DNA of 37,133 nt, from positions 1 through 37,133 of the IMG/VR virus record IMGVR_UViG_3300023179_005649; one strand, given 5' to 3'. Shown here piece after piece: positions 1 through 37,133 of this stretch. The position numbers and the translations under genes were made by a program. How positions within the stretch are numbered: position 1 is the stretch's first letter; every line of letters starts with the position of its first letter. The DNA comes from a virus. The notes below the pieces were generated by a model. It did no database searches and had not been told where the DNA came from. It saw only the letters and a program-made list of their open reading frames with translations.

Positions 1-1046
1 GTGCCGTCGGAGGTGAAGGTGAGGTTGGAAAGAGTGACCGTGGCCGGGGCGGAGGCGACGGCGTTGCGGATGGTGTGATTACCGTAATCCGCCACAAAAA
101 CGTTTCCAGCCGTATCCACGGTTACGCCACTAGGAGCATAGAACCTTGCGGCCGATCCTAGCCCGTTATTTGAGCCAGCAATGCCCGCTTGTCCGGCTTC
201 TGTCGTCACAACGCCTGCACTGGTTACTTTGCGGATGGTGTTGTTATAGGTATCCGCCACAAAAACGTTTCCAGCCGTATCTACGGATACGCCGGACGGA
301 CTATTAAATCTGGCGGCCGCGCCAGTGCCATCGCTAGAGCCCAAAGATCCAGATGTTCCAGCCAAGGTGGTCACCACCCCTGCACTGGTTACCTTGCGGA
401 TGGTGTGATTGGTTCTGTCCGCCACAAAAACGTTGCCGGCTGTGTCTACGGATACGCCGAAAGGATAATTAAATCTGGCGGCGGAGCCAGTGGCGTCTGT
501 GCTTCCAATAGCCCCCGCCGAGCCAGCCAAAGTGGTCACCACGCCTGCACTGGTTACTTTGCGGATGGTGTGATTACCGTAATCCACCACAAAAACGTTT
601 CCGTTTGTGTCCACGGATACGCCGGACGGAGAAAAGAATCTTGCGGCCGATCCGGTCGCGTCTGTGCTGCCGCTGGATCCTGCCAGGCCAGCCAAGGTGG
701 TCACCACGCCTGCACTGGTTACCTTGCGGATGGTGTGATTGGTTCTGTCCGCCACAAAAACGTTGCCGGCTGTGTCTACGGATACGCCGAAAGGATAATT
801 AAATCTGGCGGCGGAGCCAGTGGCGTCTGTGCTGCCGCTGGATCCTGCCAGGCCAGCCAAGGTGGTCACCACGCCTGCACTGGTTACCTTGCGGATGGTG
901 TTATTGATTCTGTCCGCCACAAAAACGTTGCCGGCTGTGTCTACGGATACGCCGAAAGGATAATTAAATCTGGCGGCGGAGCCAGTGGCGTCTGTGCTGC
1001 CTTTGGATCCTGCAAGGCCAGCCAGTGTGCCGAAATAAAGGCTCAT
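1..1046 (-). CDS. NHL-repeat tail fibre/adhesin, N-terminal part (continues at 37133)
   Basis: This is the 5' part of a gene that runs off the left edge and continues in frame at 37133..35746. Joined across the junction it encodes about 765 aa. The ATG at 1046 overlaps the stop of the upstream tail gene (ATGA) and has a GAGGTGA Shine-Dalgarno about 8 bases upstream. After a short start (MSLYFGTLAG) come six 55-aa repeats with the NHL pattern: AARFNYPFGV, then VDTAGNVFVAD, then NHTIRKVTSAGVVTT. Six such blades fit one closed beta-propeller. NHL propellers bind proteins, glycans or RNA. Here the position directly after the large tail protein and before the lectin suggests a role in host recognition. 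That role is inferred. The last blade is followed by the start of an MBG-like strand (TLSNLTFT). Confidence 0.85.
   Translation of the reverse strand, partial: MSLYFGTLAGLAGSKGSTDATGSAARFNYPFGVSVDTAGNVFVADRINNTIRKVTSAGVVTTLAGLAGSSGSTDATGSAARFNYPFGVSVDTAGNVFVADRTNHTIRKVTSAGVVTTLAGLAGSSGSTDATGSAARFFSPSGVSVDTNGNVFVVDYGNHTIRKVTSAGVVTTLAGSAGAIGSTDATGSAARFNYPFGVSVDTAGNVFVADRTNHTIRKVTSAGVVTTLAGTSGSLGSSDGTGAAARFNSPSGVSVDTAGNVFVADTYNNTIRKVTSAGVVTTEAGQAGIAGSNNGLGSAARFYAPSGVTVDTAGNVFVADYGNHTIRNAVASAPATVTLSNLTFTSDG
11..136. repeat. Terminal direct repeat, left copy
   Basis: Bases 11-136 are identical to 37008-37133. The identity continues to base 1 except for a single mismatch at base 10 (G here, T at 37007), which changes Ser to Tyr in the encoded protein. 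The length and the in-frame continuation of the gene suggest an overlap left when a circular or permuted genome was assembled, rather than a biological long terminal repeat. Confidence 0.9.
55..1040 (-). repeat. Six tandem 165-bp repeats (NHL blades)
   Basis: A motif beginning (g/a)ccacaaaaacgtt on the plus strand recurs at 91, 256, 421, 586, 751 and 916, exactly 165 bp apart, so each unit is 55 codons. Units around 421, 751 and 916 are nearly identical over long stretches, while those at 91, 256 and 586 are more diverged. Such near-identical units can recombine to change blade number and can make short-read assemblies collapse or break, which fits the contig ending here. Confidence 0.95.
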
Positions 1047-3397
1047 ATAAACTTCACCTCAATGTCGCCGCCCACCTGGTTGTCCGTGACGCCCGCCAGG
1101 CGGTAGCCCACCCAGCCGCGGACGTCCCCGCCCGCCTCGGCAATGTCAAAGTTGATCAGCCGCGCCCGCAGCACGAAATCCCCGGTGGCGGGCGCACCGC
1201 CGGTGCCGGTGTAGGTGCCGTAAAGATTTTTGTTGGCCGTGACCTGCACGTTGCCGTCCACCAGCCGGCGCAGGATCTGCACGCCGAAGATGTGGGGCGT
1301 GAGCGCCTGGGTAAGCAGGACGCGGTGATCCAGCATGGCGATCTGGTTGTAGTCCGCCGCGGAAATGTTCAGCCCCTGCTCGGCCGGATTGCTTACCTGG
1401 GAAAGGTTGGCCGCGTCCACCACGATGCGCCACTGCGCGTCCGTATTTGCCAGCATCTGCAGCACCAGGCCGAATTTTACTTCCAGCGTGCGGCCCACGC
1501 GCAACTGCTCGCCGTTGACGGGCACGCGGAAAAGCTCCACCTCGTAGGGTACTGGGAACCAGGTGTTTTTGCCGTACTCCTGCCGCACCTGGTAGATTCG
1601 GCCACCCTCGTAGGCGACCGCTCCGCCGGCCGGCACGGTCTGCGCGGGGATGTAGCCCATGGGATTTAGCTCCACGCCGCCGCTGTACAGCCACACGCCG
1701 GCGGCGGTGGGCGCGGTGGCAATCGGGCTGTTTTGCGCTGCCTCATGCCGGGCGCGCAGCAGGCTGGGGCCGCGGCGGGGCAGCTTGGCGGCCTGTATGC
1801 CGTTTGCGCCCCACGCGCCGTCCACGTCGGCAAACAGCACGGCGGCTCGCTCGGCCACCTTGATGGTCAGCGGCGTGGTGTCCACAGTGGCCTGATTGAT
1901 GACGCCCACGTTGTTGGGCAGCACGTTTTCCAGATTCCCTAGGCGCGTGCCTAGGCTGTTAAGCGTGTCCTGTAGGTCGATAATCTGCGCGATGGTGTGG
2001 GTGTGGGCAAGGAAGGCCGAGGTGGGACCGGCGCTGGAGATCATGACGGCCAGTCCTTGTGTTGGCGTGCCTGCATACGAGCCAACGATTATTGAATTGC
2101 TAGTGGCTGATTGTATTTGAATGTCGAAGTTATTTGCAAAAACGTAACCGTTTGATTTGTTTTCCCGCACCGTGACGTGGATGGCCTCTGTGCCCAGGTT
2201 GTGGGCGATGGTCCACGGGCCGGTGCCGGTGACGACGGCGGTGTAGGACTGGATGCCGGTGATGACCTGATCGGTGGTGAAAGGGATGTAGTTGACCGGC
2301 TGGGGCGGGTTCAGCCAGTTAATGCGCTGGGCGGCCGCCAGCCCTGTCCACGCACCGTCGGCCTGCACGGTCATGTTCTGCTGGAATACGGTGACGTACT
2401 TTACGTTGGGCGTGGCCGTGGTGCCGTAGTTGATGCCCACCTCGCACGTCAGCGGGTGGGTCACCTCAAAGTTGTCCCGCAGGCTGGCCAGCATGCCTTG
2501 GGTGTTCAGGTCTAGGTCAAACGTCAAGTCACCCTGCAGGCTCTCCGGCACCACCACGGTGAGGAGATCCTGCGCCGCCCCGCCCAAGGCGCCGGCAAAC
2601 TCGATGTCCGCCGTGTTGTTTTTCGGGTTGGTGACCAGAAAGGTCTCGCCGCTGCCCTGGGTTACCACGCCCGCCGTCAGCGCCGCCTGAATCTCCACGG
2701 CGCCGTCGTCCTTATCAAGGAGCTGGGTGCGGGCGGTGCCGCGGTAGATTTGAAAGACGCCGTCAAACTGCGGCGGGACATACAGGCGCTGCACCTCATT
2801 GACGGTCACGCCGGTGGCGGTGTCCGCGTAGCCGGTGACCACGCGGGTGATGGACGGCCCGGGCGGAACGATCAGGGCAAAGGCGCTGGTGTAGGCCAGC
2901 GGGCTTTGCATGGGCCGCAGCTCCTGCACGAACTGGTCTGCGCGGGAGTAACTGGTCACGCGGACAAAGCTCTCCGGCTCCAGCCGGTTGTCCGTGATGG
3001 TGATGCCGCTGGTGGCGGTCCACGCGCTGGTGCGGGAGACAAGGTAGCTGTCCCGGTCCAGCGTCACCGTCCAGCCCGTCGCCGGTGTGGCCATGGCATT
3101 GAGCACGGCGGCCACGCTGGCGGCGGAGGATCCGATGGTGACCACGCCGCTGGTCACCCCGCCCACGATCATCTTAAACGTGCCGCTGGTGGGGGCCACG
3201 TCGATGGGCCCGTAGGACAGCCGGGCGGAGGAGATGGTGGGCCGGGTGACGACGGTAGTGGCGTCGGCCGTCTCCGTCAGCCGCACCGCCAGGGTAAAGG
3301 TATCCCCTTGGACCACGCGCGGCAGGTCAATGCTGGACGGTTCAACAGAGTAGCTGGCCGTCTTGGTGGAGATATTGCCGTAAAGAAAAGTGGCCAT
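1043..3397 (-). CDS. Large tail/receptor-binding structural protein
   Basis: The 784-aa product begins MATFLYGN. Near residues 22-45 it has a module with the pattern VVQGDTFTLAVRLTE, which also occurs in two later tail proteins (35411-35746 and the C-terminus of the NHL protein) and resembles Ig-like N-domains of baseplate or fibre proteins. The first third is rich in beta-strand-like T/V/S sequence. A short heptad-like stretch (IIDLQDTLNSLGTRLGNLEN) near residues 465-490 looks like a trimeric coiled coil. The C-terminal 300 residues are unlike anything I recognise. The gene lies at the end of the tail module and its stop overlaps the NHL gene start. The DNA around 2040-2160 is more AT-rich than its surroundings. 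A central tail-tip or fibre role is inferred from size and position. Confidence 0.75.
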   Translation of the reverse strand: MATFLYGNISTKTASYSVEPSSIDLPRVVQGDTFTLAVRLTETADATTVVTRPTISSARLSYGPIDVAPTSGTFKMIVGGVTSGVVTIGSSAASVAAVLNAMATPATGWTVTLDRDSYLVSRTSAWTATSGITITDNRLEPESFVRVTSYSRADQFVQELRPMQSPLAYTSAFALIVPPGPSITRVVTGYADTATGVTVNEVQRLYVPPQFDGVFQIYRGTARTQLLDKDDGAVEIQAALTAGVVTQGSGETFLVTNPKNNTADIEFAGALGGAAQDLLTVVVPESLQGDLTFDLDLNTQGMLASLRDNFEVTHPLTCEVGINYGTTATPNVKYVTVFQQNMTVQADGAWTGLAAAQRINWLNPPQPVNYIPFTTDQVITGIQSYTAVVTGTGPWTIAHNLGTEAIHVTVRENKSNGYVFANNFDIQIQSATSNSIIVGSYAGTPTQGLAVMISSAGPTSAFLAHTHTIAQIIDLQDTLNSLGTRLGNLENVLPNNVGVINQATVDTTPLTIKVAERAAVLFADVDGAWGANGIQAAKLPRRGPSLLRARHEAAQNSPIATAPTAAGVWLYSGGVELNPMGYIPAQTVPAGGAVAYEGGRIYQVRQEYGKNTWFPVPYEVELFRVPVNGEQLRVGRTLEVKFGLVLQMLANTDAQWRIVVDAANLSQVSNPAEQGLNISAADYNQIAMLDHRVLLTQALTPHIFGVQILRRLVDGNVQVTANKNLYGTYTGTGGAPATGDFVLRARLINFDIAEAGGDVRGWVGYRLAGVTDNQVGGDIEVKFI

Positions 3398-3424
3398 GGG
3401 GTTCCTGCCTAAAGGCGTGTCAAA

Positions 3425-3640
3425 TCAGCCTTTGGCCGGCAAAGGCTGGCCAATAAAAGTTTTGTCTGCCGGAGGATTGGCGGCCAACAGGCCCGGGAAA
3501 AAGTCCGGTCGGAAAAGGAAAGGGCTGGCGATGGGGTACCACGGCCCGGGCTCGCCCAGGCTGTCCTGGCCTTGGTTCCGCCGCAGACGGTTTTGCTGCC
3601 GGATCTTCTCCTTGCGGCGGGCGGTTTTGTCCAGGCTCAT
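3425..3640 (-). CDS. Small basic tail-module protein, unknown function
   Basis: This 71-aa product begins MSLDKTARRKEKIRQQNRL, a strongly basic helix, and ends in a Pro/Gly-rich stretch. The ATG overlaps the stop of the 342-aa gene upstream (ATGA), which supports this frame over a longer overlapping frame in the same place. It sits between two tail genes and may be a small assembly factor. I do not recognise the family. Confidence 0.65.
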   Translation of the reverse strand: MSLDKTARRKEKIRQQNRLRRNQGQDSLGEPGPWYPIASPFLFRPDFFPGLLAANPPADKTFIGQPLPAKG

Positions 3641-4665
3641 ACCGCGTAAAACATTCCGGCCAGCCGGGTTTGCTGATACATGTCCAGCAGGGCTTGGGAA
3701 AAATCATTATTTTCCGCCAGAACCTGGGCAATGATCAGGTTGGCCACCCCTCCGGCCAGCGGAGTGAAAAAAGTGATGCGGGGCAGCTCCGTCCGCGGCC
3801 GGATCCGCTGGCCCGCGTGGCTTAGGTTCCAGTGCACGTGCTGACGGACAAAGATCGTCCAGGCGGAGGTCACCACCGGATCGGGAACCAAGGCGGGCGA
3901 CAGGGCGTAGACGGTGGCCAGCAGCACCTGATCCAAAGGCGCGTCGGTAAAGCGTTGCACCAAAAAGTCGTTTAAGGTGGGCGGGGTGGCCTGCACAAAC
4001 TTGGGCACGGCGGTCACGCGCGGCTGCTGGTCCAGCGGCGTCACAAAGGATGGATTGGCAGCCAGGATGGATCCGTCCACCACGGCCCCCACGGTGATCT
4101 CATTACTAAACCCCACGCGGGGTTGGTTGAGGACAATATCACAGGCGCGCAAATAGCGCTGGGTCTGCGCCGCGGAAGCCAGCAGATTGCGATTGGCACT
4201 GGTAACGCCGCGGCGCTGGAAAAATTCCGGCACGGGTTCAAAGCTGGCCACAATGCTGCCGGTGTCTGCGTTCCCTGTGGCGGAGCCGGTGGGAGCGGCG
4301 TCTGACCCGATGGCCCGCCAGGGGAAGGGCACAAACGCGGCTTCATCCAGAAAGACGTCCACCCTTTCTTCCGGCTTGGGCTTGGCCCGCTTGGCGGCTT
4401 CGCGCTCCTTCAGCACCCTGGCAAACGCATCGGCCGGCGCGTCCACAAACGGCATGCGGATGGCGGGGGGCTGGCCGTTGACCAGGCCGGGTACAAAGGA
4501 GCCGGCCCAATAGCCTCCGCCGGGCCTTGCGGGCTGGGCGATCCATTGCGGTAGAATCTGCCACGGATGGGGACGGCTGGGCGCTTCCGCGTAAGAAGTG
4601 CGGATCGGCAGCAGGCGCGCGGCTTTTTCCGCCGCCGCATTGTGCTGGCGATAGGAGAAAAACAT
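3637..4665 (-). CDS. Tail-module protein, unknown function
   Basis: This 342-aa product starts with ATG one base after the preceding stop. It has no signal peptide or membrane segment. It contains a charged linker (KEREAAKRAKPKPEERVD) near residue 90 and an Ala/Leu-rich C-terminal half. Its position between the tape measure region and the large fibre fits a distal tail or baseplate hub component. That assignment rests on gene order only. Confidence 0.7.
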   Translation of the reverse strand: MFFSYRQHNAAAEKAARLLPIRTSYAEAPSRPHPWQILPQWIAQPARPGGGYWAGSFVPGLVNGQPPAIRMPFVDAPADAFARVLKEREAAKRAKPKPEERVDVFLDEAAFVPFPWRAIGSDAAPTGSATGNADTGSIVASFEPVPEFFQRRGVTSANRNLLASAAQTQRYLRACDIVLNQPRVGFSNEITVGAVVDGSILAANPSFVTPLDQQPRVTAVPKFVQATPPTLNDFLVQRFTDAPLDQVLLATVYALSPALVPDPVVTSAWTIFVRQHVHWNLSHAGQRIRPRTELPRITFFTPLAGGVANLIIAQVLAENNDFSQALLDMYQQTRLAGMFYAV

Positions 4666-4666
4666 G

Positions 4667-5263
4667 TCAGGCCGGCCAGTAGATGACCCGCGGCACGCCC
4701 GCTTCCCGGTAAGCCCGCACCTGCAGGTTGTGCAGCGTAAACTGGATGAAACGGCCGGCGCGGTTAAACGCCAGCGGGATGTGGCCGATCACCTGGCTGA
4801 CGCTGGCAGAGGCGTAATTGGCCGTGCCGGTGCGCAGAAGCTCGTCGGGCTTTTTGGTGACGATCTCAATTTTGTCCAGAGCCAGATCCGGCTTAAACGT
4901 GACCTCGGCCACCACCAGGATGGGGCGGCCGGCCAACAGCGAAGCCGGCTCATGCGGCACACCGTCCTCGTCCACAATCGAGACCAGTTTGCCTTTCTTG
5001 GTTTTAATCACAGGCAGCCGTCCGTTGATGTACCCCTCGCCCACGCGGAAAAGGTCCTTGCCGGATTGGCTGACCAAAAGGGGCGTGACGATGGAGGGCG
5101 GACGCTCAGTGCCGTGGACCAGCTGACCGTTGGCCGTCTGGGTGATGGCGATGCGATCATCCGTGCTGACCAGGCGCTGCGCCTCAATCCAGCGCAGCAG
5201 ACGGTCATAGGCCGGGCGGATTTCCTCCCCTGGGCGGGCCAAAAGCTCTGCCGGCAGCGGCAT
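4667..5263 (-). CDS. Tail-module protein, unknown function
   Basis: This 198-aa protein begins MPLPAELLARPGEEIRPAYD and ends VPRVIYWPA. It has mixed alpha/beta character with no recognisable enzymatic motif or membrane segment. It lies in the tail operon, six bases after the gene at 5270 and one base before the gene at 4665. A structural or assembly role in the tail tip is inferred from position. Confidence 0.7.
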   Translation of the reverse strand: MPLPAELLARPGEEIRPAYDRLLRWIEAQRLVSTDDRIAITQTANGQLVHGTERPPSIVTPLLVSQSGKDLFRVGEGYINGRLPVIKTKKGKLVSIVDEDGVPHEPASLLAGRPILVVAEVTFKPDLALDKIEIVTKKPDELLRTGTANYASASVSQVIGHIPLAFNRAGRFIQFTLHNLQVRAYREAGVPRVIYWPA

Positions 5264-5269
5264 AGGAAA

Positions 5270-6052
5270 TTACACCTGGCCTGGGGTACTGGTGACCTCG
5301 TACAGATCAGAGGCCGCGCCGGACGAATCCAGCAGGACGTACTCCTGCACGACGCGGTATGAATTACCCTCTCGGCTTACGGCCGGCATCTGCATCATCC
5401 ACCGGCGCTTGATTTCCTTTCCGTCTTTGTCCACGGGCCCCTTGGGGGTAGGAAATCCTGCCGGAAGGTTCACCACAATGTTGCCGGCCTTGTCGTAAAT
5501 GCCGCGAGGAACATTTTTTACGTAGTAAGTATGTCGGAACGTCATGGACACGTCCTTGTACCGGGTGACGCCAAACATGGGGTTGCGCACCTGCGCGCCG
5601 GAGCCCAGTCCGCCGCTGCCGGTGGGCGTGTAGAACGGGGGCCACTTGGCAAAGCCGTCTGGGGTAAAGTAGCCGCCATAGTCCACCGACAACTTGTCGA
5701 TTTTGGGGTGCAGCTCAATCGGGTGGCTTTCATAGCTGGTAAACATTTCAAATGTTCCGTTCAGCCCACCAAGGGTTTCCACCACCGCGGAAACAGCGGC
5801 GTCTACTTGCGCGGTGTATTCCACGTTCTGTTCGTAGGCTCCGCCGCCGATCTTATTGTAGGTGATGTTGGTGGCGCGGTAGCCGGCAAGATCCGGCACC
5901 TTGGCCAGATCCTCCTGACTGGTGACAAAGTATTTTTTGCGGATGCGGGCCCGCCCGCTGTTGCTAAGTTCTCCGCTTTCCCCGGCCATTTCCACCACCG
6001 GGCCGGAGGGAGCTCCGTTTCCGCTACTACTGCTGGATGATCCGCGCGCCAT
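5270..6052 (-). CDS. Tail-module protein, unknown function (possible distal tail)
   Basis: This 260-aa product begins with a low-complexity segment (MARGSSSSSSGNGAPSGP) followed by a globular region with several aromatic segments such as YESHPIELHP and WPPFYTPTGSGG. It comes immediately after the tape measure gene (two bases between stop and start). In siphoviruses this slot usually encodes the distal tail protein, so that is a possibility. No diagnostic motif is visible. Confidence 0.7.
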   Translation of the reverse strand: MARGSSSSSSGNGAPSGPVVEMAGESGELSNSGRARIRKKYFVTSQEDLAKVPDLAGYRATNITYNKIGGGAYEQNVEYTAQVDAAVSAVVETLGGLNGTFEMFTSYESHPIELHPKIDKLSVDYGGYFTPDGFAKWPPFYTPTGSGGLGSGAQVRNPMFGVTRYKDVSMTFRHTYYVKNVPRGIYDKAGNIVVNLPAGFPTPKGPVDKDGKEIKRRWMMQMPAVSREGNSYRVVQEYVLLDSSGAASDLYEVTSTPGQV

Positions 6053-6054
6053 GG

Positions 6055-7497
6055 CTAGGTGCCAAACTTTCCGGCGGAGCGGATGAGATCGTCCAGCCTC
6101 TGCAAAACGTCTGACAGAGGCAGGCGATCCACTTGAATCTTTTGCGGTTGGCTCACGTCAGGTTTGGTCATGATGTCACGCAGGGACTCAACCCCTGGAA
6201 CCATCCCCGTGATTTGCTGGGCCTGCATGCGGGCCCGCGACAGGGAGGCATCCCCAAAGCCAAGGTTTTCCAGGCGCGATTCTAGCATCCGCTGTAGCCG
6301 GTTGGCCTCCTGGTTAGCCGCCAAAATCTGCTCCGGCGTGCCCGTCTCCCGGGCCGCCTGCGCCGCCTCTGCCGCCCGGCGTTTCTGCAGCTCCAGCTCA
6401 GCCTGGAAGCCTTCCCTCTCCGCCACGAGGGATTCGACATTTTGGGTAATGGAGGCCAGAAGGCGGGCTCTTTCCTGAGCGTTGCGCGCCTGGTCTTTGG
6501 CGTTTTGTTCCTCAAAGTTTTCCATGATTTTTTCCGCCTTGCGGCGGCCATCAATGCGGGCCTCAATCAGTCTAAGTTCAAACCTTGCCGCCTCAGTATC
6601 CAGTTTTTGCAGCTCCTTAATGCGCTGCTCGTCGATTTGATTGGCTTGGGCCCTTGTTGAGGTTGGCTCTGCGTTGGTCATTTGTATTTTGCTTCTTCCA
6701 AAAATAACATCGCCGGCTTTGACGGCGGATTGCTCGTACAGACTGGCCCTGCCGGCAGCATCGAGATTTCCATCCCGATTGGCTCGAATGTGCAAATAAA
6801 CAGCCTCGATCAGATCCTGGTACCTCTCCACGGCCTTGTTAATTCCCATGGAAAGGTTACCAAAAAATATCGTGAAATTATTCTGCAGGGTTTTTAGGGC
6901 ATCGGAGGCGGCAGAAAGAGCGGCAATGGTTTCATCGCTCCACACGCCCATGGAGTTTCCTTGCTCAATAATGGCTGCCGATCCCTGGTTCATAACTTTA
7001 ATTAAGTCAGTTTGAGCTTTTCCAAGCAGTTCGTTTACAATGATAAACTGACGGCCATCATTGGCTCCGCTGGCAAAACTGTCTGCAATCCGCAAAAATA
7101 AATCTTCCGGCCCAATGTTTTTAAGATCCTGCAGACTTATGCCGACCTCGCGAAACGTATCCTGCAAATTTGCATCACCCGCCAAAGCCTTTTGCTGGGC
7201 GAGAGACAGTTTATTCAGTCCGGCAGACACTGCCTCAATGCTTGACCCATACACAGAAGCAGCATTCCCAAGTGTTTGAAGTTTGCTGGCAGAAACTCCA
7301 AATTTTTCGGCAATGTCTTGTAATTGATCCCCTTTTTCAATGGCGCTCTCAAAGCCTCGACGAATGGCCTCAAACCCAACAACTCCCGTAAGGATTCCGC
7401 CAAGTTTGGACGCAAATCCTGTAACAGAATTTTCGACCTGTGCCAACCCGGTCTTAAATCCGGAACTGTCCAATCCAAGTTTTACCAATAGCGACAT
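6055..7497 (-). CDS. Tail tape measure protein
   Basis: The 480-aa product starts MSLLVKLGLDSSGFKTGL, a typical tape-measure opening. A Gly/Val-rich hydrophobic segment (LGGILTGVVGFEAI) follows near residues 32-46. The middle is helical, and residues about 300-440 form a long Glu/Arg/Ala-rich coiled coil. Tape measure proteins fill the tail tube and set its length. At about 1.5 angstroms per residue, 480 residues would give a tail near 70 nm, short for a siphovirus. The DNA of its 5' half is AT-richer than the genome average. Confidence 0.85.
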   Translation of the reverse strand: MSLLVKLGLDSSGFKTGLAQVENSVTGFASKLGGILTGVVGFEAIRRGFESAIEKGDQLQDIAEKFGVSASKLQTLGNAASVYGSSIEAVSAGLNKLSLAQQKALAGDANLQDTFREVGISLQDLKNIGPEDLFLRIADSFASGANDGRQFIIVNELLGKAQTDLIKVMNQGSAAIIEQGNSMGVWSDETIAALSAASDALKTLQNNFTIFFGNLSMGINKAVERYQDLIEAVYLHIRANRDGNLDAAGRASLYEQSAVKAGDVIFGRSKIQMTNAEPTSTRAQANQIDEQRIKELQKLDTEAARFELRLIEARIDGRRKAEKIMENFEEQNAKDQARNAQERARLLASITQNVESLVAEREGFQAELELQKRRAAEAAQAARETGTPEQILAANQEANRLQRMLESRLENLGFGDASLSRARMQAQQITGMVPGVESLRDIMTKPDVSQPQKIQVDRLPLSDVLQRLDDLIRSAGKFGT

Positions 7498-7500
7498 AAA

Positions 7501-8307
7501 CTAGATTGTTTTAACTGCGGCCAAGGTTTTTTCGATCGCTGTCTCCATCTTGCCCCTCTGAATGTCAAGGGCGCGCTGCATCTGCGATTGTGTCAAGCAC
7601 TTGTCAATCCATGGCACGGTATTTTCCATCAGCACGTATTGGTCAGACCCGGATGCCTTTGTGTTGTCTGTGACTATTCCTTTTGATTTTTTCCCGGCAT
7701 GCCTGGTGACCCACTGCGGGATTCCCCGCATGCCTCCAATCTGCTTTGCGCAATCCGCCCAACCGGCTTTGGCCATACCAACTTTTTTCTGAACGGTTTG
7801 CACGTATTTCTGCAGCTTATCTCGATCCACAGCTCCGCGGTTTGCGGATCCATGGCGACCAATGGTGCGATCACGGTTTCCGGCCTGACTGGTCCGGCGT
7901 CGGCCGGCTTGCGTGCGCATGGCCTGATGAAATTGTTTCATGGCTCCCTGCGTGGTTAGAACCTGATCTTGTTCGGTCAGCCATGTTTCTCCGTCCTTGT
8001 TGGTAAATCTTCGGACAAAATTTTCCGGGGCGTACTTTTTCATTCTGACAGCTTCGCCCATCCAAAATTGGTTAAGGGGCTTAAAAATACCACGGGGCGG
8101 AGTGAGGTCCGCCTTCACGGCTCCCTCACCCTGCGCGCGGCCTTTATCTTCACCAAATGGCTGGGTTTGAAAGGCAAGGTTTACGGCAATCAACCTAGCT
8201 TGCTGTTGAATTGCTTTTGCAAAGTCAATCCTGCGGGCCAAAGCGTAACGTCTTAAGGCCGATCGAAACTCGCTGTCATCAAGATTAAAGTATACGGCAC
8301 TGGCCAT
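7501..8307 (-). CDS. Minor tail or assembly protein, unknown function
   Basis: This 268-aa product is taken from the ATG at 8307 (MASAVYFNLDDSEF), one base after the upstream stop. A longer start at 8346 would overlap the previous gene by 38 bases and is less likely. The protein is basic, with a Lys/Arg-rich middle (RTQAGRRRTSQAGNRDR) and no membrane segment. It sits between the tail-chaperone-like gene and the tape measure. Function is unknown. Confidence 0.7.
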   Translation of the reverse strand: MASAVYFNLDDSEFRSALRRYALARRIDFAKAIQQQARLIAVNLAFQTQPFGEDKGRAQGEGAVKADLTPPRGIFKPLNQFWMGEAVRMKKYAPENFVRRFTNKDGETWLTEQDQVLTTQGAMKQFHQAMRTQAGRRRTSQAGNRDRTIGRHGSANRGAVDRDKLQKYVQTVQKKVGMAKAGWADCAKQIGGMRGIPQWVTRHAGKKSKGIVTDNTKASGSDQYVLMENTVPWIDKCLTQSQMQRALDIQRGKMETAIEKTLAAVKTI

Positions 8308-8308
8308 T

Positions 8309-8878
8309 TTAATTTCCCGCCGCTCTTTTTGCCCTGACCTTCTCAATCGCCAGCATCTCCCCCTCGCTCAACAGGTCCACGCTTGCCCCCTTCTGCATCG
8401 CAAAGGCCACGTGATACCAGTACGCCTGCCCCACCGGCAGATTCCACGCCGTCTCCGCGCTCCAGCCGGTGGATCCGCAGATCCCGCTCACAATCGCCAG
8501 CGCCCACGGCAGACCCACGGATTCCCGGGCCCCGGGCGTCCTCTTTTGCTCCTCCCGCCACAGCTGTGGCAGGGCATTAAAATCATCCAAGTAGGCGCGG
8601 AACTTGGCCGTCTCGATCAAAAATTTACAGCGCCACGTGCGCAGCCAGTCCAGCAGCAGACGCCGGCCGGACAGGTCCGGCAACCGCGGGAACGGCGTGG
8701 TGCACACCGCCACGGCCAGGCGAAGATCCTTCACGGCCGGAAACGTACCGCCCAGAAAATAAGGGCTGCCGGAAATCTCCAAATTCAGCAGGTGCCAGAG
8801 GGACAGCGGCAAAAGCCGCCGACGCAGGACAACGTGGTCGTCCCGGTTGAGGAAACTTTCGGCGAAAAGGCGGTTCAC
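8309..8878 (-). CDS. Probable tail assembly chaperone
   Basis: This 189-aa product starts with GTG at 8878. Its C-terminal part (ETAWNLPVGQAYWYHVAFA) resembles the short segment seen in tail-assembly chaperones encoded just before the tape measure. Chaperones of this kind coat the tape measure during tail polymerisation, often with a frameshifted longer form. I do not see a clear slippery sequence here. The assignment rests on position plus limited similarity. Confidence 0.6.
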   Translation of the reverse strand: MNRLFAESFLNRDDHVVLRRRLLPLSLWHLLNLEISGSPYFLGGTFPAVKDLRLAVAVCTTPFPRLPDLSGRRLLLDWLRTWRCKFLIETAKFRAYLDDFNALPQLWREEQKRTPGARESVGLPWALAIVSGICGSTGWSAETAWNLPVGQAYWYHVAFAMQKGASVDLLSEGEMLAIEKVRAKRAAGN

Positions 8879-8898
8879 GCCGGCGGTGCGCCGCCGGC

Positions 8899-9216
8899 TT
8901 AGCTGCCCAGCGAGCTGTTTGGATTGTAGATGCCGCTGACGGACACCTTCACCACATCGCCCACGGTTTTGGTGTAGTTTTCCGCGGTCTTGGTAAACGT
9001 CTGGCCCGCCACGGTAAAGGTGGCGGCCACGCTGGTGCCGCTGCTGATGCCCTCGATCGAGACGTTGTAGCGAGGGTTGTAGTAGGTGGTGACCGTCGGG
9101 GCCGTGTTGGCCGTGCCCGGATCAATGACAATCTCGTCCTGCTCCCCGGTGATGGACAGGCTGATGATCTCCTCAATCCCGGAAACGCTGGTGGTGGAAA
9201 ATCCCTTGTACGGCAT
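8899..9216 (-). CDS. Probable major tail tube protein (small)
   Basis: The 105-aa product begins MPYKGFSTTSVSGIEE and is almost wholly beta-strand-like (VTTYYNPRYNVSIEGI, then VAATFTVAGQTFTKT). It ends in a flexible SSLGS tail. A small all-beta protein just upstream of the chaperone and tape measure is the expected place for the tail tube subunit. The length is short for that family, so it could instead be a tail-completion protein. Confidence 0.6.
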   Translation of the reverse strand: MPYKGFSTTSVSGIEEIISLSITGEQDEIVIDPGTANTAPTVTTYYNPRYNVSIEGISSGTSVAATFTVAGQTFTKTAENYTKTVGDVVKVSVSGIYNPNSSLGS

Positions 9217-9226
9217 AACGGCTCCT

Positions 9227-9493
9227 TTAGCTAATGGTGCTGAAAGTGACGGCGGTGGTGGTCAGCCGCGCAAAATCCGTGTTGGAGCAGCGCAGCTCCG
9301 TGCGGAAAGCGGTGGGGCCGGATACCGTGGGCAGGGCCAGGCTGTCCGGCAGGGTCTCCGTCACGGTCTCGATCCGGCGGTATTTCTTGAAATGTTTGAC
9401 CACCGTGCCATCCGCGCCGGTGACGAAAAGGTAGTCGTCCGAGTTGTTGATGTTCTGGCTGATTCCGCCAGACACGCCATAAGTCATCGCCAT
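9227..9493 (-). CDS. Small connector/tail protein, unknown function
   Basis: The 88-aa product is read from ATG at 9493 (MAMTYGVSGGISQNINN), with AGGGGAT about 8 bases upstream. A start further upstream at 9661 would overlap the previous gene by 142 bases with unnatural sequence, so I reject it. The product looks like a beta-rich structural protein (YLFVTGADGTVVKHF). It lies between the connector genes and the tube gene. Confidence 0.65.
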   Translation of the reverse strand: MAMTYGVSGGISQNINNSDDYLFVTGADGTVVKHFKKYRRIETVTETLPDSLALPTVSGPTAFRTELRCSNTDFARLTTTAVTFSTIS

Positions 9494-9519
9494 GCCAGCC
9501 GATCCCCTGTCAACCTGCG

Positions 9520-9918
9520 CTACGGCCGCACGAAGGCGGTGTAGGTCACACCGTCCTGCATCACTTTCTCGTTGGTGCCGGTCTGCTCCGCGCCGGGATA
9601 GCCGCCCATGAACGTCACGGCGGAAAGCACCGTGGTGGCCGCCAGGGCGGTGTTGAGCCAATCAAACGCGCTGCGGTGCGTGGTGGCCACGCTGGTGGTC
9701 TCCATGGGCGTCATGATGGAAAAGTTCAGCGTCACCTTGCGCTCGCCGGACACGCTGCCCTCCACCACGGGCTCGCTCTGCTCAGCGTGGACCACCACGG
9801 CCGGCAACTGCAGATCGTCAATCCTGTGCCCCGCCTGCACCACGTAGGCCGCCGGCTTGCCCGTGGCCGCCGTCAGGTACGTGGCAAACGCGTCTTCAGT
9901 TTTCAATCGTAAACTCAT
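9520..9918 (-). CDS. Tail completion or head-tail connector protein
   Basis: The 132-aa product (MSLRLKTEDAFATYLTAATG) has the size, alpha/beta pattern and location of tail-completion proteins that cap the tail before joining to the head. The segment LPAVVVHAEQSEPVVEG and the later LNFSIMTPMETTS suggest alternating strands. The assignment is by position and general resemblance. Confidence 0.6.
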   Translation of the reverse strand: MSLRLKTEDAFATYLTAATGKPAAYVVQAGHRIDDLQLPAVVVHAEQSEPVVEGSVSGERKVTLNFSIMTPMETTSVATTHRSAFDWLNTALAATTVLSAVTFMGGYPGAEQTGTNEKVMQDGVTYTAFVRP

Positions 9919-9921
9919 GAT

Positions 9922-9950
9922 TTCGTAAACGTAAACGTAATCGTAAACGC
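9922..9950. repeat. Short tandem repeats (cgtaaa units)
   Basis: The gap before the ATG at 9918 contains a run of cgtaaac/cgtaat units (plus strand). Another copy lies just inside the gene at 9908-9914. On the mRNA strand this reads as repeated GTTTACG. It lies in the leader of the connector gene and may be slippage-prone. No function is evident. Confidence 0.7.
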
Positions 9951-9954
9951 TCTC

Positions 9955-10266
9955 CTAGCGCACGTCCTCCGGATCGCCCAAGGTCAGCGAAATCATCCCG
10001 GCATCCTCCGTCACCCCCAGCACCCGCTTGCGCGTGCCGGAGACGGTGACCACACCCAGCAAGGATGGGGCGCTGGCGGCCGTGGCGATGTAGACGAACT
10101 CCGCCGGTGCCGGATTGACGAGGCCACCCATGCCCAGCTCCGCCGTCTTTTCGCCCGGGCTGTAGATGCCTGTAACGGCCGTGGTGCCGATCGTGCAGGT
10201 GGCAGAGCCGGCTCCGGCCACCATGTCCCCGATCCCGTCCCGCATGATCTGCTCCAGCTCGGTCAC
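9955..10266 (-). CDS. Head-tail joining-like protein
   Basis: The 103-aa product starts at GTG 10266, overlapping the stop of the sugar-epimerase gene (GTGA). It has an N-terminal helix (MTELEQIMRDGIGDMV) and a beta-rich remainder ending DPEDVR. Size and place between capsid and tail genes fit a head-completion or head-tail joining protein. The upstream extension of this frame to 10740 lies antisense-free but inside the epimerase gene and is not coding. Confidence 0.6.
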   Translation of the reverse strand: MTELEQIMRDGIGDMVAGAGSATCTIGTTAVTGIYSPGEKTAELGMGGLVNPAPAEFVYIATAASAPSLLGVVTVSGTRKRVLGVTEDAGMISLTLGDPEDVR

Positions 10267-11804
10267 GCCGTGGGTGCCTGTGTCAAAGATACTTGCGGCA
10301 GCACGTCCCGGATGCCGTCGGCCAGATTCACCTTGGCCTCCCAGCCCAGAATGAGGCGTGCGTCCTCCGGGTTTTGCACGATGTGCTTCACGTCCCCAGG
10401 ACGCTCGTCCGTGTAGCGGATCTCCCCGCCAAACCACCGGGCCACCTGGTTCAGGCTCCAGTTCTTTCCGGTGCACAGATCCACCACGCCGCAATATCGG
10501 GACCTCATGGCCGCCAGGTTGCCCTGCACGATGTCGGAAACGTGGGTGAAGTCCCGCGTCTGCTCGCCGTCCCCGGTGATAACCAGCCGGCCTTCGTCCC
10601 GCCGGCTTTTGCGAAGCGCGGCAAAGACGTTGGGGCTGGGGCCGGTCTCGCTCTGGCGCGGTCCGTAGACGTTGCTGTACCGCAGGCTGATGACACTCTG
10701 CCCGTACATGTCGGCATAGGTGGTGCCGATCCCCTCGCACGCTTCCTTGCCCGTGCGGTACGGGGTCATAAAGGCATAGACCACGTTGGAGCTGGATAGC
10801 ACGACGCGCGGCACCTTGGCCTGCCGGGCGGCCTCACACACGTGCAGCGTGCCCATCACGTTGGTCTGATAGCAAAGAATGGGATCCTCAATGCACCACG
10901 GAGTCCGGGCGATGGCCGCCAGGTGAAAGACGCCGTCCTTGCCGTCAAACAGCTGGCAGATGGATTCGTAGCTGCGGATGTCGCGCTCAATCAGGCTGGC
11001 CCGGCTGTTGACCTGCTGCCGGAAGCCGGAGCGCAGGCTGTCGATCACCTCCACGCGGTTCCACGTCCGGCACAGCTCGTCGACCAGGTGGCTGCCGATA
11101 AAGCCGGCGCCGCCGGTGACCAGCAGGTGCTTGGGCTGCTGAAAGCTGCGCCAGCGTACGTCCCCCTGCAGGCCCGGGCTGGACGAGCGGCTGATCCAGT
11201 AGGCGGCGGTGTTGGCACCGTTTTGCATCATGCTGGCGCCGGTGACGTCCAGGGCCTTGGTAATGTTTTCGGCGTTGTTGCTTTCGTCGCGGACGTGCTC
11301 TTTTCCCTCGGCAATCCACCGATTGTAGAGGTGCGGAGGCCGGTCCACCTTCAGGCCGGCCAGCTCGATCCGTTTCCAGATCGCCCAGTCGTCCCCGCCC
11401 CAGCCCCACAGGTCGTTGGGGAATCCGTTGCAGGCGCGGTAGGCCCGGGCGGAAAAAGCGCAGAACGCCCCCAAGGCCAGCGGGTAGCCGTGCAGGTCCA
11501 GGAAACCCTCCGGCATTTCCTCGAGCTCTCCGGGAAGTTCGGCCACGGGCAGCTGGTAGTCGGTATTTACATGGATGAAGCAGGCGTTTTCGTCCTCCCG
11601 CACGGCCTCGTTGAAGATGGCGTTAAGCAGCCAGCCGCGGTTGAACTTCTGGTCGTCGTCCTGTTCGCCGACCCAGATCTTGTAGGTGTGGCGCGGGTTC
11701 TTGGCCATGACGGCCCGGATGTTTTCGATGAGAGCCTCCAGCTCCTGCTTGCGGAACTCCTGCGGCGGCCGGGCCCGGTAGGCGATAAGGAATGCGTAGT
11801 TCAT
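10263..11804 (-). CDS. Galactosyltransferase-like / NAD-dependent epimerase fusion
   Basis: This 513-aa product is read from ATG 11804, which overlaps the upstream stop (ATGA). Residues 1-190 resemble the C-terminal catalytic half of beta-1,4-galactosyltransferases (GT7): LIAYRAR near the start and the hallmark DLWGWGGDDWAIWKRI near residue 130. Residues about 205-505 form an extended SDR sugar-nucleotide epimerase: TGGAGFIGSHL is the NAD-binding Gly motif, FHLAAIA follows, SSSNVVY carries the Ser region, and PYRTGKEACE supplies the YxxxK pair. The two halves could make an activated sugar such as UDP-galactose and transfer it. The exact sugar is not determined. It is the last of three coupled sugar genes inside the structural operon. 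Confidence 0.85.
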   Translation of the reverse strand: MNYAFLIAYRARPPQEFRKQELEALIENIRAVMAKNPRHTYKIWVGEQDDDQKFNRGWLLNAIFNEAVREDENACFIHVNTDYQLPVAELPGELEEMPEGFLDLHGYPLALGAFCAFSARAYRACNGFPNDLWGWGGDDWAIWKRIELAGLKVDRPPHLYNRWIAEGKEHVRDESNNAENITKALDVTGASMMQNGANTAAYWISRSSSPGLQGDVRWRSFQQPKHLLVTGGAGFIGSHLVDELCRTWNRVEVIDSLRSGFRQQVNSRASLIERDIRSYESICQLFDGKDGVFHLAAIARTPWCIEDPILCYQTNVMGTLHVCEAARQAKVPRVVLSSSNVVYAFMTPYRTGKEACEGIGTTYADMYGQSVISLRYSNVYGPRQSETGPSPNVFAALRKSRRDEGRLVITGDGEQTRDFTHVSDIVQGNLAAMRSRYCGVVDLCTGKNWSLNQVARWFGGEIRYTDERPGDVKHIVQNPEDARLILGWEAKVNLADGIRDVLPQVSLTQAPTA

Positions 11805-12475
11805 GCAAGGATCCACCTTTCTGTCCTGTCCTCCGGGCCGGCCACGCGGGTCGCGTGGTGGTTTTCCCGGTGGAAATCCTCACTGGGGCAGAACGCCCCG
11901 CGCGTGGCGCCGATGTTCTGGATCCGGCTGACGCGCGGGAACATCTCCCCCATGCCTAGCTGCTCCCGGATCCGCTGCACCCCGCCGTCCCAGAAAGACG
12001 TGTCCCAGCCGGGCAACAGGTAACCCTCCCAATGATCCCGCCACGTCGCCCAGCCCCAGGGTGTAAACCATTTGCGCCAGTAGGCCATGTTGGGCTCGGC
12101 CTCCCCGCCGTGCTGGTTGTAGCCGGAGACGGTCAGCGTCATCGGGCTGGCGTGCCGGCCGGCCCACTCAAACCAGCGCAGCGCATCCGGGCTGGGGACC
12201 GTGTCGTCCTCTAGGTGGATGTGATAATCGGATCTGGCAAATCCGATCTCCATGCACCGGCGAATCATTGCCCCGCAGCCCAGGTGCTGGTTCGGGATGT
12301 GCACGGTGATGCCGTGCCGTCGGGCAATATCGGCCAGCTGGTCCGTCCATTCACTGGGATCCAGCACCGCCGTCACCGCGTACTCGCTGACGCCCTCGCA
12401 AAAAGACAAAGCCTGCAACACCTGGGCAAAGTAGTCCGGCCTCCGGTGCCCGCTAATCGTCAGCGTCTTTTTCAT
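11801..12475 (-). CDS. Glycosyltransferase, GT2/GT-A-like
   Basis: The 224-aa product begins MKKTLTISGHRRPDYFAQVL, which fits the first strand of a GT-A fold, and has HLEDDTVPSPDALRWF near residue 105 with the metal-binding acidic motif (EDD). The later FTPWGWATWRDHW resembles acceptor-loop sequences of phage and capsule sugar transferases. It overlaps its neighbours by 4 bases on both sides (ATGA), so it is made together with the other two sugar enzymes. Substrate is unknown. Confidence 0.8.
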   Translation of the reverse strand: MKKTLTISGHRRPDYFAQVLQALSFCEGVSEYAVTAVLDPSEWTDQLADIARRHGITVHIPNQHLGCGAMIRRCMEIGFARSDYHIHLEDDTVPSPDALRWFEWAGRHASPMTLTVSGYNQHGGEAEPNMAYWRKWFTPWGWATWRDHWEGYLLPGWDTSFWDGGVQRIREQLGMGEMFPRVSRIQNIGATRGAFCPSEDFHRENHHATRVAGPEDRTERWILA

Positions 12476-14679
12476 CCCTTCAGCAGCGCGTACGCCGCCA
12501 GGTTGCCGCCCGTGCCCTTGTTGTTCTGCAACGCGTCCTCGCCCAGCCCTTCCGGCCGGATCCGGATGCCGTGCGTGCGGTTAAAGTCCGGCGTGGCACA
12601 AACCAGCGTGCGCGTACCTTTTTCCCGCAAGGCGTGGCTCATCACAAAATCGTCCGCCATAAACCGCGCCCGCCCTTTCTCGTCCAGCTGGGCAAACTCC
12701 TTGGGCGTCAGGCTGGGGAACTTGGCCGTGTCCGGCAGATCCTTCAGCCGGCAGGCGATCGCCCCAAAGCCCTCAATAATCTCCGCGTGGCCCAAGTGAT
12801 CCGGCGCGATGGCGTAGCCCTTCGGCCCCGTCATGAAAAATCCGCACAGCCCCATGGCTGCTTTATCCGGACAATTTTCCACCAGCGTCTGCACCATCCG
12901 CGGGCTGTAGAGGATGTCGTCATCACACCAGATGACGAAGCTGTCCAAAACAGAGAGTTGTCCGGAATCCGCCATGCGGTGAATCGGTCCCACAAACTTG
13001 GTGGCCGGACCGTGGTCCCTCGTGCGGGCGATGTGGATCTTGCCATCGTCCGCCAGCTTTTGCAGGGCGGCCGGAATCTCCGGAAATCTCTCCCCCGTCC
13101 GCGCCAGCTTTTCCGGCACGGACAAAATGATCTCATCCGCCGGCATGCTTTGCGCCAGCAGGCTCTGGATGGTGGGCAGGACGGTGTGAATCCGTTTCGG
13201 CGTGGTGGTCAGGCCGATGACCACGTGCTCCTTTTTGTCCACCGGGTTGGGCAACCGCTCTGCCGTGCCCGGCACCGTGCCGTCCTGCAGCAGCGCGACG
13301 TCCCACATCAGCGGCGGGATTGGCGTCTCCGCCCCCGCCTTCACCGTCAGCAAGACGTGGCCCAGCGCCTTCTCGATCGCCTCGGCCGCATCCTTCACCT
13401 GGTGCAACCGCTTGGCCCCCGGATCCTCCGTGGGCGGTGTGATGAACAGGTGCTGGACTCCGGCCGGATTGTCCGAGGTGTCCATGTACAGCTTGTGGGC
13501 GCGGACGCAGTGCGCCAGCTCCCCCGCATAGATGATCGTGATCTGCCCCCAAGCGGCGCGGAACGCCTCCCGCTCACAGCGGTCCGCGTCCTCCTTTTGT
13601 CCGGCCGCCCGGAGGCATTGGGATAAAAGCATCTTCGGCAGGTGGCCGTACCACTTGGCGTCCAGGTTCCAGATCACCCCAGCCGGGCGCGGCAGGCTGT
13701 CCACCACCTGCAGCAGGCGGGACGCCTCGTGCAGGTTCCCCTCGTCCATCAGCTGGCAGGCCAAGTGGCCATGCGCCTCCTTGCGCGTGGGGTGCAAGGT
13801 GATGGCTTCCCCCAGATATTTGCGCTTTTTGTCCGGTGCGGCGCACATCACGCCCGCCATGCACAAGAGCTGGTAGCGCTCCGTGGCGCCCACGTCCGGG
13901 TGTTCCAGCGCCAGCAGGCAGGGGCCGATCGCCTTCTGGTACTGCCCGCGCAGAAAATCCTCCATGGCGATGTAGTACCAGTTCATCCCCATACCCTCCG
14001 TCTCCGCCGCCAGGATCCGTTTGTTGCGCTCACCGCTGCCCGTCTTGTTCGTCTTGGGCACGTGGGTGATGCACAGGCCGTCCGCCAGGCCCACGGCCGC
14101 CTTCTCCTCCGGCTTCACCCGCTCATGAATGGCCCGTTCCCAGTGCGCCGGCAGCGATCCGTCCGCCAGGCGGCGGAAGATCCGTTCCCGGCGGTTGTCG
14201 CGCATGCCGCTGTTTTGCACGTCGTACCGCGTCACCAAAACGTCCCAGCCCTCCGCCTGCTTGTCCCGCTCCTCGATCACCCCGCGATGCAGGGCCGCCT
14301 GGTTGCCCAGAAAAAGATCGTCGCAATCTGCCCAGATGACGTACTTGCCGCGGGCCAAGCGGAACGCCTCGTTCCGGGCGGCGGCGAAATTGTCGATATG
14401 CGGCCAGTCCGCGTGCTCCGGGGCGTTGTGATATTCGCCAAAGATGCCGGCCTCGCCGGCGGCGTCCTGCAGGGCTTTCTTTAGATCCTCATGCGGCTGG
14501 GATCCGGTGGCCGCCACCACGATCACTTCATCCCAAAGACCTTTGGCGGATTGAATGAGCCGAAAAAGAATCTCGCCCTCATTAGGCCCAGCGATCAGAG
14601 CCAGGGAAACAAGGGGCCGAAAGCCCAGCGCCTGCGTGCAGGGGCTGTGGGAGGAAGCGGACGGAGCGGGGGTGTTCAT
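12472..14679 (-). CDS. Two-domain glycosyltransferase with helical-repeat linker
   Basis: The 735-aa product is read from ATG 14679 (MNTPAPSASSHSPC); a GTG at 14727 would start inside the hairpin downstream of the capsid gene. Residues about 20-230 are a GT2-like domain: SLALIAGPNEGEI, then IWADCDDLFLGN with the DxD-type motif. The middle (about 230-400) has repeated helix pairs like TPR repeats (YLGEAITLHPTRKEAHGHLA). From about 480 a second GT-A-like domain follows: IGLTTTPKRIHTVLPTIQSL, then VIWCDDDILYSPRMV with another acidic motif. The protein could add two sugars in turn. It directly follows the major capsid gene. Confidence 0.8.
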   Translation of the reverse strand: MNTPAPSASSHSPCTQALGFRPLVSLALIAGPNEGEILFRLIQSAKGLWDEVIVVAATGSQPHEDLKKALQDAAGEAGIFGEYHNAPEHADWPHIDNFAAARNEAFRLARGKYVIWADCDDLFLGNQAALHRGVIEERDKQAEGWDVLVTRYDVQNSGMRDNRRERIFRRLADGSLPAHWERAIHERVKPEEKAAVGLADGLCITHVPKTNKTGSGERNKRILAAETEGMGMNWYYIAMEDFLRGQYQKAIGPCLLALEHPDVGATERYQLLCMAGVMCAAPDKKRKYLGEAITLHPTRKEAHGHLACQLMDEGNLHEASRLLQVVDSLPRPAGVIWNLDAKWYGHLPKMLLSQCLRAAGQKEDADRCEREAFRAAWGQITIIYAGELAHCVRAHKLYMDTSDNPAGVQHLFITPPTEDPGAKRLHQVKDAAEAIEKALGHVLLTVKAGAETPIPPLMWDVALLQDGTVPGTAERLPNPVDKKEHVVIGLTTTPKRIHTVLPTIQSLLAQSMPADEIILSVPEKLARTGERFPEIPAALQKLADDGKIHIARTRDHGPATKFVGPIHRMADSGQLSVLDSFVIWCDDDILYSPRMVQTLVENCPDKAAMGLCGFFMTGPKGYAIAPDHLGHAEIIEGFGAIACRLKDLPDTAKFPSLTPKEFAQLDEKGRARFMADDFVMSHALREKGTRTLVCATPDFNRTHGIRIRPEGLGEDALQNNKGTGGNLAAYALLKG

Positions 14680-14695
14680 GTTTTTGGAGAGGAAG

Positions 14696-14723
14696 GGCGG
14701 CTGGACCCCCCGATCCAGCCGCC
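14696..14723 (-). terminator. Strong hairpin after the major capsid gene
   Basis: A perfect 10-bp inverted repeat (GGCGGCTGGA and TCCAGCCGCC) with an 8-base loop lies 22 bases past the capsid stop. There is no T-run after it, so it is not a textbook intrinsic terminator. It may attenuate read-through into the sugar cassette or protect the 3' end of capsid mRNA. Confidence 0.6.
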
Positions 14724-14744
14724 CCACCAGTTAGGAGGCGTTAC

Positions 14745-15623
14745 TTAGACGATGCGGACCAAGCTGTTGGTCTGCCCGCGGCCGACGCCGTAGAGGATCC
14801 GGTAGGACCGCTCGTGGCTGCCGAGGCGGAAGTTGTAGTGTTCCGCCACCTGCAGGCTGAGACCGCTCTTGGGTTCCGTGACCACGTCGATGCTGCCGGG
14901 CAGCGTCACGCCGTCCGGGATGGCCGGCAGACGGCTGGCGACCACGATGGCTTCCCGCTGGGCGATAAAGCCCTTCGAGATGCCCGAGGCCAGGCCGTTG
15001 TAGCCGAACACCTGGATGCCGGCGACGGTGCCAATCTGGCCGGAGGCCACGACGTCACCAGAGCGCTGCGCGTTGGCGACGATGTTGGCGTCGTTCAGCA
15101 GGCTGGCGTAATTGCCCGGGGACAGCACCGCAAAGCGGCCGCCCATGGGCACCTTGTTGTTGTCCAAGGCGAGGCCGCCGCTGACGATGGAGCGGAAGGT
15201 GGTGGCATCGGCCGCCACGGTCAGCGTGGAGGCGTAGTGCGTGGTGACCAAGCCCAGCACGGAATCCACCATGGCCTTGCCCAGCGCGTGGGCGGCCTGT
15301 TCCGCAAAGCGGTTGATCAGGTTGATGTTGGAGCTGGTGCGCTCGTCATCATTGATCGCGTAGGTGGTGTGCTTGAACTGGTTCAGCGTCACCGTCACGT
15401 CGGTCTGCGTCACGTCCGCGGGAGCATAGCCTGTGGTGGCGCTATAGTCCGCCGCGGACTGGATGCTGACGATGTGGGTGGTGATGGAATCCCCCTTGCG
15501 GGCGGTGGCGTCCGAGAAGTCGCTCACGCCGCTGGAGATCCAGTTGTAGTTTTCGACAAGCAGCTCCAGCGCGCGCTGGGCGATGACCTTGCCGTTCGAG
15601 ACGGATCCGAGTGTGTTAGCCAT
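14745..15623 (-). CDS. Major capsid protein
   Basis: The 292-aa product (MANTLGSVSNGKVIAQRALE) follows the protease-scaffold gene, as is usual for HK97-fold capsid genes. It has the length and texture of P22/HK97-type coat proteins: an N-terminal helix, a central stretch (AEQAAHALGKAMVDSVLGL) like the spine helix, and a C-terminal region ending GQTNSLVRIV. No decoration protein gene is seen nearby. It should form the icosahedral shell. The fold assignment is from general resemblance and gene order. Confidence 0.85.
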   Translation of the reverse strand: MANTLGSVSNGKVIAQRALELLVENYNWISSGVSDFSDATARKGDSITTHIVSIQSAADYSATTGYAPADVTQTDVTVTLNQFKHTTYAINDDERTSSNINLINRFAEQAAHALGKAMVDSVLGLVTTHYASTLTVAADATTFRSIVSGGLALDNNKVPMGGRFAVLSPGNYASLLNDANIVANAQRSGDVVASGQIGTVAGIQVFGYNGLASGISKGFIAQREAIVVASRLPAIPDGVTLPGSIDVVTEPKSGLSLQVAEHYNFRLGSHERSYRILYGVGRGQTNSLVRIV

Positions 15624-15644
15624 GGTGTTGTGTGTCCTTTTGGG

Positions 15645-16553
15645 TTATCGCGCCAGCTGCAGTTTTTTGAAGATCTCCGCGGCGCGGCGGGGATCCTTTT
15701 CCGCGTTGAACTGCGAGAGCAGGTCGGCACGCGAGAAGGTGGTTTCCGTGGATACTTCCAGGGGCTGGGTGCCACGGCTGGCCTCCAGCTCGATCACCTT
15801 GGCGGCGATCACGGAAGGCACGGGTTGGGAAAGCTCTTGGGTTTCGGCCTTGGCCTCGGCGGCTACGGGCTCCGGGGCGGGCTCCGCCTCGGGGGCGTCG
15901 TCCGCCGGTGCGTCCTCGACGACGGCGGCTTCCAGCTTGGAAGTCACCAGGTCGGCGAACTGTTTGGAAAGGGCTTCGATCTTGGCGGCGAGGGCGGCGA
16001 TGGCCTCCTCGGCGTTAAAGACTGCCACCGGGGCCGCCGGGGCTGCGGGCGCCGCCTCGGCGGCTGCCTCTACTTTGGCCTCCACGGCCGGTGTGCTCTT
16101 TTCCATCGTAACGGCTTTGATGCTGTCAACCTTGGCGCTGTACACCCCCGTGGGGTTGGCCGCCGGCTGCGTCACCAAATCCACCGAAAGCAGCGTCTGA
16201 ATATCGGCCAGCATCGTCCCGTCATCCGCCACGCGCGGCACCCCGGAGAAGCTGATGGAGAAGCCGATCTGGCCCGGCAGCGTGCTGAGCAGCTCGCTGA
16301 AATAGGCAAAGCCCTCATGGCTCTCCAAAAGAGTCAGGTCGGCGCGAACGCGTCCGCCATCCAGGCCGAAGTTTTCCAGATACCCGATGATGTTGGAGAC
16401 GCTGGAGCTGTGGTCGGATAGCACCTTCACCTGCCCCGCTTCGTTTCCTTTTTCGACGACTTGGTTGAGCGTGTCCGCGTCGATCACCATGCCGTGGCCC
16501 AGAGCCGGACCTGCGGTGATGACGGAGATGCCCTTAAATTTCTTTTCGGCCAT
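15645..16553 (-). CDS. Prohead protease with C-terminal scaffold
   Basis: In this 302-aa product residues 1-130 look like a herpes-type prohead protease: KVLSDHSSSVSNIIGYLENF carries a candidate catalytic His, and QIGFSISFSG carries a candidate Ser. Residues about 150-300 are Ala/Glu/Pro-rich and helical (AAEAAPAAPAAPVAV, IAALAAKIEALSKQFADL), as in scaffold domains. Protease-scaffold fusions guide prohead assembly and are then degraded. The gene sits between portal and capsid genes. Confidence 0.75.
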   Translation of the reverse strand: MAEKKFKGISVITAGPALGHGMVIDADTLNQVVEKGNEAGQVKVLSDHSSSVSNIIGYLENFGLDGGRVRADLTLLESHEGFAYFSELLSTLPGQIGFSISFSGVPRVADDGTMLADIQTLLSVDLVTQPAANPTGVYSAKVDSIKAVTMEKSTPAVEAKVEAAAEAAPAAPAAPVAVFNAEEAIAALAAKIEALSKQFADLVTSKLEAAVVEDAPADDAPEAEPAPEPVAAEAKAETQELSQPVPSVIAAKVIELEASRGTQPLEVSTETTFSRADLLSQFNAEKDPRRAAEIFKKLQLAR

Positions 16554-16577
16554 GCGCTGGCCGGGCGTGTCAAAACC

Positions 16578-18239
16578 CTAGCTTTTCTTTTTGCGGGCGG
16601 TCTTGTTTTTCAGGCCGATGGCCTTGGCCACCATGTCCAGCTCCTTGTCGGACAGCTGCAGATCCGGATCGTCCTTCATGGTAAACGCCTCCGTCCTTTG
16701 CCCCACCGCCTCTTGCCCCACAGCACTATCCAACTTTTCATGGATAGCCGAATCCGCTGGGGCCACCTCAATCGGCGCGCTCATATTGATCGTCACCGTT
16801 GCGGCCGCCAGCTCCGGCGCGGGCGTCTGAGCCGGCGCCTCGTCGGCCGGAGGCGCGCTGGGCGGCGTCACCGCCGGTGCGGCCGGCTTGCCGGTGTTTT
16901 GAATTTCAGACATATCCACCCCGGCCTCGGTGGCCTTTTGGCGGATGTAGACCTGCTCGGCCACGCGCTGATCCACGATCTCCTGCCAATCGTACCCGCC
17001 CTCGGCCGCGATCTGGGACAGGGTGATGGTGCCCAGCTTTAGGTTTTCCCGGTCGGCCGCGCTGTCGCGGCCGGCGTCGATCGTCGTGCGTTTCGGCGTG
17101 TGGTACACGGCCTGCCACCAGCGGTCCATCCCGCGGGGCGGCGTCAGGTCGCCGCGCTTGATCGCCTTGGCCAGCGCCCACAGGCGCACCCGGGAGACCA
17201 TCTGCGTGATCACCGCCTGGCTAATCTCATCGAAACGCCGCTGCGCCTGCGCCAGCACAAACCGCTGGGAGGGTCCGGACAAGTCCGCCTTCCAGAGATA
17301 CTCGTACGGCAGGCCCAGTCCGGATGCCACCGCGCGCAGAAACTGGTCCATGAAGTCCGACAAATTCGGGCTGGGCCGGTCGTCCTTGATCTCGCGGATC
17401 TTGCGGCCGCTGGGCACGTTCCAGATTGCGCCGGATCCAAAGATCCGGTCGGTGGTGATGCCGTTATCGGTGGTGGTTTCGGGTCCGAAAAATCCGGCGC
17501 TCCCCTCGCCCTCCAGGGCCAGACCGATGGTGGAGGCGCGTTTCACGCTCACCATGGTGTTGCTCAAAATCTCCTCGCGGTCCTGGATGAGGTTGAGGCA
17601 GGTGACTAGGCGGGAAAGGCTGCGCAGCTCGTCGGCGCGGTCGCGTTCCGCCAGCACGATCAGGTCCGGGGACTGCACCTCGGTGAATTTATCGCCGTCG
17701 CCCAGGTTGATGTAGTAGGAGAGCGGGCGGCCCTGCGGGTTGACCCGGACGCCGTCCACCACGCGCTTTTCGCTGTTGAGGTAAGGCGGGGTTTCGCAGC
17801 GGTGCGCCTCGACCATCTGCAGCTGGGGCCAGTCGCCGTTCTCCCCGGCGCTCGTCAAAATTAGGAACACCTCGTTGTCTCGCAGCATGGTGCGGGTGGC
17901 GACCTGTTGCATGGTGTTAAAATCCAGCAGGCCGCGGACGTCGCAGCTACCCGTCCAGGTGTCGAACCATTCCTCGGTGGCGCGGTTCCAGCCCTCGTCG
18001 GCGGTGCGGGCTTGGCATTTGATCCCAGGACCGATGGAGTTGCGCACCATGCAGTCGATCGCCCCGCGGACGACCGGGCTGTTGTAGAACCAGTAGCGGG
18101 CCAGGCCGAGGACCTGCTTGCGCGATTGGGTGGTGACATCGGTCCGGGTGTCCTGCGGCTGGGCGTAGATGTACTGCCGCTGGCTGAAGTCTGCGGTCCC
18201 GGCGCGGACGATCCGGCCAATCCAGGATCCGATGTTCAT
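16578..18239 (-). CDS. Portal protein (lambda gpB-like family)
   Basis: The 553-aa product has sequence typical of the lambda-family portal: RYWFYNSPVVRGAIDCMVR near residue 50, IGPGIKCQAR, then RTMLRDNEVFLIL, and later LPYEYLWKADLSGPSQRFVL. The portal forms the ring through which DNA is packaged. The last 110 residues are Pro/Ala-rich and end in a Lys-rich tail (NKTARKKKS), which looks like a flexible extension. Start ATG 18239 overlaps the upstream stop (ATGA). Confidence 0.9.
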   Translation of the reverse strand: MNIGSWIGRIVRAGTADFSQRQYIYAQPQDTRTDVTTQSRKQVLGLARYWFYNSPVVRGAIDCMVRNSIGPGIKCQARTADEGWNRATEEWFDTWTGSCDVRGLLDFNTMQQVATRTMLRDNEVFLILTSAGENGDWPQLQMVEAHRCETPPYLNSEKRVVDGVRVNPQGRPLSYYINLGDGDKFTEVQSPDLIVLAERDRADELRSLSRLVTCLNLIQDREEILSNTMVSVKRASTIGLALEGEGSAGFFGPETTTDNGITTDRIFGSGAIWNVPSGRKIREIKDDRPSPNLSDFMDQFLRAVASGLGLPYEYLWKADLSGPSQRFVLAQAQRRFDEISQAVITQMVSRVRLWALAKAIKRGDLTPPRGMDRWWQAVYHTPKRTTIDAGRDSAADRENLKLGTITLSQIAAEGGYDWQEIVDQRVAEQVYIRQKATEAGVDMSEIQNTGKPAAPAVTPPSAPPADEAPAQTPAPELAAATVTINMSAPIEVAPADSAIHEKLDSAVGQEAVGQRTEAFTMKDDPDLQLSDKELDMVAKAIGLKNKTARKKKS

Positions 18240-18565
18240 GGATAGATCGGCAGCATGCTGCCAAAATTGGGATAGCTGACCTGGCCGGTGGATTTGGTCA
18301 GGTAATTTTCAAGCTCTGCGCTGGTGGTGAAGTCCTTGACGCGGGTCCAAAGCTCATAGGCCGCCTGGGCGATGTTTCCTGGGTTCATGCCCGGCTGCAG
18401 TTGATAGGAAAACGATTTGCCGGCCACGGAGGCGGAGACCATCACTTTTCCCCCGTTGTTGAATGTGCCGTATTGGTTGGCGGCAATGGCTTCAAGGGCA
18501 AGGCGCGTCGCAACCGGATCCTTCGCCGATTGAATCCAAAGGGAAAAAAGCAGCCCTCGCTCCAC
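18236..18565 (-). CDS. Small head-module protein, unknown function
   Basis: The 109-aa product starts with GTG at 18565 after an AAAGG site. It sits between large terminase and portal, where lambda-like phages have gpW. The sequence (KVMVSASVAGKSFSYQL, then AAYELWTRVKDFTTS) does not clearly match gpW. It could be a connector or packaging factor. Confidence 0.65.
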   Translation of the reverse strand: MERGLLFSLWIQSAKDPVATRLALEAIAANQYGTFNNGGKVMVSASVAGKSFSYQLQPGMNPGNIAQAAYELWTRVKDFTTSAELENYLTKSTGQVSYPNFGSMLPIYP

Positions 18566-18580
18566 GCGCCTTTAGTGGTG

Positions 18581-20314
18581 TCAAGCATCGGGCTTCTCCA
18601 TGGCGGCCTCGGCAGCGATGACTTTGCCGTAGACGGCAAATCCGGCCAGGTAGGTTTCGCAGTCGTACAGGTGGTCGGGCCGGTGCTTGACCCGGATCCA
18701 TTCGTACAGATCCTTGCCGGTCTTTCGGTTCACCCGGTGCACCTTCTTGTGGCTGGCCATGTGCTCGCGGTACTCCGGGCTGACGTCATGCGCCACCTCC
18801 CACATCGGCCCCTGCCCCCGGCGCAGCCATGCCAAGAGATCCTGGCACCCGGGGCTGGATAGGAGGAGCAGCTGGCAGCCGGCATCGGTGGGCTGGATGG
18901 AGCTGTGGACGGATTTCATCCGCATCCCCCGGTCCTCCACTAGAAAGTGCGGCCGCTCCTCGCCCTTGATGGCCGTCCACCCGTAGCGAGCGGCGATGCG
19001 GTAGGTGTCTTGGGTTTCGTAGCCGGAGTCGATCGCCACGTGGCGGGGCTGGATCCGGTGCTCGGCCATCAGCTGGGCCACATCCTCGATCGTTCGCCGG
19101 CGCCCCTCGTCAAACAAGCGGCTGGTACCGTCCCGGGCAAAGGCCCGGATCACGTACCAGTATTCGTCGATCTGCCGGTCAATCGCTGCCAGCAAGATGT
19201 GATCCTTGTCCCATGGCTGCTTCTTGGCAAAGGCTCCCGGCGGGATGGCGGCCGCCTCGTCGTCGTCAAACTGGTCCTCCCAAGGCAACGCGCACCAGCC
19301 GTTCACCCATCCCTGCAGGCCGTGCAGGTAGTGTTTTTCGGTCAGGAACTTTTTGGCCGTCTCACCGAATCCAATGTTGCTGTACCAGCTGGGCAACCGG
19401 AAGGATCGGTGACCCGGATCCGCGTGAGGGTTGCCGGCGACCCACTTTCCCTGCTCGATCGCCTTGCGACGATGCCCCTCGCCCCACGGCTCTTTGCATT
19501 TCGTGCAATGGTAAACGGCGGATTCCGTCACCCGTTTTAGATCCCACTTACCGTCATCGGATCTTGCACCCTCGTCCCATTTAATCTGCCCGAACTCCAT
19601 GGCCTGCCGCTCGCCGCAGGCGTGGCAGGGCACGTGGAAAGTCTCCTGCGTTCCGGCCTGGTAGTTTTGCCAGATGTCGCCGGTGTTAAGCGTGGGCGTG
19701 CTGGTCAGGACGTGCTTGCGCCCCGGGAACGCCTTGGTCCGCTCCAGCGCCAGGTTGTAGGCGGCGGCCTCCTTTTCGGTGGGCGGTGCAAACTTGTCCA
19801 GCTCGTCCAGCACGGCAATGCAGATGGGCCGGCTGGAAATGTTGGCCGGGCTGTTGCTGCCGACCAGTGAAAGCGTCATCGTCGAAAATTGCATTTCCAA
19901 AATCTTGAAATCGTCCATGTCGTGCGGAAACAGGGACCGCACCGACCTGCACTTTTGAAAAATCGGCGTCAGCCTTGTCTCGCTGTAGCTTCTAGCCAGA
20001 TCGGCGTTAGGCATGACTAGCAGCGCCGGTGCTGGGTCGTTGGCAATCCGGTAGGCCAGCCAGACCGCCAGCGTCAGCGTCTTTCCGGTCTGACTTCCCC
20101 AGCAAAGCGTGACGGTGTGCACGCCCGGATCCGCCAAGGCTTCCAGCACGCCCCGGACGTATGGCGTCCAGCTGGTGCTGTAGAGTCCCGGCCGCGCCGT
20201 CAGCCGGCTGTCCAGCTGGATGTTCCGCTCCGTCCATTCAATCACACTGGGCGGCTTTTCATAATGCCACCTCGCCCTAGCGCGCCGGCGCAGCTCCTCC
20301 TGCGCCCCAGTCAC
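18581..20314 (-). CDS. Terminase large subunit, GpA-like
   Basis: The 577-aa product carries the ATPase motor: CWGSQTGKTLTLAVW (Walker A) near residue 70 and CIAVLDELDKF (Walker B) near residue 168. The C-terminal half has LAAIDRQIDEYWYVIRAF and HVAIDSGYETQDT, fitting the RNase H-like nuclease with Asp ligands. This is the GpA family used by lambda-type phages, which cut at cos sites. The GTG start overlaps the small-subunit stop (GTGA). Confidence 0.92.
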   Translation of the reverse strand: MTGAQEELRRRARARWHYEKPPSVIEWTERNIQLDSRLTARPGLYSTSWTPYVRGVLEALADPGVHTVTLCWGSQTGKTLTLAVWLAYRIANDPAPALLVMPNADLARSYSETRLTPIFQKCRSVRSLFPHDMDDFKILEMQFSTMTLSLVGSNSPANISSRPICIAVLDELDKFAPPTEKEAAAYNLALERTKAFPGRKHVLTSTPTLNTGDIWQNYQAGTQETFHVPCHACGERQAMEFGQIKWDEGARSDDGKWDLKRVTESAVYHCTKCKEPWGEGHRRKAIEQGKWVAGNPHADPGHRSFRLPSWYSNIGFGETAKKFLTEKHYLHGLQGWVNGWCALPWEDQFDDDEAAAIPPGAFAKKQPWDKDHILLAAIDRQIDEYWYVIRAFARDGTSRLFDEGRRRTIEDVAQLMAEHRIQPRHVAIDSGYETQDTYRIAARYGWTAIKGEERPHFLVEDRGMRMKSVHSSIQPTDAGCQLLLLSSPGCQDLLAWLRRGQGPMWEVAHDVSPEYREHMASHKKVHRVNRKTGKDLYEWIRVKHRPDHLYDCETYLAGFAVYGKVIAAEAAMEKPDA

Positions 20315-20790
20315 AGCGCCGCCTCGACCTGCCGCATAATCTGCCCAACCTCCCCCTCCACCTCGGCCTCCACCTCCGCGGCCGGCTTGTTTGCGCAGAT
20401 TGGCGCCAGCCGCTTGGCCATCCCCTTAAGAAGCGGGATCAGGGCGTTGTCCCTAGCGGCCGCCAGCTTGTCCGCCTCGTCCACAGGCACCATCGTCCCC
20501 TCCGCCTGGTCGATCTCTGGGCGGTCGCCCTTCATCCGGCGTAGCGCTTCAACCACCTTGGTGTAGTTGGCAATCAGCTCCGACCGGTCCGCCCTTGTGT
20601 CGTCCTTTGCACTCTCGCCCAAGCTGGCTGCCAGATCCTCCAGCCGCTTGATTTCCAGATCCAGTCCGCCGCCCTTGGCCTTGACCAGCGGCTGAGCCGG
20701 CGCAGCCGCCCGCTTCCGGTAGGCGGTCGCCCTAGACTGGCCCGTGGCCTTCATGGCCCTAGCCACGTCGTGGTTCCTAGATCTACCCAT
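20311..20790 (-). CDS. Terminase small subunit
   Basis: The 159-aa product has an N-terminal helix-turn-helix-like segment (HDVARAMKATGQSRATAYRK), then helices and an acidic C-terminus (VEAEVEGEVGQIMRQ). DNA-recognition subunits of terminases have this layout and are encoded just before the large subunit, as here. There is no clear Shine-Dalgarno before the ATG at 20790, and TTG or GTG alternatives are not better. Confidence 0.75.
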   Translation of the reverse strand: MGRSRNHDVARAMKATGQSRATAYRKRAAAPAQPLVKAKGGGLDLEIKRLEDLAASLGESAKDDTRADRSELIANYTKVVEALRRMKGDRPEIDQAEGTMVPVDEADKLAAARDNALIPLLKGMAKRLAPICANKPAAEVEAEVEGEVGQIMRQVEAAL

Positions 20791-20891
20791 GAGACACTAT
20801 TGTTTAAGGGCTACACTCAAGAAATTGACGGGAGTCGTCGCCACCGCGGGCTGTAGCCGCCTTAAAGGTTCCCTATGAAAGCCCTTGTAAG
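20791..20891. other. Intergenic region upstream of terminase (possible cos/late promoter)
   Basis: These 101 bases separate the early operon from the packaging genes. They hold a short GC-rich inverted repeat around 20846-20860. In lambda-like phages the cos site lies just before the small terminase gene, so this is the natural place to look. No definite promoter or cos motif can be read by eye. Confidence 0.35.
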
Positions 20892-21386
20892 TCATTGGCA
20901 TACTCCGGCTGGCGGAACGACCAACTCAGTCATCCCCGAGTGCAGTGCCACAGACCTTTTTTCTTTGTAGCTCTCATAAGGAAGCCACCACATTTTTTCA
21001 GGAACTTTGTTTTCATATATACCCACGCATACAAAGTAATCAGCTTCGGCAGATTGGGTTTTGCACTTATCCATACCCGCGCGGACTCTCCATGGGCTGG
21101 TGGTCCATAATGTAAACGTGTGGCCTCCGTTACATAGATTTGCTGTCTTTATATGTATTCTTAAAAAACCAGAGGATGATTCAATAATCCTATCCACTCT
21201 AGCGTTCTGAGCCGTCGGGGCATAGACGCAAACGTCGTGAGTTAGGCACCATAGATCAAAATACGTTTCCCCGATTGATCCAACTAGGCTGTTGTGCCCA
21301 GTTGTTTTGATAGCGGTCGACGTTGTCTCAGTATCAAGTTGATCCTGAAATAAAGCCGACTGCACACTAACAGTTGTCGAGCTCAA
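20892..21386 (-). CDS. PD-(D/E)XK endonuclease-like protein
   Basis: The 164-aa product has the order of a PD-(D/E)XK nuclease: SLVGSIGETYFDLW (Glu in helix 1), then ARVDRIIE (Asp), then LRIHIKTANL (the xxK strand). This arrangement resembles small standalone endonucleases of the PDDEXK_11 type. It overlaps its upstream neighbour (ATGA). The DNA is AT-rich (about 35% GC around 21120), unlike the core genes, so it may be recently acquired. A defence, anti-host or recombination role is possible. Confidence 0.65.
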   Translation of the reverse strand: MSSTTVSVQSALFQDQLDTETTSTAIKTTGHNSLVGSIGETYFDLWCLTHDVCVYAPTAQNARVDRIIESSSGFLRIHIKTANLCNGGHTFTLWTTSPWRVRAGMDKCKTQSAEADYFVCVGIYENKVPEKMWWLPYESYKEKRSVALHSGMTELVVPPAGVCQ

Positions 21387-21883
21387 CGACTTAGTTCCTC
21401 GTACGCTTCGACGATTGGCTTGGCTTCGCGTAGGAATTGCTTGCGAAGATCGTCCTCTTGCTTAATGCGTCGCAAGCCTCTACTTGCAAGCCATTGAGAT
21501 ACTTGAATTACCTTAGTCAGAAAAGGTTTAGGCTCAGACGGTTCGCTGGTTGTTATGGGATCAGGCAAAAGGCCGACCCAGAGGAATCCCTGCCTAACAG
21601 AGGATGACTCACCGCTTTCTATTTTTTCTTGATGATTGGCAACCCTTTCGAATCTCTTGCTTTGCTCATCAGTAATATCAGCCTCCTTGCATAACCTTGC
21701 AACGTCAGTTCCAGATTTGCGCGCGTTAATAATAAAGCGGCCTGCTTGCGCAGCGATGCCTAACGTTTCTCCGGCTAGTCTTAATGTTTCGTCGCGCTTT
21801 TCGTGGAACTTATCCACTAAGGCAACAAATGTGTTTGCTGTTTTTGCCCAAGACTGGGTGCTTATCTCTTTACTGGTTTGCAT
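21383..21883 (-). CDS. Helical accessory protein, unknown (DUF3102-like region)
   Basis: The 166-aa product is mainly helical: TANTFVALVDKFHEKRDE, then RLAGETLGIAAQAGRFI and RLCKEADITDEQSKRFERV. The arrangement resembles phage/plasmid DUF3102-type proteins with a small DNA-binding-like unit, but weakly. It overlaps the gene at 21862 by 22 bases and is coupled to the nuclease downstream. It shares the AT-rich composition of that gene, so the two may travel as a pair. Confidence 0.6.
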   Translation of the reverse strand: MQTSKEISTQSWAKTANTFVALVDKFHEKRDETLRLAGETLGIAAQAGRFIINARKSGTDVARLCKEADITDEQSKRFERVANHQEKIESGESSSVRQGFLWVGLLPDPITTSEPSEPKPFLTKVIQVSQWLASRGLRRIKQEDDLRKQFLREAKPIVEAYEELSR

Positions 21884-22347
21884 TTCTTTATGCCTTTCGT
21901 CAGCGCAGATAGGTTAAATTTAGGCGTCTCACGCCTGCGCTTGGCGTGGTGCGCCCTTGCCCTGTGTTCGTAAGACTTTCTGGCCTTCTCGCTCTTAGCC
22001 GAACGGAACCGAATCCCCAGCCGGTCGGCCACATCCAGTGCCTTTTTGCTGACCGCCTGCTTGGTTATGTTGAAGCGCTTGGCCACGCTGGTCATGGACT
22101 CCGTGGACCGGTTCAGCACGATCGACAACACCGCTTGGTCCAGCGTGTCGGTCATCTGCTGCATGGACGTATGCTCCGGGGCTTTGGCCATCAGGTAGTC
22201 AATTACCAGCACCGTGTTAGTCACCCCGCAGGTCGTGACCGTGATGGTCGAAAATGCCTCTTTAACCAGATCCCGCAGGCTGTCGATCCGCATGCTGACA
22301 TGCGCCTCCCCTGACGGCAGGCGCTCGATCAACTCCTGATCCATCAT
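21862..22347 (-). CDS. HTH DNA-binding protein next to iteron region
   Basis: The 161-aa product has a C-terminal helix-turn-helix (SMTSVAKRFNITKQAVSKKA) followed by a strongly basic tail (KSYEHRARAHHAKRRRE). The HTH pattern is like sigma region 4 or other phage regulators. It is encoded directly beside the TACTGCAC repeat cluster (22370-22498) and could bind it, as an origin-binding protein or repressor. That link is inferred from position. An alternative start is the second Met. Confidence 0.7.
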   Translation of the reverse strand: MMDQELIERLPSGEAHVSMRIDSLRDLVKEAFSTITVTTCGVTNTVLVIDYLMAKAPEHTSMQQMTDTLDQAVLSIVLNRSTESMTSVAKRFNITKQAVSKKALDVADRLGIRFRSAKSEKARKSYEHRARAHHAKRRRETPKFNLSALTKGIKKCKPVKR

Positions 22348-22369
22348 ACGCCACCCCTATCCCAGAGCT

Positions 22370-22498
22370 GGTGCAGTATTCCCTTGTCGATTACTGCACC
22401 AGTGCAGTGTTGGTGCAATAATTGCCCATAAAGGGCAATATTACTGCACCCAACCAATTTCGAATACTGCACTAGTGCACAATTCGAATACTGCACTA
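22370..22498. repeat. Iteron-like repeat cluster: candidate replication origin or operator
   Basis: The 153-base gap between the primase-helicase and the HTH gene holds five TACTGCAC boxes: plus strand at 22392, 22442, 22465 and 22489, minus strand at 22371-22378. Degenerate copies lie at 22402 and 22413. A 16-bp direct repeat TTCGAATACTGCACTA occurs at 22459 and 22483, 24 bp apart. TGCACTAGTGCA and CTGCACCAGTGCAG are palindromic, and ATTGCCC/GGGCAAT at 22421-22439 forms a hairpin. The region is AT-rich. This is the texture of an iteron origin or a multi-site operator. Confidence 0.75.
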
Positions 22499-22500
22499 AA

Positions 22501-24453
22501 TTAAAAGGGCTCATTATCCCCCTTGGCCGTGTCATTTTGGCCCTCGTTTTGTTGACAGTGCTCTTTAAATCTCGCCTTGGCCTGCCGCTCCCCCAGCCCT
22601 GTTTTCTTGCAAATCCAGTCAATTACCTCGCCGTAAGGTTTATCCATCGGCACCTTGCCCCAGTCGATTTCCGTCCGCCTTGGCCCTGGCTTGCCCTTCT
22701 CCGGCTGCCCTGCCTCCACCCACGCCAGCCCATGGTCCGAGTGCCTAAGAAACACAAACGGGTGCACAGCAGCCTTTGTCGCGCAAATTTCGCCCGCCCT
22801 GTGCGATTGTTGCAGGCCACTACGCTTTCCCCGCTTCGATACCTCCAGCCTGTAAATGTCCGTGCCCTCCTCATCCTGACCTGCCGGGGCCAAGGTCACC
22901 ACCGCCCGGGCCCAGTTGGTCAACTCCGACGATCCAAAGCCGCTGTACGCCTTGTCGTGGCCCGTGTAGCCCGTCCCGTCACGGGTGGGCTTGGGCGTGT
23001 GGTGGATCAGCATCCAGCTGAACTGGCTGGCCAAGGCTAAGGGGTTCAGCCGATTCCGCAAAAATCCGCCCGCCGTCTCCTGGCTGGACAGGTCGCCCCC
23101 GATAAACGCCAGCAACGGATCCGCCCAAAACAGGTCCGGCCGGTACTTTTCCGCCAGCCGCCTTGCCCGGTCCACAAACACCTCCCCCGTGCTGGTGCAG
23201 TCCCGGACGATATGCACGTTGGTAATCACCATGGCCATCTCCTCCGGGCTTAACTGCATCGCCCTGACCACCCCGGCCGCCGCCTCTGCCACGTCGCCCA
23301 GGTCGTTCTCAGCCTGCACGATCAGGCTGCGCAGCCCGTCCCCCTTGGGCGTGATGCCAAAAAAAGACCGCCCCACCGCCCAAGTGATGGCCGCCTGCAG
23401 GCACAGCACGCTCTTACCCAGCCCGCTGGATCCCACCCACAAAGCCGATCCGCCCCGGCAGATCCACCTCTTGCCCAGTAACGTTGTCGGATCCGCCTCC
23501 TCCTTAAAGTTGAGCAGCTCCTCCCACTTGTACGGCTCGGGAATGTCCCCATAGACCGTCCACTCCTTCCACTGCAGGTAGGTCAGCGTCGGTGCCCCGC
23601 ACTCCACCAGCTCCTGCTTCTGGCCCGTGGCCGTCCGGACCGCCCCCGGAAGACGCGACAACCGCCCCGGATCCTTGTTGGCCGCGTCCGGCTTGGCGTG
23701 GGCGATGTGCTTGTAAATAAAGTCCACCCGGTCGCGAAACTCCACCTCGCTCTGCGCGTCCACCGTCACCCACCCGTGCAGGCTTCGGCCGCCAGACCGG
23801 ATGATGCAGCTCGTCGGCAGCCCCGCCTTCTTTAAAAACGCCCACTGCTCGTCCAGCGTGCTTTCATCAAACTCCACCAGGCAATGCCTCCACCTGGTAA
23901 TGTGCTCCGCCTTGCGCCCCTTGCCGTTGTTGGGATTGATCGAGCAGTACACCCCCCCCGCATCCCCCTGCCACTTCTCCAGCCCCCCGTCCTTAAACAG
24001 CTCGATCCACTCCTCCCTCGTCCGGTTCTCCCCCGCCCCGTCCGGCCGCTCCCGGTCCCCGTCGTGGATCGACCGGCAGATGTTGATGTGTTCCCCCAGC
24101 TCAAAGCACGTGGCCAGAAACTTCTCCACCGGCGTCTCCCCCACGCTCTGCGGCATCGGCGGCACCGGCATCTCGTGGCGCATGATCGTCAGTCCCTGCA
24201 GCTGGTACTTGCTCGCCGGCCGCCAAGGCTCCCGGGCCGGCCTCGCATACACGCTCTTGACCACGCTGACCGCCTCCCGCTGCGTCAGCCCGTTCTTGCG
24301 CGCCCACTCGTCCGCCTCCGTCTCCGCCTCCGCGGCCGGCATGCCCTGGTCGCGCAGCTGGCAGACCAGCTTGAACAGGCTGGTGTTTCGCGTGCCCTCC
24401 TCCGCGCCATGCTGGCGGATCGCCTCCGCCGCCGGGGCCAACGCCACCGTCAC
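22501..24453 (-). CDS. Primase-helicase fusion (RepA/AAA-type)
   Basis: The 650-aa product starts with GTG overlapping the previous stop (GTGA). The N-terminal half includes RWRHCLVEFDESTLDEQW and SCIIRSGGRSLHGWVTVDA, a pattern of archaeo-eukaryotic-type primase or prim-pol-like domains. The second half is a RecA-like ATPase of the RepA/AAA_25 kind: ALWVGSSGLGKSVLCLQ (Walker A, near residue 340), DLFWADPLLAFIGG (Walker B) and MLIHHTPKP. A C-terminal domain follows and ends NDTAKGDNEPF. It should prime and unwind DNA at the phage origin, probably at the adjacent repeats. Confidence 0.85.
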   Translation of the reverse strand: MTVALAPAAEAIRQHGAEEGTRNTSLFKLVCQLRDQGMPAAEAETEADEWARKNGLTQREAVSVVKSVYARPAREPWRPASKYQLQGLTIMRHEMPVPPMPQSVGETPVEKFLATCFELGEHINICRSIHDGDRERPDGAGENRTREEWIELFKDGGLEKWQGDAGGVYCSINPNNGKGRKAEHITRWRHCLVEFDESTLDEQWAFLKKAGLPTSCIIRSGGRSLHGWVTVDAQSEVEFRDRVDFIYKHIAHAKPDAANKDPGRLSRLPGAVRTATGQKQELVECGAPTLTYLQWKEWTVYGDIPEPYKWEELLNFKEEADPTTLLGKRWICRGGSALWVGSSGLGKSVLCLQAAITWAVGRSFFGITPKGDGLRSLIVQAENDLGDVAEAAAGVVRAMQLSPEEMAMVITNVHIVRDCTSTGEVFVDRARRLAEKYRPDLFWADPLLAFIGGDLSSQETAGGFLRNRLNPLALASQFSWMLIHHTPKPTRDGTGYTGHDKAYSGFGSSELTNWARAVVTLAPAGQDEEGTDIYRLEVSKRGKRSGLQQSHRAGEICATKAAVHPFVFLRHSDHGLAWVEAGQPEKGKPGPRRTEIDWGKVPMDKPYGEVIDWICKKTGLGERQAKARFKEHCQQNEGQNDTAKGDNEPF

Positions 24454-24668
24454 GGCTTGGCCGCCTTGGCCTTGAGGTCGCGCTCCTGGTATTTCTCGGC
24501 CCGCTTCAGCAGCTCCTTGATGACCACGTGCCCCAGCTCAAAACATTCCAAGGCCCTTTGCAGTTTCCAGTGAAGGCCGATCGCCATGTCGCCCTTCATC
24601 GCCTCGCGCAGCTTGGCAATGCCTCGGCGCTGGCAGTCGTCAGTGCAGCGGATGCGTTTTACGGACAT
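24450..24668 (-). CDS. Small helical protein, unknown
   Basis: The 72-aa product is taken from ATG 24668 (MSVKRIRCTDDCQRRG) with GGAG 8 bases upstream. It overlaps the end of the HNH gene by 10 bases. It carries two Cys residues near the N-terminus and a charged C-terminal helix (KELLKRAEKYQERDLKAK). It lies just before the primase-helicase and may be a replication accessory. Confidence 0.6.
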   Translation of the reverse strand: MSVKRIRCTDDCQRRGIAKLREAMKGDMAIGLHWKLQRALECFELGHVVIKELLKRAEKYQERDLKAKAAKP

Positions 24669-25021
24669 GGAAAAAGCTCCGGATGTGGGTCTATTTCCCC
24701 AACAAATACCTTCCCCCATCGAATCAAGGCTGCCCTGGAGTGCTGTCCCCTAAGATAAGTTCTTTTTGCATGGCAGTTCTTACAAACCACGTCGCACTTT
24801 TTTATTTCATTGTGGAGTTTTTCAACTGAATAAGAAGAGCAGTTGGAAATGTTAAAACATTTTACCTCGCCGTCTCTATGGTCAAAATCTAGGCACACGC
24901 CAGGGAGCTTTTGTCCGCAATCAGCACACCCTGCTTCCTCCTTAAATTTATTAAGGTCAGCAACTCGTTGCTTATGCTTCTTACTGCAGTAAGAACTGCG
25001 ATCTCTTCGGACCACACTCAC
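24659..25021 (-). CDS. HNH endonuclease
   Basis: The 120-aa product starts at a GTG overlapping the upstream stop (GTGA). It has the HNH zinc-finger core: EAGCADCGQK (CxxC), then CLDFDHRDGEVK (the catalytic Asp-His), then DVVCKNCHAKRTYL. Such enzymes are often homing nucleases or packaging helpers. Its DNA is about 35-40% GC against a GC-rich surrounding, suggesting transfer. It sits between replication genes rather than next to terminase, which favours a mobile homing role. Confidence 0.8.
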   Translation of the reverse strand: MSVVRRDRSSYCSKKHKQRVADLNKFKEEAGCADCGQKLPGVCLDFDHRDGEVKCFNISNCSSYSVEKLHNEIKKCDVVCKNCHAKRTYLRGQHSRAALIRWGKVFVGEIDPHPELFPCP

Positions 25022-25149
25022 GTCCACTGCCCCATCCCGTACCGCCCACGGTTGGCCTTGATCTGCTCGAGCACGCCGGCCCACTCCTCCGGCGTCCAGG
25101 AGGCGATGATGCGGGCGTCCCAAAACTTGATGAGTTGCGCCAGGCTCAC
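25018..25149 (-). CDS. Small protein, unknown (43 aa)
   Basis: This 43-aa frame starts with GTG at 25149, overlapping the upstream stop, and ends with a stop overlapping the HNH start (GTGA at both ends). The product MSLAQLIKFWDARIIASWTP followed by EEWAGVLEQIKANRGRYG looks like a natural two-helix protein. Without the coupling it would be easily missed. Confidence 0.6.
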   Translation of the reverse strand: MSLAQLIKFWDARIIASWTPEEWAGVLEQIKANRGRYGMGQWT

Positions 25150-25409
25150 AGCACCGGCTCCGGCATCGGGCCCGTCAGCTTCCACTTGTACGTGCTTTTG
25201 TCGTACGCAATCGGGTAGCCCATGAAGTCCCTCATCAGGTCGATGTCCCTGCCTACCGTCTTGTAGCTCACCTCAAACTCTTGGCCGATTTTCTCGCAGC
25301 TGGGCAGCTCGCCCTTATCCCGCAGGATCTCCGCCATCCACCGGCACCGGCGCAGCACCGGCCGCGTCTTGCAGATGTGGTCCCGCTTGGCCATTGCTGC
25401 GCGCGTCAC
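25146..25409 (-). CDS. HTH regulator-like protein
   Basis: The 87-aa product has a winged-helix segment CEKIGQEFEVSYKTVGRDID followed by LMRDFMGYPIAYDKS, the layout of the N-terminal domain of WYL/DeoR-type regulators. The effector-binding domain is absent. The GTG start overlaps the previous stop; an ATG at 25394 (MAKRDH) is an alternative. It may regulate the early operon. Confidence 0.65.
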   Translation of the reverse strand: MTRAAMAKRDHICKTRPVLRRCRWMAEILRDKGELPSCEKIGQEFEVSYKTVGRDIDLMRDFMGYPIAYDKSTYKWKLTGPMPEPVL

Positions 25410-25582
25410 AGCCCGCCCTCTCCCCGGATCCGGTCGATCAGGTCGTTCTCCCTGCGCTCGGCCGCCATCAGCGCTGCTTTAGTTTCCCGCAGCTCCCGCT
25501 CCAGGCGCTGGACGCGGTCCACCAGCTGCCGGCTCAGCGGCTCGCTGGGTAGGACCAGATAAGACGCAGGCACCTCGCTCAT
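25406..25582 (-). CDS. Small coiled-coil protein
   Basis: The 58-aa product is read from ATG 25582, overlapping the nuclease stop (ATGA). After MSEVPASYLVLPSEPLS it is one charged helix (RVQRLERELRETKAALMAAE). It probably oligomerises. Function is unknown. Confidence 0.6.
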   Translation of the reverse strand: MSEVPASYLVLPSEPLSRQLVDRVQRLERELRETKAALMAAERRENDLIDRIRGEGGL

Positions 25583-26403
25583 GCCACCACCTCCCGCGGA
25601 TCGTACTTTTTCATCCAGCGCCAGATCGCCAGCGTCTTGCAAAAGATGTCGTAGGCCGCCTCCACCTCCTCCGGCGTCCACAGCTTGTTCTCGATCGCCC
25701 CCGTAATCGGGTCGATGTACACGCTCCGGGCCGCCACCGGCTCGTCAAAGACGGCGTAAGCGTAGGCCGCCAGCTGGATGATGTCCGTGTCGTAGGAATC
25801 GACCTTGTGCGGCTCGTCATGCGTGGCGTAGCCGGGCATATCCGGAATCAGCTTCCCGATTTTCTTGAACTTTCGGGTCTTAAAATCCACCACCTCGGTC
25901 GTCTGCTCGTGCTTGTCGCCCCATTCGCAGATCAGATCCACGCGGCCGGCGTAGCCCTCGTCGTGGTTCACCACCACCTCCTCGCACTTGTGCACCTTCT
26001 GCACGAACCGCGCCCAGTATTTCAGGCTCTCCCAGTGCGGCTCAAAACCGGCCTGGAGATTGCCCGGATCCGTGCCGTTCACCGCCGCCTCGCTCAGCTG
26101 GTGCACGTATGTGCCACGGTCCGCGGCCGCCTGCAGGTCGCCCTTGCTCCCTGCCACCACCCGCCTGGCAAAATCCGCATCCGTCTCTCCGTCCAGCCGC
26201 GGCGTCGTCATGCACTGCAGGATGGCGTTTTCCTGTTTCCAGTTGTCCAGCCCTGGCCGCGCCAGCACTGCGCCCATGATCGTAGTCGGGCTGGGGTAGG
26301 CTTTCTGCTTTCTGGCCTGCCGCAGGTCGCCATGGCATGGCTCACCCGTCGGCAGGTAGTAGTGGCCGGTCTCCTTTTGCGCCGTGGCAATTAGCTGTGC
26401 CAC
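25579..26403 (-). CDS. RecB/Cas4-like PD-(D/E)XK nuclease
   Basis: The 274-aa product starts with GTG at 26403. It has EGYAGRVDLICEWG (Asp), TEVVDFKTRKF (the D-x-K strand) and the helix DIIQLAAYAYAVF with the QxxxY motif, which together define the RecB/Cas4 exonuclease group. Phage members process DNA ends for recombination or replication. It lies beside the SSB-like gene, fitting a recombination module, but I see no annealing protein. Confidence 0.75.
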   Translation of the reverse strand: MAQLIATAQKETGHYYLPTGEPCHGDLRQARKQKAYPSPTTIMGAVLARPGLDNWKQENAILQCMTTPRLDGETDADFARRVVAGSKGDLQAAADRGTYVHQLSEAAVNGTDPGNLQAGFEPHWESLKYWARFVQKVHKCEEVVVNHDEGYAGRVDLICEWGDKHEQTTEVVDFKTRKFKKIGKLIPDMPGYATHDEPHKVDSYDTDIIQLAAYAYAVFDEPVAARSVYIDPITGAIENKLWTPEEVEAAYDIFCKTLAIWRWMKKYDPREVVA

Positions 26404-26407
26404 GGCC

Positions 26408-26500
26408 TTACGCCTTCCAGCTGCGGATCACCGGCACCGCCATCACAAACGTGAAGACGGCAAACACCGGGATCGCGATTCGTAGGAATGTTTCAATCAT
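26408..26500 (-). CDS. Tiny membrane peptide (30 aa)
   Basis: A 30-aa frame from ATG 26500 has an AAGGA ribosome site 5 bases upstream. The product is a single hydrophobic helix (AIPVFAVFTFVMAVPV) with basic flanks. Its stop comes just before the GTG of the RecB-like gene. It is likely made and inserted in the membrane. Function is unknown. Confidence 0.5.
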   Translation of the reverse strand: MIETFLRIAIPVFAVFTFVMAVPVIRSWKA

Positions 26501-26582
26501 GTTTTCCTTTCCGGAAGCCGGCGCCAGTTGGGGGAACTGACGCCGGCCCCCTTAGTTTCTTCTCGTGGTTTCTCCGACAGGG

Positions 26583-27104
26583 TTAGAACGGGATGCTGTC
26601 GCCGTTTACGTCGGTGTCCGTGTTACGGGTCGATGTGGCCACGGCCAGCGCCGGCCTCGGCTCGCGGTCCTTAAACCGCACAAAGTCCGGATCCACCTTC
26701 AGCTTGGTCTTTCCGGCCTTTAGCACGCTCTGGACGTTGGCGTAGGTCGTTCCGTCCCTTTCGGAGTGGACGATCACAAGCTGGCAGTTTTGTCCGATCA
26801 GTTTTTCCAGATCGAAGTTGTCCGGCGGCGGCTTGCCAAACCAAGATTTTAGGTCCTTGGCCAAGCTGCTCTTTTCATGGAGCGTCAGGCCGTACCGGCG
26901 GCCAATGCTGTAGGGCCGGCCGTCCTCCATCTTTGCGGCCAGTTGCCAGACCAGCCGCACCTTGTGCTGCGATTTGGTTTCCCCCTGCCAGGTCGTTTCC
27001 ACGATGCCCAGGTCCGCCACGTCGCAGCAGACCGCGTCGTGCACGCCCTCCGGTGCGGGGGTATAGGTTCCGTTGCTGTTGGGTTTCATTGCTATGATTG
27101 CCAT
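26583..27104 (-). CDS. Single-stranded DNA-binding-like protein
   Basis: The 173-aa product is read from ATG 27104 (MAIIAMKPNSNGTY), which has AAGGAG 8 bases upstream; a start at 27146 is possible but lacks such a site. The body is beta-rich as in OB-fold proteins. The C-terminus is acidic and ends in DSIPF, much like the DDDIPF tip by which SSB recruits partners. It sits with the nuclease and helicase genes of the replication module. Confidence 0.65.
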   Translation of the reverse strand: MAIIAMKPNSNGTYTPAPEGVHDAVCCDVADLGIVETTWQGETKSQHKVRLVWQLAAKMEDGRPYSIGRRYGLTLHEKSSLAKDLKSWFGKPPPDNFDLEKLIGQNCQLVIVHSERDGTTYANVQSVLKAGKTKLKVDPDFVRFKDREPRPALAVATSTRNTDTDVNGDSIPF

Positions 27105-27142
27105 GTTGTTTCTCCTTTTTGGTTTCCTCTTTCCGTGTCCGA

Positions 27143-27355
27143 TCACTCGTCGTCCACGAAATCGTTTGTTTCATGCGGCCGGATGGCTCGCAGTTCCTCC
27201 CGCTCCGGCTCGATCCAGCCCAGCTCGTGCGCTCGGGCCAGTTCTTTGGTGCGGTCGCTCTGGTTTAGCTCTGCCAGTACCACCCGCTCCGCGCTCACGC
27301 GGCGCGCCTTCTCCAGCGCCAGCTCGTAGTGCAGAAATTCAGGAGTTGGCGTCAT
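27143..27355 (-). CDS. Small charged helical protein
   Basis: The 70-aa product starts at ATG 27355, which overlaps the upstream nuclease stop (ATGA). It is helical and charged (FLHYELALEKARRVSAERVV) with an acidic end (NDFVDDE). Function is unknown. It belongs to the early operon. Confidence 0.55.
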   Translation of the reverse strand: MTPTPEFLHYELALEKARRVSAERVVLAELNQSDRTKELARAHELGWIEPEREELRAIRPHETNDFVDDE

Positions 27356-27687
27356 GCCCGCTCCCTGATCTTTTTCCAAAACCAGTCGACGGCTTGGCGG
27401 ATGTTCTCCAGCGTCAGGCACTTGGTCGTAAAGTGGATCACGTTCCAGCCGCTATATGCCGCCAGCCTGCCCTTTTCCGCGTCGCGCACCTGCCCCATGC
27501 CCCGGCTGTGCCGGCCCCCGACAAACACGCCGCCGTCCAGTTCAATGGCGGCCTTAAAGCCGTTAATTGCCTGGTGCGCGTAATCAAACCGGAACCGGCG
27601 GCCGGGAAAGAACGTCACCTCCTTGGTCAGCGCCGGCCCTTTGTGCAGGGCCCAAAGCCGCTCAAACTGGCTGGCCAGCCTGCTCAC
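27352..27687 (-). CDS. PD-(D/E)XK endonuclease (DUF559/VRR-NUC-like)
   Basis: The 111-aa product has RRFRFDYAHQ (Asp), FKAAIELDGGVFVGGRHSRG (Glu and Gly-rich loop) and LAAYSGWNVIHFT, the conserved order of small phage nucleases of the DUF559/VRR-NUC group. The GTG start overlaps the upstream stop (GTGA). It may be a junction resolvase or nickase for replication intermediates. Confidence 0.7.
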   Translation of the reverse strand: MSRLASQFERLWALHKGPALTKEVTFFPGRRFRFDYAHQAINGFKAAIELDGGVFVGGRHSRGMGQVRDAEKGRLAAYSGWNVIHFTTKCLTLENIRQAVDWFWKKIRERA

Positions 27688-27929
27688 TCGTCAATGCCTC
27701 CGGTGTGCCACTCGCCCTTAATCTCCAGCGGGGGGCGGTCGATTGTTTCCAGGCATCGCACCTTGGCGGCCAGCCCGGCAATCACCTCGTTCGCCCTGAC
27801 CAGATCCGCCTCCACCTTTTTGAGGCGGTGCTGCAGGTCGACGACCACGGTAAACATGGAATATTCCGCCGCGCCCACGCTCTTGCTGTTGGCCGGCAAC
27901 GCGCCCTCTGCTTCCAGGTCCCGGATCAT
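27684..27929 (-). CDS. Small coiled-coil protein
   Basis: The 81-aa product is taken from ATG 27929 in the sequence TGATG, which couples it to the membrane protein upstream. It starts MIRDLEAEGALPANSK and has a coiled coil (LQHRLKKVEADLVRANEVIA). A start further upstream at 28076 would run inside the previous gene. Function is unknown. Confidence 0.6.
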   Translation of the reverse strand: MIRDLEAEGALPANSKSVGAAEYSMFTVVVDLQHRLKKVEADLVRANEVIAGLAAKVRCLETIDRPPLEIKGEWHTGGIDE

Positions 27930-28081
27930 CAGTCCACCAGCTCCCGCTTGGCGCGGTCGTACAGCCAGCACAGGAAAGCGCCTGTAAAAACCAGCCCAGA
28001 AACGCTTACTCCAAAAAGGAAGGCGTAAAAAATAATCGTGGCCGTTAACTGGGTCAAATAAACGACCAGTTCCCAATTCAT
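27929..28081 (-). CDS. Small membrane protein (50 aa)
   Basis: A 50-aa frame starts at ATG 28081, overlapping the previous stop (ATGA), and ends in TGATG with the next gene. The product has a long hydrophobic segment (TATIIFYAFLFGVSVSGLVF) extended by TGAFLCWLYD and a charged end, so one or two membrane helices. Function is unknown. Confidence 0.6.
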   Translation of the reverse strand: MNWELVVYLTQLTATIIFYAFLFGVSVSGLVFTGAFLCWLYDRAKRELVD

Positions 28082-28290
28082 CGTGACCCCCACATCCACG
28101 CGGTTTTCTGCGCCGAGAGCCCGCGGATCAAATCGGCAACCTCGCGGGCCTTTTTCGCCTCGTCGCAGGTTTGCTGTGTTACGCCGGTGTCACGTTTTTT
28201 TTGTAAATCACTGTCACTTCGGCGATGGCAGTGGAGGGATTTGAACCCCCGAGCATTCAGAAAACTGTTGTTTTGTTTTATTAACTGCAT
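28078..28290 (-). CDS. First ORF of the early operon, crossing attP
   Basis: The 70-aa frame starts at ATG 28290 with AGGAG six bases upstream, one of the clearer ribosome sites in the genome. Its first third (NSFLNARGFKSLHCH) is simply the translation of the tRNA-like attP core. The rest (CDEAKKAREVADLIRGLSA) looks like a genuine helix. Integration at attP would cut this gene. It may therefore be a leader whose job is to couple early expression to the free phage state. Its stop overlaps the next gene (ATGA). Confidence 0.5.
   Translation of the reverse strand: MQLIKQNNSFLNARGFKSLHCHRRSDSDLQKKRDTGVTQQTCDEAKKAREVADLIRGLSAQKTAWMWGSR
28226..28270 (-). other. attP core: tRNA 3'-end-like sequence
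   Basis: On the minus strand, CGGGGGTTCAAATCCCTCC then ACTGCCA has a T-stem of five pairs (one G-U), the T-loop TTCAAAT and a seven-base acceptor 3' strand. There is no matching 5' half of a tRNA upstream. Phages that integrate into tRNA genes carry just such a 3' fragment to restore the gene, and this one is 72 bases from the integrase start. The exact crossover limits are unknown; the identity of the tRNA cannot be read. Confidence 0.75.
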
Positions 28291-28341
28291 CGATTTCTCC
28301 TATTTTTGTTGCGTTTTTGGGCGATTTGTTACGCTTGTATC

Positions 28342-29502
28342 ATGGCGTCGATTTTCACCCGCAACGACAGCCCGCACTATTGGCTGAGATTCAAATCCCC
28401 GCAGGGCGCGTGGAAGGCCAAGGCCACCACGTGGATGGCCGGCAATCCCCTTCACCGGGCCAAAGCCATCGAGGAGGCCGCCCGCATATCGGTCAACGAA
28501 AGGCGCCCCAAAATCAAAGACGACTGGATCCTGCCCTTTATCCTGTCCTACCAGGCCAACCTCAAAACCATCATTCACTACCGAAACTCCTGGCGCTGGC
28601 TGGAGCTTTACCTGGTCCACCGCGGCATCACGGCGGAACAGTTTTCCCCCGCTGAGGCCGAGGCCTACATCAGCTGGCGTACCCAGCCGACCCGCCGCGT
28701 CTCCGGCCGCGCCGTCCACCGCAACCAAGCCCTGCGGGACATCAAGATCATGAAATGGATCCACCGCCACGGCCGGCTCCTCGGCCACTGGCAGATGCGC
28801 GACCTGGACGACTACCGCCTCCGCTACGCCCCCAACAAGCGTATCAAGCCCCCCTTTACCGACGAGCAGATCGCCCGCACCCGCCAAGCCATGGCCTACA
28901 TGCCGCCGGCCCAGCAATGGATGCGCGTGGCCTTTGAAATCGGCCTGGCCACAGGATGCCGCCTGTCCGAAACCCAGATCCCCATGCACTGCATCGACCT
29001 GACGGCCGGCACCATCACCTTCCCCACACCCAAAGGCGGACCTGCCAAGGCCTTTACCATCCCCATTCCCAAAGCCCTGATCCCCATGCTGACCGCCATG
29101 AAAAAGGCCGGCCTGCGCCAGACCTGCACCCTGCCGCCCTGCGCCAGCCGGGAGTTCCGCGTGCTGTTTAATCGGCTGGGGCTGTATTTGCACTGCTTTC
29201 ATTCCCTAAGGGTTACCCGTGCATCAAACCTGCGCCGGGCAGGAGTGCCGTTAGGTGCGGCCATGCGGCTGCTAAATCACGGTTCAGAACTGATCCATGA
29301 GACTTACGTCCGGCACGACGTGGCCGATCTGCGGGCGTGGATTGATTTCGGGCAACCACCTCCCGCCGCCAACGGTCAAAATCCTCCGGCACCACGAGCC
29401 CCAACACGCTGGGAAAACCGTCCTGCCGGCTTATCGCCAACATCTTCCCGTAAGAATACCCGTATGCGGCCGCCAGCTCCCGCAGGTTCATCGCTTGGTT
29501 AA
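28342..29502 (+). CDS. int: Tyrosine integrase
   Basis: The 386-aa product is read from ATG 28342 (MASIFTRNDSPHYWLRF). It has an N-terminal arm and SAM-like core-binding region, then all catalytic residues: Arg207 in GCRLSE, His287 and Arg290 in HSLRVTR, His313 in LLNHGS and Tyr322 in HETYVRHD. It should recombine the attP at 28226-28270 with a host tRNA gene. The last 50 residues (after WIDFGQ) are Pro-rich filler and lie antisense to the excisionase-like gene. There is no Shine-Dalgarno before the ATG. Confidence 0.93.
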   Translation: MASIFTRNDSPHYWLRFKSPQGAWKAKATTWMAGNPLHRAKAIEEAARISVNERRPKIKDDWILPFILSYQANLKTIIHYRNSWRWLELYLVHRGITAEQFSPAEAEAYISWRTQPTRRVSGRAVHRNQALRDIKIMKWIHRHGRLLGHWQMRDLDDYRLRYAPNKRIKPPFTDEQIARTRQAMAYMPPAQQWMRVAFEIGLATGCRLSETQIPMHCIDLTAGTITFPTPKGGPAKAFTIPIPKALIPMLTAMKKAGLRQTCTLPPCASREFRVLFNRLGLYLHCFHSLRVTRASNLRRAGVPLGAAMRLLNHGSELIHETYVRHDVADLRAWIDFGQPPPAANGQNPPAPRAPTRWENRPAGLSPTSSRKNTRMRPPAPAGSSLG

Positions 29503-29548
29503 ACCCGCGCTTTACGCGGGCTGCCTCCAGGTACCTCTCGGGGGTCAT
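29213..29548 (-). CDS. Excisionase-like DNA-binding protein, antisense to int
   Basis: The 111-aa product starts at ATG 29548, overlapping the stop of the RHH gene upstream (ATGA). The N-terminal half (NLRELAAAYGYSYGKMLAIS, then GFPSVLGLVVPEDFDRWRR) fits a MerR/AlpA-like HTH, the fold of many excisionases. The C-terminal half lies antisense to the integrase catalytic end. The overlap is 290 bp. An excisionase would direct int toward excision. The role is inferred from fold and place. Confidence 0.65.
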   Translation of the reverse strand: MTPERYLEAARVKRGFNQAMNLRELAAAYGYSYGKMLAISRQDGFPSVLGLVVPEDFDRWRREVVARNQSTPADRPRRAGRKSHGSVLNRDLAAAWPHLTALLPGAGLMHG

Positions 29549-29706
29549 GGCGCGTCGTCAGCCTCCTGGATCAGCTGCGCAACAAGCTGAGACAAGCTCA
29601 GATTTTTTTTCTCCGCCAGCTCCCGGCCCAGCTTTTTAATGCGCACAGGCAGGTAAAGATTGGTGACCTCCGCGCCGTTGTTTTTCGAGGAGATTCCGCG
29701 TGGCAT
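29545..29706 (-). CDS. Ribbon-helix-helix repressor A
   Basis: This 53-aa protein (MPRGISSKNNGAEVTNLYLP) has the RHH layout: strand TNLYLP, helix KKLGRELAEK, turn, and helix LSLSQLVAQLIQEA. It pairs 18 of 36 aligned residues with the divergent protein at 29819-30028. RHH dimers bind operator inverted repeats through the strand. The ATG lies six bases after a predicted -10, so its mRNA is probably leaderless. It heads a two-gene operon with the excisionase-like gene. Confidence 0.75.
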   Translation of the reverse strand: MPRGISSKNNGAEVTNLYLPVRIKKLGRELAEKKNLSLSQLVAQLIQEADDAP

Positions 29707-29712
29707 GTGCGT

Positions 29713-29741
29713 GTCTTATGCGCATTAAATGCGTGCGTCAA
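29713..29741 (-). promoter_or_regulatory. Leftward promoter and operator of RHH gene A
   Basis: On the minus strand: TTGACG (29741-29736), a 17-bp spacer, and TAAGAC (29718-29713), ending six bases before ATG 29706. The spacer (29719-29735) holds an inverted repeat CGCAT-TAA-ATGCG at 29721-29733. The predicted start of transcription falls on the ATG. Confidence 0.65.
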
Positions 29742-29783
29742 TAAAAATCGTCATTTGTGATTAAACTTTTTTTATGCGCGGAA

Positions 29784-29812
29784 TTGACGTGCGTATTTAT
29801 TACGCATAAAGT
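29784..29812 (+). promoter_or_regulatory. Rightward promoter and operator of RHH gene B
   Basis: TTGACG (29784-29789), a 17-bp spacer and TAAAGT (29807-29812) end six bases before ATG 29819, exactly mirroring the leftward promoter. The spacer is itself a perfect palindrome, TGCGTA-TTTAT-TACGCA (29790-29806). Both genes share GCATAA-N4-CGCA-N-ATG at their starts. Confidence 0.7.
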
Positions 29813-29818
29813 GCGCAA

Positions 29819-30028
29819 ATGGCCAAGGAAGCCACCAACCTCACCCTGCCCCGCCCGGTAAAGACCAAGGGCATGGAGATGGCCAAAAGGGCGGGGATGA
29901 GCCTATCCACGTACGTGGCCCAGCTGATTCTTAAGGAGGCAGCCCGCGACAGGGGTTTTACCACAGAGAGCCCTGCGTTATATGTGGCCGGGCGGTCACA
30001 GGCAAAAACTAGGACAAAAAGGATATGA
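29819..30028 (+). CDS. Ribbon-helix-helix repressor B
   Basis: This 69-aa protein (MAKEATNLTLPRPVKTKGME) has strand TNLTLP and helices MEMAKRAG and SLSTYVAQLILKEAARD, an RHH fold like its divergent neighbour, plus a basic C-terminal tail (KTRTKRI). It has no Shine-Dalgarno and its ATG coincides with the predicted transcription start. It is coupled to the membrane protein gene at 30025 (ATGA). Confidence 0.75.
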   Translation: MAKEATNLTLPRPVKTKGMEMAKRAGMSLSTYVAQLILKEAARDRGFTTESPALYVAGRSQAKTRTKRI

Positions 30029-30255
30029 TTGCCGAGGCGGCCGAAGGAGCGTGGGCGTTGTTTTTCATGCCCATCCTGATCGGTCTAATCGTCCTAGCCT
30101 TTCTGGCCATCCTGATGCCCTACTACGTTTTTAAATGCCGACACCTCCTGCAGGATCTAAAGACCAAGGCGGATGAGCAAATCACCGAGACCAAGCGCAC
30201 CAATAACCTGCTGCGCCAGCTTATCCGGGCCTACGGCCACGAGCCTGATTCTTGA
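30025..30255 (+). CDS. Small membrane protein
   Basis: The 76-aa product has a membrane helix (FFMPILIGLIVLAFLAILMP) extending to YYVF near residues 13-36, then a charged cytoplasmic coiled-coil tail (KTKADEQITETKRTNNLLRQ). It is cotranscribed with RHH B, so it would be made in the same state (lysogenic or early). It could be an exclusion or signalling factor. The 3' end overlaps the convergent gene at 30221 by 35 bases. Confidence 0.65.
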   Translation: MIAEAAEGAWALFFMPILIGLIVLAFLAILMPYYVFKCRHLLQDLKTKADEQITETKRTNNLLRQLIRAYGHEPDS

Positions 30256-30487
30256 CCAGCCGGTAGTGCGGCAGCCCGCGGATCCCCCGCCCCCACTTCA
30301 CCCGGAAATTCTTGCGTTCCGCCAAGCCGGCCTCCACCAGGTCCTTGCACCTTATTTTGGCCATCTCATAACAGACGCCCATTTGCACGCCGATCTCCCG
30401 GGCCGTCTTAAACCCCTCCGGCACGGCCTCAATCCGTTGGCTCATCAGCCGGTCCAGCGCCTCCGCCCACTCCGGCTTCTTGCTCAC
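30221..30487 (-). CDS. Winged-helix DNA-binding protein
   Basis: The 88-aa product is read from GTG 30487, which overlaps the metallophosphoesterase stop (GTGA). It has FKTAREIGVQMGVCYEMAK as an HTH, then CKDLVEAGLAERKNFRVKWG as recognition helix and wing. It may regulate late or lysogeny genes. Longer readings in the same frame to 30763 run inside the upstream gene and are not coding. Confidence 0.65.
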   Translation of the reverse strand: MSKKPEWAEALDRLMSQRIEAVPEGFKTAREIGVQMGVCYEMAKIRCKDLVEAGLAERKNFRVKWGRGIRGLPHYRLVKNQARGRRPG

Positions 30488-31221
30488 AGCGGAAACCTCC
30501 ACTCTCCCTTCACCGGCGTGGCCAGCCAGGACACGCACGCGTCGTGGCAATACTCCCCGTAGGCAAAGCCGTGCCCCCACTGATACGTGGCGCGGCGAGC
30601 CCGGGCGTAGCCCATGGCTCCAATGTTGGCCAGCGTGCCCACGCAGATCCCCACCGGTGAGCGCAGCACCCGCCCCCGGGCAATCTCCGGCCGATGCAGA
30701 TGCGCCATGACAATGTTTTTTCCGATGGATTCCACAGTGTCTCGAACGGCCGAGACGGAACACTGGAAGCCATGGAGGAACACGGTATCGCCCAAAAGGA
30801 AAAGCCCTTCCTCAATGTCGTAAGGCAACAGCCGGGCCTTTAGTTTTTTGATCGTCTGCTCGATGGCTTGCGTCCCCTGCTCTGCGGCATAGGCCACCAC
30901 GGCGGACGGCGAGCGCACCAGCGACCAGAGCCTGGCTTCATGGTTCCCTTGCAGGCAGGTGGTCACTTCCAGCTCCTTGAGGTGGGTCATGCCATGCAAG
31001 TAATCATCGGCAAAACTGGCCGCACGGTCAGGCTCATCCGGATCCTTGCGGGCACCAGCCCGCCAACAGGCGGTATCCAGAAAATCCCCTAGGTGGATGG
31101 TCTCCACAGGGCGCCAACGGCGTCTGAACGCCAGCACCTGCTCCCAGGCAGGGCGATCTATAAATCCGGCGTGGGTACAACCCACCGCCATCCAGCGTCT
31201 CCACTTGCGGACGACGTTCAC
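30484..31221 (-). CDS. Calcineurin-like metallophosphoesterase
   Basis: The 245-aa product starts with GTG 31221. It has the ordered metal motifs: GCTHAGF (usual DxH, here with Cys for Asp), HLGDFLD (GDxxD), LQGNHEARL (GNHE), FLHGF and VMAHLHRPE (GHxH-like). It is expected to hydrolyse phosphodiesters or phosphomonoesters. The missing first Asp could change metal use or activity. It lies downstream of the lysis genes and may act on host nucleotides or signalling molecules. Confidence 0.8.
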   Translation of the reverse strand: MNVVRKWRRWMAVGCTHAGFIDRPAWEQVLAFRRRWRPVETIHLGDFLDTACWRAGARKDPDEPDRAASFADDYLHGMTHLKELEVTTCLQGNHEARLWSLVRSPSAVVAYAAEQGTQAIEQTIKKLKARLLPYDIEEGLFLLGDTVFLHGFQCSVSAVRDTVESIGKNIVMAHLHRPEIARGRVLRSPVGICVGTLANIGAMGYARARRATYQWGHGFAYGEYCHDACVSWLATPVKGEWRFPL

Positions 31222-31253
31222 TGGTTGTTCCGATGTGTCAAAGGCTTGGGTTA

Positions 31254-31595
31254 CTATTTACCGGCCGGCACTTTGGGCACTCCCTGCAAAATCTGCAGGA
31301 TCCGGGCACAGTTCTCGCGTGCCAGACTGGCCGCCACGCTCTCATCCGCACAGCCCGCCAGCGCCAGATCCGCCACCGCCGCCAGCTGGATCTTCAGCGT
31401 GTAGCCATAGGCCACCATGTCCAAAATTTCCGAAATGATTTCCGACCAGCACGGCTGTTGGTAGAGCAACGTCTGCCCATGCTCCCAGTACCCCTTGCGG
31501 TACTTGGCATCAAAATCCTTTAAGAAAGCCTCCCGCAACGCCTTCAGGTGCAGCTCCGCCTCCGGCCTCATCGTTGGCATGACGGGCGGCGTCAT
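31254..31595 (-). CDS. MazG-like all-alpha pyrophosphohydrolase candidate
   Basis: The 113-aa product is helical and has the pattern KYRKGYWEHGQTLLYQQP followed by WSEIISEILDMVAYGYTLK. The ExxxE...ExxD arrangement recalls all-alpha NTP pyrophosphohydrolases of the MazG type. ATG 31595 overlaps the endolysin stop (ATGA). Activity on nucleotides or alarmones is possible, but the match is partial. Confidence 0.5.
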   Translation of the reverse strand: MTPPVMPTMRPEAELHLKALREAFLKDFDAKYRKGYWEHGQTLLYQQPCWSEIISEILDMVAYGYTLKIQLAAVADLALAGCADESVAASLARENCARILQILQGVPKVPAGK

Positions 31596-32098
31596 GGCCT
31601 GCGGATCCGCACCCTGCGTGCCGGCCTTGTCGTTGCCTTAATCCCGCGGCTGTTTTCGTTCCCGGTTTTGCCCGCCAGCTCCCGCCAGTCCTTGAAGTCC
31701 GCGTCCTCAAAGTGGGGAGTCTCAAACGATAGCCAGCGGAGGTTGTATTTTTCGGCGCAGTTGCGGAGAAGCTGGTACGTCTTTTCGTCATCCCAGCTGG
31801 GGGTGTATCCGCCGGCGGCCGTGTTGGCGCAGGGCACCGCGTCGATCGCCCGGGCGTAGCAGTGAAACGACTGGGCCACGGGCGTGCCCTTGGCGTTGGT
31901 CACCTTGGCTCCCTTCTTGGTCCGGCCTTGAGCGTAGAGCTCATCCTGTTCCGCGGGCGTCCTGACGGAGCAGTAGATCAGCACCGGGATCCGCTTGGCG
32001 GTCAGCTCCTGGTACCATTTCGCCACCCGCTCCTTAAACCCAGGAGCGAGCTGAGCGATGTGGCCCTCACTACGGTCAACGATCTGGCGCCAGGTCAT
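31592..32098 (-). CDS. Endolysin, M15 peptidase (L-alanyl-D-glutamate type)
   Basis: The 168-aa product has the VanY/M15 zinc peptidase motifs: SVRTPAEQDELYAQG, SFHCYARAIDA (His79 and Asp86) and TPHFED (His129). Such enzymes cut the peptide stem of peptidoglycan. It has no signal peptide, so it relies on the holin. A basic tail (RPARRVRIRRP) ends the protein. Start ATG 32098 overlaps the upstream stop (ATGA). Confidence 0.85.
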   Translation of the reverse strand: MTWRQIVDRSEGHIAQLAPGFKERVAKWYQELTAKRIPVLIYCSVRTPAEQDELYAQGRTKKGAKVTNAKGTPVAQSFHCYARAIDAVPCANTAAGGYTPSWDDEKTYQLLRNCAEKYNLRWLSFETPHFEDADFKDWRELAGKTGNENSRGIKATTRPARRVRIRRP

Positions 32099-32349
32099 TT
32101 GCTTTCGGCCCGTGTGCGCCAGCGCTCTGTTTCAGCCAGACTTGCAGATAGCGCCTTAAGCGCGGCGACGTAGGCGTCCCGGTAAGCGGCCGGAGCGGGG
32201 CCATCTTTTCTTTCGATCTTGTCCCACTCGTAGATGAGCGCCTCGATTGTCTCCGGGCGTGGCGGCGGGCCTTCTGCGATTGGCGTGACGGTGGCACAGC
32301 CGGCCAGGCTAAGAGCCAGGAGGAGGCTGCTTAGTCCACCATGAATCAA
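32095..32349 (-). CDS. Spanin-like outer-membrane lipoprotein
   Basis: The 84-aa product is read from TTG 32349. It has a signal sequence and lipobox (SSLLLALSLAGCATV) and a Pro-rich mature start (PPPRPETIEA), then a helix. This is the layout of Rz1-type o-spanins. Its start lies within the small membrane protein gene at 32309-32485, in another frame, as in lambda Rz/Rz1. No ATG exists at the signal start. Confidence 0.65.
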   Translation of the reverse strand: MIHGGLSSLLLALSLAGCATVTPIAEGPPPRPETIEALIYEWDKIERKDGPAPAAYRDAYVAALKALSASLAETERWRTRAESK

Positions 32350-32485
32350 TCTTTTGATCTCGCTTGCGCCGCTCGGCCTCAATGATGGCGTCCCGATATT
32401 CGTGCCGGCTTTTCCCGCGGTTTTGCAGCCACCAGAGAACCAGCGCCAAGAGGGTGCCAAGGACGGTAAGGGCACCGGTGATCAT
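32309..32485 (-). CDS. Small inner-membrane protein overlapping the spanin gene
   Basis: A 58-aa frame starts at ATG 32485. The product is one N-terminal membrane helix (TVLGTLLALVLWWLQN) followed by a charged helix (EYRDAIIEAERRKRDQK). It could be a very short i-spanin partner or part of the holin system. The last 41 bases overlap the lipoprotein gene in a different frame. Confidence 0.55.
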   Translation of the reverse strand: MITGALTVLGTLLALVLWWLQNRGKSRHEYRDAIIEAERRKRDQKIDSWWTKQPPPGS

Positions 32486-32494
32486 CCCCTCCCC

Positions 32495-32659
32495 TTATTT
32501 GCGGGAAATTTGGGCGATGAAATCCACGATTTTCTGGAGAGTCTTCTCAGGCTCGTCGCCGGGAATGACGGTGGCGACGGCGATGGCCGCGGCCAGCACG
32601 GCGGTGACGACGCCCAGGTAGGACTGCCAGTTGTTTAAGACGTGGGTAATGATTTCCAT
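32495..32659 (-). CDS. Holin candidate (54 aa)
   Basis: The 54-aa product has one membrane segment (YLGVVTAVLAAAIAVATVIP) then a charged amphipathic C-terminus (EKTLQKIVDFIAQISRK). Small single-helix proteins in this place act as holins or holin partners. It begins 59 bases after the XhlA-like gene. Confidence 0.6.
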   Translation of the reverse strand: MEIITHVLNNWQSYLGVVTAVLAAAIAVATVIPGDEPEKTLQKIVDFIAQISRK

Positions 32660-32691
32660 GCCGTGGCCGGCATGTCAAAGGCAGCTAGGGA

Positions 32692-32712
32692 TTAAGGGGT
32701 TAAGGGGTTAAG
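32692..32712. repeat. Short direct repeats ttaagggg
   Basis: The 59-base gap between the XhlA-like and holin genes holds ttaagggg-ttaagggg-ttaag. The unit is eight bases. Function is unknown; it lies in the holin mRNA leader, where it might influence expression through slippage. Confidence 0.6.
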
Positions 32713-32718
32713 CAACGA

Positions 32719-32949
32719 TCAATGGCCGAGAAGCCTGTTCTTAACGATCTCCCACGCGGCCGCCAAGGTTGCAAAGACAATGGTGCTGACCAGCCACACC
32801 CTGCCCTTCAGCCCGTGGGCTTCCTGTTCGATCCGATCCATCTTGGCTTTGTTTTCCGTCAATACTTCGAGGATATGGACTTGGCGGGATTCAATCCGGG
32901 CGATGCGTTCCCGGATGTCGAACAGCATGGCGTGGTCTTCTGCGCTCAT
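32719..32949 (-). CDS. XhlA-like haemolysin/holin-associated protein
   Basis: The 76-aa product has an N-terminal coiled coil (LFDIRERIARIESRQVHILE) and a C-terminal membrane helix (VWLVSTIVFATLAAAW) with a short basic end. This is the XhlA layout: a membrane-bound partner of small holins in lysis cassettes. ATG 32949 overlaps the stop of the 46-aa gene (ATGA). Confidence 0.7.
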   Translation of the reverse strand: MSAEDHAMLFDIRERIARIESRQVHILEVLTENKAKMDRIEQEAHGLKGRVWLVSTIVFATLAAAWEIVKNRLLGH

Positions 32950-33086
32950 TTGGAAAACTCAAAATTCATGCCTTCCGGCGTGATGCGGACGCACTCCCGG
33001 CCATTGTCGTCATAGTACAGTTCCACCAGCCCTTCCTGCTCCATCCATCGAAGGATGGACATCAGCTCCGACCAGGTGGAGGTCAT
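32946..33086 (-). CDS. Small protein (46 aa) at the head of the lysis operon
   Basis: A 46-aa frame starts at ATG 33086, with GGAGGG about six bases upstream, and its stop overlaps the XhlA-like start (ATGA). The product MTSTWSELMSILRWMEQEGL followed by VELYYDDNGRECVRITPEG looks like a compact helix-hairpin unit, similar to the winged part of HTH proteins. Function is unknown. Confidence 0.6.
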   Translation of the reverse strand: MTSTWSELMSILRWMEQEGLVELYYDDNGRECVRITPEGMNFEFSK

Positions 33087-33097
33087 AGACCCTCCCC

Positions 33098-33126
33098 AAA
33101 AAACACACCCTCACCTTGCGGGAGGG
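33098..33126 (-). terminator. Candidate intrinsic terminator before the lysis genes
   Basis: On the minus strand CCCTC-CC-GCAA-GG-T-GAGGG forms a hairpin with a GNRA-type GCAA tetraloop and one bulge, followed four bases later by six T residues. It would end or reduce transcription from the tail genes before the lysis operon. Confidence 0.5.
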
Positions 33127-33162
33127 GGGCCGTTTCGCCGAAGCTACCGCGGGTTTTCAAAT

Positions 33163-33441
33163 TCACATCCCCTCCGGCACGGGCGGGGCGACAAAGGGGA
33201 CGGCGGGCTTGGGCAAAGCCGCCTCGTACTGTTCTTGCGTTAGCTCCTCGCCAGCTTCAGTCAGCCGATCCGCAATGGGCGGGATGGCGGCGATAAGGCA
33301 GTTGCCGTCAGCGTCCTTTTGGCAATCAGCGGCAGGCGTGAACCAAGTCTCTGCCTGCTCGTTTGGGTAGCCGCTTTTTGCGTCCATTGCATTGCGAATG
33401 GATTCGTAAGCGGAGGGCGCGATGCGGAAAAATTGGTTCAT
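33163..33441 (-). CDS. Small tail-fibre-associated protein
   Basis: The 92-aa product is read from ATG 33441 (MNQFFRIAPSAYESIRNAMD) in the sequence TGATG with the lectin stop; an ATG at 33456 overlaps more. The middle contains two Cys residues (ADCQKDADGNC) and the end is Pro-rich (PKPAVPFVAPPVPEG). Its position after the lectin suggests a fibre assembly or virion-associated role. Confidence 0.65.
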   Translation of the reverse strand: MNQFFRIAPSAYESIRNAMDAKSGYPNEQAETWFTPAADCQKDADGNCLIAAIPPIADRLTEAGEELTQEQYEAALPKPAVPFVAPPVPEGM

Positions 33442-34238
33442 CAATAAATAGCCCATTTGGTGTTAAGGTAATCGACAACTTTGGACTCGTCGCTTGTGCC
33501 AAGAGAAGTATTGTAAATTAAAAGCTCATAAATATCGCCGTTAAAAAAAAGACTGGCTTGATTTCTTGCCCCTAAAAATAATTTATGATTTCCTGTTCCA
33601 GATACATCGGCTTGCGGAGTGCCGATCAATGCTCCTGTAAGCAATATATTATTTTGTTTTAGTGAAAGCGATGTCCTTGTGTCATTGTAGAAAGCTGAAA
33701 GAAGAACAGCTCCAGATGTTCGCGTTGAAAATTCTTTGGCTGCATATCCATCGCTTGGCGAGTTTTTCTTTCTAAAGCCATGTGCAAATTTTGTTTGGCT
33801 GTCTATGTAAAAAATTGAAGAAAAATCATTGTCGTTATAGTTGCCTGTCTGTTCGTAAATTATCTGAAGAGAATTATTTGTTGAAGATAATGCAGCAAAA
33901 GTGGTTCTGCTTGTTGGAAGAGAAAAGGAGGCTGTTTCAAAACTATCGTTAGAGCCATCAAACCTTATGACATTTTTGCTATTTTTAACTGCCGTTTTTA
34001 GCACAGGCCGATTGTTGCTGGTTGTCTGCGTGGCGTGCCTTCCATTCCCGCTCTGATCCTCCCACCTTGCCACCGATGATCCGTCCGTGGTGACCTCACT
34101 TCCTCCGCTGGTGGCATCAAAAAGGCCCGTGGTGGCATCGAGCCAGAGTTGGAGGCCAGAGATGTCGGATGGAGAAAATGGCTTTGCGCCAAAAAATCCT
34201 CTGCGATTCAATATTCCGCCAGATTGAAAAAACCCCAT
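33441..34238 (-). CDS. LamG/concanavalin-like lectin, receptor-binding candidate
   Basis: The 265-aa product has an N-terminal MGFFQSGGILNRRGFF, then the lectin pattern: SGLQLWLDATTGLFD, VARWEDQSGNGRHAT, VIRFDGSNDSFET and, near the end, FFNGDIYELLIYNTSL. These match jelly-roll LamG/ConA-type domains that bind glycans. Its DNA is AT-rich (about 30% GC around 33541-33600), in contrast to its neighbours, which suggests that the domain was acquired as a host-range cassette. Confidence 0.8.
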   Translation of the reverse strand: MGFFQSGGILNRRGFFGAKPFSPSDISGLQLWLDATTGLFDATSGGSEVTTDGSSVARWEDQSGNGRHATQTTSNNRPVLKTAVKNSKNVIRFDGSNDSFETASFSLPTSRTTFAALSSTNNSLQIIYEQTGNYNDNDFSSIFYIDSQTKFAHGFRKKNSPSDGYAAKEFSTRTSGAVLLSAFYNDTRTSLSLKQNNILLTGALIGTPQADVSGTGNHKLFLGARNQASLFFNGDIYELLIYNTSLGTSDESKVVDYLNTKWAIY

Positions 34239-34241
34239 AAC

Positions 34242-34274
34242 CTACGCTCCCCCGCCGCCGCCGAAGAAGCCCAT
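34242..34274 (-). pseudogene. Ten-codon remnant MGFFGGGGGA
   Basis: An ATG at 34274, three bases after the preceding stop, opens a 10-codon frame MGFFGGGGGA that ends in TAG four bases before the lectin ATG. The lectin starts MGFFQSGG, so the two starts are duplicated. It looks like the stump of an earlier fibre gene replaced by the AT-rich lectin, or a translated leader peptide. Confidence 0.55.
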
Positions 34275-34277
34275 ACC

Positions 34278-35414
34278 CTACGCCTCCAGCACCGTGAAGT
34301 TAGAGGCCGTCACGCTGGACAAAACATAGACGGCTCCGGTGGGAATATAGCTCGATTCAAAGGTGATACCCGCCCCTGCCGTCAGTTGGATGCCTTGGGT
34401 GGTGGTGGGGGTGAAGCCGATGCCCACGGTGATCACATTCCCTCCAGTAGTCACATTCTGAACTAGGAGATATTTGCGGTTTGCATTTGTGACAGCAGAG
34501 GTGGCAAAGGCTGTGTTGGCGGTGGTGACCGAGCCAAAGCGGGTGGTCAGCGAGCCGTTAGGCATGGCTCCGACCGTCACCGTGCCGGAGATGATTGGTG
34601 TAATTCCACCAATATTTCTTAAATTTACATTAAGAGCACTATTTGTTCCGTCATAGGAAAATATAGTTCCGCCGTTTGTGCCGACATCAGCCAACACGAC
34701 TGGCATGGCTGTAACTGTGCTTCCCGCAAGACCTCCAGAAAGCCATACTTTTGCGCCAGCCACTGTAACGCTAGATGAAAAATTTCCCACATTCGCCGTC
34801 ACCGTGCCGGAGATGGCGGGCAGAGAGCCAATGGTGACGGAGTTGCCTACGGTGACTGTGCCGGAGATGGGGACATTGCCTATACCAGTCTGATCTATAA
34901 GAACTGGAAATGCTTGAGAGTAACTTGCACTAAAATCATTGAGGGCAGTTGTGAGAGAGCCTGCATCCACATTCGCCGTCACCGTGCCTGCAATGGTCTG
35001 TGTGCCTGTGGGGTTGGCTGTAACTGTCCCCGTAATCGTCACCGTGTTTCCGACCGTCACCGTGCCGGAGATGGGGAGAGGGTCTCCTTCGTGAGTATTT
35101 TTATATACGATTGGCCATGCTTCATTGTAATTAAATGCGTAGTCATTAAGTGCATCAATCGCACTTCCAATGGTTACTGGATTGCCTACCGTCACCGTGC
35201 CTGCAATGGTCTGCGTGGCGGGGAAGTTGGAAACGCTCACGGCCGCGCCCACCGTCACGGTCACGTTTTCCAGCGCGCTCAGGCTGTTTGCATCCAGCGC
35301 CACGGTGACGGTGTTGGCCACAGTCACGGTGCTGGATAGTGCGCCTGAAATGACCGGTGCCGACAAGGTCACTACGGTGGGTGTTTCTGCAATCTGTAGA
35401 TAAATATCGCTCAT
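34278..35414 (-). CDS. Repetitive TVTV-rich virion protein
   Basis: The 378-aa product is dominated by short repeats such as ISGTVTVGNTVTI and QTIAGTVTANV over residues 30-290, interrupted by less regular segments (LNDYAFNYNEAWPIV and LNDFSASYSQAFPVL). This suggests a beta-solenoid or repeated beta-hairpin fibre. The C-terminal 90 residues form a globular beta domain. It is coupled by ATGA to the Ig-like gene upstream. Confidence 0.75.
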   Translation of the reverse strand: MSDIYLQIAETPTVVTLSAPVISGALSSTVTVANTVTVALDANSLSALENVTVTVGAAVSVSNFPATQTIAGTVTVGNPVTIGSAIDALNDYAFNYNEAWPIVYKNTHEGDPLPISGTVTVGNTVTITGTVTANPTGTQTIAGTVTANVDAGSLTTALNDFSASYSQAFPVLIDQTGIGNVPISGTVTVGNSVTIGSLPAISGTVTANVGNFSSSVTVAGAKVWLSGGLAGSTVTAMPVVLADVGTNGGTIFSYDGTNSALNVNLRNIGGITPIISGTVTVGAMPNGSLTTRFGSVTTANTAFATSAVTNANRKYLLVQNVTTGGNVITVGIGFTPTTTQGIQLTAGAGITFESSYIPTGAVYVLSSVTASNFTVLEA

Positions 35415-35746
35415 GGGATTGTAATCCTTGGGGATAGTGTCACCACGCCTTCCAGCAGCCTTGTGGCGATGCCGGCGCTGGTAACCTGTACCAGGTCATA
35501 TTTTGCGCCGCTGGTGGGCACCAGCAGGCTGGCTGCCGACGTCACGCTCAGCCGCAGCTGGCCACCGGCCGCTGATACAACGCTGGTGGCGATCTGGGTC
35601 ACCACGGATCCGCCCGGAAACTGCCGGATCTGGGCCGCAAATGAGCTGCCCGCCAGGCTGATTGCGCCCTGGGTGGCAGTGGTCAGGAACAGATCGCGCG
35701 TCCAGTCCGTCCCCTGTTCGATGGTGATGTTGTAGGTGGCGGCCAT
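35411..35746 (-). CDS. Ig-like tail protein (BppU-N-like)
   Basis: The 111-aa product has YNITIEQGTDWTRDLFL, then FAAQIRQFPGGSVVTQI, and ends TRLLEGVVTLSPRITIP, a pattern of small Ig-like proteins encoded with tail fibres in many phages and resembling the N-domain of baseplate upper proteins. ATG 35746 shares a base with the upstream stop (TAATG). It probably attaches fibres to the tail. Confidence 0.7.
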   Translation of the reverse strand: MAATYNITIEQGTDWTRDLFLTTATQGAISLAGSSFAAQIRQFPGGSVVTQIATSVVSAAGGQLRLSVTSAASLLVPTSGAKYDLVQVTSAGIATRLLEGVVTLSPRITIP

Positions 35747-37133
35747 TAGACGTCGGATATTTCCCGTTCAATTTCTGGAACGATATTCACGGTAAACGGC
35801 TTTGAGCTGTACACCTTGCTGTCATAAATCCACTCAATCTGGCCCACGGCGGGTACGGCGGCGCTGTTGTCCTGTGCGCCGGCAAAGGCCAAAAAGCGCT
35901 GCAGGGAATCGTTGTCGGCCCGAAAATTGATCTGGTAGTAAGGATCCAGCCCGCCGAAATCCGCTGCCGTGAAGGCGGTGGTTTCCAAGATCACGGCCTC
36001 TCGGTTTGTTTTTTCGCGGATGGTCACCTTGACTTGTGACGGGGCCAAGGCCAAGGACGCGCCTGAGACATCAGTAAAAAACACGGCCAGGCTGTGGTCA
36101 TCCCCCTGCCGGATGTTTAGCACGGCGCCGTTCGCCCGGCTGGTGCTGACCTGCCGGGTGACGAGATTAACCTGCAGATCGGAAAGATCCCACCGTGTGT
36201 CCAGCCACGCAAACTGCCTCTCCACCACGACCAGCGTTTGCGTCACCGCAGTGGCGGCGGCATAGGCGCTGTTGCCCGCCTGGGCGGCCACGATGCTCGT
36301 CACCCCCGGCGTCACCGGCGTGCAGATATTGCCCACCACGCTGGCCACCGCCGTCACCGTGCTGCTAAAGGTCACGGGCAGGCCGCTGCTGGCCGTGGCC
36401 ACCAGCTGGAACGATCCGGCGGCCCTGGCATTGGCCTGAGCCAGGGTGGTCGCATCCGTAAAGGAAAGGCTGGTGGTGCTGGCCACCTGCAGGGCGCGGG
36501 TGTACACGTCGTTCAGGTTTGCCACCTTGCGTGGAGCCAGCGTGCCGAAGGCAATCGTCTGCGCGATGGGCGTGTTTACCACGGTAAGAACCTGCGTCAC
36601 GGTGGCCGCCGCGTTGTAGTTGGTGTCGCCAGCCTGGGTGGCGGAGATGGTGGTGGAGCCAGCCGTCAGCGGGGTGATACTGCTGCCCGTCACGGTGGCC
36701 ACGGCGGTGTTCGATGAGGAAAGGGCCACGGTTAGGTTGGAGCTGGCGGTGGGAAACACCTGAAAGGCGCCTGAGCCGGCAAACCGCGTGGCCATGGAGG
36801 CAAAGGTGATGGTTTGGCTGGCCTTGGAGATGGTGACGACCCCCGCCGTGCTGCCGTAGTAAAAATCACTGACCACGCTGGCCGTGACCACGTAGGAGCC
36901 GGCAGAGACGGGGGCGGAAAGGCTGGCGGCCGTGCCGGTGTATACCAGCTGGACGGTCAGGCCGGAGGGGGAAACGGTGGTGGACGGCGTCTTGGCCGTG
37001 CCGTCGTAGGTGAAGGTGAGGTTGGAAAGAGTGACCGTGGCCGGGGCGGAGGCGACGGCGTTGCGGATGGTGTGATTACCGTAATCCGCCACAAAAACGT
37101 TTCCAGCCGTATCCACGGTTACGCCACTAGGAG
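35746..37133 (-). CDS. NHL-repeat tail fibre/adhesin, C-terminal part (continues from 1..1046)
   Basis: This is the 3' part of the gene starting at 1046. After the end of the last NHL blade (VFVADYGNHTIRN) comes an MBG-like domain (VTLSNLTFTYDGTAKTPSTT). Bacterial Ig-like repeats follow (SQTITFASMATRFAGSGAFQ, ISATQAGDTNYNAAATVTQV, IVAAQAGNSAYAAATAVTQ). The final 150 residues (LNIRQGDDHSLAVFFTD, VKVTIREKTNREAVIL) match the Ig-like module shared by neighbouring tail proteins and probably anchor the fibre to the virion. The order anchor-Ig-propeller fits an adhesin with the propeller distal. Confidence 0.85.
   Translation of the reverse strand, partial: PSGVTVDTAGNVFVADYGNHTIRNAVASAPATVTLSNLTFTYDGTAKTPSTTVSPSGLTVQLVYTGTAASLSAPVSAGSYVVTASVVSDFYYGSTAGVVTISKASQTITFASMATRFAGSGAFQVFPTASSNLTVALSSSNTAVATVTGSSITPLTAGSTTISATQAGDTNYNAAATVTQVLTVVNTPIAQTIAFGTLAPRKVANLNDVYTRALQVASTTSLSFTDATTLAQANARAAGSFQLVATASSGLPVTFSSTVTAVASVVGNICTPVTPGVTSIVAAQAGNSAYAAATAVTQTLVVVERQFAWLDTRWDLSDLQVNLVTRQVSTSRANGAVLNIRQGDDHSLAVFFTDVSGASLALAPSQVKVTIREKTNREAVILETTAFTAADFGGLDPYYQINFRADNDSLQRFLAFAGAQDNSAAVPAVGQIEWIYDSKVYSSKPFTVNIVPEIEREISDV
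37008..37133. repeat. Terminal direct repeat, right copy
   Basis: This is the second copy of bases 11-136. Merging the two copies gives a circle of about 36,997 bp and restores one uninterrupted reading frame on the minus strand. Confidence 0.9.

Follow-up and report, generated by a model that had tools for sequence, protein, structure and literature searches.

Divergent RHH genes with mirrored, predicted leaderless promoters in the probable lysogeny region of a temperate phage

The locus and its genes

The window – the whole stretch of DNA analysed here – is a phage record 37,133 bases long, and the region under study comprises the 112 bp between two divergent ATG codons within it. On one side lies P0001 (29545–29706, minus strand), which encodes a 53-residue Arc-like ribbon-helix-helix (RHH) protein and is the first gene of a leftward unit; on the other, P0002 (29819–30028, plus strand) encodes a 69-residue RHH protein, a paralogue of P0001 with about 43% identity in alignment. 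Searches of GenBank phages with both DNA and protein gave no match to the region or to either RHH protein. IMG/VR contains nine loci with relatives of P0002 and eight with relatives of P0001, to which an alignment query added four more distant ones. These relatives are treated here as two groups: group A, comprising the window and L002–L009 (seven distinct promoter pairs), and group B, comprising L010/L027–L031 (five).

That both flanking genes encode RHH proteins, as the original prediction had it, is supported by a joint profile of 14 sequences, which in a comparison with the PDB matched the Arc repressor (1b28) at E 3.4e-4 and, weakly, two other RHH chains; together with two predicted helices, this places the proteins in the RHH family by sequence. 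Matches of single sequences to Pfam stayed under the cut-off, and those to Pfam and PHROG were weak yet of the same kind (RHH). In the structural model of P0002, the two RHH helices span residues 12–24 and 29–44 and are followed by a tail (56–69) of low confidence; the RHH strand is absent from this monomer model. Residues T6, N7, P11, K15, A22, S28, S30 and L36 of P0002 are invariant in 21 sequences.

P0002 is joined by an ATGA overlap to a variable cargo gene (30025–30255, plus strand), which here encodes a 76-residue membrane protein. In 9 of 12 loci, a gene starts no more than 4 nt from where P0002 ends, and the genes coupled in this way are of several unrelated kinds across the relatives, with an N-terminal membrane or signal segment; plausibly, they serve superinfection exclusion or lysogenic conversion. 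A type II toxin–antitoxin system with an RHH antitoxin was considered and rejected: the RHH genes are partnered by a gene for a winged-helix protein on one side and by genes for variable membrane or secreted proteins on the other, and no match to a toxin family was found among them.

The 3′ end of P0002 itself (29954–30028) is conserved across loci as DNA (GGGTTTTA...GAGAGCCCTGC...AAAAACTAGGACAAAAAGGATATGA), with 64–93% identity at third codon positions, compared with 36–57% across most of the RHH portion. In L008 and L030, both of which are without a coupled downstream gene, the final stretch of this conserved end is altered; a search for an RNA element here gave no Rfam match and no covariation. 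Possible roles of the conserved end are as a junction at which the cargo slot recombines, or as an element of translation coupling.

Integrase, attachment site and excisionase candidate

Further to the left lies a tyrosine integrase gene (28342–29502, plus strand), with the PF00589 domain at 28858–29319; this domain scored over the cut-off in all 12 records tested. A minus-strand open reading frame at 28300–29202 was dropped as a gene, being the antisense of the integrase. The core of the attP site (28226–28252, minus strand), upstream of the integrase gene, corresponds to the 3′ terminus of a tRNA gene. Such a terminus lies upstream of the integrase gene in all 12 records, and at least three different ones are represented among them. 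The attP core is flanked by repeats of the TTACGC-TTGT type (28170–28340) that resemble integrase arm-binding sites.

Between the integrase and P0001 lies P0003 (29213–29548, minus strand), a gene for a winged-helix protein whose start overlaps the stop of P0001 and which is kept in 12 of 12 loci. Its wing–HTH core is modelled with pLDDT above 90. The fold matches of P0003 are weak – the best being to packaging-type HTH proteins, with the RdfS excisionase (Z 4.6) under the top matches, and MerR proteins as well – and Foldseek returned no match below E 0.001. The types of integrase, attP and P0003 co-vary between loci: L028 combines the types found in the window for each of the three with a group-B RHH switch. 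This co-inheritance provides the best evidence for P0003 as a directionality factor and, together with the fold type, makes it a candidate excisionase (Xis).

The 3′ part of the integrase gene shares about 290 bp (29213–29502) with P0003, which is encoded on the other strand; the integrase tail past its tyrosine region is read antisense to the P0003 winged helix, and similarly long overlaps are found in the relatives.

Integrase and attP lie beside the RHH region in all 12 records. An integrase, an attP site at a tRNA end and an excisionase-type winged-helix protein alongside point to a region that controls lysogeny in a temperate phage.

Mirrored promoters

The original prediction placed a promoter of the form TTGACG-N17-hexamer on each strand, ending six bases before the respective ATG, and direct reading bears out this arrangement at the coordinates first given. 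In the plus promoter (29784–29818), the -35 element TTGACG (29784–29789) is followed by a 17-nt spacer (29790–29806), the hexamer TAAAGT (29807–29812), six bases and the ATG at 29819; in the minus promoter (29707–29741), TTGACG (29741–29736), the spacer (29735–29719), TAAGAC (29718–29713) and again six bases lead to the ATG at 29706. The motif GCATAA-N4-CGCA-N-ATG, said to be common to both starts, is likewise found at each of them. The two -35 elements are separated by an A/T-rich, UP-element-like centre (29742–29783), which contains a run of T.

As a -10 element, TAAGAC on the minus side is weak (3/6), and CATAAR, an alternative lying 15 bp from the -35 and 8 nt from the ATG, fits comparably well. 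With two near-equal choices, the predicted minus start is fixed only to within about 2 nt. The further point that neither start has a Shine–Dalgarno sequence turns out to be weak evidence: many genes of this phage are without one, and AAGG precedes the plus ATG in three close relatives (L003, L004 and L006), where it could serve a longer transcript.

In an anchored mirror comparison, the 45 nt preceding each ATG are identical at 28 of 45 positions, a value that none of 20,000 dinucleotide shuffles reached (mean 11.4, maximum 26); TTGAC at both exact positions likewise occurred in none of the 20,000. An independent repeat search found mirrored arms of 39 nt with 74% complementarity. A plain promoter scan of this part of the phage showed no excess of promoter-like sites (5, against 6.8 in shuffles), so a single hexamer pair is not significant alone. 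Significance rests on the mirror symmetry and on its conservation, and the shuffles and the conservation together rule out a chance origin of the mirrored promoters.

Predicted operators

A palindrome had been proposed as an operator in each of the two spacers. The one on the minus side, CGCATTAAATGCG, is perfect; its plus-side counterpart, TGCGTATTTATTACGCA, had wrongly been described as perfect, and pairs at 7/8, with 6-bp arms and a T/T mismatch adjoining the centre.

When an operator matrix built from both promoters of group A was scanned over the whole phage, five sites scored 14 to 30 bits, all of them within 29706–29820; the window's own two sites went into the matrix, so their high scores arise partly by construction, which is not the case for the absence of sites elsewhere. 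The next-best match, at 12.0 bits, falls inside the range of shuffled sequence (usually 9–15, once 19). A role as a global regulator was rejected, no operator match elsewhere in the phage rising above shuffled sequence.

The top-scoring site in the phage, predicted operator P-1 (29790–29806, plus strand; TGCGTA-TTTAT-TACGCA; 30.2 bits), occupies the plus spacer and is centred at -21 from the ATG. The second best, M-1 (29719–29735, minus strand; CACGCATTTAATGCGCA, core CGCATTTAATGCG; 27.0 bits), is also centred at -21, in the minus spacer. The sites reach past both spacers, with a second copy 11 bp downstream on each side that covers the -10: P-2 (29801–29817, plus strand; TACGCATAAAGTGCGCA; 16.6 bits, fourth best in the phage) and M-2 (29708–29724, minus strand; TGCGTGTCTTATGCGCA on the plus strand; 21.2 bits, third best) both lie over the -10 and the bases preceding the ATG. 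This second site is clearest in L002, where it forms a near-perfect 19-mer, TTACGCATAAAATGCGTAA.

The predicted operators are in this way overlapping pairs 11 bp apart, and a TGCG or CGCA half-site occupies each of the spacer positions 1 (or 3), 14 and 25. To go by how Arc-type proteins are known to behave, the one-turn spacing would fit RHH dimers stacked on one face of the DNA.

Conservation among relatives

On the plus side, every group-A locus has TTGAC or a close variant as its -35, a 17-bp spacer and 6 nt to the ATG (7 in L004 and L006); on the minus side, a 17-bp spacer and exactly 6 nt are found in all seven distinct loci. In these seven loci, palindromes of 15–19 bp centred at about -21 from the ATG lie inside both promoters. 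On the plus side, the majority base is conserved at 0.93 in the -35, 0.98 in the first operator half, 0.76 in the operator centre, 0.92 in the second operator half and the start of the -10, and 0.61 in the last bases before the ATG; the value for comparison is 0.72, both at silent sites of the RHH codons and in the middle of the intergenic region. Judged by this comparison, the conserved parts are the -35, the operator half-sites and the distance from -35 to ATG. The T run is kept in group A, and the rest of 29742–29783 is conserved no better than silent codon positions.

This promoter geometry predicts leaderless starts in 7 distinct close loci. Were the spacer palindromes to serve promoters starting further upstream, the hexamers would be fortuitous and the transcripts leadered, for which the weak minus -10 and the AAGG before some plus ATGs might be cited. 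However, all close relatives keep the -35 and the spacing, and in the relatives compared the middle 36 nt contain no further conserved promoter-like sequence except the T run; leadered transcripts thus appear very improbable to us.

Group B resembles group A on its plus side, where most of L010/L027–L031 show a similar geometry with TTGCGG/CATAAT-like elements, likewise predicting a start at the codon. L028 reads TTGCGG-N17-CATAAT-N7-GTG, and the other loci of the group carry variants; a related 17-bp palindrome is centred at -20 in L028 and L031. On the minus side of these five distant relatives, TTGACG is kept at 28–33 nt from the ATG, and no good -10 is seen at the corresponding place.

The likeness of the sites in the two promoters suggests that the two regulators may share their operators. 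Alternatively, the symmetry might be a relic of an inverted duplication of gene and promoter, which would have left two independent autoregulated promoters, with each RHH protein repressing its own gene only, and no switch. The clear paralogy and the mirrored upstream regions would suit such a history, as would a difference in the predicted DNA-facing strand residue, which in group A is Y in P0001 and T in P0002. Yet the operator halves of both promoters are alike across seven loci despite a protein identity of about 43%, and the location beside the integrase gene, attP and the excisionase candidate also speaks against independent autoregulation, which we regard as unlikely.

Host and bacterial counterparts

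In a genome scan, the closest relatives of the phage terminase, 76–77% identical, were found on MAG contigs named as Verrucomicrobia UBA3063 and as a Proteobacteria bacterium. The contigs are short, so a host, possibly a member of the Verrucomicrobia, is only suggested. Shine–Dalgarno sites are reported to be scarce in some Verrucomicrobia (PMC10783764); if the host guess is right, the switch would be a compact test case for leaderless translation in such a setting. A genome scan with a mixed RHH alignment gave no match, and an RHH profile matched neither of the two terminase-bearing MAGs.

Divergent RHH pairs occur in 3 of 62 genomes of the order to which the UBA3063 MAG belongs. In the genome G020, a minus-strand RHH gene is followed by a gene for an HTH_17 protein and, further on, by RecT and a PDDEXK protein; an RHH gene reads rightward, and an integrase lies on the other side. 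This locus looks like one that shares the architecture of the phage, in an apparent prophage, and its gene order hints that the P0001 side is the lytic side. The promoters in G024 and G025 have 17-bp palindromes with another half-site (GACG...CGTC), and no phage genes lie nearby. Divergent RHH pairs were seen on bacterial contigs without nearby phage genes (L053:4395-4868, L054:5297-5446 and L045:1498-1719); in L054, the minus RHH gene is directly followed by an autotransporter-like gene encoding 1110 residues.

A proposed two-repressor switch

We consider it probable that the region is a lysogeny control region and acts as a cI/cro-like switch formed by two RHH paralogues with leaderless mRNAs, P0001 being the Cro-like and P0002 the CI-like partner. 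The proposal is built on what can be read directly from the DNA – geometry, conservation, paralogy, gene neighbourhood and the confinement of the sites to this region – and it predicts start sites, binding, cross-repression and polarity.

According to this model, two divergent, near-symmetric promoters of the sigma-70 type would start at, or within about two bases of, the RHH start codons, and the resulting mRNAs of P0001 and P0002 would be leaderless. In each promoter, RHH dimers would bind the 17-bp site between the -35 and -10 elements, with its half-sites TGCG/CGCA, and would also occupy the second site, which is shifted downstream by 11 bp onto the -10 and the start codon; the bound protein would block RNA polymerase. 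Since the proteins are paralogues and sites of one kind are found in both promoters, mutual repression is probable: each protein would repress itself as well as the other, and the outcome would be a two-state switch. Its leftward state would yield P0001 and the linked P0003, and the prophage would excise, as expected if P0001 is Cro-like; in the rightward state, P0002 and the cargo would be made, with P0002 in a CI-like role.

The same region and the same control could also work with the roles reversed, P0001 being the prophage repressor, and P0002 and the cargo belonging to the infection or lytic phase (for example, to early host takeover or anti-defence). The variability of the cargo slot does match that of anti-defence loci, and P0001 is the more conserved protein, with a mean column identity of 88% versus 81% for P0002. 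Against this assignment, P0001 is joined to the excisionase candidate P0003, and in G020 the P0001 side reads towards RecT and a nuclease, as expected of a lytic-side gene; we find reversed roles rather unlikely.

A more general proposal can be made, albeit tentatively. The phage may represent a family of temperate phages in which the main lysis–lysogeny decision is made by two mutually repressing Arc-like paralogues in place of HTH repressors, through leaderless promoters that mirror each other and carry operators at -21 and -10, in a module that is freely combined with exchangeable int–xis–attP cassettes and an equally exchangeable cargo gene. If true, this would be a very small and well-defined circuit with two states, consisting of 112 bp and two short proteins, of which nature provides a set of 12 distinct variants.

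Comparison with known systems

Textbook phage switches employ HTH repressors and asymmetric promoters. A close parallel with RHH proteins is the immI region of P22, a secondary immunity region controlling an antirepressor, in which two RHH repressors, Arc and Mnt, are served by divergent promoters and the Arc operator lies between the -35 and -10 of Pant. Like immI, the present region encodes small putative repressors of the Arc-like RHH kind: P0001 is just as long as Arc, at 53 residues, and it is Arc (1b28) that the joint profile matches. Unlike in P22, the RHH pair adjoins the integrase gene, attP and the excisionase candidate, and it heads opposite units with near-identical promoters. No ant-like gene was recognised downstream of either RHH gene, most of the neighbouring genes being without a family match, and the genes scanned included none recognisable as encoding a cI-like repressor.

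In phage lambda, the rexAB cargo is linked to a lysogeny gene. The region shares with lambda cI/cro and rexAB the divergent repressors, the linkage of cargo to a lysogeny gene and a leaderless message, the roles of the proteins and the leaderless state being predicted here. Lambda differs in having HTH repressors, a three-part OR and activation of PRM, none of which was recognised in the phage.

The lambda cI message is leaderless, as cited in PMC4488713, a paper on the telomere phage PY54. In PY54, both the cI and the cro mRNAs were found by RACE to be leaderless, beginning with AUG (PMC4488713). Divergent repressor genes, putative in the phage described here, are common to it and PY54, as are leaderless mRNAs, which have been mapped in PY54 and are predicted in the present case. 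PY54, however, has HTH proteins of the lambda kind, a Cro bound to a single operator and a prophage in the form of a linear plasmid, in contrast to integration at a tRNA gene here.

Finally, the 55-residue RHH protein F55 of SSV1 holds a lysogeny-like state of this archaeal virus and binds an 11-nt sequence, several copies of which lie in promoters, including its own (PMC9608457). Both systems combine a small RHH protein with repeated short sites, predicted as operators here, in promoters that include its own. SSV1 nevertheless has a single RHH regulator, archaeal promoters and several dispersed target promoters, whereas here there are two paralogues, and the sites lie in one intergenic region. 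In a partial coverage of the literature, we found no report of a divergent RHH paralogue pair as a main switch. Leaderless cI/cro pairs and RHH lysogeny repressors are each known separately; their combination in one region appears to be new.
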